DNA of 64,000 nt from Bryobacterales bacterium (GTDB lineage: Bacteria > Acidobacteriota > Terriglobia > Bryobacterales > Bryobacteraceae), in contig JADZGD010000039.1 of assembly GCA_020854055.1 (NCBI GenBank), positions 1 to 64,000 on the forward strand, given 5' to 3'. Every line of letters starts with the position of its first letter. The stretch's first letter is position 1. A program made the position numbers and the translations under genes. Positions 1-64,000 of this stretch are shown one piece after another. The notes under the pieces were generated by a model that worked only from the letters and a program-made list of their open reading frames with translations, was not told the DNA's origin and searched no databases.

Positions 1-581
1 AGGTTCAGGTTGGGCGACGCCATGTCGATCTTCGCGCGGAGCGTGCGGCTCCCATCGGGAAACTCGCCGGCGCGCATGCGCTCAAACAGGTCCAGGTTTT
101 CGGCCACGCCGCGGTTCCGGTACGGGCTCTCCCGGCCGGGTTCGGTCAGCGTTCCACGGTACTCGCGCATCTGCTGCGCGTTCAGATCGCAGACGTAGGC
201 CTTGCCCGCATTGATCAGTTGGATGGCCCACTCGTACAACTGGTCGAAATAGTCGGAGGCGTAAAACAGCCGATCTTCCCAATCGAAGCCCATCCAGCGG
301 ACATCTTCCATGATGGATTCGACGTACTCGGTCTCTTCCTTTTCCGGGTTGGTATCGTCGAAGCGCAGGTTCGTCTTGCCGTCGAATTCCCTGGCCAAAC
401 CAAAGTTCAGGCAGATCGACTTGGCATGCCCGATGTGCAGATAGCCGTTGGGCTCGGGCGGGAAACGGGTATGGACGCGTCCACCGTATTTGTTCGTCTT
501 CAGGTCTTCGATGATGATGGCGCGGACGAAATGCGATTTCTGGACAGTTGAATCCGCCGGTACCGCGGTGTCGTTACTCAT
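1..581 (-). CDS. glnS: Glutaminyl-tRNA synthetase, N-terminal part (cut by window edge)
   Basis: Class I synthetase that charges tRNA-Gln with glutamine in the cytoplasm. About 193 N-terminal residues are visible. They contain the HIGH-type ATP-binding motif in the form [15 protein letters not shown], followed by the GlnRS-typical [11 protein letters not shown] stretch, which separates it from GluRS. The start ATG (579-581) overlaps the gltX stop in an ATGA, so the two genes are translationally coupled. It is the last visible gene of the operon ECF sigma, anti-sigma, rsmA, gltX, glnS. Having GlnRS implies direct Gln-tRNA charging rather than sole reliance on GatCAB. The C-terminal half lies outside the window. 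Confidence 0.93.
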
Positions 582-2029
582 AGCGCAGTTCCTTGCAATT
601 TCCCGATGGCCTCGCCGACACGCTGAACCGAGACTTCCCGCCCCAGCACCTCGATTGTTTCAAACAGCGGAGGCGCATTCTTGCGGCCGCACACCGCCAC
701 GCGTACCGGAAGAAACATCTGTCCGGCCTTGACGTGAAGTTCCTCCGCGGCAGCTCGAAACGCCGATTCAATTGCCGGGTGTATAAACTCGACGGCGGCC
801 AGAAGCTGGTGCGCCTTTTCCAGAACCCGCAGTGCCATGGCCCGGTCACCCTTCTGTGGAATCAGTTCGGCCGGATCGTAGGGAGCCAGCTTTTCGAGGA
901 AGAAGAAATCCGCCACCGAAACCACGTCGCGGAGCAGGCGGATCCGTTCCTGAATCAAGGGCGTTACGGCGAGCACCTTCCCTTCGTCGGCTTCCAAGCC
1001 GGCCGAACGGAGAAAGGGCGCCAACTGGGGCGCCAGTTGGGCCGCCGGCAGTTTGTAAATATGCTGCCCGTTGAGCCAGACGGCCTTGGGATCGAAGGGC
1101 TCCTGTTCGCTGAAATTGATCACCGCGTTGGACTTGTTCACACCGGCCAGGGTGAATGCTGCCACCAGTTCATCGCGGTTCAAATGCTCACGGTCGTCCT
1201 TGGGGTTCCAGCCGAGCAGGGCCACAAAATTGATGAACGCCTCGGGAAGAAACCCGGCATCCCGGTAGGATGTGACGCTGACCACCGGACCGTGCTTGCG
1301 TTTGGAGAGCTTGGCGCCGTCGGGGGCAATCAGCAGTGGCAGGTGGGCGAACTGGGGCACCGGCGCGCCGGCGGCCTCAAACAGCAGAACGTGCTTGAAG
1401 GTGTTGGCCAGATGGTCCTGCCCACGGATGATGTGCGTGATCTTCAGATCGATATCATCGGCGCAGGAGGCCATGTGGTACGTAGGGACGCCGGAGCTTC
1501 TGAGCAGGGCAAAATCCTCGATATCGGATGTCGATTTGGACTGCTCTCCATAGACCGCATCACGAAAAGTGACCACGCCGCCGGCATCTCGCGGAACGCG
1601 AAAGCGGATCACAAACGGCTCCCCGGAGGCGGCTCGCGCATCGCTCTCGCCTTGGCTCAATTCCCGCATTTCCGGATTGAACAGCCAGCCGGCGGCCCCT
1701 GCCTCCGGCGCGCCGTCATCGGCGGTCCGCGCTGGCGCAAAGTCGCGGTAGGCCAACCCGCGGCCCACGAGGTGGTTGGCCAGCGACGTGTGCAGCTTGC
1801 CTCGCTCGGACTGGCGGTAGAACTCGTCCCAGTCCAATCCGAGCCAGGCGAGACCTTCAAAAATCGAATCGAGAGACTCCCGGGTGTTCCGCTCGACGTC
1901 GGTATCGTCGATGCGCAGAATCATTGTTCCCGCGTTGTGACGCGCAAACAGCCAGTTGAAAATGAATGTGCGCGCACTCCCGATGTGCAGATAACCGGTA
2001 GGGGACGGGGCAAAACGCACTCGCACCAT
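578..2029 (-). CDS. gltX: Glutamyl-tRNA synthetase
   Basis: Attaches glutamate to tRNA-Glu. The 483 residues match the normal bacterial length. The N-terminus shows [15 protein letters not shown] (HIGH motif at about residues 15-18) and LRIDDTD. The KMSKS loop appears as KLSKRKHG in the middle of the protein. A helical anticodon-binding region makes up the C-terminal third. The ATG follows the rsmA stop by six bases, and the stop overlaps the glnS ATG by four bases. The two neighbouring synthetases are paralogous class I enzymes. Recognition as GluRS is firm; strict discrimination against tRNA-Gln is assumed because glnS is present. Confidence 0.96.
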
Positions 2030-2035
2030 GAATCT

Positions 2036-2800
2036 TTAGTATTGCAGATGTGGATGCCCGGCCACCTTCAGGCGCCGGTAAAGCGCGGCCATCCGCTCTA
2101 CGGAAAGCTGCTCAGCGCGGAGCGATGCCTCGGGTTGGGCGCCGATGAGGCTCTCCTCATAGTGCGGAGCCAGATTGTTGCGCAGCGTCTTGCGTTTATG
2201 TTCAAAGCACCAGCCGGCAAAGCGCAGGAAGCCTTCCGGGTCATCTACCACTGGTGGTTGAGGCGTCAACCGCAATACCGCCGAATCCACTTTGGGCGGG
2301 GGTTGAAATGCGCCCGGGCGCACCGAAAACAGCACCTCCACCCTCGCGAAAAGCTGCGCCGCCACCGAGAGATAGCCATAAGTTCGAGACCCGGCGGGTG
2401 ATGCGGCCCGCTCGGCAACTTCTTTTTGCATCAACAGGATCGCGTGCTTCAATACACTCCGGGCGGCAAGAATTCGGTGCAAAATCGGCGAGGTGATGTA
2501 GTAGGGCAGATTCCCGGCAATGACTGCCTGGCCCCACTGGGAGAGATCCGTCTCAAGAATGTCCTGACGGAGAACAGTCAGCCGCGGCAGGGCCTGAGAT
2601 TCCAGTTGCGCAGCCAGCACCGGGTCCACTTCGATGGCGATGACGCGACCGGCCCGTTGCACCAACTGGCGCGTAAGCGCGCCCCTCCCTGGACCAATCT
2701 CGATAACGAGCGGTTCTTCGCCGCCGCAGACAGCCTCGGCAATGCGCTGAAGCACCGGTTCACTACGCAGAAAGTGTTGACCTAGACGCTGGCGTGACAG
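2036..2800 (-). CDS. rsmA: 16S rRNA (adenine1518-N6/adenine1519-N6)-dimethyltransferase, CTG start
   Basis: Dimethylates the two adjacent adenines at the 3' end of 16S rRNA (KsgA/RsmA family). Visible motifs are the SAM-binding IEIGPGRGALT and the catalytic NLPYYITSP. The first ATG/GTG start (GTG at 2755) would remove the conserved family N-terminus RQRLGQHFLRSEPV. That segment is encoded in frame just upstream, and the frame closes at the TAA of the preceding gene. The only plausible initiator there is CTG at 2798-2800, with an AGGGA Shine-Dalgarno seven bases before it. This gives 254 residues, close to the family length. It sits between the anti-sigma gene (3 bp away) and gltX (6 bp away). 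Function is firm; the CTG start is inferred. Confidence 0.9.
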   Translation of the reverse strand: MSRQRLGQHFLRSEPVLQRIAEAVCGGEEPLVIEIGPGRGALTRQLVQRAGRVIAIEVDPVLAAQLESQALPRLTVLRQDILETDLSQWGQAVIAGNLPYYITSPILHRILAARSVLKHAILLMQKEVAERAASPAGSRTYGYLSVAAQLFARVEVLFSVRPGAFQPPPKVDSAVLRLTPQPPVVDDPEGFLRFAGWCFEHKRKTLRNNLAPHYEESLIGAQPEASLRAEQLSVERMAALYRRLKVAGHPHLQY

Positions 2801-2803
2801 CGC

Positions 2804-3496
2804 TTAATCCCTGACGTCGATGGTGCTGCGCTGGAAAGAGATGCGCAGCCGGGCCGAGGTCGGCTGTCCGAAGAACGTAGCCGGTTCGAACCGGGTCACC
2901 AGCAGCTTGCTTTCAATAGCCCGGCGAATTTCGGTATTTCCCGCCAACGATCCCTGCCCGCCGGGAATGGAGTAGCTGACCATCCGGCCGCTTTCGTCCA
3001 CCAGCAGGTCCACCACCACGCCGTCACCCGTATCGCCAAGCGGCAGGCTGTCTTTGATGGAAGCTTCCGTGGAGAGAACCGTGGGCACATCGCCGGCCGA
3101 ACTGGCGCGCAACAGCGTCAGCGTGGGAACCAGCATGCTGAACAGGAAAATTGCCGAAACAAGGCCGCCCGTAAACGGAATGGCGAACGGACGCATGAGA
3201 TTTTCCGCCCACAGGTCAAAGCGGCGGATCATTACCCCGAGGAAACCCTGATACTCGCCCGAACGGCGGCGGCTGGCTTCACGGGAGGCGATCACACGCA
3301 GCGAAATGGCAAGGTCACGCGGAACCGGGCGGCGACGGATCTGGCTGGTCTGCGAACGCAAGCGGTCAACTTGTTGCGCATACGTCCGGCACTGACGGCA
3401 CTGGGCGAGGTGCTGTTGGAGTTCAACGACCTCGGCGGCAGACAACGTACCATCCATGTGGCCGGAAATGTTGCGATCGATACCGTTACACATCAT
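2804..3496 (-). CDS. Zinc-finger anti-sigma factor, membrane-anchored, with TonB-C-like outer domain
   Basis: Likely anti-sigma factor for the ECF sigma encoded 4 bp upstream. The first 40 residues carry an H-x3-C-x2-C zinc motif (HLAQCRQC), typical of ZAS-type anti-sigma domains. One hydrophobic segment (about residues 105-130, FTGGLVSAIFLFSMLVP) would span the inner membrane. The part after it resembles a TonB C-terminal fold: a VDLLVDESGRMVSYSI strand, a helix, then RFEPATFFGQPTSARLRI. Such domains usually lie in the periplasm, so the protein may sense something there. Pairing with the sigma gene is clear from context; the TonB-C resemblance is by eye. Confidence 0.8.
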   Translation of the reverse strand: MMCNGIDRNISGHMDGTLSAAEVVELQQHLAQCRQCRTYAQQVDRLRSQTSQIRRRPVPRDLAISLRVIASREASRRRSGEYQGFLGVMIRRFDLWAENLMRPFAIPFTGGLVSAIFLFSMLVPTLTLLRASSAGDVPTVLSTEASIKDSLPLGDTGDGVVVDLLVDESGRMVSYSIPGGQGSLAGNTEIRRAIESKLLVTRFEPATFFGQPTSARLRISFQRSTIDVRD

Positions 3497-3500
3497 AGGT

Positions 3501-4187
3501 TCACTCGACCGTCTGCGGGGTCCATTTGACAGAAGTCCGTGAGTAGAACCGCCCCGCCAGACAGCGGCGCAAAGCCTCGCGGCCGCGTAGGATTCTCGAC
3601 TTCACGGTGCCCAAAGAAATCCCCAGAATCTCGCTGATCTCCTCGTAGCTCAAATCCTCAATGTCACGAAGAACGACTGCCGTCCTGAACTTTGGATTGA
3701 GTTGCTGCAACGCTTCCTCAATCAAGGCCTGTGTCTCGTGGCCCAACAACTGATCAAAAGGCGAGATTCCCTGATCGGGCAACAAATCCTGATAACATCC
3801 ACGCTCATCGTCCTTCTCGAGGCCCACTTCCTGCCGGCGGTGGCGGCTGAACCAGCGCTGGTGGTTGTAAGCTTCGTTCACGGCGATGCGGTAGATCCAC
3901 GTTCTTAGAGTGCTCTGTCCCCGAAATGAACCAATACTGCGAAACACTTTCAGAAACACTTCCTGCACAACATCAATGGCGTCAGACGGATCGCTGAGAA
4001 GACGGCAAACCAGGTTATAAACCGGCTGCTCGAATCGGGCGATCAGCGTCTCGTAGGCTTCCTCGTCACCCGCGCGGAGCCTTTCGGTCAGTTGCTGATC
4101 TTCTGAACAGGCGTCAGCCTGAAAATCTCCTCCGGCAAATGCTCCGCCGGTCACGGACAGGTCAAACCCGATGGTTGAATCGGCCAT
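3501..4187 (-). CDS. ECF-family RNA polymerase sigma factor
   Basis: Alternative sigma factor of the RpoE type, 228 residues with an N-terminal extension of about 30. Region 2 is visible as DAIDVVQEVFLKVFRSIGSF followed by LRTWIYRIAVNEAYNHQR. Region 4 is the helix-turn-helix YEEISEILGISLGTVKSRI near the C-terminus. It is the first gene of a close-packed operon with its anti-sigma factor, rsmA, gltX and glnS. A match to the ECF promoter consensus lies about 60 bp upstream of its ATG, suggesting positive autoregulation. The regulon beyond this operon cannot be read from the window. Confidence 0.92.
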   Translation of the reverse strand: MADSTIGFDLSVTGGAFAGGDFQADACSEDQQLTERLRAGDEEAYETLIARFEQPVYNLVCRLLSDPSDAIDVVQEVFLKVFRSIGSFRGQSTLRTWIYRIAVNEAYNHQRWFSRHRRQEVGLEKDDERGCYQDLLPDQGISPFDQLLGHETQALIEEALQQLNPKFRTAVVLRDIEDLSYEEISEILGISLGTVKSRILRGREALRRCLAGRFYSRTSVKWTPQTVE

Positions 4188-4248
4188 TCAAAGCCTCACT
4201 CGCTCTGCTACCTTCAACCTAGCAGGTAAAAACCACGCCTGCAATGAG

Positions 4249-4277
4249 TTCGACACCGCCGGCGGGAGGAAAGTTCC
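4249..4277 (-). promoter_or_regulatory. Predicted ECF-type promoter of the sigma operon
   Basis: Read on the minus strand, GGAACTT (4277-4271) is followed after 16 bases by GTCGAA (4254-4249). This closely matches the RpoE-like consensus GGAACTT-N16-GTCnAA. It lies in the only gap between bshA and the sigma gene, about 60 bp before the sigma ATG. It implies that the sigma factor activates its own operon. This is pattern matching only; no start site is known. Confidence 0.6.
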
Positions 4278-4288
4278 GGATTTTCGAT

Positions 4289-5413
4289 TTAGGAGCCCAG
4301 GATCTCGGAATAGTACTGTTCGTACCGCGGGATGATGAGACTGGTCGAGAAGCGGGTCAGCGCGGTCTGGCGGGCGGCGGCGGCCATCTTTTGATGGTGT
4401 GTCCGGTCGGAAATAATCTCCACCACACGCTCGGCTTGCGCGTCCAGGTCGCCGGGTTGCTCCAGATATCCATCCAGCCCATGCGTGATCAGTTCGGGAA
4501 CGCCGCCGACATTGGTGGCCACCGGGACCACCCCGCAGGCCATAGCCTCGAGCGCCGCCAGGCCGAAGCTTTCCAGCCTGCTCGGCAGCAACAGCACATG
4601 TCCCACTGGCAACAGCCGTTCCACGTGATCCTGCTTGCCGAGGAAAGTAACGTGGCTTTCCACCCCCAACTCGCGGGCCAACCGCTGCGCCGGACTGCGG
4701 TCGGGACCGTCGCCCACCATCAGCAGATGGGCCGCTTCCTGCTGGCGCACCTTAGCCAGAATGCGGATGCAGTCCAGCGCGCGCTTCACCGGACGAAAGT
4801 TCGATAGATGCAGCAGAATCTTCGCGCCGCCGGAGACGAACTCGGACGCTTTGCGATGGCGCCGGTCCGGGTGATAGGTCTCGCAGTTTACGAAGTTGGG
4901 AATTACCCGGATCTCATTCCCGACGCCGAACACATGAACCGTTTCCTGCTGGAGGTAGGTGCTGATAGAGGTAATACCGTTGGATCGCTCAATGGAGAAC
5001 CGGGTGATGGGAAAGTAGGACGGGTCGGTACCGACCAGCGTGATGTCGGTGCCGTGCAGCGTGGTAATAAACCGCAACCTGTGGCGAGGAGCCAGCATCT
5101 GCTGGGCCAGCAACGCGGAGATCGAATGCGGGATGGCGTAATGGACATGCAATAGATCGAGATCGTAATTCTCAGCCACTTCTGCCATCCGTGAGGCGAG
5201 CGCCAGGCAATAGGGGGGATACTGGAAGAGCGGATAGGTGGAAACTTCCACCTCGTGGTAGTTGATCCGTGGAAGCCCCGGATCGAGCCGGATCGGGTTG
5301 GCGTAACTAATAAAATGCACCTGGTGGCCACGCGCGGCCAGCTCCAGGCCAAGTTCGGTGGCCACGATACCACTTCCACCGTAGGTCGGGTAACATGTGA
5401 TGCCCACCTTCAC
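4289..5413 (-). CDS. bshA: N-acetyl-alpha-D-glucosaminyl L-malate synthase
   Basis: GT4-type glycosyltransferase for the first step of bacillithiol synthesis, joining UDP-GlcNAc and L-malate. The 374 residues begin with the BshA-typical MKVGITCYPTYGGSGIVATE, followed by HVHYAIPHS and TLHGTDITLVGTDPSY. The C-terminal donor-binding segment ESFGLAALEAMACGVVPV carries the GT4 E-x7-E signature. The length matches the family. No bshB or bshC is in the window. The gene is divergent from tolC and ends just before the ECF promoter. The other GT4 enzymes are less likely because the N-terminal and His-rich motifs are specific to BshA. Confidence 0.93.
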   Translation of the reverse strand: MKVGITCYPTYGGSGIVATELGLELAARGHQVHFISYANPIRLDPGLPRINYHEVEVSTYPLFQYPPYCLALASRMAEVAENYDLDLLHVHYAIPHSISALLAQQMLAPRHRLRFITTLHGTDITLVGTDPSYFPITRFSIERSNGITSISTYLQQETVHVFGVGNEIRVIPNFVNCETYHPDRRHRKASEFVSGGAKILLHLSNFRPVKRALDCIRILAKVRQQEAAHLLMVGDGPDRSPAQRLARELGVESHVTFLGKQDHVERLLPVGHVLLLPSRLESFGLAALEAMACGVVPVATNVGGVPELITHGLDGYLEQPGDLDAQAERVVEIISDRTHHQKMAAAARQTALTRFSTSLIIPRYEQYYSEILGS

Positions 5414-5462
5414 GCCTGTCAGGTTATCACTGGATTGTCACGCCATGTGAACAGTAATATGA

Positions 5463-5488
5463 ATTATAGTGGCCGTCCGGATCGTCAA
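5463..5488 (-). promoter_or_regulatory. Possible promoter of bshA
   Basis: On the minus strand a perfect TATAAT (5468-5463) lies about 50 bases before the bshA ATG. A TTGACG (5488-5483) precedes it, but with a 14-base spacer, shorter than the usual 17. The -10 is persuasive and the -35 is not. The rest of this 130-bp divergent region shows no gene. Confidence 0.35.
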
Positions 5489-5545
5489 TCACGCAATTCG
5501 CATCAAAAAAAGATGTAGCCCGGCTGAGTTCTGACCGCTAGTTTC

Positions 5546-7009
5546 ATGATGAAGAATATTCTCGCTGTTGTCCTTCTGTGCTCTGTCGCGGCCGCTCAAT
5601 CCGGCACATCGATCGCTCCGCAAACGCCCGGATCGGGAGCGGGACCAACACCGGCCATCAGCCTGGTAGCACCAGGCTCGGCGATTTCGGGAAGCATTCC
5701 GCATGGCGCCGCAACGGCGGATATTTTACCGCTCTCTCTGCCCGACGCCATGGCGCGGGGCTTGCGCTATAACCTGGCGCTGACGAATGCCGATTTGAAC
5801 ATTCGGGGAACCAGCGCCTCCCGGCTGCGGGCACTAAGCGCTCTGATGCCCAACCTCTCGGCGCAGGCCTCCGACACCACCCAGCAAATGAACCTCAAGG
5901 CACTGGGTTTCGGCGGGTTTCCTGGCATTCCGGCGATCATTCCGCCCTTCAACGTGATGGACTTGCGAGCGGCGCTGACCCAGGCGGTGATGGATTACAG
6001 CGCCATCCAGCGCTACCGGGCCGGGGGCGCGGACCTTTCGGCGGCGCGGCGTTCCCTGCAGAACACGCGCGACCTGGTGGCGCTGGCGGTGGTTTCCCTC
6101 TATCTGCAGTCGATCACCGCGTCCTCGAGGATTGATGCGGCACGGGCGAACGTGGAGACTGCCAACGCTCTCTACCACCAGGCCGTCGACCAGAAGAAAG
6201 CCGGCGTGGTGCCGGGAATCGACGTGCTGCGTGCCCAGGTGGAATTGCAGGCCGAACAGCAGCAATTGATCTTCTACCGCAAGGAGTTTGAGAAGCGAAA
6301 GCTGGACCTGGCGCGGGCCATCGGCCTGCCGGCCGGCCAGGCCTTCCGGCTCACCGATCCGGTGCCCTACACTCCGCCGCCGCCGATTACGCTCGATGAG
6401 GCGCTCGCGCGCGCCTACGATGCGCGTCCGGATTACCTGGCACTGCGCGAACAGGTGCGCTCGGCCGAATTGTTACGCAAGGCGGCGGGCGGACAAAGAT
6501 TGCCGTCCATCGTTTTCGACGGTAATTACGGCACCATCGGCCCGCGCTTCAACGACAACCACGGAACCTTTCTGGTGACCGGCGCCATTCGAGTTCCCAT
6601 CTTTGACGGCGGACGGATTGCGGCCGATGTGGAGCAGGCCGATGTGTTGCTGTCCGGACGCCGGGCCGAGTTGGAGGACCTGCGCGGGCGAATTGATTAT
6701 GACGTCCGCACCGCGTTTCTCGATCTGAATGCCGCCGCCGACCAGGTAAAGGTAGCCGAGAGCAATCGCATCCTGGCGCAACAGGAGCTGGAGCAGGCCC
6801 GCGACCGTTTTGCCGCGGGTGTCAGCAACAGTGTGGAGGTGGTTCAAGGCCAGCAGGCGGTGGCCACAGCCCAGGAGAACTTCATCAACGCCCTGTTTGC
6901 CTACAACCTAGGGAAGGCCTCCCTGGCGCGCGCGGTCGGCTCAACGGAGACAAACATCTTGAAATATTTGAATACAGGCACGATAGGAACCGGAGGCGCG
7001 CGCAAGTAG
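5546..7009 (+). CDS. TolC-family outer-membrane efflux channel
   Basis: Outer-membrane channel of a tripartite pump, 487 residues. An N-terminal signal peptide (MKNILAVVLLCSVAAAQS) is followed by two OEP repeats rich in long helices, for example LPDAMARGLRYNLALTNADL near residue 65 and the related ITLDEALARAYDARPDYLAL in the second half. The stop is directly followed by the ATG of the adaptor gene. Together with the next three genes it forms a complete export operon. The ATG at 5549 is an equally possible start. Substrate is unknown. Confidence 0.92.
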   Translation: MMKNILAVVLLCSVAAAQSGTSIAPQTPGSGAGPTPAISLVAPGSAISGSIPHGAATADILPLSLPDAMARGLRYNLALTNADLNIRGTSASRLRALSALMPNLSAQASDTTQQMNLKALGFGGFPGIPAIIPPFNVMDLRAALTQAVMDYSAIQRYRAGGADLSAARRSLQNTRDLVALAVVSLYLQSITASSRIDAARANVETANALYHQAVDQKKAGVVPGIDVLRAQVELQAEQQQLIFYRKEFEKRKLDLARAIGLPAGQAFRLTDPVPYTPPPPITLDEALARAYDARPDYLALREQVRSAELLRKAAGGQRLPSIVFDGNYGTIGPRFNDNHGTFLVTGAIRVPIFDGGRIAADVEQADVLLSGRRAELEDLRGRIDYDVRTAFLDLNAAADQVKVAESNRILAQQELEQARDRFAAGVSNSVEVVQGQQAVATAQENFINALFAYNLGKASLARAVGSTETNILKYLNTGTIGTGGARK

Positions 7010-8344
7010 ATGGCCGATGGATTGGAAGTAGGACCGAAATCGCCGCTGGGCGAGCCACGGCAGCCCGCCGAACCACAGCAGCCGGCGCACGTCCGGCAGA
7101 CACCTCCCGAGGAGCCGCCGGAGGAACCACCCTCCGCCACGAGCGGACGCAAGGTCTGGATTCTGGCCGCCGTGATCGCCGTGGGGCTTGGGGCCGCCTT
7201 CTACGCATGGCGCTACTACTCGGTGCGCGAGACTACTGATGACGCTCAGATCGCGGCGCACATCGCCCCGGTGAGCGCCCGGGTCAGCGGCTACATAACG
7301 GCGGTGAACGTAGACAATAACCGCTACGTGGAGGCCGGCGCTATTCTTGTGCAGATTGACCCGCGCGATTACCAGGTCGCCGTGGAAAAGGCCAGAGCCG
7401 ATCTTGCGGCGGCCGAATCGGCGGCGCATGCGGCTCGTACTCATATCCCCATCACGACCACCACAACCTCAAGCCAGCTTCACATCGCCCAGGCAGGCGT
7501 GCACGAAGCCGAGGCCGGCGTGGAGAGCTCCCGTCAGCAGGTGGATGCGGCGCTCGCTCGCGTAAAGCAGGCAGCGGCCAGCCTGCGGCAGGCCGAAGCC
7601 AACTACGTTAAGGCCGACAGCGACCGGCAACGCTATCAGCAACTGGTGGCTAAGGACGAAGTCTCCCAGCAGCTTTATCAGACGGCTGTGACCGCGGCGG
7701 AGGCGCAGCGGGCACGCGTGGATGCCGCACGCTCAGGCGTGGCCGAGGCCGAGCAGGAGGTTTCGGTGGCCAGGGCGCACGTCGTGCAGGCCGAGGCCAA
7801 AGTCCGGCAGGCCGAGGCGAATGTGGCGGCTGCATCTTCGGCTCCACAACAGGTCCAGGTCTCCCGGCAGCGGTCGAGCGAAGCCGGCGCGTTAGTCGAA
7901 CAAAAGAAGGCGGCGCTGGCTCAGGCGGAATTGAATCTGCAATACACCACGGTACGGGCGCCGGTCAACGGCATCATCGGCAAGCGCAACGCCGAATTGG
8001 GACAGAACATCAGCCCGGGACAGCCGCTGATGGCCATTACTCGCATGGACGATATCTGGGCCACGGCCAATTTCAAAGAGACGCAGATGAACCACATGCG
8101 CCCCGGACAAAAGGCCAATATCAGCGTGGATGCGTATGGCGGCCGCGATTATGCCGGCTATGTGGAGAGCATCGCCGGAGCCACCGGGGCGACGTTCAGC
8201 CTGCTGCCCCCGGAGAACGCCAGCGGCAATTTCGTCAAGGTGGTACAACGCATTCCCGTGCGTGTGCGGCTCAACCAGGGACAGAATTCGGAGCACGTGT
8301 TGCGGCCCGGCATGTCGGTGGAAGTCACGGTGTTCACGCAATGA
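7010..8344 (+). CDS. EmrA/HlyD-type membrane fusion protein
   Basis: Periplasmic adaptor linking an inner-membrane DHA2 pump to the TolC-like channel, 444 residues. A proline-rich cytoplasmic head of about 45 residues precedes a single membrane helix (WILAAVIAVGLGAAFYAW). Then come the lipoyl half-motifs (APVSARVSGYITAVNVDNNRY and VRAPVNGIIGKRNAELGQN) flanking a long Ala/Gln-rich coiled-coil hairpin (about residues 125-305). A beta-barrel domain follows. The ATG directly abuts the tolC-like stop, and the TGA overlaps the next start in ATGA. The architecture fits the EmrA type. Confidence 0.92.
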   Translation: MADGLEVGPKSPLGEPRQPAEPQQPAHVRQTPPEEPPEEPPSATSGRKVWILAAVIAVGLGAAFYAWRYYSVRETTDDAQIAAHIAPVSARVSGYITAVNVDNNRYVEAGAILVQIDPRDYQVAVEKARADLAAAESAAHAARTHIPITTTTTSSQLHIAQAGVHEAEAGVESSRQQVDAALARVKQAAASLRQAEANYVKADSDRQRYQQLVAKDEVSQQLYQTAVTAAEAQRARVDAARSGVAEAEQEVSVARAHVVQAEAKVRQAEANVAAASSAPQQVQVSRQRSSEAGALVEQKKAALAQAELNLQYTTVRAPVNGIIGKRNAELGQNISPGQPLMAITRMDDIWATANFKETQMNHMRPGQKANISVDAYGGRDYAGYVESIAGATGATFSLLPPENASGNFVKVVQRIPVRVRLNQGQNSEHVLRPGMSVEVTVFTQ

Positions 8345-8979
8345 GTTCGCCGATTCGCATCATTACGATCGCCCGGGAGTTCGGCAGCGGAGGCGCGATC
8401 ATTGGCGGTATCCTCGCGTCGCGGCTCGGTTGGGCGCTGGTTGACCACACCTTCATCGACCAGGTGGCGGCCCAGCTCAAGCTGGAGCCGGAACTGGTGG
8501 AGCGCTGGGACGAGCGCGTGGATACCTGGTTTTACCGTACCGTGCGCGCCCTCTGGCTGGGTGGCTACGAGGGATCGGCGACGGCATCAGGGGGCGAAGG
8601 CGTGCTCGATGCCGGGCGGATGGCACGACTGGCGGCGAGCACCATCGGGCAGGCGGCCGGCATCGGAAACTGCGTCATCGTCGGACGGGGCGGCCAGTGT
8701 CTGCTGCGGCATCGCGATGACACGTTCCACGTGTTCATATACGGGCCGTGGCGCGAGAAGATTGTGCGTGTCCGCGAGCGCTTCGGCGTTGACGCGAACG
8801 CCGCCGCCGAATTGATGCGCGAAAGGGACCACCAGCGGGTCGCCTACGTCCACAGTCACTTTCAACAGGACTGGTGCAACCGGCGGCTCTACCAGATGCT
8901 GCTCGACTCGGGCGTCGGCGTGGAGCGCGCCGCCAGCGCCATCCTGGTGGCGGCGGGACTGCAAGGGACCACCACCTGA
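8341..8979 (+). CDS. Cytidylate-kinase-like protein inside the efflux operon
   Basis: P-loop kinase of the cytidylate kinase-like family, 212 residues. The N-terminus IITIAREFGSGGAIIGGILA is the modified P-loop typical of this family, followed by GWALVDHTFIDQVA. NCVIVGRGGQCLL and an Arg-rich lid region (REKIVRVRERFGVDANAAAELMRERD) come next. It starts in a four-base ATGA overlap with the adaptor gene and ends in a one-base TGATG overlap with the pump gene, so it is an integral member of the operon. The family is often unassigned biochemically; substrate and role in export are unknown. Confidence 0.85.
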   Translation: MSSPIRIITIAREFGSGGAIIGGILASRLGWALVDHTFIDQVAAQLKLEPELVERWDERVDTWFYRTVRALWLGGYEGSATASGGEGVLDAGRMARLAASTIGQAAGIGNCVIVGRGGQCLLRHRDDTFHVFIYGPWREKIVRVRERFGVDANAAAELMRERDHQRVAYVHSHFQQDWCNRRLYQMLLDSGVGVERAASAILVAAGLQGTTT

Positions 8980-10544
8980 TGCCTGCGTCATCAACCGGCC
9001 AACCGCCGCAGGTGAACCCTTGGCTGGTGGCCATCGCGGTCATGTTCGGCACCTTCATGGAGGTGCTGGACACCACGGTGGTCAACGTGTCGCTTCCGCA
9101 CATCGCCGGAAGCCTGTCATCCACCATCGACGAAGCAACCTGGGCGCTGACCTCCTACCTGGTGGCCAACGCCATTATTCTTCCATTGACCGGTTGGCTG
9201 GCTGCCTACTTCGGGCGCAAACGGTTGCTGATGTTCGCGGTGAGCGGCTTCACGATCTCGTCTGTGTTGTGCGGACTGGCGCCGAATCTGGCGGTGCTGA
9301 TCCTGTTCCGGCTGGTGCAGGGGGCCACCGGCGGCGTGCTGCAACCCATCTCGCAGGCGGTGATGCTGGAGGCCTTCAAACCCGAGGATCGCGGCAAGGC
9401 GATGGGCTTCTGGGGGTTGGGAATCGTGGTGGCGCCCATGTTGGGCCCGGTGATTGGCGGCTGGCTGACGGACAACTACAGTTGGCGCTGGGTGTTCTAC
9501 ATCAATCTGCCGGTGGGCATCCTGTCGGTGATCATGGCGCATTTGTTTATCTTCGATCCGTCGTATTTGAAGCGGGAAAACCGGGGTATTGATTACTGGG
9601 GCATCGGGATGCTGGCGGTGGGCATGGGAGCGCTGCAGTTTATGCTCGACAAAGGGCAGCAGGATGACTGGTTCGGTTCGCGCCTGATCACCTGGCTGGC
9701 CGTAGCCGCCGGTGTGGGCCTTGTCTCCTTCGTGATCCGGGAACTGGTGAGCCGGAGTCCGGTGGTGGACTTGAGGGCGCTGAAGGAGCGGACGTTCGCC
9801 TCCGGTGTCACGCTGATGACCGCCGTCGGGTTCGTTTTGTACGGAAGCCTGGTGTTGCTGCCCGAGTTTCTCCAGGTGTTACTGGGCTACCCGGCGCTGC
9901 AGGCGGGGGTCGCCATGGCCCCGCGGGGATTGGGATCGTTCATCGGCATGCCCGTCGTGGGGATGATCCTGTCCAAGGTGGACGCCCGCAAGATGCTGGC
10001 CATCGGCGTCGCCGGAACCGCGTTCACCCTCTATCAGTTGTCTCAGTTGAATTTGCAGTGCGGCTACTGGGATATCTTCTGGCCGCAGTTCATTCAGGGG
10101 CTGGCGCTTTCGATGCTGTTTGTGCCGCTGACCACGGTGACCATGGCGCCGATCTCGAGGGAGAAGATGGGTAACGCCACCAGCATCTTCAACCTGATGC
10201 GGAACCTGGGCGGCAGCATGGGGATTGCCGCCGCCACCACCATGGTGGCGCGCCGGGAACAGATGCACCTCAATCAGTTGGGTGAGCACGTCACTGTGTA
10301 CGACAACGCCACCCGCCAGTTCCTGAACCAGATGCAGCACGCCCTGGAAGCCCACGGCTCCGATGCCGTGTCGGCAGTTCATAAGGCCCAGGGCGCGCTG
10401 TTCGGTATGTTGGACCAGCAGGCCACGCTGCTGGCCTATCTGGACGTTTTCTTTATCATGGCGATCATCTTCCTGTGTGTGCTGCCGCTGTTACTGCTCA
10501 TGCGCCGGGCGGCCAAGGGCTCCGGACCGGTGGCCGCTCACTGA
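8979..10544 (+). CDS. DHA2-family MFS drug efflux pump (EmrB/QacA type)
   Basis: Inner-membrane proton-driven exporter with about 14 predicted helices over 521 residues. The family signatures LDTTVVNVSLPHIAGSL (helix 1) and WALTSYLVANAIILPLTGWL are present. GRKRLLMFAVSGF and the helix-5 motif GPVIGGWLTDNYSWRWVFYIN follow. An ATG at 8979-8981 overlaps the kinase stop by one base. Longer readings would run back through the kinase gene and lack domain support. With the channel and adaptor genes upstream it completes an Emr-type tripartite pump. Confidence 0.92.
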   Translation: MPASSTGQPPQVNPWLVAIAVMFGTFMEVLDTTVVNVSLPHIAGSLSSTIDEATWALTSYLVANAIILPLTGWLAAYFGRKRLLMFAVSGFTISSVLCGLAPNLAVLILFRLVQGATGGVLQPISQAVMLEAFKPEDRGKAMGFWGLGIVVAPMLGPVIGGWLTDNYSWRWVFYINLPVGILSVIMAHLFIFDPSYLKRENRGIDYWGIGMLAVGMGALQFMLDKGQQDDWFGSRLITWLAVAAGVGLVSFVIRELVSRSPVVDLRALKERTFASGVTLMTAVGFVLYGSLVLLPEFLQVLLGYPALQAGVAMAPRGLGSFIGMPVVGMILSKVDARKMLAIGVAGTAFTLYQLSQLNLQCGYWDIFWPQFIQGLALSMLFVPLTTVTMAPISREKMGNATSIFNLMRNLGGSMGIAAATTMVARREQMHLNQLGEHVTVYDNATRQFLNQMQHALEAHGSDAVSAVHKAQGALFGMLDQQATLLAYLDVFFIMAIIFLCVLPLLLLMRRAAKGSGPVAAH

Positions 10545-10588
10545 ACCTGGAACGGACTGCGCCAGGGGAGCTACTCTGGAAGGTGCGT

Positions 10589-11428
10589 ATGAGACGATCC
10601 ATTCTGGCACTGATCGGCTTGGCAGCGTTCTCGTGTTGCAGTCATGCAGCCAGCCTGCGAATCATGACCTTCAACGTTCGCTATCCCTCCAAGAACGACG
10701 GAGCCAACCTATGGGAAGCGCGGCGCGACATATTGGTCCGGACTATCCGCATGAACGATCCGGACATTGTGGGCACCCAGGAACTTTTCTACGAACAGGG
10801 CCAGTATATCGCCGGGAAACTGCCCGCATTCACCTGGTTCGGCATCAGCCGCAGGGGCAATCACGAAGATGAACACATGGGCGTGTTCTATCGCAAAGAC
10901 CGGCTCGAGTTGCTCGACTCCGGCAATTTCTGGCTTTCGGAGACGCCCGAAGTACCGGGCAGCATGTCCTGGGACGTCTCGCTCCCTCGCATGGTGACCT
11001 GGGGAACGTTCCGGCACCGGGCGAGCGGCAGGACGTTTCACTACTTCGATACCCACTTTCCCCATCGCCGCGAGGACAGCGCTGCGCGAGTCCAGTGCGC
11101 CGAAGTAATCCTCAATCGAATCAAAAAGCTGCCGCCGGCGGAAGATGTCATTTTGACGGGCGATTTCAACTCCCGCACCGGCTCGGAGCCCTATTCTATT
11201 TTGACCCGGATGCTGAATGACGCTCACAGAGTCGCGCCGGAAGGGAAGGGCCCGGAAGGCACGTTCCACGCTTTTCGGGGCACGCCGTTTCCCGGGAGGA
11301 TCGATTGGATTCTCTATCGCGGGAACCTGAAGCCGGTGTCGGTGGACACGATCACCTACAACGAAAACGGCCGCTACCCGTCGGATCACTTTCCCGTCGT
11401 CGCCGTTTTCGATTGGATCGCCAGGTAG
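10589..11428 (+). CDS. Secreted endonuclease/exonuclease/phosphatase family protein
   Basis: Metal-dependent phosphodiesterase or phosphatase fold, 279 residues. The start ATG at 10589 has a good GGAAGG ribosome site and yields a signal peptide (MRRSILALIGLAAFSCCSHA). Active-site motifs are IMTFNVRY, the metal-binding GTQELF, THFPHR, LTGDFNSRTGSEPY and the terminal SDHFPVVA. This subtype resembles secreted proteins near sugar and phosphodiester metabolism rather than DNA repair enzymes. It lies 44 bp after the efflux operon and could be co-transcribed. Substrate is unknown. Confidence 0.85.
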   Translation: MRRSILALIGLAAFSCCSHAASLRIMTFNVRYPSKNDGANLWEARRDILVRTIRMNDPDIVGTQELFYEQGQYIAGKLPAFTWFGISRRGNHEDEHMGVFYRKDRLELLDSGNFWLSETPEVPGSMSWDVSLPRMVTWGTFRHRASGRTFHYFDTHFPHRREDSAARVQCAEVILNRIKKLPPAEDVILTGDFNSRTGSEPYSILTRMLNDAHRVAPEGKGPEGTFHAFRGTPFPGRIDWILYRGNLKPVSVDTITYNENGRYPSDHFPVVAVFDWIAR

Positions 11429-11445
11429 CCGCCGCGGTTTCGCCC

Positions 11446-13164
11446 CTACTTGAACTCAAGCTGGTAAGGCATCACTTTCATCAGTCCGCCCTCGGTCCAA
11501 AGGGAAAGGTCGAACTTCTTCCACAGAGCCTCCACACGCGGGTCGACGGAACTCTGCATCGAACCAGCCAGCAGCCGGTCAATCAACGATTGGCGCGCCG
11601 GATAAACGGCCAGCCGGACGCGCTCGGAGGCAGGAATACCGGCTTTCTTTTTCAACACCTCCACGGCGCGGTCAAGCCCGCCCACCTCGTCTACCAGGCC
11701 GTTGGCGCGGGCCTGGGAACCGAGCCAGACACGCCCTTGCGCCAGCGGTTCAATCTGCCCGGCTGTCTTGTTCCGGGACGCGGCTACGAATCCGACAAAG
11801 TTCGCATAGACCTCTTCCATGCTCTCCCGCAATTTATTGCGCTCAGCCTCGGTCAACGGCTGATACTCGGAATCGATGGTGGCGAAGCGGCCGCGGGTGA
11901 ACAGTTGTTTGGTAACGCCGATCTTGTCGTAAAGCCCGCGAAGGTTCGGTCTCGCGAATATAACGCCAATCGAGCCGGTGAGCGTATTGGGATAGCTGAT
12001 AATGGTGTCTCCGCTCGAGGCGATGTAATAGCCTCCGGAGGCGGCCAGATCGGACATGGAGATCACCAGCGGCTTCCTTTTGGCCAGCAGTTTAACTTCG
12101 TGTAGGATATCGTCCGATGCGATAGCGTCTCCGCCGGGTGAATTGATTCGAAGAATTACGCCCTTCAACGAGTTATCGTCGCGTACCTGGCGGATGGTCT
12201 TGATGAAACCGGTGGCGGTGAGAGCCTGGTCGTCGGCGAAACTGGAGGCGCCGCCCCGCAGGATGGTCCCTTCCCCCACCAGCAGAGCGATGGTCCGCTT
12301 GGCTTTGAGCCCGATCGACGACGCGGGCACCCGCGAGTAATCGGCTACGTTGATCTTTCGCAGCTTGTCGCCGGCCTTCTTTTTCAACTCGGCGAAGGAT
12401 TCATCTTCGTAGAGCAGCCCATCCACCAGGCCGGCTGCTCTGGCCTGGCGAGCGGTGAACGGACCCTGGTCAATCACCGCGCGAATATCGGCCGAAGTGC
12501 GCTTGCGGCCGGCGGCAATACCCTCCAGCAGTTGTCCGTAGATGCCGTCGAGCAGGTCATTCAAAACCGTCACAGTCTCGGGCGAAGCATCGGTCCGGGT
12601 GAACATATCACCGGCATCCTTATACTTACCGATGTGCTCCACCTCCATGCGGATACCCAGCTTGTCGAGCGTCTTGCGGATGTAGGTCACCTCCGCCCGC
12701 AAGCCCTTCAGATCGAGCATGTCGCTCGGGGCGAGATAGATCTTCTCGGCCGCCGATGCCAGATAGTACTCCCGCCCGCCCGGATTCACCAGAAACGCGA
12801 TCACCGGCTTGCCGGACTTGCGGAACTCGACCAGGTCGGAGCGCATCTCGTCGAGCTTGGCCCAGCCGGCAGTGATAGCGTGGGGCGAAATGATGACCGC
12901 CTTGATGCGCGAATCGGCGGCGGCATTGTGAAGAGCGCTCCACAGATCGGACACGGTGACGGTGCGCTCGGCTGAGCCGAAGGGGAACGGCAGTTCCAAA
13001 CCGGCACGTTCCGGTATCTCGCCTTCCAGGTTGATCACCAGCGCGGCCGCGGAGGGAATGTCCGGAGCGCGCTCGCCGAGTTTCACCGCGGCGAACAACA
13101 GGATCAGGCCGGCCATGCCCGCCAGCAGAACGCCGCACAGCACCCCGATCAGAAACTTCTTCAT
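11446..13164 (-). CDS. sppA: Signal peptide peptidase SppA, long (67K) type
   Basis: Membrane-bound serine protease that degrades cleaved signal peptides. The 572 residues have one N-terminal membrane helix and two tandem ClpP-like halves, as in the E. coli 67K form. The catalytic lysine is in HIGKYKDAGDMF (about K182) in the first half. The serine is in SDLAASGGYYIA (about S376) in the second half. The Asp/Gly-rich INSPGGDAIASDDI segment is also conserved. It starts one base after the stop of the upstream TIM-barrel gene and ends tail-to-tail with the phosphatase-fold gene. Confidence 0.94.
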   Translation of the reverse strand: MKKFLIGVLCGVLLAGMAGLILLFAAVKLGERAPDIPSAAALVINLEGEIPERAGLELPFPFGSAERTVTVSDLWSALHNAAADSRIKAVIISPHAITAGWAKLDEMRSDLVEFRKSGKPVIAFLVNPGGREYYLASAAEKIYLAPSDMLDLKGLRAEVTYIRKTLDKLGIRMEVEHIGKYKDAGDMFTRTDASPETVTVLNDLLDGIYGQLLEGIAAGRKRTSADIRAVIDQGPFTARQARAAGLVDGLLYEDESFAELKKKAGDKLRKINVADYSRVPASSIGLKAKRTIALLVGEGTILRGGASSFADDQALTATGFIKTIRQVRDDNSLKGVILRINSPGGDAIASDDILHEVKLLAKRKPLVISMSDLAASGGYYIASSGDTIISYPNTLTGSIGVIFARPNLRGLYDKIGVTKQLFTRGRFATIDSEYQPLTEAERNKLRESMEEVYANFVGFVAASRNKTAGQIEPLAQGRVWLGSQARANGLVDEVGGLDRAVEVLKKKAGIPASERVRLAVYPARQSLIDRLLAGSMQSSVDPRVEALWKKFDLSLWTEGGLMKVMPYQLEFK

Positions 13165-13165
13165 A

Positions 13166-14038
13166 TCATGCTCCGCTGAGAATCAGGTCGAACCGGTGGC
13201 TGACATCACGCAGGTAGGCGGCATCTCCACCCCGTAGCTCCACCGTGGCGGTACCTTGGTAACCGGTGGCGGCCAAGGCCTGATAGATCGCCTTCCAGTC
13301 GAGACCTCCGTCCCGTAGATCGGTCCACTCGGTACGGCCGTCCTTGTACAGGAAATCCTTGATATGCAGCTCGGCGATCCGGTGATTCAGGGTATGAATC
13401 CACTGTTGCGGATAACCATAAAAAGCAACGTTGCCGACATCGAAATAGGCCTTCAGCCAGGGACTCTTGAACTCATCCACATAGTGGGCGAATTCGATCG
13501 GGCTGAGCAGGAATTTGTTCCACACCTCTTCGATGGCGATGACTACTTTCAACTGCTCGGCCAGCGGAAGAAGCCGGCGAATCTGCTCCTGCGAGCGCCG
13601 CCACGCCTGTTCGTAAGTGGTATCGGGACGCACCACCGCCGGCACCAGCAGCACGGTATCCGCGCCCCACAGCCTGGCATTGCGCAGGCTGGCTTCCATG
13701 CCCTTACGGCTCTCGGCAACATCGGCCGGATTCGGTGAGGAGAGCGGGTACTTCCAATGCGCCATGTTCATCACCGAATGGATGGGCACCTTGGCTGCCT
13801 GGGAAGCCCTCAGAATCTGCTCGGCCTCTTTTTCATCGGTAACGGTCTGGCACTCCATCGCCGCAAATCCGGTTTCGGCCGCCAGTTTGAAACGATCGGC
13901 ATAGCTCAGCTCCTTGGGCAGCATGGAGATGAGAACGGCTTTGCGGATGGGAAGCCGGGCCGCGGCGGCAGCACTAGAGCCGGTCGCCAAAGATAACGCC
14001 GCGGCCGAGGATTCGAACAGGAAGTTTCGTCGGTTCAT
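13166..14038 (-). CDS. Secreted sugar phosphate isomerase/epimerase-like TIM barrel
   Basis: Xylose isomerase-like TIM-barrel protein of 290 residues. The N-terminus has a twin-arginine-like leader (MNRRNFLFESSAAALSLATG), so export is likely. Barrel strands include FAAMECQTV, the metal-binding IAIEEVWNKFLL, AYFDVGNVAFYG and ELHIKDFLYKDGR, which supply the usual Glu, Asp and His ligands. It precedes sppA by one base and probably shares its transcript. Members of this family are isomerases, epimerases or lyases on sugars and inositols; the substrate cannot be told. Confidence 0.82.
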   Translation of the reverse strand: MNRRNFLFESSAAALSLATGSSAAAAARLPIRKAVLISMLPKELSYADRFKLAAETGFAAMECQTVTDEKEAEQILRASQAAKVPIHSVMNMAHWKYPLSSPNPADVAESRKGMEASLRNARLWGADTVLLVPAVVRPDTTYEQAWRRSQEQIRRLLPLAEQLKVVIAIEEVWNKFLLSPIEFAHYVDEFKSPWLKAYFDVGNVAFYGYPQQWIHTLNHRIAELHIKDFLYKDGRTEWTDLRDGGLDWKAIYQALAATGYQGTATVELRGGDAAYLRDVSHRFDLILSGA

Positions 14039-14122
14039 TGGGCACCTGGTATGACCCGGCAGACTCGGACGGCTGCCGCCGAACCACAGGTTGATTCTAC
14101 CTGACCGGAAGGGGGAGACAAG

Positions 14123-14164
14123 GAGAAAAAGAGCGGCGCCGGAGAATCGCCTTCCCGGCGCCGC
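14123..14164 (-). terminator. Intrinsic terminator after the response regulator gene
   Basis: Reading the minus strand downstream of the response-regulator stop, GCGGCGCCGG (14164-14155) pairs perfectly with CCGGCGCCGC (14142-14133) around a 12-base loop. TCTTTTTCTC follows directly. A ten-pair GC stem plus U-run is a textbook Rho-independent terminator. It ends the kinase/regulator transcript before the isomerase-sppA unit. Confidence 0.85.
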
Positions 14165-14173
14165 CCGGAAGAC

Positions 14174-14848
14174 TTAGCCGCCGACTACCAGGTTGGGAAT
14201 TTTGATGATCTTCTTTTGGATTGCATACTGCACCAACTGTGCCTTGTTGTGGATGTCCAGTTTGCGCATCAGGTTGAACTTATGAGCTTCCACCGTCTTC
14301 ACGCTGAGATTGAGATCGCAGGCAATCTCCTTTACCGAATTGCCCTCGGCCAGCATCTTAAGCACCTCACGCTCGCGCGTGGTGAGGGTGGCAAAGCGCG
14401 GCAGCCGGTTGGCGGACTTGATGCGGGAACGGAAGTCGTCCACCAGTTGGGCCAGCATGCGCGGACTAAGGTAACTGCCGCCGCGGCAGATGTCACGGAC
14501 GGCACTGACCAACTGTTGGGCCGGACTGTCTTTCAGGACGTAACCGCTGGCGCCCACCTCCATGCCCTCTACCAGGTAGTCTTCGTCGTCATACATGGTC
14601 AGAAAGAGCACTCTGGTTTCCGGGCGGTTCTTCTTGATCTGGCGCGTAGCCTCAAAGCTGCTAAGACCGGGCATGCCGATGTCCATCAGCACCACGTCCG
14701 GGCGGATCTCGCCCGCCACTTCCACTGCGTCTCCTCCGTTGGAGACCTCTCCGATGACTTCCATATCCGGCTCTGACGCCAGCAGCGTGCGGATCCCCTG
14801 GCGAAACAAGGTGTGGTCATCCGCCAACATGATTCGAATCTTGGCCAT
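14174..14848 (-). CDS. NarL/FixJ-type response regulator
   Basis: Two-component response regulator, 224 residues. The receiver domain has the acidic pair DD at 10-11, phospho-acceptor Asp56 in VVLMDIGMPG, a Thr in FLTMYDD and Lys in YVLKDSP. The C-terminal LuxR helix-turn-helix reads TTREREVLKMLAEGNSVKEIA then LSVKTVEAHKFNLMRKL. The gene follows the histidine kinase gene on the same strand after a 123-bp gap, which shows no obvious terminator, and ends at a strong terminator. Target genes cannot be read from here. Confidence 0.95.
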   Translation of the reverse strand: MAKIRIMLADDHTLFRQGIRTLLASEPDMEVIGEVSNGGDAVEVAGEIRPDVVLMDIGMPGLSSFEATRQIKKNRPETRVLFLTMYDDEDYLVEGMEVGASGYVLKDSPAQQLVSAVRDICRGGSYLSPRMLAQLVDDFRSRIKSANRLPRFATLTTREREVLKMLAEGNSVKEIACDLNLSVKTVEAHKFNLMRKLDIHNKAQLVQYAIQKKIIKIPNLVVGG

Positions 14849-14971
14849 ATCGTTTGCCTGCTACGAACTGATGCTTGTCTGTTCCGGCGCCGGCAACTCG
14901 ATGAGCCGGACCGGTTATCTCCCGGTTGACAGGCGGGCGCGCACCCGCACTGTATGGTCTTGTGTTCTGCT

Positions 14972-16630
14972 TCAGACTGCGCGATCACCGTGCGTAGGCA
15001 CGGGCAGTTCAATGAGAACGGTGGTCCCCGACTTGCTGCGCCGGTCTGGGGCAGCAGGGGTGCTTTTTACGTCAAATCGGCCACCGAGCAGCGCGACACG
15101 CTCCCGCATCCCGGCCAAGCCAAACGATTCGCGTTTGGTGTAAGCTTCGGCAACCGTGAAACCGACGCCGTTATCTTCGACGCTTAGCTTCAAGACTCCA
15201 TCGGCGGAATTCACTGAAATATTTACGTTGGTCGCCGCTGAATGCTTGGCAATGTTGTTACAGCACTCCTGCACCAGCCGGTAAACGATCATCGCCATTC
15301 GCCTGGGAAGCGAATCCAGACGGCCAACCTGAAGCCGCACGCGGCACCCGTAGGCCTCACGAAAACGGCTCACTAATTGACGCAGTGCCGGAGCAAGCCC
15401 AAGTTGTTCCAGAACCGCCGGACTGAGCGCTGCAATCAGGCGGCGTATTTCGAGAATGGTGCGCTCGGTCAACTCCCGCGTCTCCCTCACGCGCTCCCGC
15501 CACTCATCGCGGTCCGGGTTCCTGCCTTGCTCCAGCATTTCCAGTTGCAACCGGATGCACAGCAGTGACTGGCCGGCTTCGTCGTGCAACTCCCGGCTGA
15601 TGCGCCGCCGCTCCACTTCTTCCACGTGCAGCATGTGCTCGGCCAGTTCGCGAACCTGCTCCTCCCGCGCGGCCAGGTCTTCGAGCAGCTTTGCCTTCTC
15701 GGCCGCCGCCATGCAACGCTCTCCGGCAGCGCGCAGCAGTTCCTGTTCCCGCGGCAACCACTCATAGGGCTTGGCAAAGGCGAACTGCATGACACCGGCC
15801 AGCCGTTCGCCGGAAAATAGCGGCACGGTCCAAAAAGACCGGTATCGTCCGTGCCAGGCTGCGTCGAGCAGAATCTTTTCCGAGCGGCTGCCCGCCGCGA
15901 TGTGGCCCGCCCTCGCGATGTTCGGCCTGCGTACCAGGTGGCTGGACACGGCGGGCATCAACAGGGGATCTTCTTTTTTCTTTCTGCCGCCGGCTTTCTT
16001 TGGACGCACACTCGAGCGCAGCACCCAGTTGTCAGTGTGCTCATCGAACATGTATAGGTTCGATGCATCGGCATGACAATAGGTGGTGAGAGTGGAGAGA
16101 AAGCGGTTCAGCAGCTCTTCGAGACTGCGCGCCTCCAGTTCGATGCGGAACAGTTCAAAAAAGGCCGACGTCTCCGCCTCTCGCACCTGATAGAACGCTT
16201 TGTTGAGGCTGAGTAGAATGCAGAAGTTGAGTTGATCACGCACCCAGCGGAAGTTGGACTCTTCCTCTGCCGACCGGTTGTGAACGATCTGGCGGAGAAG
16301 GCTGTCATATTCCTCGAGAGCCTTGACGATCACCGCCGGCACCACGTTCAGCTTGGCCAACCGGCGTCCGTTGTACTCCACCTGCTCGAGAAAGTCGGGT
16401 AGACCGTGGCCGCTGCCGATCATCCGCGCAGCCGCGCCCGCGGTGATGGCCCGAAGTGCCAGGCGCTGCTTGCGGTCGAGTTTCAGCCCCCGCAGTGGAG
16501 CCATGAAACGGCGGTCAAGCATCGTCGACTTGGGCGCCAGCAACTGCGCCAGGCAGTGAAGCTGGGTTCGCAGTTGATCACTCAGTACGTCGGCCGCATC
16601 GGCTAGTGCAAGTCCCTTACCGTGTTCCAC
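14972..16630 (-). CDS. NarX/DesK-type histidine kinase with GAF domain
   Basis: Cytoplasmic-looking sensor kinase, 552 residues with no clear membrane helix. An all-helical N-terminal region (about 1-150) contains FLEQVEYNGRRLAKLNVVP and is not a domain I can name. A GAF-like domain follows (about 160-310). The HisKA_3 dimerisation helix has phospho-His349 in RRISRELHDEAGQSL. The ATPase domain shows QECCNNIAKHS (N box), EDNGVGF (G1) and FGLAGMRERV (G2). It pairs with the NarL-type regulator encoded downstream. The absence of membrane segments suggests an intracellular or gas-type signal. Confidence 0.9.
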   Translation of the reverse strand: MEHGKGLALADAADVLSDQLRTQLHCLAQLLAPKSTMLDRRFMAPLRGLKLDRKQRLALRAITAGAAARMIGSGHGLPDFLEQVEYNGRRLAKLNVVPAVIVKALEEYDSLLRQIVHNRSAEEESNFRWVRDQLNFCILLSLNKAFYQVREAETSAFFELFRIELEARSLEELLNRFLSTLTTYCHADASNLYMFDEHTDNWVLRSSVRPKKAGGRKKKEDPLLMPAVSSHLVRRPNIARAGHIAAGSRSEKILLDAAWHGRYRSFWTVPLFSGERLAGVMQFAFAKPYEWLPREQELLRAAGERCMAAAEKAKLLEDLAAREEQVRELAEHMLHVEEVERRRISRELHDEAGQSLLCIRLQLEMLEQGRNPDRDEWRERVRETRELTERTILEIRRLIAALSPAVLEQLGLAPALRQLVSRFREAYGCRVRLQVGRLDSLPRRMAMIVYRLVQECCNNIAKHSAATNVNISVNSADGVLKLSVEDNGVGFTVAEAYTKRESFGLAGMRERVALLGGRFDVKSTPAAPDRRSKSGTTVLIELPVPTHGDRAV

Positions 16631-16691
16631 TCACACTGCATATCGGGGGTTTCACCGAGAAACTTTAAGCACAACCAGCCGGAGCGCGGAG

Positions 16692-17921
16692 TTAGCGATG
16701 GGCCTTGTAGGTACGGATGAGCCGGGCCAGCTCGGGTTGCCCGTTCGCCGCCGCCTCGTCGGCCGCGGTACGGCCTGCTTTGTTGCGGACTTCAGGATCA
16801 GCCCCGTGTTCAAGCAGGAACTCGACTACGTCCCTCTTGCCCCAGGAGGCGGCGCGGTGGAGCGGCGTCGATCCCGATTCGATATCACGGGCGTTGACGT
16901 CGGCGCCCTTGGCGAGCAACAACACCAGCACGTCCCGGTTGCCGCTCAGCACGGCGTCGTGCAGCGGCGTCGCTCCGGCGGCGTTGCGGCTGTTCACTTT
17001 GGCGCCGTGCGCGATCAGCAGTTGGACAATATCCTGATAGCCTTTGAGCGCTGCATCGTGCAGAACGGTCGAACCGAATTGGGAGCGGGCATTCGCATCG
17101 GCGCCGCGCTCCAGCAGCAGGCTGACTACCTCGATTTGGTTGCGCAGCACCGCATCCTCCAGTTGCTTGGAAGCCAGCCGGTCCGAGCCGGCCAGCCGGG
17201 CGCCCTTATCGAGCAGCATGCCGATCACTTTGCTGTGACGGTACTGAATTGCCAGATCGAGCGGCGTTGCTCCGTTCAGGTTCTTCGCGTTGACAACCGC
17301 GCCGGCGGCCAGCAGGACCGCGACGGCGCCGGCGTTGCCGCGGCTGGCGGCTTCGTGCAAGGGCGTATCCTGGTTCCCCGTATTGGCAGCGCGGAAATCC
17401 GCCCCAGCCTCGATCAGCGCCTTCACGGCATCCGTCTGTCCCTTCCAACAGGCCTCATCGAGCGGCGAGTTTCCGCTGCGGTCGCGCGCATTGACCGGAG
17501 CTCCTTTTTGAATCAACAGCTTGATGATCTCCACATACCCCCGGCTGGCAGCCAGGTGAAGCGGCGTCGAGCCGCTTCGCGCGGTAAGCGTCAAATCGGC
17601 TCCGCGATCGAGCAGAAGCCGGACCACATCTGCATGGCCCGTGATGATGGCGTAATGCAGCGGCGTGGAACCGCCTTCGGAATGACGGGCATTCAGGTTA
17701 GCGCCCCGCGCAAGCAGCAACTCGACGATGGAAACGTTGCCCGCCCAGGCCGCATCGTGCAGGGGTGTACCTCCAAGCGAGTCCCGGCCGTTGACATCGG
17801 CGCCCTGGTCAAGCAGCGCGTGAACCTGCGGCGCATCGCCGGCGCGGATCGCCTTGTGCAGAGCCTCGGTCAACTCCGCCGGTTGCAGGCCCACGAGCAG
17901 AGCCAGCATCAGAAACAACAT
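16692..17921 (-). CDS. Secreted ankyrin-repeat protein (12 repeats)
   Basis: A 409-residue protein made almost entirely of ankyrin repeats. The ATG at 17921 gives a hydrophobic leader (MLFLMLALLVGLQPAE) that looks like a signal peptide. A longer reading from 18071 is possible but adds low-complexity sequence. Twelve repeats of about 33 residues can be counted, most with the TPLH...A...G...LL..GAD.N pattern. The eighth (ASKQLEDAVLRNQIEVV) and the last (GRTAADEAAANGQPELA) are degenerate. Ankyrin repeats bind proteins; no enzyme domain is attached. The partner is unknown. Confidence 0.85.
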   Translation of the reverse strand: MLFLMLALLVGLQPAELTEALHKAIRAGDAPQVHALLDQGADVNGRDSLGGTPLHDAAWAGNVSIVELLLARGANLNARHSEGGSTPLHYAIITGHADVVRLLLDRGADLTLTARSGSTPLHLAASRGYVEIIKLLIQKGAPVNARDRSGNSPLDEACWKGQTDAVKALIEAGADFRAANTGNQDTPLHEAASRGNAGAVAVLLAAGAVVNAKNLNGATPLDLAIQYRHSKVIGMLLDKGARLAGSDRLASKQLEDAVLRNQIEVVSLLLERGADANARSQFGSTVLHDAALKGYQDIVQLLIAHGAKVNSRNAAGATPLHDAVLSGNRDVLVLLLAKGADVNARDIESGSTPLHRAASWGKRDVVEFLLEHGADPEVRNKAGRTAADEAAANGQPELARLIRTYKAHR

Positions 17922-18122
17922 CGGGATACCTGTCCTCCATGCTACCCCGCCCGGCGCCGGGGGAAACCTCGCCTCGGATGCCTGTCTCGCAGCTCCGGCG
18001 ATTGAGCGCGGCGCCGAACTCCGCTCGGCCGGCAACGATTTTGGAAGGTTTAACCGGCCCCGCTGGCGCAACCCCCTGGCCCGGTGAGTATCCCGGTTTG
18101 TACAGAACCGCGTCAGCCCGTA

Positions 18123-19439
18123 CTACGGCAGCATCGATCCGGTTAGCGCCGGTTCCCGCTGTTCGATTGGAACGTAATCGCGCCGCTCGGCGCCCAGGTA
18201 GATCTGGCGCGGGCGCGCAATCTTCTGCTCCGGATCAAGCAGGCCTTCCTCCCACTGGGACATCCAGCCAGCCACGCGCGGCATGGCGAACAGCACTGGA
18301 AACATCTCGGTGGGGAAGCCCATCGCCTGGTAAATGATCCCGGAGTAGAAATCCACGTTGGGGTACAGCTTGCGGGAGACGAAGTAGTCGTCTTCAAGGG
18401 CGATCCGCTCCAGTTCGAGCGCGATGTCGAGCAGCGGATTCTTGCCGGTTACCTCAAACACCTCATCGGCCGTGCGCTTGATGATCCGGGCCCGAGGATC
18501 GTAGTTCTTGTAGACCCGATGGCCGAAGCCCATCAGCTTCACTTCGCCGGCCTTTACCCGGCGGATGTACTCTGGAATCTTGTCCTTGGAGCCGATCACG
18601 TTCAGCATCTTGAGCACTGCTTCGTTGGCTCCCCCGTGCAGCGGACCGTACAGCGCCGCGGCGGCCGCCGCGATGGCCGTGAACGGATCGGTATGGGCGC
18701 TGCCCACCACCCTCATGGCGCTGGTCGAGCAGTTCTGCTCGTGGTCGGCATGGAGGATGAAAAGCACCTCAAGCGCCCGCTCCAGCACCGGATCCGGCCG
18801 GTAGCGCGGCTCGGTTCCCTTGAACATCATGTTCAGAAAATTGCCCGTGTAGCTCAGTTCGTTGTCCGGATAGGCAATCGGCATGCCGATGCTGTAGCGG
18901 TACGCGAACGCGGCTATGGTTGGAACTTTGGCCACCAGGCGGTAGAAGGTGATGCGGCGGGCTTCGGGATCGAAGATCTGTTTGGATTCCTGGTAGAAGG
19001 TGGAAAGCGCGCTGACGGTAGCGACGAAAATTCCCATCGGATGGGCATCATAGTGGAATCCCCCAAGAAAACGCCGGATGTTTTCGTGAAGAATGGTGTG
19101 GCGAGTTACGCCATCCACCCACATCTTCAGCTTCTCGCGGGTGGGAAGACTGCCCCGGTAAAGCAGGTATGCCGTTTCAAGGAACGTGCTGTGCTCGGCG
19201 AGTTGCTCAATCGGATAGCCGCGGTAGAGGAGAATGCCGGCGTCGCCGTCGATGAAGGTGATCCTGCTCTGGCAGGAGCAGGTGTTCATGAACGCCGGAT
19301 CATAGGTCAGGAGGCCGAAATCATGCGGATCGGTCTTGATCTGGCGCAAGTCCATCGCGCGGATTGTTCCGTGTTCGATCGGTAGTGAATAAACCTTGCC
19401 GGTCCGATTATCCGTAACAGTTAACGAGTTCTCGGGCAT
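18123..19439 (-). CDS. gltA: Citrate synthase
   Basis: Condenses acetyl-CoA and oxaloacetate at the entry of the TCA cycle. The 438 residues fit the large, hexameric, NADH-sensitive type. Catalytic residues are visible as the His in LYGPLHGGANEAVL, the His in GFGHRVYKNYDPRA and the Asp in NVDFYSGIIY. The ATG at 19439 is chosen because GGAAGGG lies a few bases upstream; a TTG four codons earlier has no ribosome site. The gene has its own upstream region with a TATATT box. Isocitrate dehydrogenase for the next TCA steps lies 6 kb away. Confidence 0.96.
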   Translation of the reverse strand: MPENSLTVTDNRTGKVYSLPIEHGTIRAMDLRQIKTDPHDFGLLTYDPAFMNTCSCQSRITFIDGDAGILLYRGYPIEQLAEHSTFLETAYLLYRGSLPTREKLKMWVDGVTRHTILHENIRRFLGGFHYDAHPMGIFVATVSALSTFYQESKQIFDPEARRITFYRLVAKVPTIAAFAYRYSIGMPIAYPDNELSYTGNFLNMMFKGTEPRYRPDPVLERALEVLFILHADHEQNCSTSAMRVVGSAHTDPFTAIAAAAAALYGPLHGGANEAVLKMLNVIGSKDKIPEYIRRVKAGEVKLMGFGHRVYKNYDPRARIIKRTADEVFEVTGKNPLLDIALELERIALEDDYFVSRKLYPNVDFYSGIIYQAMGFPTEMFPVLFAMPRVAGWMSQWEEGLLDPEQKIARPRQIYLGAERRDYVPIEQREPALTGSMLP

Positions 19440-19489
19440 GTTCCCTTCCAATGATTACGATGATGTCCTGACTTCAGCGGACGGAATGT

Positions 19490-19530
19490 AATATAGCAGA
19501 TTAACGATTGTAGATTAAACATTAAAGATT
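19490..19530 (-). promoter_or_regulatory. gltA upstream region: TATATT box and 14-bp-phased AGATT repeats
   Basis: On the minus strand a TATATT (19495-19490) is a fair -10 for gltA. Immediately upstream of it (plus-strand positions 19498, 19512 and 19526) the pentamer AGATT recurs three times at exactly 14-bp spacing. Two copies extend to AGATTAA. The block is AT-rich against a GC-rich background, and looks like a set of binding sites rather than random sequence. No known regulator is assigned. Confidence 0.4.
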
Positions 19531-19544
19531 CTAAGATCCTCTAC

Positions 19545-20081
19545 TCAGAGGCGCTTGCCACTGAGCAGTTGGTCGAGAACGGCGAACAGGGCATCGCCCT
19601 CGAATACCGTCCGGGTAGACCAGTCATAGGCGAAGTCGTTTACTATCTTTCCATTGCCGTCAATGATGAACAGGTGCGGGATGGTTTTGTGGGGCGTATT
19701 CAAGGTCGCTTTGAGATAGGACCGCGTCATCTGTCCACAGTCGTACAGGATGGGATAGGTGATCTTGAAGCGGGAGATAAATTCCTCCACCATCTTCAGG
19801 TCGTGTGGCGGATAGGTGACCACGCTCAACACCTGAAGGCGTCCCTGGTACTTGTTCTGGACCTTCTCTAGAATCTGAGCGAACGTCTGGCAGGCCGGGC
19901 AATCGGTCTTCATCACCTCGATGAGGACGACCTTCCCTTTATAATCCTGAAGGTCGTGTTCCACCAGGTTGGAGTCGGGCAGCGAGAAGCCCGGCGCGCG
20001 CCGGTTGGACAACTCACCGGAGGCGGCAACCAGACCCGCCGCACCCAGCACAAGCGCAGCCATGCGAAGAGAAAGGCGCAT
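19545..20081 (-). CDS. Secreted thioredoxin-fold (redoxin/TlpA-like) protein
   Basis: Exported thioredoxin-like protein of 178 residues. A signal peptide (MRLSLRMAALVLGAAGLVAA) is followed by an AhpC/TSA-type fold. The redox motif is CPAC at residues 61-64 within VLIEVMKTDCPACQTF. The cis-Pro loop TIPHLFIIDGNGKIV is present. It could reduce or isomerise disulfides, or act as a peroxiredoxin-like protein. It follows the MBOAT gene by 12 bp on the same strand, so it may be co-transcribed with the acyltransfer pair. Partner proteins are unknown. Confidence 0.85.
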   Translation of the reverse strand: MRLSLRMAALVLGAAGLVAASGELSNRRAPGFSLPDSNLVEHDLQDYKGKVVLIEVMKTDCPACQTFAQILEKVQNKYQGRLQVLSVVTYPPHDLKMVEEFISRFKITYPILYDCGQMTRSYLKATLNTPHKTIPHLFIIDGNGKIVNDFAYDWSTRTVFEGDALFAVLDQLLSGKRL

Positions 20082-20093
20082 GTCTACAGGCTA

Positions 20094-21479
20094 TCAAAAC
20101 TGGAAATAAATAAACGGAATCGAAACGTCGGTGACACCGAACAGTTCGATAGTAAACAGCATCGCCGCCACCGCGGTGGTCCACGCCCAGGCCGGTCCGG
20201 CCGACAAACGGCGGAAGGCGTTCAGATGCTCTTCGATGAAAGCTCCCGTGAGCGCGAGGGCGATCAGAAGAAGGTGCCATGGGGCGAACAGCATCTGCCC
20301 CGCCGGACCATGAAACATCCGGCCGAGAATTTGCAGGCTGGCTGGAAGATCGGGCGCGCGGAAGAACACCCAGCCGATCATGGCAAGGCCGAAGGTGGCC
20401 GCGGCGCGAAATGGGTAGCTCCACAACCGTGCGGGCCGGTCGGCGCCGGTGAACCGTTCGGCCGCCAGCAACCCGCCGTGGTAGCCGCCCCAGATCAGGA
20501 AGTTCCAGCTCGCGCCGTGCCAGAACCCACCGAGCAGCATGGTGATCAGCAGGTTGCGATAAGTCATCAGGGCGCCGTGGCGGTTACCTCCCAGCGGAAT
20601 ATAGAGGTAGTCCCGCAGCCACGTGGACAGAGATATATGCCATCGCCGCCAAAACTCCGTGATACTGGCGGAAAGATAGGGCCGGCGAAAGTTCTCCGGA
20701 AAGTGGAAACCGAGCAGGCGGGCCATGCCAATGGCCATGTCCGTATAACCTGAGAAGTCGAAGTAAATCTGCAGGCCGAAGGCGATGACGCCGCTCCAGG
20801 CGGCGAGGGCTCCCGGGTGGCCGGCGATGTCGCCGAAATAGGTATCGGCGACTCGCGCGAAGACATCGGCGAAGGCCATTTTCTTCATCAACCCCAGCAC
20901 AAGCTGGGTGACACCGCTCGTCAACTGTTCCGATGTAGGCCGCTTCCAGTGGTACAGATCCCCGAAAAACGCCCGGGCGCGGACAATTGGTCCGGCCACC
21001 AATTGCGGGAAGAAGCAGATGAACAGCGCGTAGTCGAGCGGATTGCGAATAGCAGCCTGCTGCCCCCGGTAGACATCCACCACATACGACATGCTCTGAA
21101 AGGTGTGAAAGCTGATTCCCAGTGGAAGAATGACGTCCAGAAAAAACGAACCCGCCGGGCGGCCCAACGCCAGCGCGAGGTTGGAGGCGAGGAAATTGTA
21201 GTACTTGAAGAAGCCGAGCAGGCCCAGGTTAGCGGCCAGGCTGAAGATCAGCACCGCTTTGCGGCGCCGTCCGGGCGGCATCGCTTCCAACCAGCGTCCG
21301 GCCGTGTAGTCGATGGCGGTGAGGACGAACAGTAGCAGCAGAAACTTCGGGTTCCAACTGGCATAGAAGAAGTAACTGGCCACCAGAAGCAGGAATCGCC
21401 GCCCAGTCCTGGGAATCATGTAAAACAGCGCCAGCACTACCGCCAGGAACAGAAAGAAGGAGGCGGTGTTGAAAAGCAT
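20094..21479 (-). CDS. MBOAT-family O-acyltransferase (AlgI-like)
   Basis: Polytopic membrane acyltransferase, 461 residues, likely carrying acetyl groups across the inner membrane to an exported polysaccharide. Motifs include FFYASWNPKFLLLL, FFKYYNFLASN, LPLGISFHTFQSMSYVVDVY and the catalytic-His region LGGFWHGASWNFLIWGGYHG, all typical of the AlgI/DltB group. The upstream SGNH-fold gene ends 3 bp before it, the usual partner that transfers the acyl group in the periplasm. No alginate or teichoic acid genes are nearby, so the acceptor is unknown. Confidence 0.93.
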   Translation of the reverse strand: MLFNTASFFLFLAVVLALFYMIPRTGRRFLLLVASYFFYASWNPKFLLLLFVLTAIDYTAGRWLEAMPPGRRRKAVLIFSLAANLGLLGFFKYYNFLASNLALALGRPAGSFFLDVILPLGISFHTFQSMSYVVDVYRGQQAAIRNPLDYALFICFFPQLVAGPIVRARAFFGDLYHWKRPTSEQLTSGVTQLVLGLMKKMAFADVFARVADTYFGDIAGHPGALAAWSGVIAFGLQIYFDFSGYTDMAIGMARLLGFHFPENFRRPYLSASITEFWRRWHISLSTWLRDYLYIPLGGNRHGALMTYRNLLITMLLGGFWHGASWNFLIWGGYHGGLLAAERFTGADRPARLWSYPFRAAATFGLAMIGWVFFRAPDLPASLQILGRMFHGPAGQMLFAPWHLLLIALALTGAFIEEHLNAFRRLSAGPAWAWTTAVAAMLFTIELFGVTDVSIPFIYFQF

Positions 21480-21482
21480 CGG

Positions 21483-22556
21483 TCACACTCCCCGCAGTTT
21501 CGCCGCGACGGCATCCACCAGCATGCGCGAGAACCGGACGGAGCCCGGCCGGTTGAGGTGCATGCCGTCCTTGAATAGAGCTGGCGTCTCCAGGGAGTCA
21601 AAGGCGTCTTCATCAACCAGCGAGACGCCCGGGCGCCGGCCGAATTCCCGGATGGAGGCGGACAATTTGTGAACCAGGGTGCCAGGGCGGACCAGGGGTC
21701 CGCGTGGCAACCGGATAAAGATGATCCGCGTGCGCGAGTGCCGGTAGCGCTCCAGGATCCGGCCGAACCACTGGCGGCGGAATTGAGCTTCCCGGCCTGT
21801 CTGCGGAAAGGGCGGGCGAGCCAGATAGCCGGCAACCGTATCCCGCTGGTTCCGGTCGGCGCCCGGCGGCAGGTGTACCGCAAGGGTGTTCCAGTCGATG
21901 CTCAGGCCGGTCATGGTCGTCTGGGGGCCTTCATAATCGTTGGTCCACGACTCAAAGCCCCGCTGGCAGAGTCTCACGTAATCGATTCGCTTTCCGGGGG
22001 CCGACAGAAACGCTTGAACGTCGTGCTGCAGAACAAAACCCTTGAAAAGCACTCCACGAAATGCCTCCCAACGGCGCTGCCAACTAAGGTAGGAAAGCGG
22101 GAAATCGGCAAAATCCGTCAACCGCAGCCGGACAATCGCATAGTGCAGCGCGCGAATGTCATCCGCATGATCGATGCCGACATCTTCATCCTGGTAATCA
22201 TTGACACCGAAGACGATGGCCCGGTAGCGCGAACTGGCCGGGTCCAGATCGCGCAGCATGTAATACCAGGAGCGCGGGTCGCTGCCGGCAACCCCGGCGC
22301 TGCGGAACACCAGGCCAGAGGCGGCGGTCATCTGGTTGGCGATCTTGGGCAGGTAGGCAAACCGCGAGTCACCCAAGGTAATGACCACGTTATCACCGGC
22401 GCGCTTCTGGAATTCCAGTTCGCGGCGCAAAATCATCTCAAACAGCCCGGCCGAGGAGTCAGGCTCGAGCCATGGGGTGTAGATCCGCGTGCGAAAGAAG
22501 ACCGCATCCACCGAGAACAGCAGCACGAGCGCAATCGAGAGCCGAAGACACACCAC
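21483..22556 (-). CDS. SGNH-hydrolase-like periplasmic partner of the MBOAT acyltransferase
   Basis: A 357-residue protein with an N-terminal membrane anchor (LRLSIALVLLFSVDAVFF). The SGNH motifs are visible: TLGDSRFAYLP with the nucleophile Ser at about 64, FGVNDYQDED as a block III-like Asn, and DGMHLNRPGSVRFS near the end as the Asp-x-x-His pair. This is the AlgX/AlgJ-like layout. With the MBOAT gene 3 bp downstream, it most likely completes O-acetylation of a surface glycan. Not recognised as a named gene. Confidence 0.72.
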   Translation of the reverse strand: MVCLRLSIALVLLFSVDAVFFRTRIYTPWLEPDSSAGLFEMILRRELEFQKRAGDNVVITLGDSRFAYLPKIANQMTAASGLVFRSAGVAGSDPRSWYYMLRDLDPASSRYRAIVFGVNDYQDEDVGIDHADDIRALHYAIVRLRLTDFADFPLSYLSWQRRWEAFRGVLFKGFVLQHDVQAFLSAPGKRIDYVRLCQRGFESWTNDYEGPQTTMTGLSIDWNTLAVHLPPGADRNQRDTVAGYLARPPFPQTGREAQFRRQWFGRILERYRHSRTRIIFIRLPRGPLVRPGTLVHKLSASIREFGRRPGVSLVDEDAFDSLETPALFKDGMHLNRPGSVRFSRMLVDAVAAKLRGV

Positions 22557-22602
22557 GGAATCTGAATTTTAGCAGGTGCAGTCGCTGTCTGGCGTTCTCC
22601 GA

Positions 22603-25473
22603 TTACCAGCGGACCGAGACCTCTCGCGTGCTCACAATGCGCACCGGACCAAGCAAGCCGGAGGGCAATAGTGGGCTGTTTGCCGTGTACCGGAGCATAT
22701 TGGTGCGGGTGAATCGCCTGCCCGCGGGAAGTGATGCATCGCCGATCATCCGATTCGGCCAGAGGTTGACTACCTTCACCTCCAGCCGGTTGACGCCTGG
22801 ATTCAACAAACCGGTTATGTCGGTCCGAAACGGCGGCTTCCATAACACCCCGAGGTTGTGGCCATTCAATGACACCTCGGCCAAATTGTGCAACGTCCCC
22901 AGATCCAGTTCCGCAACGGTATTCGAAGCCGCGGTTGGCGCCTGGAAGGTGACGCTGTAGGTGGCCGCGCCCGAGTAGTAGCGGATACCGGGTTCGGCGC
23001 GGGAACTCCAGGTGACAAGTTGCGGAAAGTACGCCATGTCCGGGGCGCCCCAACCCGGAGTGAAACGCACCGTCCACGGCCCGTTAATGGTCAGCGGCTC
23101 CGGTACGGGAGCCACAGTCACGTTTACCGCCCGTCCGGTTCGACTTGCAAGGTGATAACAACCGCCCGGGGCGCGGAGCCGCAATTCTCCCGAATCGGTG
23201 ATTCGTACTTCGGCCGCTGGCTCCACCATTGCTACGGGGTCCCGCAGTCCGGCCTGACGAAACACCACAAATACGGACTCCCGCGCGGCAAGGTGAAGAG
23301 GCACCTCAGTATGAGTTTCGCCGGTGCGGTAGACCGGCAGCAGACGGCGCGCCCCGGTCGCCGGGTCCCACAGTTCCGGGATCTTCCCGAGCACACGGAA
23401 GCGAACGGCCGATTGCCGTTCCCGATTCTCTTTATTGACGATGAAATACAGGTCCGTATCACCGTCGCGGCGATGGATATAATCGAGACCGTCGGCGGCA
23501 ATGAAGTCGGGTGGCGTGTTGCGGGACCGGAGCACCTCGCGGATCGAGCGGCGCCGGATCACCTTTCCGCCGGCCCAGATCTCCGCCGCCAGACGCTTCA
23601 CTGCGGCGTCGCGGTTGCGGTAGTCGGCCTGGCCGATGCTCTCAACCGGCGGGAGACCGATGACAGTGGCGCCGGCGCCCACCAGTTCGCCTATCTTCCG
23701 CAGCACCTCGATGGACATCGGCTGGTGGCCGGGCAGCACCAGCACGCGGTAACTCATGCCGTCGGGAAACACGATGCGGCCGTCTTTGGCCGATGCGCGG
23801 GTGAGCAGCGCCTCGGCATTTACGACGTCATAATCGTAACCGGGGCCAAGCCGCGGATCCACATGCCTCATCTGGACGTAGTTGGGAACCTGCTCGCCGT
23901 TGAACAACAGCACGTCGGCCACGAACAGGCCGCGGCTGAGCATGTACGAACAGCGCGCCAGGTAGTCAAACCAGGCGTGAGACTGGTCCCACCAGGTGAT
24001 GTTCGGGTTGATGTGGGTTCCGGCGAAGTAGACCGCCCCGGGCTTTCCGAACTCCTCGGGGGAGTGATCAAAAGTGTGGAGAATCATCCGGTTCACACCT
24101 TGCAGGAAAGCTTCATCGGCCACCGGTTTCAGGCTCCAGGGGTCTTCGCTCCAATGATTGCCGATGGAGGTGAAGGCCTCGGCGGCGACAAATTGCCGGC
24201 CGTAAATGTGGGCGGCGGAGGCCGGTCCTTTGACGTAGTATCGCTCTTCGGGCGTGACGCGATGAGTCGCGCACTCCATCCAGAACTCGCCCACCGGGAT
24301 GTCGTTGGTGCCGAGCATCTGGAGCGAATCGGTGGAGATCTCACGCGGCCCGCCTGCTTCGGTCTGCCAGAGCAGGCCCCGGGCGTGGGCCAGATCCGCC
24401 AGCAGGCGGTAGTGATTATCGAAGAATAGATCCGAGCGGGTACGGTCGAAATCCTGGCGGAAGCGGGCGCTAAGGGCGCGGGTATCGATGTTGCCGCTTT
24501 CGAGTACCGGCAGCCAGGGTACCGGATCGTAGCCGCGGCGCCGGCGAAACTCGGCGACGATCTGTTCCGTCCAGTCCGTTCCTGAAACCTCAAAGCTGTC
24601 GCAATGGATACCCTTCAGACTTTTCGGCAGCGGCCCCTTACCGAATAGCCGATCGAACATGGCGCGGAAGTTGAATTCCACCGCTTTCCGGCTGAGGTGA
24701 TCGGCATAGAGGGCCTTTTGTCCCGTAGCGAAGTAATCGGCGCTCTGGCCGGTGGCGGTGTGCCCCATCCGAAGGAAGCGGTACTGGCCGGCCGGGATAT
24801 CCCAGTTGAGGCGTCCGCTGGAGTCCAGGAAGCGGGTGACGTCGGTCCAGGGGTTGCCGAGCGGAATATCGGCGGTATCGGCGAGAGGTTCGACGTCGGA
24901 GATCTCGCGAGAGGGCCGGCCGTGTCCCAGACGGGAAAGCTCGGCGGCGAACACGGCGATATCGCGGTAGTAAAGCGGGCGGTCCTGCTGGTCCTTGACG
25001 ACGCCCTGCGGCAGGGGAAGCACTTGTGAATAACGGCGCGGCCCCTCGGCCCGGGTGACACCCCAGACGATCTTCTGCGCGCTCATTGCCGGAGTAATCC
25101 ACGGCCCGCCACAGTTGGCGCCCGGCATCAGCGTGAGAGTGACCTCGAGACCCAGCCGGTCCGCTTCACGAAAGGCATAAAGCAGGGCATCCCGCCACTG
25201 GGGTGACATCCATGCCGGGCCGGGCGGCAGGGGGACGGCGTGCGTGCCGTACTCACTCGGACCGGCGCCGGGATCCCACTGGAGCACGCCGCCGATGCCT
25301 TGCTTCTTCATCTGCTCGAACTCGTAGGTGATCCGGCTCTTACTGATGTGGGTGTGCAGCCAGACCCAGAATGCGCGCGGCCGGGCCTCCAGCGGCGGGC
25401 GGGAAAAATCGGAGTCAAGCGAGCCGCTCCAAGCGGCCGCTGAAGCCAGGAGCAGCAGGCAGGCGCTTCGCAT
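22603..25473 (-). CDS. Secreted glycoside hydrolase, GH106 (alpha-L-rhamnosidase)-like
   Basis: Very large secreted enzyme of 956 residues with a signal peptide (MRSACLLLLASAAAWSG). The start of the mature region, FSRPPLEARPRAFWVWLHTHISKS then EFEQMKKQGIGGVLQW, matches the GH106 pattern of a TIM barrel preceded by a W-rich strand. A long barrel region and several beta-sandwich regions follow. The C-terminal domain (SVTFQAP, ELDLGTLHNLAEVSLNGHNLG) is the galactose-binding/jelly-roll type. It likely removes rhamnose or a related sugar from plant or microbial glycans. Exact specificity is not provable here. Confidence 0.8.
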   Translation of the reverse strand: MRSACLLLLASAAAWSGSLDSDFSRPPLEARPRAFWVWLHTHISKSRITYEFEQMKKQGIGGVLQWDPGAGPSEYGTHAVPLPPGPAWMSPQWRDALLYAFREADRLGLEVTLTLMPGANCGGPWITPAMSAQKIVWGVTRAEGPRRYSQVLPLPQGVVKDQQDRPLYYRDIAVFAAELSRLGHGRPSREISDVEPLADTADIPLGNPWTDVTRFLDSSGRLNWDIPAGQYRFLRMGHTATGQSADYFATGQKALYADHLSRKAVEFNFRAMFDRLFGKGPLPKSLKGIHCDSFEVSGTDWTEQIVAEFRRRRGYDPVPWLPVLESGNIDTRALSARFRQDFDRTRSDLFFDNHYRLLADLAHARGLLWQTEAGGPREISTDSLQMLGTNDIPVGEFWMECATHRVTPEERYYVKGPASAAHIYGRQFVAAEAFTSIGNHWSEDPWSLKPVADEAFLQGVNRMILHTFDHSPEEFGKPGAVYFAGTHINPNITWWDQSHAWFDYLARCSYMLSRGLFVADVLLFNGEQVPNYVQMRHVDPRLGPGYDYDVVNAEALLTRASAKDGRIVFPDGMSYRVLVLPGHQPMSIEVLRKIGELVGAGATVIGLPPVESIGQADYRNRDAAVKRLAAEIWAGGKVIRRRSIREVLRSRNTPPDFIAADGLDYIHRRDGDTDLYFIVNKENRERQSAVRFRVLGKIPELWDPATGARRLLPVYRTGETHTEVPLHLAARESVFVVFRQAGLRDPVAMVEPAAEVRITDSGELRLRAPGGCYHLASRTGRAVNVTVAPVPEPLTINGPWTVRFTPGWGAPDMAYFPQLVTWSSRAEPGIRYYSGAATYSVTFQAPTAASNTVAELDLGTLHNLAEVSLNGHNLGVLWKPPFRTDITGLLNPGVNRLEVKVVNLWPNRMIGDASLPAGRRFTRTNMLRYTANSPLLPSGLLGPVRIVSTREVSVRW

Positions 25474-25490
25474 ATCTTGTCCCGATTATG

Positions 25491-25522
25491 ACGAAAAGAA
25501 GACCGGACGAAAAGAAGACCGG
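25491..25522. repeat. Perfect 16-bp tandem duplication in a divergent promoter region
   Basis: ACGAAAAGAAGACCGG occurs twice head-to-tail (25491-25506 and 25507-25522). It lies in the 80-bp space between the divergent GH106 and IDH genes. The purine-rich block differs from the GC-rich background. It may be a replication slippage product or a doubled operator. Confidence 0.9.
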
Positions 25523-25552
25523 TTGATTGTACGCCTGCCGGTACAATGGATT

Positions 25553-26560
25553 GTGGCTCATCGCGTAACCCTTATTCCTGGAGATGGCATCGGCCCGGAA
25601 GTGGCCGACGCAACCGTTCGAGTTCTCGACGCGGCCGGCGCCAACGTCGAGTGGGAGCGGGTCGAACTGACTTCGGCAATTATTCAGGCCGCAGGCGAAG
25701 AGCTGCCGCCAACCGTAATCGAGTCCGTCGAAAGGACCCGCGTCGGCCTGAAAGGGCCAGTAACCACGCCGGTTGCCGGCGGCTTTCAAAGCGTGAATGT
25801 CGCGTTACGCCGGCGGCTCGACCTGTTTGCCAACATTCGCCCGATACGGCAGCTTCCCGGATTGAAGACGCGATACCAGGACGTGCACATCGACATGGTG
25901 CTGTTCCGCGAAAACACCGAGGATCTCTATTCAGGCATTGAGCATGAAGTGGTCAAAGACGTCGTCACCAGCCTGAAGGTGATTACGCGCACGGCATCCA
26001 CCCGAATCGCCCGCTATGCGTTTGACTACACCCGCGCGCAGGGCAGAAAGAAAGTGATCGCCGTTCACAAAGCGAACATCATGAAACTGGGTGACGGACT
26101 CTTTCTGAACTGTTGCCGTGAAGTGGCCGCGCAATATCCGGAGATCGAATACAAAGAACTGATCGTGGACAACGCCTCGATGCAGATGGTGATCCGTCCA
26201 CAGCAGTTCGATGTGCTGGTGATGCCCAATTTGTATGGAGACATCGTTTCCGATCTGGCGGCAGGACTGGTGGGCGGCCTCGGCATCGTACCCGGCGCCA
26301 ACATCGGCCAGGATCACGCGGTGTTCGAGGCGGTTCACGGCTCAGCTCCCGACATCGCCGGGAAGAACCTGGCGAACCCAACGGCTCTCATTCTTTCGGC
26401 GGTTTCCATGTTGGAATACCTGGGCGAAAAGCAGACGGCTCAGCGGATTCGCCAGGCGGTGGAGACGGTGTACCGGGAGGGAAAAGCTCTGACGGGGGAC
26501 GTGGGCGGCGGCGCGAAAACAACCGAATTCACCGATGCCGTGATCGGGGCGTTGGGCTGA
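25553..26560 (+). CDS. Isocitrate/isopropylmalate dehydrogenase family, probable NAD-dependent isocitrate dehydrogenase
   Basis: Oxidative decarboxylation of isocitrate to 2-oxoglutarate is the likely role. The 335 residues begin with HRVTLIPGDGIGPEVADA. LDLFANIRPIRQLPG, ENTEDLYSGIEHEV, VHKANIMKLGDG and the nucleotide loop HGSAPDIAGKNLANPTA follow. The ENTEDLY and SGIEHE features favour isocitrate over isopropylmalate dehydrogenase and resemble the small NAD type. The GTG at 25553 is chosen because homology begins directly after it; upstream in-frame codons antisense the GH106 gene. A TACAAT six bases before the GTG raises the possibility of a leaderless message. Confidence 0.85.
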   Translation: MAHRVTLIPGDGIGPEVADATVRVLDAAGANVEWERVELTSAIIQAAGEELPPTVIESVERTRVGLKGPVTTPVAGGFQSVNVALRRRLDLFANIRPIRQLPGLKTRYQDVHIDMVLFRENTEDLYSGIEHEVVKDVVTSLKVITRTASTRIARYAFDYTRAQGRKKVIAVHKANIMKLGDGLFLNCCREVAAQYPEIEYKELIVDNASMQMVIRPQQFDVLVMPNLYGDIVSDLAAGLVGGLGIVPGANIGQDHAVFEAVHGSAPDIAGKNLANPTALILSAVSMLEYLGEKQTAQRIRQAVETVYREGKALTGDVGGGAKTTEFTDAVIGALG

Positions 26561-26563
26561 GAA

Positions 26564-26595
26564 CGGATGGGACCGGCAACCACCGGCCCCGTCCG
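26564..26595. terminator. Hairpin between convergent IDH and GAPDH genes
   Basis: CGGATGGGACCGG (26564-26576) faces CCGGCCCCGTCCG (26583-26595) across a six-base loop. All pairs form except one A-C mismatch and one G-T wobble. It fills most of the 48-bp gap between two converging genes, so it could terminate both. No clear U-run follows on either strand. Confidence 0.5.
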
Positions 26596-26608
26596 GAAAA
26601 CGGCGTAA

Positions 26609-27622
<1,014 letters not shown>

Positions 27623-27712
27623 TTATCTCCTCTTTAGTTTTGTATCAACCCTATATGATAGCAAAGCGGGACGAAGGCGTCTGAAATCAGTGAGAACAGG
27701 CACGATTACCGG

Positions 27713-28264
27713 CTAGCCGCACGGTTCATCGAGCACGCAAACGTCTTTCAGATTTCTGTATTCTTCCAGGTAGTCGAGACCGTAACCGACAACAAATTCA
27801 TCCGGGATCTGAAATCCGACATAGCTCACGTGGACCGGCCGCTGGCGGCGTTCGGGCTTATCGAGCAGGGTGGCGATGCGGATCGACTTGGGGTGCCGCT
27901 GCTCGAGCACGTGCATCAGGTAGGTCAACGTAATGCCGCTGTCAACGATGTCTTCGACAATGAGAACATGCGCTCCTTCGATGGAGACATCCAGATCCTT
28001 GGTCAGTTTCACTTCCCCGGATGAGGCTTTGCCCTTACCGTAGCTGGAGATGCCCATGAAATCGATCTGCATCCGGCAGGGGATGGCGCGCGCAAGATCC
28101 GCCAGAAACATGAAGGAGCCCTTGAGAATCGAGATCATGTGGATGGGACCGTCTCCATAGTCGGCGGCGATCCGCGCGCCCAACTCGGTGATCCGCCGGC
28201 CGATGGCATCGGAACTGATCAGAACACGAAGATTCGGATTTGAGGATGGGGCGGGTTCGGCCAT
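27713..28264 (-). CDS. hpt: Hypoxanthine phosphoribosyltransferase
   Basis: Salvages hypoxanthine and guanine with PRPP. The 183 residues contain ISILKGSFMFLADLAR, MGISSYGKGKASSGEV and the PRPP-binding LIVEDIVDSGITLTYL, then FQIPDEFVVGYGLDY. The ATG at 28264 is preferred; a longer reading adds an Arg/Ser-rich stretch that overlaps the upstream gene. It follows the coiled-coil secreted protein gene by 11 bp on the same strand, so they are probably co-transcribed. Confidence 0.95.
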   Translation of the reverse strand: MAEPAPSSNPNLRVLISSDAIGRRITELGARIAADYGDGPIHMISILKGSFMFLADLARAIPCRMQIDFMGISSYGKGKASSGEVKLTKDLDVSIEGAHVLIVEDIVDSGITLTYLMHVLEQRHPKSIRIATLLDKPERRQRPVHVSYVGFQIPDEFVVGYGLDYLEEYRNLKDVCVLDEPCG

Positions 28265-28275
28265 AAACGGGCTGG

Positions 28276-29109
28276 TCAGTCGGCGGTCTGCAACCTGGGA
28301 CTGGGAAGTCCTATGTGAATGTGCGCCGCCGTGGCTTTGCCGGGAACGGCCCGGCGAAAGGCGAAATAAGGAATGTGATGCTGCTCCAAGTAGGCGCGCA
28401 GCCATCTCCCTTCGGGCTGGTCCGGGTTGAGCGCCACGTCCACACGGCCGCGATGATCGAACCCCAGCGCTTTGTGAATGGCGGTTTCCCCACTGGCGCT
28501 GACCGGAAGAGCACGGGCGAATTTGCCGAGGAAGGCATCGGAGATGGACTTGAGCCCGGCCATCTCAAAAACACCATTGCCGTCAAAACGAACCGCCGCG
28601 CGCCCGCTATCGGCGGCCGGGGTGTCCGCCATGGCGATAGATGCGGATTCCTCCATACGGGCCTGCTCGACGATCTCGGCGAATAATCGGGCTCGCATCC
28701 CGGCCAGGGCGAGCGTTTTCCGCCGCAGGTCGAGTTCGGCCAGTTCTGGCTCGAGCGAAGCCGGCGCGGCGACGCCAGCCGCCACCAGCGACCGCGCCCG
28801 TTCGAGACGGTGCTTCTGGCGGTCGACACGGCGTTCGGCGGCATCCAGCATGTTCCGGCTCTGTTCGCCGGAGAGATCCTGAGCGCTCACCCGGCCAAAG
28901 AGCGTGGCCCCCAGCACGGCATCATCCCGGGCATCGTCGAGTGCGGCTTCAGCAGACTCCAACCGCGAGTGAGAGGCCGCCCCGGCAGCAACCAGGGACT
29001 GGATCCGGTCAACTTCTTTGTGTGCGGTCTCGACAGCCGGGATTTCAGCGGCGGAAAGCGTGGCCAGCAAAACCATCGCGGCACCAAGCGCTCCAAAATC
29101 CGCACGCAT
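28276..29109 (-). CDS. Secreted coiled-coil protein with a His/Asp-rich C-terminal domain
   Basis: A 277-residue protein I cannot name. A signal peptide (about 1-21) is followed by helical heptad-like sequence (about 25-155) containing two similar stretches: RIQSLVAAGAASHSRLESAEAALDDA and RARSLVAAGVAAPASLEPELAELDLR. The C-terminal third has GFDHRGRVDVALNP (His219, Asp224) and, 40 residues later, HIHIG (His263, His265). This spacing recalls zinc ligands of M15-type D,D-peptidases, but the canonical motif is not exact. A GAAGGA ribosome site precedes the ATG. It is co-oriented with hpt. Confidence 0.6.
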   Translation of the reverse strand: MRADFGALGAAMVLLATLSAAEIPAVETAHKEVDRIQSLVAAGAASHSRLESAEAALDDARDDAVLGATLFGRVSAQDLSGEQSRNMLDAAERRVDRQKHRLERARSLVAAGVAAPASLEPELAELDLRRKTLALAGMRARLFAEIVEQARMEESASIAMADTPAADSGRAAVRFDGNGVFEMAGLKSISDAFLGKFARALPVSASGETAIHKALGFDHRGRVDVALNPDQPEGRWLRAYLEQHHIPYFAFRRAVPGKATAAHIHIGLPSPRLQTAD

Positions 29110-29168
29110 TGTCCTTCATTGTAGTACGATACGGATCAGAGAGGAGTAGACGTCCGGTCATCCAAGAA

Positions 29169-29582
29169 GTGGATTCAGAACCCGTCTCCAACGAACAATT
29201 CGCGCAATTTGAGGAAGATACGCCAAACTGGCTAGTTGCCGTCCGGGCCGCTGAATCGAGAAAGGCATCCGACATCCGGATTCTCGACGTGCGTGAAGTC
29301 ACGTCGTTTGCCGATTACTTCCTGATCTGCTCGGGGTCGAACATCCGCCAGATCCAAGCGATCTGTGACGCCATCCAACAGCAGTTGAAGGCCCACGGCG
29401 ACCGTCCCATCAGCGTGGAAGGCTACCAGGCGGCCGAGTGGATTCTGGCTGATTACGGCGATCTGCTGGTCCACATCTTCTCGGACAAAGCTCGCCAGTT
29501 TTACGATCTGGAACGCCTGTGGAGACACGCGCGAAGCATCGCCATCCCTCCGGCGGCCGAGTCTCCGGCGGCGAGCGCTTAG
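29169..29582 (+). CDS. rsfS: Ribosome silencing factor RsfS
   Basis: Binds uL14 on the 50S subunit and blocks subunit joining when nutrients are short. The 137 residues contain the family core KASDIRILDVREVTSFADYF, LICSGSNIRQIQAICDAI, and EGYQAAEWILADYGDLLVHIFSD. GTG at 29169 is the only usual start before the conserved core, because no ATG or TTG lies in frame nearby. Its ribosome site is weak. The usual partner genes nadD and rlmH are not adjacent. Confidence 0.93.
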   Translation: MDSEPVSNEQFAQFEEDTPNWLVAVRAAESRKASDIRILDVREVTSFADYFLICSGSNIRQIQAICDAIQQQLKAHGDRPISVEGYQAAEWILADYGDLLVHIFSDKARQFYDLERLWRHARSIAIPPAAESPAASA

Positions 29583-29714
29583 ATTTCTCACCAAAATCAC
29601 GGTCAAGGTGCAAAGTTTGCGCATACATTTGCCGATCTAAGACCAGTGTCATCGAGTATTTTCGCGGCGCGGAAGCAGCGGCGCAGGGCTGCGGTGGCGG
29701 AGTGGAGTTCGGCG

Positions 29715-30014
29715 ATGCTAAAAAAAACCAGGCGTCATGATCGGGAGCCGTTTCAAGAGCGTGTTACGCTCACCTGGGCGGGTTCGGACGGGAATGGGCG
29801 AATCATGCAGGGAACCGGTGTGACCATTTCCCGATCGGGTTTCTCCATCAAGGTCCCCGAACAACTGCAACTGCAATCCTATGTTTCGTTTCGAACCAGA
29901 GACGGCCGCCTTTCCGGATCCGGTTCGGTCCGCCACTGTGTTCGTTCCGGCGTGGAATATCTGGTTGGAATCGAGTTCAGCGGCGGACTCGAATGGCGCT
30001 CCGGTACCAAGTAA
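29715..30014 (+). CDS. PilZ domain protein
   Basis: Small single-domain protein of 99 residues. It has the PilZ layout: an Arg-rich RRHDREPFQERVTL near the start, a TISRSGFSIKVPE loop in the position of D/NxSxxG, and a barrel ending LVGIEFSGG. PilZ domains commonly bind cyclic di-GMP through the RxxxR and [D/N]xSxxG motifs. Here Arg residues are in place, but the loop starts with Thr-Ile-Ser rather than Asp/Asn, so binding is uncertain. A GGAG site lies upstream of the ATG at 29715. Confidence 0.75.
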   Translation: MLKKTRRHDREPFQERVTLTWAGSDGNGRIMQGTGVTISRSGFSIKVPEQLQLQSYVSFRTRDGRLSGSGSVRHCVRSGVEYLVGIEFSGGLEWRSGTK

Positions 30015-30062
30015 CGCTCCCTGCCCGCGCCTGTCCTGCTTTGTCGCTATCCTGGTTAAAGA

Positions 30063-30647
30063 ATGCTTCGCCGGATCTGTGTTTTCTGCGGTTCTAACGG
30101 CGGCGTCCGCCCGGTATACGAAGAGGCGGCCCGCGGTCTGGGTCAGCTGCTGGCGGAACGGCGGATCGGAATCGTCTATGGTGGGGCCAAGGTCGGGTTG
30201 ATGGGCCTGGTCGCCGATGCCGCACTGGCCGCGGGCGGCGAGGTAACCGGCATCATTCCCCGCATGTTGGTGGAGCGGGAAATTGCCCATCCCGGGCTGA
30301 CCTCGCTGGAGGTCGTGGAAACGATGACCGAGCGCAAACTGAGGATGGCCGACCTGGCCGACGGCTTCATTTCCCTGCCCGGCGCTCTGGGCACGCTGGA
30401 TGAACTGTTCGAAGTAGCCACCTGGGCACAACTGGGCTTACAGCCAAAGCCGAACGGGCTGCTCAACATCGCCGGCTACTACGATGCGCTGCTGGAGTTT
30501 CTGGACCACGCCGCCGGCGAACACTTTCTGCGCCCGCAACACCGTAAGCTGATCCTGGCCTCTCCGGACGCGGGCCAATTGCTGGCGCAGATGGAATCCT
30601 TCCGCATGCCGGCCGAAAGCGAGTGGTTCTCCTACTCGCGGCCTTGA
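30063..30647 (+). CDS. LOG-family (TIGR00730) protein, possible cytokinin riboside 5'-monophosphate phosphoribohydrolase
   Basis: Rossmann-like protein of 194 residues. It begins [22 protein letters not shown], followed by [13 protein letters not shown] and [16 protein letters not shown], all LOG signatures. The canonical PGGxGTxxE motif appears as PGALGTLDE (residues 106-114), with Ala in place of the second Gly. The catalytic Glu and Arg are retained. LOG enzymes release free base from nucleoside monophosphates; bacterial substrates vary. It is close behind the PilZ gene but separated by 48 bp. Confidence 0.88.
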
Positions 30648-30673
30648 GACGCTACAATTCGATCGAGGCAATC

Positions 30674-31315
30674 ATGCGAGCCCTGATCCTGGCGCTGGCT
30701 GCGGCGTCTGCCCTGGCCCAAACGCCAGCCGTTCCCAAAACGCCCGTCGAAGCGCCGCTGTTTTTCCGCGAGGACTGGAAGGAGACGCCGCCTGAAACAC
30801 CGGTCACCCAGGCCCATGTCGCCAATCCCAACCTGGTGCTGGCGGTGTACGGTCCGGGCAAGGCGGGGGTAAAAAAGAGCCATCACGATTACAAGCCCGG
30901 CGACCCCTGGTACGTCTGGTCCGGCACCGCAAACGGCAACTGGGCGGTAACACTCCGCGACCGGCGCGGTCCGGTGGACCTGACAGGTCCAGCCAAGATT
31001 CGATGGCGCACTGAACAGGCCGGTTTCCGCCTGCTGCGCGTCGTCCTGAAACTCAGAGACGGCGTCTGGGTGGTCAGCGACCAGTACGACGGCCCCTCCA
31101 GCCTCTGGCGCGAGCATGAGTTTACGGTGGCCGACCTCAGGTGGCGCAGGCTGAACATCGGCACGATTACCGAAGGAGCCTGGGTGCGGAATCCGGACCT
31201 GGCCGGCATCAGCGAGGTCGGCTTTACCGACCTGATGGCCGGCGGACAAAGCGACGCCTGTTCCCGGCTGGATTGGATCGAAGTTTACGGCTTCGCCTCG
31301 CGCTCCATCAGGTGA
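30674..31315 (+). CDS. Secreted hypothetical protein, beta-rich
   Basis: A 213-residue exported protein with signal peptide (MRALILALAAASALAQ). I do not recognise the family. The mature part alternates short hydrophobic strands, with many Trp and Gly residues: REDWKETP, WYVWSGTANGNWAVTLRD, KIRWRTEQAGFRLLRVVL, RLDWIEVYGFA. This resembles a lectin-like or jelly-roll beta-sandwich seen in glycan-binding secreted proteins. Its last 8 bases overlap the end of the converging PPK2 gene. Confidence 0.6.
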   Translation: MRALILALAAASALAQTPAVPKTPVEAPLFFREDWKETPPETPVTQAHVANPNLVLAVYGPGKAGVKKSHHDYKPGDPWYVWSGTANGNWAVTLRDRRGPVDLTGPAKIRWRTEQAGFRLLRVVLKLRDGVWVVSDQYDGPSSLWREHEFTVADLRWRRLNIGTITEGAWVRNPDLAGISEVGFTDLMAGGQSDACSRLDWIEVYGFASRSIR

Positions 31316-32117
31316 TTTTGACGGCGGAAAGATCCGTCGCCGGTTTCGGAAATTCCAACTTCATCCGCTCCAGCACGCCGGCAATGACGTCCGATACCGC
31401 CAGATTGCGGAACCACTTGCGATTGGCGGGGATCACGTACCAGGGCGCATATTGCGTGCTGCACTTTTCCAGCATCTCATCGTAGGCGTCCAGATAGGCA
31501 TCCCAGTAGTCACGTTCCCTGCTGTCGGCGGCGGAGAATTTCCAGTTCTTCGACGGGTCGTCCAGCCGCTCCTCAAAGCGTTTGGCCTGTTCCTCTTTGC
31601 TGATGTAGAGCAGAAACTTGAGGATCGTGACCCCGCACTCGCTCAAACTACGCTCAAACTCGTTGATCTGGCGGTAGCGTTTTGACCAGACGGACTTAGG
31701 CGCCAGATTGTGCACCCGCACTACCAGCACATCCTCATAATGGGAGCGGTTGAAGATGCCGATGGAGCCCCATTCCGGGCAGGCGCGATGAATGCGCCAA
31801 AGGTAGTCGTGCCGCCGCTCCTCACCCTCGGGGACTTTGAATGAGGTGACGCGCACGCCCTGCGGGTTCAGGCCGGTCATCACATGCCGGATGGTGCCAT
31901 CCTTGCCGGCGGCGTCAATACCTTGCAGAACCACCAGTACGGCTCGCCGGGCTTCGGCATACAACCGGTACTGCAACTCGGAAAGCCGTTCGATGTTCCG
32001 TTCCAGTTTGCGCGCGGCTGCCGCCTTCTGCACTCCGAACGTGCGGTCTGCATCCAGTTTTCCCAGTTTGAACTTGGAACCGGGAGCCACAATGAGTTTC
32101 TCCGCAAGCGTTGCCAT
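31308..32117 (-). CDS. Polyphosphate kinase 2 family protein
   Basis: Transfers phosphate between polyphosphate and nucleotides. The 269 residues contain the Walker A-like GIDAAGKDGTIRHVM, the lid RRHDYLWRIHRACP, and FNRSHYEDVLVVRVH. The last matches the signature I associate with PPK2 class III, which can use AMP as well as ADP. The class assignment is tentative. A C-terminal helix region (DYWDAYLDAYDEMLEK) completes the typical one-domain form. Tail-to-tail overlap of 8 bp with the secreted hypothetical gene; head-to-head with the DUF4091 gene. Confidence 0.92.
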   Translation of the reverse strand: MATLAEKLIVAPGSKFKLGKLDADRTFGVQKAAAARKLERNIERLSELQYRLYAEARRAVLVVLQGIDAAGKDGTIRHVMTGLNPQGVRVTSFKVPEGEERRHDYLWRIHRACPEWGSIGIFNRSHYEDVLVVRVHNLAPKSVWSKRYRQINEFERSLSECGVTILKFLLYISKEEQAKRFEERLDDPSKNWKFSAADSRERDYWDAYLDAYDEMLEKCSTQYAPWYVIPANRKWFRNLAVSDVIAGVLERMKLEFPKPATDLSAVKIT

Positions 32118-32165
32118 TGAGCGCCATTCTAACCCGCCCGGACGGTTATTGGTAGACTTCCCGGC

Positions 32166-34013
32166 ATGGCAAACCGGTTATCGGTTCTTGTTCTCTTCCT
32201 GTTTCCGGCTTACTGCGGTGCGGCCGCTCCACCCCCAATCTGGGCTATTGGTGAGGGCTTTCGCATCGATCCGGAGAGCGGCCTCGCCCGCGAGCAACAG
32301 CGCCTGGATGGTAATCCGTTGCCGGTTGCGTTCGACTATGCGCGCCGCAACCTGGCTTGGGACGCCACAACGCGGCGCATTTCGATCCATGCCGCGCGCA
32401 ACGAAGTGGTTGCCTACCAGCTTCAGTTGCGCGGTCCGGCAACCGGCGTGACCATCACTCACAGCGACCTCGCGGGACCAGGGCGCATTCGCTCCTCCAC
32501 GGATATTGACGTTTTCAAACAGTGGTACCTCAACGTCACGGTCAATTCTTCGAACCGGGATTCAACTACCGCCGGCTACAACCTCGGCAAGGGCTGGTAT
32601 GCAGACGCGTTGATTCCGGTGAATTCCGCCGGCGGCTTCGGCCAGCCCTTTGACATCCCCGACCGGCAGAATTCCATCCCAGGGCAACAATGGCAGGGCA
32701 TCTGGGTGGATGTCTACGTGGCCCGGGATGCGCCGGCAGGGCTTTACAAAGGAACCGTCACCGTGGCCTGGAAGGGAAGCGGCCACCAGGTACTGCCGGT
32801 AGAGCTTACCGTTCATCCGGCCGTGCTGGCGGACGACTACGCCGTCGAAGCCGCGCTCAATAATTACGCCGGCATCGGCCGCAAAGGCTCCGCGATGCGC
32901 CTGGCCTACTACCAGATGGCGCGCCGGCACCGCCTGGCGATACACGAGCACTACATCGCTCCGCGACTGGAGAACGGCGAAGCGGACTGGAAGGACTACG
33001 ATCGCGAGATGGGCAAGTACTTCACCGGCGCAGCCTTCACCGCGCGCTATGGCTATCGTGGTCCGGGCGAAGGCAAGCCGTTGGCTTGGGCCTACCTTCC
33101 CTTCGAGATCTTGAAGATGCACGCCTGGCCTCTGGCTGGAACCGAAGTCCACACACCGGGGTATGACTCGGCTGTCCGGCGCCTGCTCGGGAACTTTGCC
33201 GCCCATTTTGAGACGAACGGCTGGACGAAGACGAGGCTGATGTTCTTCATCAACGGCCTGGACGAGCCCACCACCACAAGGGCGCTGGATAACATCCGTT
33301 ACTTCGGCGGCCTGGCGCGTTCCGTGAATGCTCCCCGCGTTTACTATCGCAGCGACGTCAACCACCTGCACGATATTCAAAAGATCATTCCCGGCTGGAC
33401 CGAGCAGCGTATGCTCGACAAACTGGCGCCGGTGGTGAACCTGTGGTGCGCGGTGGCTGATTTTGAGCGTACTGACTTCTCCGTGCTGCTCAGCCTCAGG
33501 AAGCGCGATCCGAACCAGGTGATCTGGTTCTATCAGAATCGTGAACCATCGGTAGGCGGCTACACGTTGGACGACGAGACCATCGGACTGGCTACCTGGC
33601 CGGTGATTGCCTGGAAGTACCGGATAGACGGCGCCGTACTCTGGGAGTGCTGCTTCGCCGGGCCGTCGAAAAATCTCTGGGTAGATCCCAACAACACGGT
33701 GGACGCCGCTCGTGGCGTCACACACAACCTGGCTGGACAGGTGATTTATCCGGCCTTCCCCGGCCGTCAGGGCATCACCGAACCGGTAGCGGGCATCCGG
33801 CTGAAGAGCTTCCGCCGTGGCGCCCAGGATGCCGAATATCTGCGCCTGCTGGCACTCTCGGCAGGCCGCCAGGCGGCGCTGGCGCGGCTCGGCCAGGTGC
33901 TTGGTAACGCGCTTCACCGGCCTGGACGGCCCTATGGAGCGGCCGGAGACTGGTCCCACAACCCGGAAGACTGGAACCGCTGGCGCCTGGAGCTTCTCAA
34001 ATCCCTCCGTTGA
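32166..34013 (+). CDS. Secreted DUF4091 / glycoside hydrolase-like protein
   Basis: Exported protein of 615 residues. A signal peptide (LSVLVLFLFPAYCGAAAPP) is followed by a beta-sandwich domain (about 40-220, ARNEVVAYQLQLRG) and a TIM-barrel-like region. A C-terminal segment, RDPNQVIWFYQNREPSVGGY then WKYRIDGAVLWECC and RRGAQDAEYLRLLAL, matches the DUF4091 pattern. Such proteins are presumed glycan hydrolases in Bacteroidetes and Acidobacteria, without proven chemistry that I know of. It ends three bases from the M13 peptidase stop on the other strand. Confidence 0.82.
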   Translation: MANRLSVLVLFLFPAYCGAAAPPPIWAIGEGFRIDPESGLAREQQRLDGNPLPVAFDYARRNLAWDATTRRISIHAARNEVVAYQLQLRGPATGVTITHSDLAGPGRIRSSTDIDVFKQWYLNVTVNSSNRDSTTAGYNLGKGWYADALIPVNSAGGFGQPFDIPDRQNSIPGQQWQGIWVDVYVARDAPAGLYKGTVTVAWKGSGHQVLPVELTVHPAVLADDYAVEAALNNYAGIGRKGSAMRLAYYQMARRHRLAIHEHYIAPRLENGEADWKDYDREMGKYFTGAAFTARYGYRGPGEGKPLAWAYLPFEILKMHAWPLAGTEVHTPGYDSAVRRLLGNFAAHFETNGWTKTRLMFFINGLDEPTTTRALDNIRYFGGLARSVNAPRVYYRSDVNHLHDIQKIIPGWTEQRMLDKLAPVVNLWCAVADFERTDFSVLLSLRKRDPNQVIWFYQNREPSVGGYTLDDETIGLATWPVIAWKYRIDGAVLWECCFAGPSKNLWVDPNNTVDAARGVTHNLAGQVIYPAFPGRQGITEPVAGIRLKSFRRGAQDAEYLRLLALSAGRQAALARLGQVLGNALHRPGRPYGAAGDWSHNPEDWNRWRLELLKSLR

Positions 34014-34016
34014 GCC

Positions 34017-36053
34017 TCACCACACCCGGCAGGCCGGGCGGTGCACCATCGGTTGGCCGGCCTTGCAGCCGAAAGACGACTGAAACTCGGGCAGGTTTGC
34101 CACCACGCCGTTGATGCGGTACTGGTTCGGCGAATGGGGATCGGTGATGGCGCTCACCCGCTTGGCCTCCGGGCGCTGGGCGCCGCAGGCCCACTGCGCC
34201 ATGCCCACAAAGAACCGCTGGTCAGGCGTCAGGCCGTCCTTTGGCTCCAGGGTTTGCCCGCGCGTGGCGCTCTTCCAGGCGGCGTAAGCAAGTAGCGTTC
34301 CGCCCAGGTCGGCGACGTCTTCACCCAGTGTCAGCCTGCTGTTGATCTTGATATCGTCCACGACGGTGTAGCCGGCGTATTGCTTCATGACACAATCCGT
34401 CCGGGCGGCGAACCGCTCGGCATCCGCCCTGGTCCACCAGTCGCGCAGGTTGCCCTTGGCGTCGAACTGGCGCCCCTCGTCATCGAACCCGTGAGTGAGT
34501 TCGTGGCCGATGGTGGAACCAGTGTCGCCATAGTTGGGCGCGGCATCGCTCCGCGAATCGAACAGCGGCGGTTCCAACACCGCGGCCGGAAAGTTGATGT
34601 CATTCATCTGCGGGTCATAATAGGCATTCACGGTGGAGGGCGTCATCTGCCACTCGCCGCGATCGACAGGCTTCCCGATCTTGGCCAGCAGCCGGCGCGT
34701 TTCGAACTCGTTCGACCGCTCGACATCGCCCATGAAGTCCGAAGGGCTAATGGCGAGCGTGCTGTAATCGCGCCAGCGATCCGGGTAGCCGATCTTGTTC
34801 GTAATGCCGTGCAGTTTGATCAGCGCCTGCTCCCTGGTGGCGTCGCTCATCCAGGTGAGCGAGCGCAGATCGTTCTGCATGGCGCTTTCCACCTGTTTCG
34901 TCATTTCGAGCGCGGCGGCTTTCACTTCGGGGCCGAAGGTCCTGGCAACAAACACCTTGCCTAGCGCTTCGCCCAGGTCGCGGTCTACATAATGCACGCA
35001 ACGTTTCCAACGCGGCTGCAACTGGGGCACTCCTCGCAACTGGCGGCCGTAGAAGTCGAAGTTGGCCTGAACGAACGGCGAGGAGAGATACGGCGCGCGG
35101 GAGTGTGCCGCGTGCCAGCGCAGGTAGGTCTTCCAGTCGGCCAGCGGCCGGGTTGCAATCAGCGACTGCATCTCCTTGTAAAAGGCCGGTTCGGTGACGT
35201 TGAAGCTGTTCACCGTGGCAACACCCATGCCCGCAAGGTAGTCGTCCCAATGGAAAGACGGTGTCAGCTCCTTCAACTGTGCCCGCGTCAGCTTGTGAAA
35301 CAGATTGTAGGGGTCGCGTTTCTGGACTCGGGTTAGCGATGCCCGGGCCAGGGCCGTCTCCATGTCGAACACGGTGGCCGCCCCGGCGCTGGCGGTGGCG
35401 GCCGGATCGCCCAGTAGCTCGAACATTTTCGCCACGTGCGCCTTGTACGCGCCGCGGATCTGCCGGTTTTTCGGTGTGTCAACCACGTAGTAATCGCGAT
35501 CCGGCAACCCCAGTCCGCCAGCGGCGGCAAAGGCGATCACCCGGGTGGCATCGGCAAAATCCTGCGCCGAGGAGAAGTTGAACAGCGCGTTCGAATCGGG
35601 GGAGGAGAGATGCAGCCTGGCCAACAACGCGGCCAGCCCGGACGTCGACTTCAGCGCGGCGATCGCTGCCAGCGTCGGCTTGAGCGGTCCGGCGCCGGCC
35701 CGGTCCACCGCCGCTTCATCGATACAGGCGTGGAAATAATCGCCGATCTTCCGCTCCTCAACCCGTCTCGCGCCGCTGGCGGTTGCTTCCTGCTGGAGGA
35801 TGCCCCACAGGAAGCGAAGATTCTCGTCCTGCAACTTGGAGTACACGTCCCAGCGTGCCTGGTCCGGGGGAATGGGGTTTTTCCGCAGCCAGTTACCGCA
35901 GGAGTACTGAAAAAAGTCGGTGCACGGATCAATCGAGCGGTCCATCGAAGTGACATCGAGAACCGGCGTGTAGGGAAGCGAGCGCAACGGACCGTCCGAT
36001 GTCTGGGCAATCACGCCAATCGCCGGCGCTAGCAGAATGACAAACAGGCGCAC
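34017..36053 (-). CDS. M13 family (neprilysin-like) zinc metallopeptidase
   Basis: Secreted endopeptidase of 678 residues. The GTG at 36053 opens a signal peptide (VRLFVILLAPAIGVIAQT); the earlier ATG would overlap the SMP-30 gene. MDRSIDPCTDFFQYSCGNW is the classic M13 N-terminal motif. The zinc site is HELTHGFDDEGRQFD with the distal Glu in LTLGEDVADLGG. NAYYDPQMNDINFPAAVLEPP is the NAY substrate motif. M13 proteases cleave peptides of limited size. It is last in the operon small protein, tag, SMP-30, M13. Confidence 0.94.
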   Translation of the reverse strand: MRLFVILLAPAIGVIAQTSDGPLRSLPYTPVLDVTSMDRSIDPCTDFFQYSCGNWLRKNPIPPDQARWDVYSKLQDENLRFLWGILQQEATASGARRVEERKIGDYFHACIDEAAVDRAGAGPLKPTLAAIAALKSTSGLAALLARLHLSSPDSNALFNFSSAQDFADATRVIAFAAAGGLGLPDRDYYVVDTPKNRQIRGAYKAHVAKMFELLGDPAATASAGAATVFDMETALARASLTRVQKRDPYNLFHKLTRAQLKELTPSFHWDDYLAGMGVATVNSFNVTEPAFYKEMQSLIATRPLADWKTYLRWHAAHSRAPYLSSPFVQANFDFYGRQLRGVPQLQPRWKRCVHYVDRDLGEALGKVFVARTFGPEVKAAALEMTKQVESAMQNDLRSLTWMSDATREQALIKLHGITNKIGYPDRWRDYSTLAISPSDFMGDVERSNEFETRRLLAKIGKPVDRGEWQMTPSTVNAYYDPQMNDINFPAAVLEPPLFDSRSDAAPNYGDTGSTIGHELTHGFDDEGRQFDAKGNLRDWWTRADAERFAARTDCVMKQYAGYTVVDDIKINSRLTLGEDVADLGGTLLAYAAWKSATRGQTLEPKDGLTPDQRFFVGMAQWACGAQRPEAKRVSAITDPHSPNQYRINGVVANLPEFQSSFGCKAGQPMVHRPACRVW

Positions 36054-36084
36054 ACCCGAAATGTAGCACGCGCCGGCGGCCGCC

Positions 36085-36975
36085 CTACCGCGGCGGAACG
36101 CCGATTGACGTGCGATGCTCAGGCCGGCCCTGGACATCCACCTTCACGCGATAGACTTCGCCGCCGAACAGTCCGTTCCGCCAGTCGTAGCCAGGGGGCA
36201 TCAGCGGCATGGGTTCGGATTGCGCAGCCGAGGTGACGTAGATCTCGTCCAGATCAGTGCCTCCAAACGTCACCGCCGAGGTCTGCTTGGCGGGCAACGG
36301 GATGCGCCGCTCCACTTTGCCGTCGGGATCGTATCGCACCACCGAGGCGGCATACCACTGGGCCGACCAGACAAAGCCCGCGGCATCCACGGTGAGCCCG
36401 TCGGGCAGCCCTTCATCGGATGGCACCTGGACGAACACCCGCCGGTTCTTTGCCGTGCCCGCCGCCAGGTTATAGTCGTAAGCGTATATGCGCCGGGTGG
36501 TGGAGTCGGTGAAGTAAAGCGTGCGCGAATCCGGTGAAAAGCCGATACCATTGGGCAGTTCGAAGCCGTCATCGAGAACCGTGGCGCGGCCGTCCGTTCC
36601 CACGCTCCACAGCTTGCCGCGCTCAAACGGCTCGGCCGGCTGGTAGAACTTGGAACCGGCAATCAACCGCCCGGCGGCATCGGCCGTGCAGTCGTTAATC
36701 TTAAGCAAGCTCCCCCCGGCTTCCGACACAATCAGGACCGGCTCGCCGGAGCCGTCCCAATGCCAGACGCCGCCGCTGTTGGCGATGGTGAAGCCGCCGC
36801 GGGCATCCAGCCGAAAGCCGCAGATCTCCAGCCCGCGATGAATCTCGGCCGCCACGCCGCCCCGATAACGGAAGAAGCGATTGCCGGTAAGATCGGTCCA
36901 GTAAAGTGTCGCCGGCTCGGGATCCCAAACCGGCCCCTCGCCGCAAAGTTCTCCGAAGCGGGCTATAGTTTCCAC
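36085..36975 (-). CDS. SMP-30/gluconolactonase family protein
   Basis: Six-bladed beta-propeller lactonase, 296 residues. The first blade begins FGELCGEGPVWDPEPATLYWTD, with the metal-binding Glu in GEGPVWD. FELPNGIGFSPDSRTLYFTDS supplies Asn and the second acidic ligand, and DEGLPDGLTVDAAGFVWSA the third. These are the calcium/zinc sites of regucalcin-type lactonases. GTG at 36975 fits the family length; a longer reading overlaps tag. It lies 14 bp after tag. Substrate is probably a sugar lactone. Confidence 0.88.
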   Translation of the reverse strand: METIARFGELCGEGPVWDPEPATLYWTDLTGNRFFRYRGGVAAEIHRGLEICGFRLDARGGFTIANSGGVWHWDGSGEPVLIVSEAGGSLLKINDCTADAAGRLIAGSKFYQPAEPFERGKLWSVGTDGRATVLDDGFELPNGIGFSPDSRTLYFTDSTTRRIYAYDYNLAAGTAKNRRVFVQVPSDEGLPDGLTVDAAGFVWSAQWYAASVVRYDPDGKVERRIPLPAKQTSAVTFGGTDLDEIYVTSAAQSEPMPLMPPGYDWRNGLFGGEVYRVKVDVQGRPEHRTSIGVPPR

Positions 36976-36989
36976 AGAGATCCAGTCTA

Positions 36990-37541
36990 TCAGCGGTGGC
37001 ACGCCAGGGTAGCCCACGGCGGCTTGAGCGCCAGCACCTGCCGGTAGACGGGGCAGGTGGGAATGTGCGCGCCCGGCAGATAGCCCACCCCCATCAGGAA
37101 CTCGTTGACAATCTCCCCGCCCGTAAAGCGGAAAGTCGTCTTGAAGAGTTTGCACCAGTGGGAAAGATCTGACGGGTGATGGGCATCGAGCCAGCCGGCG
37201 AAGCTGCCATACTCGGCCGCGAGCGCCAGAAATTGACGGGCGTTGGCGATCACAGCGGCAATTTTCAGCCGGTTGCGGATGATGCCGGCATCGGCCATCA
37301 GGCGTAGCTGGTCTTTGTCCTCGAATCGCGCAATCGAGTGGAGATCGTAACCGGCAAAAGCGCGACGGAAATTCTCGCGTTTGCGCAGCACGGTGAGCCA
37401 GGACAACCCCGCCTGGTTGATCTCCAGCACCAGGCGTTCAAACAGCAGCGAATTTTCACGAATGGGGTAGCCGTGTTCGAGGTCGTGGAACGGGCGGTGG
37501 ATGGGATTTAGTGCGGCGGCCTCACAGTAGCTTGCGGCCAC
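36990..37541 (-). CDS. tag: DNA-3-methyladenine glycosylase I
   Basis: Base excision repair enzyme that removes 3-methyladenine. The 183 residues contain the Tag core FHDLEHGYPIRE, LVLEINQAGLSWLTVLRKRENFRRAFAGYD split across helices, and NRLKIAAVIANARQFL. Zinc ligands appear in place: Cys6 near the N-terminus, the His in FHDLEHG, and His and Cys in GAHIPTCPVYRQ. It starts with GTG. The family's usual RCxW at the N-terminus is altered to SYCEAAAL, which is unusual, though the Cys remains. It follows a small gene by 3 bp. Confidence 0.9.
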   Translation of the reverse strand: MAASYCEAAALNPIHRPFHDLEHGYPIRENSLLFERLVLEINQAGLSWLTVLRKRENFRRAFAGYDLHSIARFEDKDQLRLMADAGIIRNRLKIAAVIANARQFLALAAEYGSFAGWLDAHHPSDLSHWCKLFKTTFRFTGGEIVNEFLMGVGYLPGAHIPTCPVYRQVLALKPPWATLACHR

Positions 37542-37544
37542 GCG

Positions 37545-37820
37545 CTACTGGACCCGGGGCCGGTTGCGCTCGTGCGTCACCAACTCGTCGAAAATGGCCA
37601 GCACCTGCTTGCGGTATTCGTAGACGCGCCGCAGGTTCTGCTGGAAGTCGGGCTCCCAACGGCGGGCGTTCAGCCATTTCTCCAGAGTCTCCTTGGGCAC
37701 ATCGATATCGCGCCGCAATGCATCGGCGGAGTGCCCGCGAAGAAAGAGCCCATAAAACATTGCCGCTTCCTTCTGCGGAGCGGTCGGGTCAAAATCATAC
37801 CTTCCCGTCATAACCATCAT
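37545..37820 (-). CDS. Small hypothetical protein, first gene of the tag operon
   Basis: About 91 residues from ATG 37820 (37817 and 37811 are in-frame alternatives). I do not recognise the family. The sequence is helical and charged, with a segment LRRDIDVPKETLEKWLNARRW that looks like a helix-turn-helix. The remainder, DFQQNLRRVYEYRKQVLAIFDELV, is amphipathic. Three bases separate its stop from the tag start. A strong promoter lies just upstream. It may bind DNA or act as a regulator. Confidence 0.55.
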   Translation of the reverse strand: MMVMTGRYDFDPTAPQKEAAMFYGLFLRGHSADALRRDIDVPKETLEKWLNARRWEPDFQQNLRRVYEYRKQVLAIFDELVTHERNRPRVQ

Positions 37821-37850
37821 CCGGCGAGGAAACCCCTCGCGAGAAATCAA

Positions 37851-37879
37851 AGTATAAACGCCAGCCGGAGATCATTCAA
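37851..37879 (-). promoter_or_regulatory. Sigma-70-type promoter of the tag operon
   Basis: On the minus strand TTGAAT (37879-37874) and TATACT (37856-37851) are separated by exactly 17 bases. Both boxes match the housekeeping consensus well. The predicted start is about 25 bases before the ATG at 37820, which also argues against a TTG start at 37850. The remaining roughly 150 bp up to 38026 shows no gene. Confidence 0.7.
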
Positions 37880-38026
37880 GTCCGGAACTACTCTTAGACG
37901 TGTCCCCGCGGGAGGCGTTTCGGAGATGGGCATCCGGCCTAACGACCAGGTTTACCAGGCGAGCCTACTCTATTTTATCAGGCAATCCGGGACTCAACTG
38001 CAAATTGAGGCCCCCAAAGCCGGAGT

Positions 38027-38518
38027 TCAGGCTTCCGATTCCCGGTCCGGGCGGAAGACGGCATTTCGCAATTGGATCCACTGGCGGAAAATGCCCGGGT
38101 TCTCCAACCAGGTCAGCATCCGGAGCACCATTTCCTCCTTGTCCCGTTTCCGCCGGCCTTCGGCCGCGCGAGCCGAGAGCCGGGCGTGATCCTTGGCCAG
38201 GATCACCAGGCGGCGGACGCTGCGCGCCCGCTCACGGTCCGCCGCCTGCCGGGCGGCTTCATACTCGCCCAGCAGGTTCAGCAGGGTACGGTCCAGCGCC
38301 TCCAGTGAATCCTGCCGAACGCCCTCTACCATCGGCGCCAGCGGAATGCCCGATTCCCGCAGTACCCTCCGCGCCCATCCTTCCGAGATCGGCGCAAACA
38401 TCTGCTGGAGCATCCGGAACCGGGCCTCATCAATGCTTTTCGGCCGCCATTCATTGAGCTTATTAAGCAGCAGCCCTTTCTTACCGGACCGCCGCCCGCG
38501 CTTGCTTACGGATGCCAC
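38027..38518 (-). CDS. Hypothetical helical protein overlapping mltG
   Basis: A 163-residue, strongly basic helical protein from GTG 38518, overlapping the end of mltG by 38 bp. I do not recognise the family. The N-terminus is Lys/Arg-rich (SKRGRRSGKKG), followed by NEWRPKSIDEARFRML and long charged helices such as EYEAARQAADRERARSVRRL and EGRRKRDKEEMVLRML. The composition suggests nucleic acid binding. The start is uncertain; a later one would remove the overlap. Codon pattern and frame support coding, because the opposite-strand frames lack domains. Confidence 0.5.
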   Translation of the reverse strand: MASVSKRGRRSGKKGLLLNKLNEWRPKSIDEARFRMLQQMFAPISEGWARRVLRESGIPLAPMVEGVRQDSLEALDRTLLNLLGEYEAARQAADRERARSVRRLVILAKDHARLSARAAEGRRKRDKEEMVLRMLTWLENPGIFRQWIQLRNAVFRPDRESEA

Positions 38519-39497
38519 GCCGGTACTCCTTGACCGCCCTTTCGTGCCCGGCCAGGGTGGTGGAGAAGGTGTGCGCCCCCGAGCCATCGGCCTTCGCAAC
38601 GAAGTAAAGATATCCGGTATCGGCCGGATGCAATGCCGCTTCGAGCGAGCTTCGTCCGGGGTTGGCGATCGGACCCGGGGGCAATCCGGCATGGACGTAG
38701 GTGTTATACGCATTCTCGCTGGCCAGATCCGACCGGAAGATCTTGCCCCGGTAACGGCTCTCCAGCAGTGCGGCATAGATGGTGGTGGGATCGCACTGTA
38801 GCGGCATCCCCAACCGCAACCGGTTGCGGTAGACGGAGGCAACCAGCGGCCGCTCGGCGGCAACGGCTGTCTCCTTTTCCACCAGGGAAGCCAGCGTCAC
38901 GGTGGCCTGCGCATCCGATCCGTTCAACCCGGCCCATACGCGCCGGAACTGGCCGGTCATCATCCGGCAGATCTCTCCGGCCGAAGTATGACGGGTAATC
39001 CGGTAGGTGGAGGGAAACAGAAAGCCCTCCAGGGAGGGCACATCCGGCGCCAGATCGCGGATCAGGCTGATGTCGTGGGCTGCCGCCAGAAACTTCTCGG
39101 GCGGCAGGAATCCGAGTTCACCCACGGCCCGTGAGATATCAAACAGGTTATTGCCCTCCGGAATCACCAGCTCGTAGTAGAACACATCGCCACTGGCGAT
39201 CCGCTTATAAATGTCCCACACGCTGGCGGCGCCGGCGAACCGGTATTCTCCTGCTTGCAGCGTCGCATGCGGGCGAAGCGCGCGAACCGCCAGAAACTGC
39301 CACTGGAAGCGGATAATGCGCTGCTGTTCCAGCATCCGCGCCATCCCCGACGTTCCGGCGCCCTTCGGGATATCGACAAACACTTCCTTGCCGCTAAATC
39401 CTCTATAGGGCGAAGCCAGCGAAACGGCAACAGCGGACGCCGCCACCAGAAACAGGACGGCGGCAATCAGCAGAACTCTCTTCATGCGCCTTTTCAT
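38481..39497 (-). CDS. mltG: Endolytic murein transglycosylase MltG
   Basis: Membrane-anchored lytic transglycosylase that cuts nascent peptidoglycan and sets glycan strand length. The 338 residues begin with a membrane helix (RVLLIAAVLFLVAASAVAV), then a LysM-like region. The YceG domain follows, with EGFLFPSTYRI, the catalytic Glu in LASLVEKETAVAAERPLVA, and VYRNRLRLGMPLQCDPTT. The start overlaps the ruvX stop by four bases (ATGA). This ruvX-mltG pairing is common in bacteria. Confidence 0.95.
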   Translation of the reverse strand: MKRRMKRVLLIAAVLFLVAASAVAVSLASPYRGFSGKEVFVDIPKGAGTSGMARMLEQQRIIRFQWQFLAVRALRPHATLQAGEYRFAGAASVWDIYKRIASGDVFYYELVIPEGNNLFDISRAVGELGFLPPEKFLAAAHDISLIRDLAPDVPSLEGFLFPSTYRITRHTSAGEICRMMTGQFRRVWAGLNGSDAQATVTLASLVEKETAVAAERPLVASVYRNRLRLGMPLQCDPTTIYAALLESRYRGKIFRSDLASENAYNTYVHAGLPPGPIANPGRSSLEAALHPADTGYLYFVAKADGSGAHTFSTTLAGHERAVKEYRRGIRKQARAAVR

Positions 39498-39934
39498 GCG
39501 CTGGGCGAGCCCAGGTAGCTTTCGAGCAGAATGACGGCCGAGAGCCGGTCCACCGCCCGGGCTCTTTTTTCGATGCCGATGCCGCTCTCCCGCAGCACCC
39601 GGTTGGCTTCGACGCTGGTGAGGCGCTCATCCCAGAACTTAACCGGAATCCCGGTGTGTTTTACCAGCCGGCCGGCGAACTCGCGGGCAGCGGCAGCCTG
39701 CCGGCCTTCATCGCCGCTCATGTGCAGCGGCATCCCCATCAGGAACAGCCCTACCTGGCGTTCGGAGGCCAGCGCGGCCAGCCGGGCGATATCTTCCCGG
39801 ATGCGGGTTCGTTCGAGCGTCTCCAGACCCTGGGCGGTGATACCCAGCGGATCGCTCAACGCCAACCCGATCCGGCGCTTGCCGAAGTCCATCGCCAGAA
39901 CCCGGTTGGGCGGTGCATTTGCAGAAATCTCCAC
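39494..39934 (-). CDS. ruvX: Pre-16S rRNA nuclease / Holliday junction resolvase-like YqgF
   Basis: RNase H-fold protein that processes the 5' end of 16S rRNA. From GTG 39934 it has 146 residues, the normal family size. It shows VLAMDFGKRRIGLALSDP, LFLMGMPLHMSGDEG and FWDERLTSVEANRVL, and ends at AVDRLSAVILLESYL; the last Asp, in VDRLSAVIL, completes the catalytic triad. A longer GTG start at 40006 is possible but adds poorly conserved sequence. It precedes mltG in a four-base overlap. Confidence 0.92.
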   Translation of the reverse strand: MEISANAPPNRVLAMDFGKRRIGLALSDPLGITAQGLETLERTRIREDIARLAALASERQVGLFLMGMPLHMSGDEGRQAAAAREFAGRLVKHTGIPVKFWDERLTSVEANRVLRESGIGIEKRARAVDRLSAVILLESYLGSPSA

Positions 39935-40145
39935 GTCAATTTCATTATCATCGCAAGCCGGATGGGAACGCGGCACGGCCGCACCCGCACGGTGCGTCGT
40001 TGCCACCCTCTGCCGCCGCCAGGGTTCCGTTTAGGCCTCATTGAACCGCTACTGACGCAGCCCGCTTAAGATCACCTTCCCCTTACGGATGAATCGCCGG
40101 CACGGCGGCGGAATCCCATGCTAAATTAACCATTGGTGAGGTCGA

Positions 40146-41315
40146 GTGGCCATTCTTTCCTCCGGATCGTCCTCCCGCAGCAAGCCGCGCGGACCCGGTG
40201 TCGTCGTGATCGCCACCGCCGCCACGATCGCCTTGCTGTACTTCGGCCGGGCGTTCCTGATCACCTCGGTGATCGCCGTCATTCTCTCGCTGATTCTGGA
40301 GCCGTTTGTCGGTCTACTGGTGCGCATCCGGATCCCTCGCGCCTTTGCGAGTTTTCTGGTTTGCAGCACGGCCCTGCTGCTAATCTATCTGGCCGGTCTG
40401 GGCTCCTACTCGCAGCTTTCGGGCCTGGCGGCCGAAATCCCCGCCTACAGTGACCGGCTGAACCAGATTGTCGACGCCGTAACCACGAAAATCGAGCATG
40501 CCGAACAGGCTACTTACCGCCTCCTGCTGCCCAAGCGAATGCAGAAGGCGCAGGAAGCCCCCAAGCCGGCAACTCCGCCGCCCTCCCGCCGGCGCCGCGC
40601 TGCTCCGGACCCCCTGCCAATTCTCCCGCCCCCACCTGCCGGGCCGGTTGAAGTGCGGATCGCACCCGAGACGTCACCGATCATCCAGTACATTACCAGT
40701 CACCTGGAAACGGTGTACAGCATTCTGTTGATGGCCTCTTTCGTGCCGTTTCTGGTGTATTTCATGCTGAGCTGGCGTGACCACATCCGGCGCCGCTTTC
40801 TGCAACTGTTCCAGGGAAGCAGCCGGCTGGCGGCTGGCAAGAGCTGGGAGGGCGTAGCCGAGATGGGCCGCGCTTACGTGGTCGGCAACTTCCTGCTCGG
40901 CCTGATCATCTCGGCCGCCAGCACCCTGTTCTTCTGGTTTATCCGGCTGCCCTACTTTCCGCTGATTGGCCCCTTGAGCGGCTTCCTCAGCCTGGTACCC
41001 TATGTCGGCCTCCCGCTGGCGATGATCCCGCCGCTGTTTGCCGCTCTGCCGGTGTATAACCGCCTGGCCCCGTACCTGATCATTGCTACCAGCGTGGCTT
41101 TCTTTCACCTGCTGGCGCTCAATCTGCTCTACCCCAAGATTGTCGGCTCGCGCGTTCACCTGAATCCACTGGTGGTCACCCTGGCGCTGATGTTCTGGGG
41201 AACCCTCTGGGGCGGCATCGGGCTGGTGCTGGCAATCCCGATTACGGCGGGTATCAAAGCCGTTTGCGACAATGTAGAAGGCTTTGAAGCTTATGGCCGT
41301 CTGCTGGGCGACTAA
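40146..41315 (+). CDS. AI-2E family transporter (PerM-like)
   Basis: Polytopic inner-membrane protein, 389 residues, GTG start. About eight helices are visible, with GVVVIATAATIALLYFGRAF first, then FLITSVIAVILSLILEPF. The family C-terminal set LPYFPLIGPLSGFLSLVPYVG, GSRVHLNPLVVTLALMFWG and LWGGIGLVLAIPITA is clear. A long Pro/Arg-rich insert (about 130-175) in the soluble loop is unusual. Despite the family name, most members are exporters or have other substrates. It is divergent from ruvX. Confidence 0.92.
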   Translation: MAILSSGSSSRSKPRGPGVVVIATAATIALLYFGRAFLITSVIAVILSLILEPFVGLLVRIRIPRAFASFLVCSTALLLIYLAGLGSYSQLSGLAAEIPAYSDRLNQIVDAVTTKIEHAEQATYRLLLPKRMQKAQEAPKPATPPPSRRRRAAPDPLPILPPPPAGPVEVRIAPETSPIIQYITSHLETVYSILLMASFVPFLVYFMLSWRDHIRRRFLQLFQGSSRLAAGKSWEGVAEMGRAYVVGNFLLGLIISAASTLFFWFIRLPYFPLIGPLSGFLSLVPYVGLPLAMIPPLFAALPVYNRLAPYLIIATSVAFFHLLALNLLYPKIVGSRVHLNPLVVTLALMFWGTLWGGIGLVLAIPITAGIKAVCDNVEGFEAYGRLLGD

Positions 41316-41345
41316 AGCCTGCCAAAAGACAATGGATCGGAATAT

Positions 41346-42278
41346 ATGTTGACGAGAAGGGCATGGGGCGGCATCGCGATGTCCGGATTGACGGCGGCGA
41401 TCGCACACGCTTCCAACCGCATCGGTCTTTCCAGGCTGAGCGCTATCACCGACGAGATCGCCGTCACCCCGGACGGCGCCATCGAGTTTTGCCACCAGTA
41501 TGGCCTCCAGTGGGTAGAGATCCGGAGCGTGCCCGGACCGAAAACCAGCTACCTCGACGCTCCCGGTGAAGTGATTCAGGCACTCGCCGGCCAGCTTCGA
41601 CGGAATCACATCGGAGTCTCGTTCATTGACAGCGGGATGTTCAAGTACGTGCTGCCCGGTACCGATCCCGTACGCCGGCCGAACGTGCCCGAGCAGGTTT
41701 ACCAGCGGCGAATCGCCGCCTCCAGGGAGCGGTTTGAGAAGTGGCGCGACGAATTGCGCCGGTGGATTCAAATCGCTCACACGCTCGGATGCGATAAGCT
41801 CCGTTTCTTCGCCTTTTCCCGCGTCGCCGAGCCGGAATCGCTTTATCCGCGCATTGTCGAGATCGTCTCGGAGGCCGCCGGGATTGCCGGCGGTGAAGGC
41901 GTGCGGCTGATCCTTGAAAACGAGTATTCCTGTAACGTCGGCACTTCGGCCGAACTGGCGAAGCTGACCAACATGCTGCCCGCCAGGCACACCGGCCTGA
42001 ACTGGGATCCGGAAAATGGCGCCGAGCATGAGATCCCGTTTCCGGACGGCTACTCGTTACTTCCCAAGGAGCGCATCGAGAATGTGCAGGTGAAGGGGCG
42101 CAACATCATTCCGGGCATGAAGGGCGTGTTGCCCTGGGCGGAGATCTTCCGCACGCTCGAGCGGGACGGATTCAAAGGCAAGGTGGGGCTGGAGACGCAC
42201 ATCTTCGACAACCTGGTTCCCTCGGCCCATCTGGCGATAAAGGAGATGGTGCGCATCGCCACCGCGCGGCAGTCGTAA
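41346..42278 (+). CDS. Secreted sugar phosphate isomerase/epimerase-like TIM barrel
   Basis: Xylose isomerase-like barrel protein, 310 residues. The leader MLTRRAWGGIAMSGLTAA carries a twin Arg, so Tat export is likely. Barrel motifs include GLQWVEIRSV, RLILENEYSCNVG (metal Glu), TGLNWDPENG (Asp) and NVQVKGRNI. KVGLETHIFDN supplies the last Glu-His pair. It starts 30 bp after the AI-2E gene and lies 53 bp before the sialidase gene on the same strand. Substrate unknown. Confidence 0.82.
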   Translation: MLTRRAWGGIAMSGLTAAIAHASNRIGLSRLSAITDEIAVTPDGAIEFCHQYGLQWVEIRSVPGPKTSYLDAPGEVIQALAGQLRRNHIGVSFIDSGMFKYVLPGTDPVRRPNVPEQVYQRRIAASRERFEKWRDELRRWIQIAHTLGCDKLRFFAFSRVAEPESLYPRIVEIVSEAAGIAGGEGVRLILENEYSCNVGTSAELAKLTNMLPARHTGLNWDPENGAEHEIPFPDGYSLLPKERIENVQVKGRNIIPGMKGVLPWAEIFRTLERDGFKGKVGLETHIFDNLVPSAHLAIKEMVRIATARQS

Positions 42279-42331
42279 CACGGTGTATCCCCGCGCGGCG
42301 CAAAGACGAATTACTCTAGTGACAACTGCCT

Positions 42332-43396
42332 ATGAAACGATCTGGACTGCTGCTTTTACTTCCCTTGTTGCTGCTCGGCGCCGATTCGCCCACCGTGACG
42401 GTATTTCGGGCGGGCGAGGACGGCTATCATACGTTCCGCATTCCCGCGCTGGTCGTTACAAAAAAGAGCACGCTGCTGGCATTCTGCGAGGGGCGCAAGA
42501 ACGGGCAGGGTGATTCGGGCGACATCGACGTGGTGCTGAAACGGAGCAGCGACGACGGAAAGACCTGGTCGGCGCTCGAAGTCGTGGCCGATCACGGGCC
42601 GGACACTATCGGCAATCCCGCACCGGTGGTGGATCGCAAATCCGGTACCATCTGGCTGCTGCTCACCGGCAATCCCGGTATCACCAACCAACAGGAAATC
42701 ATGACTACCGGCGCTCATGGAACGCGCACCGTCTGGATTACCTCGAGCAAGGACGACGGTAAAACCTGGCAACCGCTGCAGGAGATCACATCCATCGTCA
42801 AACGTCCCGACTGGATGTGGTACGCCACCGGTCCGGCGAATGCCATCCAGATGCACGACGGGCGCATGATGATCCCCTGTGACCACTCGGTAAAGGGCAG
42901 CACCGCCACCTACTCCCACGTCATTTACAGTCCGAACCGCGGAATAAGCTGGGAGATTGGCGGCATTCTTCCGCGTCAGACCAATGAGTGCGCCGTGGTT
43001 CAGCTTGAAGATCGCTCTCTGCTGCTCAACATGCGCAACAACCAGGGCACGCACCGCCGGGCCATCGCCACCAGCCACGACGGCGGCGATACCTGGGAGA
43101 ACTTTCGCTTCGACGACGCGCTGGTGGACCCCACCTGCCAGGCGAGCATGGCGGTGGTAGGAGACACCGTGTTCTTCGCCAATCCGGCCGATTCCGCAAA
43201 GCGCATACGCATGACCGTTCGCGCCAGCCACGACAACGGCAAGCACTGGCCCGAAACACGCGTCATCTGGGAAGGGCCATCCGCCTACTCGAGCATGGTG
43301 CCGATGCGCGCCGAAGTGATCGGCCTGCTTTATGAACGCGGCGAGAAGAATCCCTACGAAACGATTGTCTTCACTACTTTTCCCGATCGCATTTGA
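42332..43396 (+). CDS. Secreted exo-alpha-sialidase (BNR-repeat, GH33-like)
   Basis: Six-bladed propeller hydrolase of 354 residues with signal peptide (GLLLLLPLLLLGAD). The sialidase hallmark YHTFRIPALV gives the first catalytic Arg. Asp boxes S-x-D-x-G-x-T-W are clear: SSDDGKTW, SKDDGKTW, SHDGGDTW, with SPNRGISW and SHDNGKHW more degenerate. NMRNNQGTHRRA likely holds the second Arg. The protein would release terminal sialic acid or a related nonulosonate from glycans. No nanA/nanE-type catabolic genes are nearby. Confidence 0.88.
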   Translation: MKRSGLLLLLPLLLLGADSPTVTVFRAGEDGYHTFRIPALVVTKKSTLLAFCEGRKNGQGDSGDIDVVLKRSSDDGKTWSALEVVADHGPDTIGNPAPVVDRKSGTIWLLLTGNPGITNQQEIMTTGAHGTRTVWITSSKDDGKTWQPLQEITSIVKRPDWMWYATGPANAIQMHDGRMMIPCDHSVKGSTATYSHVIYSPNRGISWEIGGILPRQTNECAVVQLEDRSLLLNMRNNQGTHRRAIATSHDGGDTWENFRFDDALVDPTCQASMAVVGDTVFFANPADSAKRIRMTVRASHDNGKHWPETRVIWEGPSAYSSMVPMRAEVIGLLYERGEKNPYETIVFTTFPDRI

Positions 43397-43414
43397 GCCG
43401 GATTGGACCCGCGA

Positions 43415-45226
43415 TCAATAGCCGGCCTGGTCCAGCCACCGGTAGATCCGGCGGCAGTACTCGCCACGGGAGATACCATCGGCCGGGCCTGGCGGCAACT
43501 GCTTGCCGGCAAGCGCTTCGGCCAACCGGCGCCAGCGCGCCGCGTCTTGAGCACTGACGGGCTCCTTGGACCGGCCCAGATAGTCATCGAAAAAGCCCTT
43601 CGTGCCCAGAAACTGCATCGCGTCGTGGGCCGGGTCGTTCTTGTCCATGTCCTTGAAGAACGTCAGCACCTGGTGGTTGGCTAGCAGCAGGCGCTGGATG
43701 CGCTCCGGCCGCAGATCGCGCAAACGTTGGTTGCCGGTGATGGCGAGGTGAGCCGCCACGCCCGCCGCCTGGCCGAGCGCCATCCAGGTGGGCTCCAGCC
43801 GCACACTGGAAAATGCAATGTGGGTGGCTGAAACCGGCACCGGCGTAAGCAACCCCTCCACCTCCTTCGGCACCATGATGCGGTAAGGAAGCTGGTAGGG
43901 CCGGGTGATGTTGCGCATCATCAGCAGATAGCCTTCAAGGATGGTGCGCGTTTCATCGGGTACGCGCTCGGCCGGCATACTGTCGAACGGATATTCGCCG
44001 GCCGAGATGCTGTCGCGGTGTATGGGCGGACGTTTCGAATTGGGGGCCAGGCTGAGGTCGTTTTCGGTCAGCGTATACTCGCATTCGATGCGCCGGGCCT
44101 CGCGCACATAAAGCTGCCAGGGAAAGTGGCTGGAATCAGTGAATTCGTCGCGCGGCAGGTTGTAGGTGCGCGCCAGTTTGCGCTGGTCTTCCCGTACCTC
44201 GGGGTCGTTCTGCATGAAATAGAGCAGGCCCAGGGTAAGGTTACGCAGCTTTTCGCTGATCTGCTCGCGGCGTGCCCAGCCGGCCTCCGGGTAGTCGTAG
44301 TTCAAACCCGCAAACGGATATGCCAGCGTGGCCGGGAACATGTTGGCGTCGAACTTGCGGTTCGGTATCGGCGCGATGCTGAAGGCCCGCACAATCGTGC
44401 CCGCGTTAGGGCCGTGGCTCATCCGGCCACTCTTCAAGTCGTCGAAGTATTCGGTGTAATTCGCGCGGTTGTAACCGGGCGGCGGCTGCTTCAGCACGTA
44501 GCTGTTGGCCGGGTCGTTGGTCAGGCAAAGCCGGTAGGTGTAGGCCTGAATCTTCTTGTCGCCCTCACCGGTGGTTCCCGCCAGGAAAGCGCGCGTGCGC
44601 GGATTCTGGTAGACCACACCGGCGTGCAGTTCGTTAAATTCCGCCCGGCTCTCGCGTCCTGTACGATAGCGCGCTCCGGCAAAGGCCGACAGGTCGCCCT
44701 CATAGGTGGCGTCTACCAGGACTTTTCCGCCTAACTCCACCACCGCTCCGTTTTTGCGGTTCCGCAGGCGGACGCCCGTTACGCTCCGTCCCGAACGGAT
44801 CGCTTCTTCAAGCACGTGGTAACGGAAGACGGTGATGTTGTTCTCGCCGGCCACCATCCGGTCGAAGACCGCTTCGGCCACCGATGGTTCGTAATAGTAA
44901 CCATCGCGGCACAGCTTGACGTTCTCCGAACCCTCGCCGTACTTGTTGACGTAGTAGGCCCGGATCCGTCCGACAAACTCCAGAAACAATCCGGCGATGG
45001 CCTCCTTGGTCTCTATGTCGGTCTTGCCCAGGCCGCTGGCCGACATGCCTCCCAGGTGGTTGTGATACTCGGTCAAAGCGACCGTGTGGCCCAACCGCGC
45101 AGCGGCGATCGCGGTGGCGATCCCACCCGGGGTTCCGCCCACTACCACCACATCGAAGTTCACCGCCGAGCTGGCTCCCGCCGCGGTTGCCAGTGCCAGC
45201 GCGACTGCCAGAATCATCTGCCTCAC
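43415..45226 (-). CDS. Secreted FAD-dependent oxidoreductase
   Basis: A 603-residue flavoprotein with signal peptide (MILAVALALATAAGASS) before the dinucleotide fold FDVVVVGGTPGGIATAIAAARLG. LVDATYEGDLSAFAGARY is the usual mid-protein motif of this class. The C-terminal FAD motif is SATHIAFSSVRLEPTWMALG then AAGVAAHLA. The GTG at 45226 overlaps the hydrolase stop in GTGA with a GGAGG site ten bases before it, so coupling is likely. Such exported FAD proteins are common in Acidobacteria and Planctomycetes, possibly oxidising sugars. Confidence 0.85.
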   Translation of the reverse strand: MRQMILAVALALATAAGASSAVNFDVVVVGGTPGGIATAIAAARLGHTVALTEYHNHLGGMSASGLGKTDIETKEAIAGLFLEFVGRIRAYYVNKYGEGSENVKLCRDGYYYEPSVAEAVFDRMVAGENNITVFRYHVLEEAIRSGRSVTGVRLRNRKNGAVVELGGKVLVDATYEGDLSAFAGARYRTGRESRAEFNELHAGVVYQNPRTRAFLAGTTGEGDKKIQAYTYRLCLTNDPANSYVLKQPPPGYNRANYTEYFDDLKSGRMSHGPNAGTIVRAFSIAPIPNRKFDANMFPATLAYPFAGLNYDYPEAGWARREQISEKLRNLTLGLLYFMQNDPEVREDQRKLARTYNLPRDEFTDSSHFPWQLYVREARRIECEYTLTENDLSLAPNSKRPPIHRDSISAGEYPFDSMPAERVPDETRTILEGYLLMMRNITRPYQLPYRIMVPKEVEGLLTPVPVSATHIAFSSVRLEPTWMALGQAAGVAAHLAITGNQRLRDLRPERIQRLLLANHQVLTFFKDMDKNDPAHDAMQFLGTKGFFDDYLGRSKEPVSAQDAARWRRLAEALAGKQLPPGPADGISRGEYCRRIYRWLDQAGY

Positions 45227-46047
45227 CGCGAGTGCGCCTCCATCTTCGTCAGAAACTTGTTGATCAGTGCGGCCACTTTTTCCGGTGCCTCCACGGGGAG
45301 CGAGTGGCCGGCCCCGTGGATCCACTCCAACTCGATGTTGGGGCGGTCGGGAATCTGCATGCTCTTCCGGCTGGCCGGCGGCCGGTTGCGGTCACCCCAG
45401 ATCTCGAGAACTGCGAGCTGGGTGTTGCGCAGAATCGCGAGTCCGCTCCAGCTCCGCCAAATGGTGAGGAAATCCTTCACCTGTTCCGCAGTCCAGCGTG
45501 ACTTGACCTCGTCGGCGAACCGGGTCCGCAGCGCCAGCTTCGCCGGGGTCATGGTTTCCAGTTTGAGACCGTGAAATGCCGTCTGCTGAACGGAGTAGTG
45601 GGTCCAGCCTTCGATCGAGATCACGCCCTTCAATGCTTGAGGACGCTGGCCGGCCACCTCGATAGCCACCATCCCGCCGATGCTGTGGCCACCTACATAA
45701 AACTTCCGGATGCCGGCTGCATCCACGGCTCTAAGTACGTCGCCGGCAAACTGCGGAATCGACCCGTGCACCGGCGGCGGCCAGCTACCGCCGTGACCCC
45801 TCATCTCCACCACCATGATGGACAGATCGGAATTCAAAGAGCGAATCATTTCGCCAAACACCGAAGCGGTATTGAAACTGCCGGGAATAAGCACCAACAT
45901 GGGCCCGGAACGCTGCCGCACGAGGTAAGAGATCTTCGCCGCCGGCACGCCCACGCTGTGCCGGACGAATTCCGGACCGGTTTGCGCGCTTCCCATCGCA
46001 GCGCCCAATACCAGCAATGCAGGGGTTAGAAATCGGCGGGGAAGCAT
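45223..46047 (-). CDS. Secreted alpha/beta hydrolase
   Basis: Exported hydrolase of 274 residues from ATG 46047 with signal peptide (RRFLTPALLVLGAAMGSAQ). The nucleophile is the Ser in VGGHSIGGMVA. The acid is the Asp in EIWGDRNRPP, and the catalytic His is in IHGAGHSLPVE. The oxyanion-hole region is LVLIPGSFNTASVF. Probably an esterase; substrate unknown. It precedes the FAD oxidoreductase in a GTGA overlap, suggesting a joint role. Confidence 0.85.
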   Translation of the reverse strand: MLPRRFLTPALLVLGAAMGSAQTGPEFVRHSVGVPAAKISYLVRQRSGPMLVLIPGSFNTASVFGEMIRSLNSDLSIMVVEMRGHGGSWPPPVHGSIPQFAGDVLRAVDAAGIRKFYVGGHSIGGMVAIEVAGQRPQALKGVISIEGWTHYSVQQTAFHGLKLETMTPAKLALRTRFADEVKSRWTAEQVKDFLTIWRSWSGLAILRNTQLAVLEIWGDRNRPPASRKSMQIPDRPNIELEWIHGAGHSLPVEAPEKVAALINKFLTKMEAHSR

Positions 46048-46113
46048 GGTTGACACTCTGCGTCAGTGTCTCAAATTCCGGCTACAGCGTGAACGTCCGG
46101 CCATGGCGGCTAG

Positions 46114-46237
46114 CTCTACCACGGCAAGCAGAACCTGGCAGAGATCCCCGATGAGCATCCCACGCCCACCGGGTTCAAGCGTCACGACTGCGGAGGCCGC
46201 CTTTCGCTGGCTCGACCGCTGGTTGAAGCAGCGGTAA
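46114..46237 (+). pseudogene. Possible 3' remnant of an esterase-like gene, frameshifted
   Basis: Between two genes, one frame from 46114 reads YHGKQNLAEIPDEHPTPTGF then KRHDCG. One base shift later the adjacent frame reads AAFRWLDRWLKQR and stops at 46237. The two pieces together look like the C-terminus of an alpha/beta hydrolase or peptidase, where a final F-x-WLDRWLK helix is common. A TAG precedes the first piece and no start exists. I infer decay by a single indel after truncation. Confidence 0.35.
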
Positions 46238-46240
46238 CCG

Positions 46241-47092
46241 TCAAACCCGAAGCTGGTGCAAGTAGGAGTAGCTGGCGGGCATCGCGTCCGGAGCCACCTC
46301 GACGAAGTAGTTCTTCACGCCCGCCACCCTGGCCGCGGAGAAGAGCTTTTTCCAGTCGATGACTCCGCTGCCCACCGCAACAATCTGCTTCGTGGCGGGC
46401 GACCAGTCGGCCAGGTGCATGGACAGGAAACGGCCTGGGTACTTCTCGAAATACGGTGCGGCGTCGAAACCCAACCGCACGACGGCAGTCTGAAACTGCA
46501 TCTTCACCAGGTTGGGATCCAGCCCCTGCATCAGGCGGTCATACACGAACACACCATCAACCTTGGCGAACTCCCGGTCGTGGTTGTGATAGCCCAGTTG
46601 AAGGTGTGCCTTGCGCACGCGTTCTCCAATCAGGTTCAATCGGGCGGCGGCACGATCCCATTCGGCAATGGTCGCATCCTCGGTCAACCCGAACGAAGCC
46701 ACGATCATCTGCTTCAGTCCGAGGTGTTTGGCGTAGCCGATGCGCTCATCCAGATTGTCCTTCAATTCGCCAAAAGTGTAGTGGCAACTCTCGCAGGTGA
46801 GGCCGGCCGCGCGAATCGACGCACGGATCTGTTTCGGCTTGCGGTCAACCAGGGCGCCGAAGCCGGATTTGGCATAGCCGGCGGGCGAACACATCTCCAC
46901 CGTTTTGTAGCCCATCGCGGCCACCATCCGAAGTGCGCCTTCAAAGTCCTTTGCCACCTGGTCACGAACGGGGTAAAGCTGGCAGCCGACCGGCATTCCA
47001 AGCGGATCGGCTGCGAGTAGCGCGGCGGAGGCGGCTGACGCTCCCAACCGCGCCACAACCGTTCGCCGAGTGAGAAGTGTGTCCGTATTCAT
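46241..47092 (-). CDS. Secreted sugar phosphate isomerase/epimerase-like TIM barrel
   Basis: Xylose isomerase-like barrel protein, 283 residues. Its start ATG overlaps the Gfo/Idh/MocA stop in ATGA. The leader LLTRRTVVARLGASAASAALLAA has a twin-Arg pattern. Motifs include MPVGCQLYPVRDQ, TVEMCSPAGYA, LQLGYHNHDREF (His-Asn-His in the metal site), FLSMHLADWSP and NYFVEVAPDAM. It is the second product of a coupled oxidoreductase-isomerase unit and likely acts on the oxidised sugar or inositol product. Substrate unknown. Confidence 0.85.
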   Translation of the reverse strand: MNTDTLLTRRTVVARLGASAASAALLAADPLGMPVGCQLYPVRDQVAKDFEGALRMVAAMGYKTVEMCSPAGYAKSGFGALVDRKPKQIRASIRAAGLTCESCHYTFGELKDNLDERIGYAKHLGLKQMIVASFGLTEDATIAEWDRAAARLNLIGERVRKAHLQLGYHNHDREFAKVDGVFVYDRLMQGLDPNLVKMQFQTAVVRLGFDAAPYFEKYPGRFLSMHLADWSPATKQIVAVGSGVIDWKKLFSAARVAGVKNYFVEVAPDAMPASYSYLHQLRV

Positions 47093-48585
47093 ATCGATTC
47101 GGGATTCCATCCTCGCCGGTATTCCCGGGTGAGGTACCGGTTCACCTCCGGGATATTGGCGATGGTCTGCGCCGCGGCGTCATAGCGCAATTTGCGCCCG
47201 GCGCGCAGGGCAACGGCATACAGGTTGACCGCCTCGGTAATCGCGGTGGCGGCCAGGAAGTTACCGGGAGAAGGCGCGCCTCCCCGGCAGGCATTGATCC
47301 AGGCGCGCAGACCGGGCGAGACGTACCCGGGCTCATGCGGCCGGTCGCGCTCGGTAGCGGGAGCGGGCTGATCCTTCATCCGGCGTTGGGGAATCAACCT
47401 TGGCGACTGGATCAGAAATCCGGCCAGGATCTTGCCCTTGTCGCCGGTGAACATCATGCCCTCCCTGGGTAGCTCCTGGCCGTCCTGCTCCAGTTCCTCC
47501 GGAGTGGGCGGGCGCATGCCGCCGTCGTACCAGATCAGGCTGACAGGCCCACGCGCGCCGCGGGCGGGGTACTCGAAGCGCACAGTGGTGGCCGTGGGGA
47601 AGGAGTAGTCGTTCTTGATGGTGTAGGCCACGTTGCCGCGGAAGGCGCAGTTGTGGCTGAACATCGGGTCAATCGTAGTGGGCGCGCTCAACTCCAGCGC
47701 GTTGAACACGCTCCACAGGCTGTAGTGGCCCATGTCAGCCATGGAGCCGCCACCGAAGTCGTACCAGCCGCGGAACACCATATGGGTGTAGTCGGGATGA
47801 TAGGGGCGCTCCGCCTCCGGCCCCAGCCACAGGTCCCAGTGGAACCCTTCCGGCACCGGCGGCATTCCGGTAGGAATCGTGGCATACTGCGGCCACATCG
47901 GCCGGCTCGACCAGTTGTGCACCTCGCGCAAGGTACCGATGGCGCCCTCCCGGATCCAGTTCATCACCTGCGTCATGTCGCCGTTGGCATCCCAGGGCAC
48001 GAAATACGTCGCCACGCCGGTCTTCCTCGCAGTATCGAACACCATCCGCGCTTCCTTCAAACGGTTGGAGATCGGCTTGTGCGTGATGACATGCTTGTGC
48101 CGTTTCATCGCCGCAATGGCAATTACGCCGTGGAGGTGGTCCGGCGTCATGACCTTGACCGCGTCCAGGTCTTTCTGTTTGTCCAGCAACTCGCGAAAGT
48201 CAATGTAGGAGGCGCAGGAACCTCGGTAATACGTCTGCACGATGTCGCGCGCCGCGTGGAGCCCGCCGGGAATCTCCCCTTCGGCGCCGGCGCTCCAGTT
48301 CGGATTGCCGAGCGTCCGCCGGATCGCCTTGAGCAGACCCTGCGCACTAAAGTCGCGATAGCCGAGAGCGCGCTCGCTCGGATCGCACACGGCCACGATA
48401 CGAATCTCGGGGACCGAAAGCAGCCCGAGCATTTCGCGAATGCCCTGGGTGCCGGTGCCGATATAGCCAAGGGTAATCTGATCGCTGGGCGGCACCCTGC
48501 CCGAGCCTCCCAGAACATGACGGGGGACGATGGAAAAGGCGGCGGCGGTCTCGATAAACTGGCGGCGGTTTTGAATGGATGACAT
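47089..48585 (-). CDS. Tat-exported Gfo/Idh/MocA family oxidoreductase
   Basis: NAD(P)-binding sugar dehydrogenase-like protein, 498 residues from ATG 48585. The leader SSIQNRRQFIETAAAFSIVP is a Tat-type signal. The nucleotide fold is ITLGYIGTGTQGIREM, then VAVCDPSERALGY. The catalytic-type EKP-like segment reads HVITHKPISNRLKEARMV, with His in place of Glu. The GGGSMADMGHYSLW motif is retained. Members of the exported group may carry tightly bound cofactor. It is coupled by ATGA to the downstream TIM-barrel gene. Confidence 0.87.
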   Translation of the reverse strand: MSSIQNRRQFIETAAAFSIVPRHVLGGSGRVPPSDQITLGYIGTGTQGIREMLGLLSVPEIRIVAVCDPSERALGYRDFSAQGLLKAIRRTLGNPNWSAGAEGEIPGGLHAARDIVQTYYRGSCASYIDFRELLDKQKDLDAVKVMTPDHLHGVIAIAAMKRHKHVITHKPISNRLKEARMVFDTARKTGVATYFVPWDANGDMTQVMNWIREGAIGTLREVHNWSSRPMWPQYATIPTGMPPVPEGFHWDLWLGPEAERPYHPDYTHMVFRGWYDFGGGSMADMGHYSLWSVFNALELSAPTTIDPMFSHNCAFRGNVAYTIKNDYSFPTATTVRFEYPARGARGPVSLIWYDGGMRPPTPEELEQDGQELPREGMMFTGDKGKILAGFLIQSPRLIPQRRMKDQPAPATERDRPHEPGYVSPGLRAWINACRGGAPSPGNFLAATAITEAVNLYAVALRAGRKLRYDAAAQTIANIPEVNRYLTREYRRGWNPESI

Positions 48586-48661
48586 CGTCTGGTTCCCAAT
48601 GCTTGAAATTCCGGTTGCGATCATACCGCATCATTCACTCGGCCGGGAGGGTATAACCGTA

Positions 48662-49507
48662 ATGATGACGACGCGGCGTGAATTCCTCACCCTGGCCGGC
48701 GCGGCCCTGTCCGCTACGGCCGATGAAACACTGCTCCAACGGATGGGACTGGAGTTGTACAGTCTGCGCCGCCTGGCGGCCAAGGCTCTACCCGCTACGC
48801 TGAAGTTGGCGCGTGAGTTGGGTTTCACCGAACTCGAGACCGGAGACCTGTTCGGCCGCACTGCCGCCGGGTTTCAGAAGTTAGCTGCTTCCAATGGATT
48901 ACGAGTTACCTCTACCATGGCCGGCTGGGACGCGCTGGCTCGCTCCAGGGCGGAACCGGCCCGGATTGCGCACGCCTTCGGAGCCCGTTACATAGTCTGC
49001 TCCACCATCCCCCACGAGAAGCCGCTGAAGATGGAAGACGTGCAGCGGGCGGCGGACAACTTCAACCGGTGGGGTGAGCAACTGCTCGGCCAGGGAATCT
49101 CGTTGTGTTACCACACGCACGGAAACGAGTTCGGTCCGGGCCCCGATGGCACCCTGTTTGATTCCCTGGTGATGAAAACAGACCCCAAGTACGTAAATTA
49201 TGAAATGGACGTGATGTGGATCGTCTTCGGCAATCAGGATCCGGCGAAGATGCTCGAAAAGTATCCCCGTCGCTTCCCGCTGATGCACGTCAAGGACATG
49301 CGCAAGGGCGAGCCGCACACCGGCGATCCGGGGCCGGTGGAGGAAGAGGCCAGCGTACCGCTGGGGACCGGAGAACTGGACTTTCCGTCGATTTTCCGGG
49401 CCGCCGCCCGCTACGGTGTCAAACATTACTACATCGAGGAGGAGCACCCCAACGCGGCCGCCCAAATCCGCCAGAGCCTGGCCTACCTGCGCCGGCTGAA
49501 ATACTAG
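48662..49507 (+). CDS. Secreted sugar phosphate isomerase/epimerase-like TIM barrel
   Basis: Xylose isomerase-like barrel of 281 residues. The leader MMTTRREFLTLAGAALSATA is a clear Tat signal. Motifs include MGLELYSLRRLAAKALP, TELETGDLFG, SLCYHTHGNEFGP (metal His/Glu), NYEMDVMWIVFG and PLMHVKDMRKGEPH. KHYYIEEEHPN carries the last Glu. It is divergent from the Gfo/Idh/MocA gene. A GGGAGGG site precedes the paired ATGs (48662 or 48665). It ends just before the SRP RNA. Confidence 0.85.
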   Translation: MMTTRREFLTLAGAALSATADETLLQRMGLELYSLRRLAAKALPATLKLARELGFTELETGDLFGRTAAGFQKLAASNGLRVTSTMAGWDALARSRAEPARIAHAFGARYIVCSTIPHEKPLKMEDVQRAADNFNRWGEQLLGQGISLCYHTHGNEFGPGPDGTLFDSLVMKTDPKYVNYEMDVMWIVFGNQDPAKMLEKYPRRFPLMHVKDMRKGEPHTGDPGPVEEEASVPLGTGELDFPSIFRAAARYGVKHYYIEEEHPNAAAQIRQSLAYLRRLKY

Positions 49508-49508
49508 C

Positions 49509-49522
49509 CGGCGGTACCGCCG
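49509..49522. repeat. Perfect 14-bp palindrome before the SRP RNA
   Basis: CGGCGGTACCGCCG is a perfect inverted repeat one base after the stop of the isomerase gene. It has no loop and no T-run, so it is not a standard terminator. A DNA-binding site or chance GC-rich palindrome are both possible. Confidence 0.5.
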
Positions 49523-49546
49523 CGGCGGCGTGCTAGCATGGTTACT

Positions 49547-49645
49547 GGCCTCGGGCTCCGCGCAATGGGAGGCTGCAAACCCCGCCAGGTCCGGAAGGAA
49601 GCAACGGTAGCGGCTAAACCTGTGTGCAGCGGATCACCCGGGGCT
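49547..49645 (+). ncRNA. ffs: Signal recognition particle RNA, small bacterial (4.5S) type
   Basis: RNA scaffold of the bacterial SRP with Ffh. The diagnostic apical core CCAGGTCCGGAAGGAAGCAA is present at about 49585-49604, including the GGAA tetraloop and symmetric-loop bases. The ends pair: GCCTCGGG (49548-49555) with CCCGGGGC (49637-49644), one G-U included. GTGTGC and CAGCGG lie in the 3' strand as in other 4.5S RNAs. A TAGCAT seven bases before the 5' end could be the -10. Position directly before dnaX is the classic arrangement. Confidence 0.93.
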
Positions 49646-49668
49646 ATAATCTTCATTCCGGCCGTTTC

Positions 49669-51336
49669 ATGTATCAAGTCATCGCTCGAAAATACCGGCC
49701 TCAATCGTTTGCCGAACTGATTGGCCAGGAGCATGTCCGCGCCACGCTCGAAAATGCCATCGAGCAGCAGCGGATTGCGCACGGCTATATCTTTTCCGGC
49801 CAGCGCGGGACCGGCAAGACGACGGTGGCCCGCATCATGGCCCGCTGCCTCAACTGTGAGCAGGGCCCCACCCGATTTCCCTGCGGGGTGTGCTCGAGTT
49901 GCCGTGAAATCGCCGCCGGCAACGCCGTTGACGTAATCGAGATCGATGCTGCATCGAACCGTGGAATCAACGAGATGAGGGAGTTGCGGGAAAATGTCCG
50001 ATACCGTCCGGCGCGCGACCGCTTCAAGGTCTTCATCATCGACGAAGCTCACCAGATCACCAACGAAGCCTTCAATGCGTTGCTGAAAACGCTCGAGGAG
50101 CCTCCTGAATGGGTGGTCTTCATTCTGTGTACCACCGAAGTACATAAAATTCCCACCACCATCGCCTCGCGCTGCCAGCAGTTCAGCTTCCGCGCGGTGG
50201 AGTTTCAGGAACTGATCGCGCGTATGGAGTGGATTTGCGGCCAGGAAGGAATCGAGGCCGGCCCCGACGCCTTGGGGGTAATCGCCCAGGTAGGCGAAGG
50301 CAGCGTGCGCGATTCGCTCTCGGCCCTCGACCAGGCCATCGCCTGCTTCGGCAAACGCTTGACGGTAGACGAGGTCCGAAGTCTGCTCGGTGTCTTCGGG
50401 CTGGATGCGCTCGGAGAGGTTTCCCGCGCCCTGGAGGCCGGGAACTCGCAGATGATGCTGGAAGTCGTACAGGAACTGGAGCGCAACGGGCGCGACCTGC
50501 AGCATTTCTGCCGCGAGTTGGCGCGCTACTTCCGCAATCTGTTGGTGGCCCGTATCGCAGGCGCCGAAACGCGTCTGATCGCGGCCTCACCGGCGGAGAA
50601 GCAGACCATGGCCGGGATCGCCGCCAAATTCAGCGAGGAAGACCTGACGCGCTACCTCCAACTGACGCTGCAACTCTATCAGGAACTGCAATTCTCGCTC
50701 CAGCCCCGCCTGCACCTGGAGATCGGCCTGCTACGCCTGGTGCATGCCGGCCGGATGCTGCCGGTAGAGGAGGCTCTGTCCATGCTGGCGGCACAGCAGG
50801 GAAAGGACACCGGCGCGGCTGCGTCCACCGTGTCGTCTTCACTGAAACCTCCCTCGCCGTCGCGTCCTCTGCGCGGCGGTCCTTCGCCATTCGCCGCCAA
50901 CGTAGCGCGAAGGAAGAACGATTCGCAGCCCCCGGCACCGGCGCCGGAAACCGCCCAAGCAGCGCCGGCGGCCGGAACCGGCCCGTTCAAGTCCCGGCTG
51001 GTGAGCGCCCTGCGCGACGCGGGTCTGACGTTTGAGGCTGATGCGGTGGAGCACGCCGAGGTAGCGGAATCCGGAAACGAGATCATTCTCACCGGACCCA
51101 AACCCGACCATTTTATTCTTCAATCGTCAGAGTTGGCCAGGACCGCCGCCACACTACTGGGCCGCCCCGCCAAAATCGTGCTTCGGGCAGGCGAAGTCTC
51201 GGCGCCTTCGACGCCTCCGCCTCCCGCCGGCAGCGAGGAAGCCGCCAAACGCGCCATGGCTCATCCCGGCGTCAAGCGGTTTATGGAGTTGTTTCCCGAT
51301 AGCCAGGTGCGGCAGGTTCGGGATCTGAAAGAATAG
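49669..51336 (+). CDS. dnaX: DNA polymerase III subunits gamma/tau
   Basis: Clamp-loader ATPase of the replicative polymerase, 555 residues. YQVIARKYRPQSFAELIGQE is the standard start (ATG 49669). Walker A is GQRGTGKTT, and the zinc module has CLNC, CGVCSSC spacing. IDEAHQITNEAFNALLKTLEEPP contains the DEAH box and sensor region, and the SRC motif is in TIASRCQQF. After about residue 370 a Pro/Ala-rich linker leads to a tau-like C-terminal domain. I saw no obvious slippery A-run for gamma production. First gene of dnaX-ybaB-recR. Confidence 0.96.
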   Translation: MYQVIARKYRPQSFAELIGQEHVRATLENAIEQQRIAHGYIFSGQRGTGKTTVARIMARCLNCEQGPTRFPCGVCSSCREIAAGNAVDVIEIDAASNRGINEMRELRENVRYRPARDRFKVFIIDEAHQITNEAFNALLKTLEEPPEWVVFILCTTEVHKIPTTIASRCQQFSFRAVEFQELIARMEWICGQEGIEAGPDALGVIAQVGEGSVRDSLSALDQAIACFGKRLTVDEVRSLLGVFGLDALGEVSRALEAGNSQMMLEVVQELERNGRDLQHFCRELARYFRNLLVARIAGAETRLIAASPAEKQTMAGIAAKFSEEDLTRYLQLTLQLYQELQFSLQPRLHLEIGLLRLVHAGRMLPVEEALSMLAAQQGKDTGAAASTVSSSLKPPSPSRPLRGGPSPFAANVARRKNDSQPPAPAPETAQAAPAAGTGPFKSRLVSALRDAGLTFEADAVEHAEVAESGNEIILTGPKPDHFILQSSELARTAATLLGRPAKIVLRAGEVSAPSTPPPPAGSEEAAKRAMAHPGVKRFMELFPDSQVRQVRDLKE

Positions 51337-51379
51337 GGAATTAGCGCGCCGCGCGCGGCAAATAGCGAAGGAGTCAATC

Positions 51380-51688
51380 GTGAAACTACCCGGCAACATG
51401 CAGTCGATGATGAAGCAGGCGCAGCAGATGCAGCAACGCCTGCAGGATGAGATCTCTCAGATTCGCGTGGAAGCGTCCGCCGGCGGCGGCATGGTTACCG
51501 TCACAATGGACGGCCAGAAGAATGTTGTTGGCATAAAGATCGATCCCGAGGTGGCGGGCGACGTCGAAATGCTCCAGGACATGGTGATGGCCGCCTTCAA
51601 CGAAGCGCACAAGAAGGTGGAAGAGGAAACGCAGCAGAAAGTAGGCTCCATGATGGGCGGTCTCGGCCTGCCGCCGGGCCTGTTTTAG
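51380..51688 (+). CDS. YbaB/EbfC nucleoid-associated protein
   Basis: Small DNA-binding protein, 102 residues, GTG start with a GAAGGAG ribosome site. The pattern MQSMMKQAQQMQQRLQDE, then SAGGGMVTVTMDGQKNVVGIKIDPEV and MLQDMVMAAFNEAHKKVEEE is typical of YbaB/EbfC dimers. It is the middle gene of the conserved dnaX-ybaB-recR cluster, 9 bp before recR. Its link to recombination or nucleoid structure is known from family studies, not from this sequence. Confidence 0.95.
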   Translation: MKLPGNMQSMMKQAQQMQQRLQDEISQIRVEASAGGGMVTVTMDGQKNVVGIKIDPEVAGDVEMLQDMVMAAFNEAHKKVEEETQQKVGSMMGGLGLPPGLF

Positions 51689-51697
51689 AACTACACC

Positions 51698-52297
51698 ATG
51701 CCGGATTTTGCCGAGCCGCTCGAGCGGCTGATTCAGGAGTTCAAACGCCTGCCGGGAGTGGGCCAGAAATCCGCCCAACGGATGGCGTTCCACCTGCTTC
51801 GAGCCCATCGCGAGGACGCCGCGCGATTGGCTCAAGCGATTCTCGACGTCAAGGACAAACTCAGCATCTGCGCCATCTGCAACAACATCAGCGATGGAGA
51901 GATCTGTAACTATTGCCGCGATCCTCATCGCGACCGCTCGGTGATCTGCGTGGTTGAGGAGCCGCACAACATCCTGCCCATCGAAACTACCCGCTCCTTT
52001 GATGGTCTCTATCACGTGCTGCACGGTTCCATCTCCCCGCTGCGGGGCATCGGCCCGGACCAGCTCAAGATCAAGAGCCTGTTGGAGCGTCTCGATTCGG
52101 GCGAGGTCCGGGAGATCATCCTCGCCACCAACCCCACCGTGGAAGGCGAAGCTACCGCCGCATATCTGTCGCGATTGCTCAAGCCGCTGGGGCTGAAGGT
52201 AACACGGATCGCGATGGGCATCCCGGTGGGTAGCGATCTCGAATTCGCCGACGAGGTGACCATGTCCAAGTCGCTCGAGAACCGGCGGGAAATGTAA
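51698..52297 (+). CDS. recR: Recombination protein RecR
   Basis: Forms a DNA-clamping ring with RecO/RecF in gap repair. The 199 residues match the family. The helix-hairpin-helix is [17 protein letters not shown]. The C4 zinc finger is [16 protein letters not shown]. The Toprim domain includes [10 protein letters not shown] and [17 protein letters not shown], and the Walker B-like tail is near [11 protein letters not shown]. Directly downstream of ybaB. Confidence 0.97.
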
Positions 52298-52312
52298 TCG
52301 GGGAGAGCTGCT

Positions 52313-54265
52313 TTGATCGATCGCGCCGGGAAACATGCCGGGCCCGTGCTGGCGCTGCTGGTCCTGATTTCGCTTCCCTGGGCCTGGGTGACGTTCGCCG
52401 GGCAACATTCGATCCAGTGGGATGCCGCCTCCTACTTCTACCCCTACCAGCACCACTTTTCCGAATCGATCCGCGCCGGCCGGCTGCCCCTGTGGACCTC
52501 CGGCCTTTTTTCGGGCTTTCCCTTCATCGCCGACATGCAGGTGGGCGCCTGGTACCCACCGAACTGGCCATTTTTCCTGGCCGGCATTGGACCGCGCAGC
52601 CTTTTCGTTGAGCTATGGTTGCACGCGCTGCTGGCCGGCGTGGGCGCCTACCTGCTCGTGTTCGACCTGTTCCGCCGTGCCGGGCCGGCAGTCTTTGCGG
52701 GATTAGCTTACGCTCTCGGCGGCTTCTTCTCTGCGCACGCCGAGCATATCTGCCTGTTCCAATCCGCCGCCTGGCTGCCGCTGATGCTGTGGCTGCTGAT
52801 CCGTGGAATCGAACGGCGGTCAAATACAGCCATTGCCCTGGCCGCCGTAGCCGGCGGATTCCTTTGCCTGGCAGGGCACTTTCAGACGGCGCTCTACGTG
52901 ATGACCGCGCTGGTCCTGGCCGCTGCGGCCTGCTGCCTTGAAGCGCGCGGCCGCAATGTGCGCCGCGTGGTGACGGCGGTGGCGGTAATCGGGCTAGGCT
53001 CGGCGCTGCTCAGTGCGGTCCAGACGCTGCCTTCGGCCGAACTGGTGGCCTACTCGCTGCGCGCCCGGCTACAGGCAACCGACTTTGCCGGCGGCATCCT
53101 TACCGGGCGAAGTCTGGCCACATTTGTCATTCCTACCACCGCGGGAGCTTTTAGCGCCGTCTACTCCGGCCCGCAGGACATCACCCAGCACTACTTCTTT
53201 GCCGGCACACTGCTGGTGGCCATGGCGCTCGGCGGACTGTGGTTCGAGCGCCGCCGCCGCGGCCTGATTCTGGCCCTGATGGTTCCCGCGCTGTGGTACT
53301 CGGCCGGACCCGCCGCCGGCCTCTATTCGCTGGTGATACGCCTGCCCGGCTTCGCCAGCGTTCGCGCGCCGAGCCATGCGATGTTCGTCGTTACGCTCGG
53401 ATTGGCCGTGGCGGCGGCCGCCTTCCTGGCGCGGTTCGGCTCCCGGCGAATTGTAGCCGGCCTCTGCCTGTTCACCGCGGCCGAATTGTTCCTGTGGAAC
53501 TTCGAACGGTCGCGCATGGTCTACGGCCGCGAAAACTTCGTTGAAAATCAGCGCCGCTCCGATCGTTGGCTGGCCGGATTGGTCAACCTTCCGCTTGCGC
53601 CCGGTTCCCGCCTGGCGGCGCCTGAGCGATGGGAAGGTGTCGATTTTGGCGCCACCCAGTTTCACCTGGAAACCACTTTCGGCGCCAACGCCCTGATGCC
53701 GGCCCGCTACTTCGACTTCCTCAAAGCCTCCAACCGCAACTACGAGCTGTTGCGCGAATTGGGCGTTAGCCGGTACTTTGAGCCGGGGGAATGGAAAGTG
53801 AATGACCTCGCGGGCTGGCTTCCGCGCTTCTACGCCCCTGCCAACATTGAACCGGCGCCGGATCGAGCCGGGCGGCTGGGCCGCCTCCAGACGCTGAACC
53901 CGTCAACCACCATGCTGGTGGAAACTCCCCTGGCGGGCCCCGTACCAAATGGCCGTGCCGGCATCACGCTCACCCGCCATAGCGAGCAGCACTACGAGGC
54001 CGCGATCGACGCCGAGGGAAATACCCTCGTCCGCATCGCGGTTCCCTGGTTCCCCGGCTGGCGCGCCGCCGTCGATGGCCACAGCGTCGAAATCATCGTG
54101 GCGGATCACGCGCTAATGGCGGTCCGCGTTCCGAACGGACGCCACCGCTTGACGCTCGACTATCGCCAAAACTACCTCGCGGCCGGCGCCATGATTTCGC
54201 TCATCACGCTGGCCGTGCTGCTCGGTGTGGCTGCCTTTGGCGAGCGCGGCTGCCGGAGATTTTGA
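52313..54265 (+). CDS. YfhO-like polytopic membrane protein
   Basis: A 650-residue inner-membrane protein, TTG start 15 bp after recR with GGGGAGAG upstream. About a dozen hydrophobic helices follow a first loop with an acidic site (QWDAASYFYPYQ), as in GT-C glycosyltransferases. GRLPLWTSGLFSGFPFIADMQ is typical of the YfhO family. The C-terminal periplasmic domain reads VPWFPGWRAAVDG then ALMAVRVPNGRHRLTLDY, also YfhO-like. It may glycosylate a surface polymer. It reads as weakly coupled to recR but is functionally unrelated. Confidence 0.78.
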   Translation: MIDRAGKHAGPVLALLVLISLPWAWVTFAGQHSIQWDAASYFYPYQHHFSESIRAGRLPLWTSGLFSGFPFIADMQVGAWYPPNWPFFLAGIGPRSLFVELWLHALLAGVGAYLLVFDLFRRAGPAVFAGLAYALGGFFSAHAEHICLFQSAAWLPLMLWLLIRGIERRSNTAIALAAVAGGFLCLAGHFQTALYVMTALVLAAAACCLEARGRNVRRVVTAVAVIGLGSALLSAVQTLPSAELVAYSLRARLQATDFAGGILTGRSLATFVIPTTAGAFSAVYSGPQDITQHYFFAGTLLVAMALGGLWFERRRRGLILALMVPALWYSAGPAAGLYSLVIRLPGFASVRAPSHAMFVVTLGLAVAAAAFLARFGSRRIVAGLCLFTAAELFLWNFERSRMVYGRENFVENQRRSDRWLAGLVNLPLAPGSRLAAPERWEGVDFGATQFHLETTFGANALMPARYFDFLKASNRNYELLRELGVSRYFEPGEWKVNDLAGWLPRFYAPANIEPAPDRAGRLGRLQTLNPSTTMLVETPLAGPVPNGRAGITLTRHSEQHYEAAIDAEGNTLVRIAVPWFPGWRAAVDGHSVEIIVADHALMAVRVPNGRHRLTLDYRQNYLAAGAMISLITLAVLLGVAAFGERGCRRF

Positions 54266-54269
54266 TCCC

Positions 54270-54707
54270 TCAGACTTCCACTACCTCGTCGTCGCCAATC
54301 TCGGAAAGCGGCCGGATCGAGCGCCAGTAGCGGGCGAAATCGCGCACATCAAGCTGTCCTTCGTACGCCGCAAACTCGCTCGGCGGCAGGCAATCGACAC
54401 TGATGTGCTCCGCCAACCGGTCCAGCAGAAAGCGAACCCGGGGATTGGACGACTCCACGGTCGCGATTCGCTCGGCGTTGTTGCCGGCGGCGAACTTGAG
54501 CAGTTCAGTGACGCTGTCACCACGCAATATGGAAACGGGCATCTCCTCCATGGCCTGATGGCGGAGAATAATCCGCTTCATGCTGAGAGGGCTTCGCCGC
54601 AGATCCGCATCATCCCACACCCAGGCTGCGGGTGCAGCCGGATATTTCACGAAAATCGGATGGTTGGCGCGAAGCATATCCTCGTGGACCCAGACGACAG
54701 ACCGCAT
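54270..54707 (-). CDS. Stand-alone photolyase/cryptochrome alpha/beta-domain-like protein
   Basis: A 145-residue cytoplasmic protein from ATG 54707 (good GGGAGG site). The order of features, SVVWVHEDMLRANHPIF, AWVWDDADLRRSPLSMKRI, MPVSILRGD, NAERIATVES and LPPSEFAAYEGQLDVRDFARYWR, resembles the N-terminal Rossmann-like domain of DNA photolyases and cryptochromes. The FAD-binding helical half is absent. In some genomes that half is a separate adjacent gene; here it is not. Function is unknown, and the resemblance is by eye. Confidence 0.55.
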   Translation of the reverse strand: MRSVVWVHEDMLRANHPIFVKYPAAPAAWVWDDADLRRSPLSMKRIILRHQAMEEMPVSILRGDSVTELLKFAAGNNAERIATVESSNPRVRFLLDRLAEHISVDCLPPSEFAAYEGQLDVRDFARYWRSIRPLSEIGDDEVVEV

Positions 54708-54809
54708 GTCACCACCTCCCATCGGGAAACCGCCAACGTCAACCCGCGGCGTTGAGCTTCCCTGATTTTTAGACGTATCGGCGAAGGATTTCGTTCTCGC
54801 CGGAAGAGA

Positions 54810-56135
54810 CTACGAAATAACCCGAAACGCAGTCTGTTCACGCAGCCCCTGATCGGTAAGCTCACCGATCCGGACCTCGCGAATCCGATTCGACCTGTCT
54901 GATTGGATGAGTTCCACCTTCAGATAGTTGCTGCTCAAAGCACTGCGCTCCTGTTCGAGCGTAACCACCGAGAGTGTCCGGCCGACAAATGATGCGCGAA
55001 ACCGGCGATTCTTGGCGGCAGCCAGTTCACGCAGAATGCGATTTCGCTCCTTACGCACCGGAATCGGAACCTGGTCCGGCATTTGGGCGGCCGGCGTACC
55101 CGGACGGGGCGAGTACGTAAATACGTGCAGATAAGTGAACGGCAGAGACTCGATGAACTGCCGGTTCTCCTCAAAGTCCTCATGCGTCTCGCCCGGAAAG
55201 CCCACCATGACGTCAGCGCCAATGGCCGCATCCGGTATCAGCGTGCGCGCTTTCGAGATGCGGTCTTTGTAATGGCGCGGACGGTACCTTCGGTGCATCC
55301 GCCGCAGCAGGCGGTCCGAGCCGCTCTGTAGCGGGGCATGAAAATGATCCGCGATGCGGCCGGATTCCGCCACCAGTCCCAGCAGATCGTCGCTCCAATC
55401 CATCGGCTCCACCGAACTCAATCGCAGGCGTTCCACCGGAGTCTCGGCCAACAGGCGGCGAATCAGATCGGCCAGCCGCATCCCGCCCCCCAATTCGCGG
55501 CCCCAGCGCCCCAGGTTGATCCCGCTCAGCACCACCTCACGATAGCGCCCCGCCAGACCGCGCACCTGCGCGACCACTTCATCGGCCGGGGCGCTACGGC
55601 TGCGCCCGCGTACGAATGGAATCACACAGAACGAACAACGGTTGTTACAACCATCCTGGATCTTCAGGTTGGGACGCGTGCGGTCGCCGGCGGCATCCTC
55701 CACCGCCGCCGAGAGAAACTGCTGCTGTTCAAAAATGTCTCCCACATGAATCTGTCCGTGGTAGGGAACTGCATCGGAGGAATCCTCCACCGGCAGGTCA
55801 ATCAGTTCCGGTATCTGTGTCTTATGGGAATTGCCCACCACCCAGTGCACACCGGGCATGGCTGCCAGTTCCTCGGGCGCCCGCTGCGCGTAGCAGCCTG
55901 TTATCAGAATCCGTGTCCGCGGGTTCTCACGGTGCACCCGGCGGATCACCTGCCGGACATCTTCGTCGGCGGCGGATGTGACGGTGCAAGTATTCAGAAT
56001 CACCAGTTCCGCGTCCCCGGCGCCTGGGGTCGCCTCCAGTCCGCGGCGTACCAGGGCCGATTCCAAAGCCGCGCCATCGGCCTGCGAGGCGCGGCATCCG
56101 AAGTTCTGGATATGAAATCGGGACACCAATTTCAT
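54810..56135 (-). CDS. mtaB: tRNA t6A37 methylthiotransferase MtaB
   Basis: Radical SAM enzyme that adds a methylthio group to t6A37 in tRNA. The 441 residues include the UPF0004 N-terminal domain with Cys in NFGCRASQAD, NTCTVTS and ITGCYAQ. The radical SAM cluster motif is CNNRCSFCVIPFVRG. HAPLQSGSDRLLRRMHRRY and DVMVGFPGETHEDF follow. A C-terminal TRAM-like region ends the protein. The CRASQADG start and length favour MtaB over MiaB or RimO. It is divergent from fliM. Confidence 0.94.
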   Translation of the reverse strand: MKLVSRFHIQNFGCRASQADGAALESALVRRGLEATPGAGDAELVILNTCTVTSAADEDVRQVIRRVHRENPRTRILITGCYAQRAPEELAAMPGVHWVVGNSHKTQIPELIDLPVEDSSDAVPYHGQIHVGDIFEQQQFLSAAVEDAAGDRTRPNLKIQDGCNNRCSFCVIPFVRGRSRSAPADEVVAQVRGLAGRYREVVLSGINLGRWGRELGGGMRLADLIRRLLAETPVERLRLSSVEPMDWSDDLLGLVAESGRIADHFHAPLQSGSDRLLRRMHRRYRPRHYKDRISKARTLIPDAAIGADVMVGFPGETHEDFEENRQFIESLPFTYLHVFTYSPRPGTPAAQMPDQVPIPVRKERNRILRELAAAKNRRFRASFVGRTLSVVTLEQERSALSSNYLKVELIQSDRSNRIREVRIGELTDQGLREQTAFRVIS

Positions 56136-56248
56136 TGTAGACGACGAGGCTAAAGTGCCTTCACCTACCCCTCGACAGCCGACTCCCCTATCCCTTTTTT
56201 CCGGTAAAGTCCATCTCCCATCAAGCCGATGGAAGTCTGGGAGGCGGC

Positions 56249-57205
56249 GTGGATCGCGTACTTACACAGGAGGAAATCGACAGCGTCTTTCGCAATCTGC
56301 GGGATAGCGGGAAGGACGATGACCCGGCCAAACGCGCGCAACCCTATGACTTCCGCCGTCCCGACCGGATCGCTAAGGATCAGCTCCGCGCCATACACCT
56401 GTTGCACGAGAACTTCGCCCGCACGTTGGCGTCGAGCTTTTCCGCTTATCTCCGCGCCTATGTGATGGTGAACCTGGTATCGGTGGAACAGCTTTCCTTT
56501 ATGGAGTTTTCTCAAGGCCTGCCCTCGCCCACCTGCCTGGTATCGCTTGGGATGAAGCCCTATGATGGCAATGCCGTGCTCGAACTGAATCCGCAGTTGG
56601 TCTTTCCCATCATCGAAATGCTGCTCGGCGGCAATGGAAAGGCCAGCACCATGCTGGCGCGCGAAATCACGGAGATCGAACAGAGCATCCTTGAAGGCTT
56701 CATCCGCATTATTCTGCACGACTTACAGGAATCGTGGCGCATTGTCACCAACATCAACTTCAGCGTGGAGGGGCATGAGACGGAGCCCCAACTACTCCAG
56801 ATTCTGGCCCCGAATGAAGCCGTGGTGGCGGTAAGCGTGGAAGTCCGTGTGGGCGACAATACGGGAATGATGAACATGGGCATCCCGTCCATCGTCATCA
56901 AAATGCTGCGGCAGAAATTCGACCAGCAATGGTCGGTCCGCAAGACCGAATCGACCGATAGCGAGCAGGAGCGCATCCTCCATCTGATTCAGCCCTCCAG
57001 CGTGCAAATGGATGCACGGCTCAGCGGCCCCACGCTCACCGTCGAGGACCTGCTGGCTCTGGAAGAAGGTGACACGCTGACCTTCGACTACCCTACTGAG
57101 AAGCAACTCAGCCTGATGGTAAACGGCCGCATGAAGTACACCGGCGCAGTGGGCACCAACGGCCGCAAAAAAGCATTTCAAATCCGTGAAGCGTTTCGCG
57201 TCTGA
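56249..57205 (+). CDS. fliM: Flagellar motor switch protein FliM
   Basis: C-ring protein that sets rotation direction. The 318 residues begin with the CheY-binding peptide LTQEEIDSVFRNL, followed by a charged linker. The FliM core shows YDFRRPDRIAKDQLRAIH and HENFARTLASSFSAYLRAYV, and MKPYDGNAVLELNPQLVFPI. A SpoA/FliN-like C-terminal domain (LTVEDLLALEEGDTLTFDY) completes it. GTG start with GGAGG closely upstream. No other flagellar or chemotaxis gene is in the window. Confidence 0.95.
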   Translation: MDRVLTQEEIDSVFRNLRDSGKDDDPAKRAQPYDFRRPDRIAKDQLRAIHLLHENFARTLASSFSAYLRAYVMVNLVSVEQLSFMEFSQGLPSPTCLVSLGMKPYDGNAVLELNPQLVFPIIEMLLGGNGKASTMLAREITEIEQSILEGFIRIILHDLQESWRIVTNINFSVEGHETEPQLLQILAPNEAVVAVSVEVRVGDNTGMMNMGIPSIVIKMLRQKFDQQWSVRKTESTDSEQERILHLIQPSSVQMDARLSGPTLTVEDLLALEEGDTLTFDYPTEKQLSLMVNGRMKYTGAVGTNGRKKAFQIREAFRV

Positions 57206-57244
57206 CGGCTGCGCGGCAATTGCCCGCCAGCGGCGGACCGGACA

Positions 57245-58375
57245 TCAGCCCGCGGCGGAGGGCTCCACCGACTGCACGCTGATGCCGAACTTTCGCAGCA
57301 ACAGAAATTCGGAGATGTTGTCGGTACTGAGTAGTCCCACCAGCCGGTCATCCTCCATCACCAGGGCGCAACCGCCGGCGTCCACGAGCAGCGGCAAGGT
57401 CTCCGAAAGGCTCGCCGCCGGCGAAACGCGCAAAAAATTACGATCCATCATGCTCGCCACCAACGTGTCCTGGCTGGCTGTAGCCATGGCGCGGAAAAGG
57501 CGATTGCGGTCCAGCAATCCCAGCACCTGGGACCCGAGCGCCACCGGAAAATCCTTTTGTGTGGTCGCCAGCAGCAGGTTAGCCGCGTCGCGCAGCGTCT
57601 GGCCGTGCGTCAGCGTGTGGAATTCGGTGACCATGGCGGCACGCACCGGGTAGCCCGAGGTCAGCGAGTGGCTGACCGCGGCGGCCCCTTCCTGGGCCGC
57701 GCCGATATAAACGAAAAATGCGATGAACACCAGCAGAAACTGCGCGGAAAGCAGCCCGTAAAGACCAATCAGGAATGCCAGCGATTGACCAGTGGCGGCG
57801 GCGATGCGGGTTGCTTCGTCTTCTCCGCGATGCCGCGCCAGCAGAGCGCGCAGCACCCGCCCGCCATCCATGGGAAACGCCGGCAGTAGATTGAATAGCG
57901 CCAGGATCAGGTTTCCGGCGGCAATTCTCTCCATCAGGTTGTTGTCGGTGGGCTTCAACATCTGCGCCGGCGCCACCAGTCCGTGTGTGAAATACAGGTA
58001 GGCCAGCAGAAGGCCGGCAATTACCAGATTGACGACCGGCCCCGCCAGGCTGATCCACAACTCCTCGGTCGGTGTGGGTTTGCGCTCGGGGCGCGAGACT
58101 CCCCCGATCGGGTAAAGCACAATCTCGGTCGTCTTGATGCCGAAGCGGCGCGAAACCAGCGCATGCCCCAGTTCATGCAGTAACACCGAACCGAATAAGG
58201 CGAGGACGTAAATTGCAATCGCCGCGCCGGATTGCTCGCCGCCAAAACCGAGCACCAGCAGAAACACCACCAGCAGGACGAATGTGAAATGGAAACGGAT
58301 CGGTATGCCGAAGATCTGAACTCGTCCGACGCTTCCAGACTGAGGGTTCTGTTCGTGCGTGGGTTGAGGCCCCAT
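57245..58375 (-). CDS. Site-2 protease family (M50) membrane peptidase with CBS domains
   Basis: Intramembrane metalloprotease, 376 residues from ATG 58375 (AGGA upstream). The zinc motif is HELGHALVSRRFGI in the second membrane helix, and the third ligand is in NLLPAFPMDGGRVLRALLARH. Two CBS-like units occupy the last 140 residues (PVRAAMVTEFHTL and ASMMDRNFLRVSP), which may bind adenosine nucleotides. The type resembles SpoIVFB/rip3-like proteases. Target unknown. It converges with fliM. Confidence 0.93.
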   Translation of the reverse strand: MGPQPTHEQNPQSGSVGRVQIFGIPIRFHFTFVLLVVFLLVLGFGGEQSGAAIAIYVLALFGSVLLHELGHALVSRRFGIKTTEIVLYPIGGVSRPERKPTPTEELWISLAGPVVNLVIAGLLLAYLYFTHGLVAPAQMLKPTDNNLMERIAAGNLILALFNLLPAFPMDGGRVLRALLARHRGEDEATRIAAATGQSLAFLIGLYGLLSAQFLLVFIAFFVYIGAAQEGAAAVSHSLTSGYPVRAAMVTEFHTLTHGQTLRDAANLLLATTQKDFPVALGSQVLGLLDRNRLFRAMATASQDTLVASMMDRNFLRVSPAASLSETLPLLVDAGGCALVMEDDRLVGLLSTDNISEFLLLRKFGISVQSVEPSAAG

Positions 58376-58655
58376 AGTTCCTATTGTCTCTCGAACCACC
58401 TCGCCGGTGGCTCCTGATTACCGGATCCGGCTGGCGGCCCAGGTGCAAAACAAGAGTGAGACCGGCCGCGGTGCCGGCATCGCAATTTACGGGTAATATG
58501 CAGGTCGAGTTTACACCCCGCGGAATTCTCTTGCCCGCACTGGGTCTGTGGCTCGGCCCGGCGTCTTCTCCCTTTGCCACCGGCTGCGACATCGCCGGCA
58601 GAAGCGCCGTCGCCTGAACCGTAGAAAAGCGCCATAATTTCAACTGGCGGAAATC
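58376..58655. other. Intergenic region with no supported gene
   Basis: This 280-bp divergent gap between the M50 protease and M2 peptidase genes contains only short frames without a credible start, ribosome site or family motif. No clear promoter boxes, hairpin or RNA signature stood out. Confidence 0.6.
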
Positions 58656-60446
58656 ATGAGACAGAGACTCACGGCAGTTACGCTGGCGGCGCTGGTGGCG
58701 CTGCCCGCGGTTGCCCCGGCGCAGACCGTTGCCGAGGCACAAGCATTCATGGACCGGGCGGAAAAGCAGTTGCTCGAGCTGAACGTGGAAGGCGCGCGCG
58801 CCGATTGGGTCCGATCCACGTACATTATTTACGATACGGAGATCCTGGGCGCGCTCGGCAACGAGCGGCTGATCGCAGCCACCGCGAAGCTGGCCACCGA
58901 GTCCACCCGCTTCGACAAGTTGCCGTTGCCGCCCGAACTGGCGCGCAAGATGAAGTTACTGAAACTGCAGTTAACACTGGCGACGCCATCCGCCAAGGCC
59001 GAGAGCGCGGAAGCGACGCAGATTGCGGCGAAGATGGAGGGCATGTACGGCACGGGCAAATACTGCCAGGCCGGTGGTAAGTGCCTCGATTTGGACCAGA
59101 TCACCAACATCATGCGCACTAGCCGCAATCCGGCTGAACTTCTCGACGTGTGGAACGGCTGGCGCACCATCTCGCCGCCCATGCGGCCTCTCTACCGGCG
59201 CTTCGTGGCGCTGTCAAACAAGGGAGCCCGTGAGTTGGGCTTCGCCGATACCGGTGCCATGTGGCGCTCGAAATACGATATGCCGCCGGACGAGTTCTCG
59301 CGGGAACTGGACCGGTTGTGGCAGCAGGTGCGGCCTCTCTACCTATCGCTGCACGCCTATGTGCGCAGCCGTCTGCGAGAGAAGTACGGCGCAGGCGCGG
59401 TCCCGGCCAATGGCCCAATTCCCGCCCATCTGCTCGGCAACCCCTGGGCGCAGACCTGGGACAATATCTACGACCTGGTGGCGCCGCCCCATGCCGATCC
59501 CGGATACGACCTGACAAAGATTCTGATTGACCGCAAGACGGATTACCTGGCCATGGTCCGTTACGGGGAGCGATTCTTTGGCTCACTCGGCTTTGCGCCG
59601 CTGCCGCCAACCTTCTGGGAGCGTTCGATGCTGGTCAAGCCGCGCGACCGGGAAGTGGTCTGCCACGCCAGTGCCTGGGACGTGGACACGAAAGATGACC
59701 TGCGCCTGAAGATGTGCATCGAGGTCAACGCCGAAGATTTCATTACCATCCATCATGAGTTGGGCCACAACTTCTACCAGCGGGCCTATAACAAACAGCC
59801 CTTCCTGTTTCGCGACAGCGCCAATGATGGCTTCCACGAAGCGATCGGCGACACGATCGCGCTCTCGATAACCCCGGAATATCTGGTAAAGATCGGGCTA
59901 CTGGCTCACCCCTCGCCCGAGTCGGCCGACCTTGGCCTGTTGATGAAGCGCGCCCTGGAAAAGGTCGCGTTCCTCCCCTTTGGCTTGTTGATCGACCAGT
60001 GGCGCTGGAAGGTCTTTTCCGGAGAGATCCAGCCGGAAGAATATAACAAAGCCTGGTGGGCGTTAAGGCTGAAGTACCAGGGCATCGCCCCGCCCGAAGC
60101 CCGCACCGAAGCGGAATTCGACCCCGGAGCCAAGTACCACGTCCCGGCTAACGTCCCCTACACACGTTACTTCCTGGCCGACATCCTGCAGTTCCAGTTC
60201 CACCGCGCATTATCGAGAACCGCGGGCTGCACGGGCCCCCTCTACCGTTGTTCGATCTACGCCAACCAGGAAGCCGGAAAGCGCTTGAACAACATGCTGG
60301 AAATGGGAGCCAGTAAGCCCTGGCCCGATGCCCTCTACGCGCTGACCGGAGAACGCCAAATGGACGCCACCGCAATTCTGGACTACTTCGCGCCACTAAA
60401 AACATGGCTTGACGAGCAGAACAAGGGCAAGCCGGTCGGCTGGTAG
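58656..60446 (+). CDS. M2 family (angiotensin-converting-enzyme-like) peptidase
   Basis: Secreted dipeptidyl carboxypeptidase-like enzyme, 596 residues with a signal peptide ([14 protein letters not shown]). The zinc site is HHELGH (HExxH at 367-371), with the third ligand in [15 protein letters not shown]. Chloride and substrate-binding features such as [25 protein letters not shown] match the M2 family. A single catalytic domain of usual length. It lies alone between a divergent protease gene and the convergent glnA. Confidence 0.95.
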
Positions 60447-60575
60447 CCATAGCTAGCCGCAAATGCATAAATGGATCAGTCTGAGAGCCCGCCGGAGATA
60501 GCGTTCTTCGCTCCTGCAGCCGCCATGACTTATGTACCGGTCGAGCAGCTGCGAATTGGTGATTGAGTATACTGT

Positions 60576-60595
60576 CCCGGGTTTTTCGGGTTTTT
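60576..60595 (+). terminator. Weak intrinsic terminator after the M2 peptidase
   Basis: On the plus strand CCCGG (60576-60580) can pair with TCGGG (60586-60590) around a GTTTT loop, followed by TTTTT. The stem is short, but the U-run is good. The T-run overlaps the glnA stop codon on the other strand. Confidence 0.45.
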
Positions 60596-62024
60596 AGAAG
60601 CGGTTCCAGAGGTACTGGTTGTAGACCTCGTGATGAAACTGCACCTCGGCCTTCTTTACGATCGTTCCCAGCAGGCGGGCGCAGCGGTCGGCGGAGGCCT
60701 TTTTCAGAGTCTCGTAGCGGCTCTTCACGTCCTCGCCCAGCAGGGTGGTAGTCCACTCGGAATGGTTGAAATTCTCCATTGCATCGTAAATGTTATCCGG
60801 CAACAGACGTCCGCTCGAACGCAGATTATCTTCCTTTGCGATGGAGGCTTCCATGCCCGTTCTGAAGATCGCGTACAGCATCAGGTACGGGTTGGCATCC
60901 GGCCCGACCGAACGGACCTCCACCCGTGCGCTGCGCTCGTTAGCGAGCGGGATACGCACCATCGAACCCCTGTCCACGCCGGAAGCCATAATCTCGTTCG
61001 GGGCCTCAAAATTCGGATCGAGACGCCGGTAAGCGTTCACGCTGGCGTTCAGCAACAGGCAGATGCCGCTGCCGTGCGTCAACAGGCGATCCACAAACTG
61101 CCAGCCGTAGGAACTGATCTTCTCCTCGCCCGCCGCATCCCAGAACAGGTTCTGGCCATTCTTGCTGACCGAGATGTTGGCATGCATGCCACTACCGTTC
61201 ACACCAGCCACTGGTTTAGGCAGGAAACTCGCCGTCAGGCCGAGATTGGTTGCCACCTGGCGGCAGACCAACTTGTAAAGCTGGATGTAATCGGCTGCCG
61301 CCACTACTTCGGCATAGCCGTAGCTGATCTCGAACTGCGACGGCGCCACTTCCGGGTGGTCCTTCTCATTTTCAAAACCCATGGCGCGCTGCGCCTCTGC
61401 CACGCGATCAATGAAGCTGCGCAACGGATCGCCCGGCAGGGAGTGGTAATAACCGCCGGTATTCGCATACTCGAAGCAACCATTCTCGGAATAGTGCCGC
61501 TCTGCATCCACACCTTTGAAAAGGAAGCCCTCAACTTCGTTCGCCGCGTTGAGCGTCAACCCCTCGGCGGCATACGCTTTGGCGGCATAGTCTTTGAGAA
61601 CGCTGCGCATGTCGGCGGGGTAGGGCGAACCGTCCCGGTCAATTACCTCGCCGAATACCAGCACCTTGCCGGCGCCGAAGATATCGGCCGGAGCCCAGTA
61701 GAAAGCGCCCCAGTCGATCGCCAACCGCAGATCACTCTCGCGCTGGGAGGCGAATCCGCGAATCGAAGATCCGTCAAACGTCAGATTATCGGCGCTCCGA
61801 AGCAGGAACTTCTTGTCGTAGTCGAGCATGTGCAGCCGGCCTTCGAGATCGCTGAACAGCACCGTCACCGCTTTCACGCGCTTCTCATCGGTCAGATACT
61901 TCAGGCGCTCATCCCGAACCTGCTCCAGGGGAGCGCGCTTCAACCGTTGCACCTTGGCGTGCAGGTTCGATTCTTCCAGTTCGGCGTATGAGAGCCGTAG
62001 AAAATCTTGCAGATCGTTGCTCAA
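60594..62024 (-). CDS. glnA: Glutamine synthetase, type I-like
   Basis: Makes glutamine from glutamate and ammonia with ATP. TTG at 62024 is chosen because AGGAG lies five bases upstream and it gives 476 residues, the type I length. Motifs are LTFDGSSIRGFASQRESDL, VNGSGMHANISVSKNGQN, DPNFEAPNEIMASGVDRGSM split around the ATP site, and RSARVEVRSVGPDANPYL. A canonical adenylylation Tyr motif was not recognised. Earlier ATG starts would overlap the upstream PLP enzyme gene. Confidence 0.93.
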   Translation of the reverse strand: MSNDLQDFLRLSYAELEESNLHAKVQRLKRAPLEQVRDERLKYLTDEKRVKAVTVLFSDLEGRLHMLDYDKKFLLRSADNLTFDGSSIRGFASQRESDLRLAIDWGAFYWAPADIFGAGKVLVFGEVIDRDGSPYPADMRSVLKDYAAKAYAAEGLTLNAANEVEGFLFKGVDAERHYSENGCFEYANTGGYYHSLPGDPLRSFIDRVAEAQRAMGFENEKDHPEVAPSQFEISYGYAEVVAAADYIQLYKLVCRQVATNLGLTASFLPKPVAGVNGSGMHANISVSKNGQNLFWDAAGEEKISSYGWQFVDRLLTHGSGICLLLNASVNAYRRLDPNFEAPNEIMASGVDRGSMVRIPLANERSARVEVRSVGPDANPYLMLYAIFRTGMEASIAKEDNLRSSGRLLPDNIYDAMENFNHSEWTTTLLGEDVKSRYETLKKASADRCARLLGTIVKKAEVQFHHEVYNQYLWNRF

Positions 62025-62058
62025 TGAGTCTCCTTTTTCCAATCCCGGATTTACCAGG

Positions 62059-63423
62059 TCACCGCGCCGGCGCCGCGCGCACTGCGGACAGTACGGCTTC
62101 CAGGCTCCGGTCCACATCCTGTTCGGTTGTCGCCCAGGAAGAGACGCTGATGCGCATCGCGTGTTGCTGTTGCCACAAGGTGCCGCCACACCAGCAGGTC
62201 CCATCCTGCTGGATAGCGGTGATCGCCCGCCCCGTCTCCTCGGGCGAGCCAAAGGATACCAGCACCTGGTTTAACACCACGTCATTCAGAATGGTAAACC
62301 CGGCGCGGCGCAACCCCTCGGCAAACCGCCGCGCACAACGGCAGTTGCGATCGACCAGTTCGGCGAGTCCCTCCCGGCCCAGCGATTTGAGCGCCGCCCA
62401 AATGTCTACTCCGCGAGCCCGCCGCGAAAGTTCCGGCACATATTGAGAGGGTTCGCGGTGGTCGCCTTGTGGCAGATAGGCGGCGGTCAGCGTCATCGCC
62501 CGGCGCAACTGCTCCGGGTCGCGCACAAACGCCAATCCACTGTCGTAAGGCACGTTCAACCACTTATGGGCATCGGTGGCCCAGGAGTCGGCCTCGGCCG
62601 TGCCGGTAATCAGGTGCCGCAACTCGGCACTGGCGGCGGCCCACAGCCCGAAAGCTCCATCCACGTGAATCCAGGCGCCCATCTTCCGCGCCCGGCGGCA
62701 AATCTCTAATGCTGGATCGAACGCCCCGGAATTCACATTGCCGGCCTGGAGGCAAACAATCGCTGGGCCCTCCACATGCGGAATCCGGTCGGCCAGCATC
62801 CGGCCCTGGTTGTCTACCGGCACGCGATGAACGCGCTCCCGCCCTAGTCCTAACAGCCCGAGCGACTTGAAAACGGAAGGATGCGCTTCCTCACTGACAA
62901 TCACTTGAATCGCGGGCGCTCCGTAAAGCCCGCGCGCTTCCACATCCCACCCGGCCCGCTCCAAAACCGCATGCCGAGCCGCCGCCAGCGCGGTGAAATT
63001 CGCCATCGTCGCGCCAGTCACAAAAGCCCCGCCAGACCCGGCTGGCAACGCTAGAACTTCCAACAGCCACTCGAGCGCAACCTCTTCGAGCAGCGCCGAG
63101 ACCGGCGACGCGGCAAATAACCCCGCGTTCTGGTCCCATGCCGATGCCAGCCAGTTGGCGCCCAACGCCGCCGGCAGCGAGCCGCCAATTACAAAGCCGA
63201 AAAAACGTGGCCCGGAGATGCCCATCGTAGCCGGAGAACCGTTCTCGTCCAGCAACCGCACCACCTCTTCGGCCGCGGTAGGCTTCTCCGGCATCGGTTC
63301 GCGGAATACCTTCAACGCCTCAACCGCCTCGGGCGCCGGGCCTACCCGCCTCTCCCGGATCCCTTCCAGATAGCCGGCCGCGCGGCGTGCAACCGACTGT
63401 AGTAATTCATCCACAATCACCAT
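62059..63423 (-). CDS. PLP-dependent group II decarboxylase family protein
   Basis: Pyridoxal-phosphate enzyme, 454 residues from ATG 63423. The PLP lysine lies in WATDAHKWLNVPYDSG. Other family features are GPRFFGFVIGGSLPAALG, the gatekeeping FVTGATMANFTALAAARH, VSEEAHPSVFKSL (ring-stacking His) and IHVDGAFGLWAAAS. This subgroup is close to aromatic-L-amino-acid and glutamate decarboxylases, but the substrate cannot be told. It lies 34 bp upstream of glnA on the same strand. Confidence 0.9.
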   Translation of the reverse strand: MVIVDELLQSVARRAAGYLEGIRERRVGPAPEAVEALKVFREPMPEKPTAAEEVVRLLDENGSPATMGISGPRFFGFVIGGSLPAALGANWLASAWDQNAGLFAASPVSALLEEVALEWLLEVLALPAGSGGAFVTGATMANFTALAAARHAVLERAGWDVEARGLYGAPAIQVIVSEEAHPSVFKSLGLLGLGRERVHRVPVDNQGRMLADRIPHVEGPAIVCLQAGNVNSGAFDPALEICRRARKMGAWIHVDGAFGLWAAASAELRHLITGTAEADSWATDAHKWLNVPYDSGLAFVRDPEQLRRAMTLTAAYLPQGDHREPSQYVPELSRRARGVDIWAALKSLGREGLAELVDRNCRCARRFAEGLRRAGFTILNDVVLNQVLVSFGSPEETGRAITAIQQDGTCWCGGTLWQQQHAMRISVSSWATTEQDVDRSLEAVLSAVRAAPAR

Positions 63424-63523
63424 AGTAGCGAAGGGGATCAATTGTGCTATGTTCAATGTTCAGGCATACGCGCCGCTGGGCCGCCGATTCCCGCTCGTCT
63501 TCTGTCCGGCTTGAGGTCATTCC

Positions 63524-64000
63524 ATGTCTAAAGAACAACAACAGCCTGCATCCACTCCGGCGCCGATCATCGGCGGCGGTATGACGCTGGGCGTCATTGG
63601 CGCCGGCGTAATGGGTCAAACGCTCATCCGCGGCCTGCTATCGAGTGGCCTGATCCCCCGCGAACAGATCTGGGCCGGAGATAAAAATGGGACGGCGTGT
63701 GACGCCGTCAGCCAGTCGCTCGGCATTTTCGTCAGTTCCGAGTACCAGGACCGCATCCCAACGGCGGACCTGATTCTCATCTGTGTCAAGCCGAACGACG
63801 CCGCGGCTGTGATGGCTGCCTTGCGCAACGCCGGTTTGCGCCGCGAAACCTTGCTCATCTCGATTCTGGCCGGCGTCAGCACGGACCGATTGGAGTCTCT
63901 GCTCGGCACGGAAAACCCGGTCATCCGGGCCATGCCCAACACGCCGGCAGTGGTGGGTGAGGGGATGACCGCGGTCTGCCGCGGGCGCTTCGCCGCCAAG
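63524..64000 (+). CDS. proC: Pyrroline-5-carboxylate reductase, N-terminal part (cut by window edge)
   Basis: Last step of proline synthesis, using NAD(P)H. The 159 visible residues follow a 17-residue low-complexity extension before the nucleotide fold MTLGVIGAGVMGQTLIRGLL. Then come LILICVKPNDAAAVMAAL, ISILAGVSTDRLESLL and the ProC signature VIRAMPNTPAVVGEGMTA. The C-terminal catalytic domain lies beyond the window. Divergent from the PLP decarboxylase gene. Confidence 0.93.
   Translation, partial: MSKEQQQPASTPAPIIGGGMTLGVIGAGVMGQTLIRGLLSSGLIPREQIWAGDKNGTACDAVSQSLGIFVSSEYQDRIPTADLILICVKPNDAAAVMAALRNAGLRRETLLISILAGVSTDRLESLLGTENPVIRAMPNTPAVVGEGMTAVCRGRFAAK

What the first reader, a model, noticed from the sequence alone, without database searches (positions are those of the whole stretch)
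5546..10544. Cytidylate-kinase-like protein built into a tripartite efflux operon
The order is TolC channel, EmrA adaptor, P-loop kinase (8341-8979), EmrB pump. The kinase overlaps the adaptor by ATGA and the pump by TGATG, so its dosage is tied to the pump. A nucleotide or nucleoside-type kinase has no known place in Emr systems. It could modify the exported compound (a self-resistance or detoxifying phosphorylation) or couple export to nucleotide state.
Basis: partly seen in the sequence, partly recalled or inferred. Interest (0 to 1): 0.65.

Follow-up and report, generated by a model that had tools for sequence, protein, structure and literature searches.

The report
Kinase-like partner of membrane transporters
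A four-gene drug-efflux operon of a soil bacterium includes a protein that looks like a nucleotide kinase but lacks the key catalytic lysine, and relatives of this protein turn up next to, or fused to, many unrelated membrane transporters in at least six phyla, which points to an unrecognised transporter-partner family rather than a drug-modifying kinase.

Summary
In detail: TolC (5546-7009), EmrA (7010-8344), a PF13189 'cytidylate kinase-like' protein (8341-8979) and EmrB (8979-10544), overlapping by ATGA and TGATG. The link is not local. Of 103 distinct homologues, 39 abut an efflux pump: 20 directly before emrB (17 of them between emrA and emrB), 15 directly after emrB and 4 in RND operons, across Acidobacteriota and one Verrucomicrobiales MAG. 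On the tree this needs 15 changes, at least 9 forced by well-supported branches. An evenly drawn phylum sample gave 8 of 19. Distant PF13189 genes sit next to MATE, MFS_3, RND, SLC13, GltS, P-type ATPase, ThiT, amino-acid ABC and permease genes, or are fused to a DUF6198 membrane protein: 25 of 34 upstream neighbours are transporter genes against 1 of 19 controls. The 'kinase' label is doubtful: the Walker A lysine is lost family-wide as far as sampled, yet R12, R116, D163 and R166 are almost invariant, and the genome has a normal CMP kinase elsewhere. Best reading: a cytosolic, ligand-binding accessory or regulatory protein of the pump, of a kind shared by many transporters. Substrate phosphorylation is less likely but not excluded. 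I found no literature on this. Function is untested.

The parts
5546..7009 (+). TolC-type outer membrane channel (OEP), first gene of the operon
   Evidence: PF02321 152.5 bits; TIGR01844 129 bits, below its cut-off
7010..8344 (+). EmrA-type periplasmic adaptor (HlyD family); starts directly after the tolC stop codon
   Evidence: PF16576, PF13437; TIGR00998 EmrA/EmrK 253 bits, below its cut-off of 391
8341..8979 (+). PF13189 Cytidylate_kin2 protein (212 aa), CMP-kinase-like fold with a degenerate P-loop; proposed accessory/regulatory subunit
   Evidence: PF13189 134 bits; model pLDDT 85, best matches 3hdt Z 22.7 and 3fdi Z 22.2, CMP kinases about Z 15
8374..8400 (+). Degenerate P-loop R12-E-F-G-S-G-G18-A-I20: Walker A Lys replaced by Gly18, Ser/Thr by Ala19/Ile20
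   Evidence: Gapless alignment with the genome's own CMP kinase GPAGAGKST; no Lys at this position in 165 homologues
8683..8691 (+). G115-R116-G117 motif; CMP kinase has E-G-R-D here, both acids lost, Arg kept
   Evidence: R116 in 164 of 165 sequences; alignment with own CMP kinase
8827..8838 (+). D163-x-x-R166, lid-region D/R pair retained
   Evidence: R166 in 163 of 165, D163 in 156 of 165 sequences
8341..8344 (+). ATGA overlap of the emrA stop and the kinase-like start
   Evidence: sequence
8977..8981 (+). TGATG overlap of the kinase-like stop and the emrB start
   Evidence: sequence
8979..10544 (+). EmrB-type DHA2 major-facilitator pump, the only one in this genome over the TIGR00711 cut-off
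   Evidence: TIGR00711 505 bits

Best explanation
The gene encodes a cytosolic accessory protein of the EmrAB-TolC pump. It belongs to a widespread, uncharacterised family (PF13189) whose members work with membrane transporters. It has the CMP-kinase fold but lacks the catalytic Walker A lysine. Most likely it binds a phosphate-bearing ligand (nucleotide, nucleotide signal or substrate analogue) in the old kinase cleft, through R12, the GSGG loop, R116, D163 and R166, and regulates its partner transporter, with dosage tied by translational coupling. Shown by computation: operon structure, recurrent link, fold, loss of catalytic residues, transporter neighbours and fusions. Inferred: cytosolic location, ligand binding, physical contact and regulation.
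For: Link recurs in two gene orders around emrA/emrB and independently in RND operons. The tree needs 15 changes of pump-linked/other, at least 9 forced by starred branches. On an EmrB tree, kin-linked and kin-less pumps interleave (10 changes, at least 6 forced). In an evenly drawn phylum sample 8 of 19 subfamily genes are pump-linked. Very short gaps: emrA to kin mostly 4-20 bp, kin to emrB mostly -8 to 12 bp. Distant PF13189 genes directly follow transporter genes of about nine unrelated families, 25 of 34 against 1 of 19 controls, Fisher 1e-6. PF13189 is fused to the DUF6198 membrane protein in Verrucomicrobiota, and the two are separate neighbours in L305. In Fusobacterium nucleatum a PF13189 gene and an RND permease with nearby locus numbers are induced to the same degree (PMC9848294); the F. 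vincentii locus is TetR-OEP-MFP-RND-137aa-PF13189. Walker A Lys absent but R12/R116/R166 near-invariant.
Against: 64 of 103 subfamily genes are not pump-adjacent, so the protein can work without a neighbouring pump or does something else too. Most EmrAB operons in the window's family lack it, so it is not needed for efflux as such. Residues conserved in the cleft do not differ between pump-linked and solo genes, which gives no sign of a pump-specific role. No test of ligand binding, contact or phenotype exists. A missing lysine does not prove loss of catalysis. The distant sample of 34 neighbours comes from metagenome-like, plasmid-labelled and family-clustered records; collapsed to lineages it is about 11 to 12 of 18 to 19.
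Confidence: 0.5

Rival explanations
1. It is an active small-molecule kinase that phosphorylates the compound the pump exports (detoxification or self-resistance), or an imported one (trapping), with a non-standard P-loop in which other residues replace the lysine.
For: CMP-kinase and shikimate-kinase fold; chloramphenicol phosphotransferase 1qhs also matches at Z 12.8. Cleft residues R12, R116, D163, R166 are almost invariant, as expected of an active site. Varied transporters could reflect varied substrates.
Against: Walker A Lys and the following Ser/Thr are gone in the subfamily and the Lys in every distant member sampled; the acids of the CMP-kinase EGRD motif are V and G. One conserved site with partners as different as MATE, RND, P-type ATPase, GltS-like and amino-acid ABC transporters argues against one chemistry on the cargo.
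Confidence: 0.22
2. It modifies the transporter itself or a partner protein (protein phosphorylation or nucleotidylation).
For: Pairing with many unrelated transporters fits modification of a protein better than of a cargo; fusion to a membrane domain places it at the membrane.
Against: No common feature of the partner transporters was identified or looked for; catalytic residues lost as above.
Confidence: 0.12
3. Passenger: an unrelated gene that happens to sit in the operon.
For: Most EmrAB operons of the window's family lack it and many homologues stand alone.
Against: Recurs with two gene orders, three pump superfamilies and several phyla, with near-zero gaps; chance for 8 of 19 about 1e-12 at a background of 36 pump-adjacent places in about 4400 genes, an estimate that ignores relatedness.
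Confidence: 0.06
4. A second copy of the housekeeping CMP kinase placed there for nucleotide supply.
For: Pfam name and fold.
Against: The genome has its own normal cmk with GPAGAGKST and EGRD motifs, 250 bits; the window protein lacks these.
Confidence: 0.02

Closest known systems
EmrAB-TolC tripartite MFS efflux (E. coli; emrCAB of Chromobacterium violaceum)
   Same: MFS DHA2 pump, HlyD-type adaptor and OEP channel; all three in one operon as in C. violaceum (PMC8277102)
   Different: A fourth, cytosolic, kinase-like protein between adaptor and pump; no such component turned up in a term search of the review on these systems (first 300,000 of 747,799 characters held)
PF13189 Cytidylate_kin2 structures 3hdt (Clostridium symbiosum) and 3fdi (Eubacterium ventriosum)
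   Same: Same family and fold, Z 22; same R-E-[FY]-G-S-G-G loop without Walker lysine
   Different: Uncharacterised structural-genomics entries; no function or transporter link found in the papers searched
CMP kinase (Cmk, PF02224)
   Same: Fold (Z about 13-15.6), DxxR lid pair, Arg of the GR motif
   Different: Lacks Walker A Lys, Ser/Thr and the catalytic/CMP-binding acids
Chloramphenicol phosphotransferase (1qhs)
   Same: P-loop kinase fold (Z 12.8), the precedent for drug phosphorylation
   Different: From general knowledge it has an intact P-loop lysine; no closer similarity than other NMP-kinase-like folds
PII-like regulators encoded beside transporters (GlnK with AmtB; from general knowledge)
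   Same: Small cytosolic ligand-binding protein encoded next to and acting on a transporter (analogy only)
   Different: Unrelated fold and family

Membership tests
PF13189 Cytidylate_kin2 | Profile score over the curated cut-off (28 bits) | tested here: met
   134 bits over residues 7-190
PF13189 Cytidylate_kin2 | Fold of the family's solved members | tested here: met
   3hdt Z 22.7, 3fdi Z 22.2, well above the next rows at about 15
CMP kinase / active P-loop NMP kinase | Walker A GxxxxGK[ST] | tested here: not met
   REFGSGGAI; Lys to Gly18, Ser/Thr to Ala19/Ile20 in gapless alignment with own Cmk
CMP kinase / active P-loop NMP kinase | Acidic residues of the [DE]GRD motif | tested here: not met
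   V114-G115-R116-G117
CMP kinase / active P-loop NMP kinase | Phosphotransfer activity | not testable with these tools
   needs purified protein
EmrAB-TolC tripartite efflux operon | DHA2 MFS pump of the EmrB subfamily | tested here: met
   TIGR00711 505 bits, cut-off 230
EmrAB-TolC tripartite efflux operon | EmrA-type adaptor and OEP channel in the same operon | tested here: met
   PF16576/PF13437 and PF02321; TIGR00998 matched best among adaptor models but below its cut-off
EmrAB-TolC tripartite efflux operon | Drug export | not tested
   needs experiment
   no Lys; Fap7 4cvn appears only among generic NMP-kinase matches

The most novel reading that the evidence does not exclude
PF13189 is a general class of transporter-partner proteins: degenerate P-loop kinases that sense a cytosolic phosphate-bearing ligand and control transporters of many unrelated families (MFS, RND, MATE, SLC13, GltS-like, P-type ATPase, ABC, APC, DUF6198), in the manner of PII proteins but with a new fold for that job.
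Probability: 0.4. Interest if true: 0.88.

Novelty: new variant of a known kind. Interest (0 to 1): 0.7.

Why it matters
Tripartite efflux pumps are described with three core parts. A conserved fourth, cytosolic part in Acidobacteriota would be a new handle on how such pumps are controlled. More broadly, 'cytidylate kinase-like family protein' is an annotation spread over many phyla with no known role. The transporter link turns it into a testable hypothesis: which ligand does it bind, and does it gate the neighbouring transporter?

Tried and rejected
(1) Viral contigs scan with the protein: no relatives. (2) Housekeeping CMP kinase: rejected by sequence and by the genome's own cmk. (3) In-frame fusion with EmrB suggested by long open frames (441-759 aa): the frames are upstream read-through in high-GC DNA; separate genes overlap by 4 bp. 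(4) Replacement of the kinase by another gene in close kin-less EmrB relatives: those EmrBs are orphan or lie in differently ordered operons. (5) Pump-specific cleft residues in linked against solo genes: none in the P-loop, GR or DxxR motifs; differences lie in the variable middle and reflect clades. (6) Papers on PF13189, cytidylate kinase-like, 3hdt/3fdi, or Emr plus kinase: nothing on function. (7) hhalign to own Cmk in global mode gave a poor score; the gapless MAFFT match at the P-loop and the fold comparison were used instead.

Full report
OBSERVATION. The window carries four overlapping or abutting genes on the + strand: an OEP channel (5546-7009), an EmrA-type adaptor (7010-8344), a 212-aa protein (8341-8979) and an EmrB-type DHA2 pump (8979-10544). 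The adaptor and the small gene share ATGA, and the small gene and the pump share TGATG. Pfam and NCBIfam confirm each part. The small protein matches only PF13189, Cytidylate_kin2 (134 bits), and no NCBIfam model. The genome (4.96 Mb, 159 contigs) has one EmrB over the TIGR00711 cut-off, 18 hits (about 17 genes) to the RND family, one strong PF13189 gene and a separate normal CMP kinase. Two genomes placed in the same family as the window's, G033 and G014, are the public MAGs 'Bryobacterales bacterium palsa_144' and 'uncultured Acidobacteriia bacterium AM_bin-3339', so the window comes from Acidobacteriota, probably Bryobacterales.

IS THE LINK CONSERVED? Among 61 relatives 13 hold a homologue, some at marginal E-values, and four of those besides the window's have it beside emrA/emrB: tolC-emrA-kin-emrB in L018 and L019, tolC-emrA-emrB-kin-emrA in L021, tolC-emrA-emrB-kin in L022. 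A scan of genome contigs confirmed 191 relatives and kept 80 loci. With the phylum sample and its extended loci, 103 distinct kinase-like proteins were classified by neighbours: 17 between emrA and emrB, 3 directly before emrB without a called emrA upstream, 15 directly after emrB, 4 in RND operons (MFP-[AcrB+OEP fusion]-kin, or kin-MFP-AcrB-OEP), 64 other. The genome contigs set was ranked by similarity to the window and so may favour its context. The evenly drawn phylum sample gives 8 of 19 high-scoring genes linked. A background of 36 pump-adjacent places in about 4400 genes would give about 1e-12 if genes were independent (4400 is my estimate of gene number).

HOW OFTEN DID IT ARISE? On a maximum-likelihood tree of the 103 proteins the state linked/other changes 15 times, of which starred branches force at least 9; gene order and RND linkage also change repeatedly. 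On an EmrB tree that includes 26 kin-less EmrBs, kin and no-kin interleave, with 10 changes and at least 6 forced. Gains and losses cannot be told apart, but the association has been kept or re-made through gene-order changes and with different pumps. Four of 36 EmrBs of the window's family carry it, so it is accessory. A Verrucomicrobiales MAG (G458) has two operons emrA-emrB-kin-OEP on different contigs.

WHAT IS THE PROTEIN? The AlphaFold model (pLDDT 85, pTM 0.80) matches 3hdt and 3fdi (Z 22-23), then CMP kinases (about 13-15.6), shikimate kinases and, at 12.8, chloramphenicol phosphotransferase. Aligned without gaps to the genome's own CMP kinase (IDGPAGAGKSTIA), the window reads IAREFGSGGAIIG: the lysine is Gly18, the Ser/Thr are Ala19/Ile20, and further on the EGRD motif is VGRG. 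In 165 sequences from Acidobacteriota, Verrucomicrobiota, Bacillota, Bacteroidota, Fusobacteriota and others the lysine position is never Lys, while R12 (162), R116 (164), R166 (163) and D163 (156) are almost invariant. The cleft is therefore under selection but is not that of a normal kinase. This holds for the whole family as sampled, not for the window alone, and it is the same in pump-linked and solo genes.

WIDER FAMILY. The generic annotation hides a pattern. In Lachnospira and Roseburia the gene lies 13 bp after a MATE efflux gene. In Ruminococcus albus it lies 15 bp after an SLC13 permease and before Trk genes, and in Treponema 15 bp after an amino-acid ABC ATPase. In Fusobacterium vincentii it ends a TetR-OEP-MFP-RND operon; in F. 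nucleatum TDC 100 the PF13189 gene CS401_RS03620, CS401_RS03615 and the RND permease (printed CS401_RS3610) are listed as induced 1.96, 2.07 and 1.95 (PMC9848294). Pfam scans of the genes directly upstream of distant PF13189 genes found MFS_3, Glt_symporter, P-type ATPase, MatE (three lineages by identity), Thia_YuaJ, ABC ATPases and DUF6198, with an amino-acid permease downstream in one more locus. By my count 25 of 34 upstream neighbours are transporter genes, some assigned from close relatives or record annotation, against 1 of 19 distinct control genes taken four or more genes away in the Acidobacteriota loci. Fisher gives 1.4e-6 raw and 3.6e-4 with the sample collapsed to 12 of 19 lineages; a stricter collapse gives about 11 of 18. 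In Verrucomicrobiota the domain is fused to a DUF6198 membrane protein in at least three tested ORFs (L228, L244, L216). Exceptions are gyrA, metallophosphoesterase, PBP, HSP90, GH31 and TPR/thioredoxin neighbours. The control set is not matched for taxon, so the enrichment is indicative, not a measured rate.

MECHANISM. Shown: recurring operonic link, fusion, fold, loss of catalytic residues, conserved cleft. Inferred: the protein is cytosolic (no membrane segment evident) and binds a phosphate-bearing ligand in its cleft to regulate the partner transporter. That one conserved site serves exporters and importers of unrelated families argues for a shared signal rather than a shared cargo. Several operons with the kinase between emrA and emrB also start with a TetR gene (L030 and L151 tested), so transcriptional control is already provided for there; the window has none.

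NOVELTY. No paper in the searched library describes a function for PF13189 or a kinase-like part of Emr systems. The library lacks most subscription journals and preprints, so earlier mention elsewhere is possible. I rate the operon a new variant of a known kind; the family-wide transporter link is the more interesting claim and needs a proper census.

Noticed in passing
L061:1567-5958, also L068 and L081: A single 1464-1472 aa protein; in L061 Pfam shows an AcrB-type RND pump (ACR_tran 584 bits) joined to an outer-membrane factor domain (OEP 135 bits) in one chain; an HlyD-type adaptor precedes it and the PF13189 gene follows.
   Followed up: partly
L228:721-2181, L244:715-2100, L216:688-2040: DUF6198 (YczE-like) membrane protein fused N-terminally to PF13189 in Verrucomicrobiota; in L305 DUF6198 is a separate gene just upstream of PF13189.
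   Followed up: yes
L280:6562-6975: 137-aa protein without Pfam match between the RND pump and the PF13189 gene of Fusobacterium vincentii.
   Followed up: no
window 10589-11428: Exo_endo_phos family protein with a signal-peptide-like start, 44 bp after emrB on the same strand; possibly a fifth gene of the transcript.
   Followed up: no
window 2804-4187: ECF-type sigma factor and zf-HC2 (anti-sigma-like) gene pair on the - strand, next to a GT4 glycosyltransferase (4289-5413, - strand) that is divergent from the efflux operon.
   Followed up: no
L037: emrB-kin followed downstream by what blast calls an adaptor, RND and OEP gene run, so two pump types lie near one kinase-like gene.
   Followed up: no
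L021:4666-5985 (same as L104): A second emrA-type adaptor gene directly after the kinase-like gene in a tolC-emrA-emrB-kin operon.
   Followed up: no
L053:1872-5124: kin-emrB directly follows a zwf-opcA-pgl set (glucose-6-phosphate dehydrogenase operon) with no emrA or tolC upstream.
   Followed up: partly
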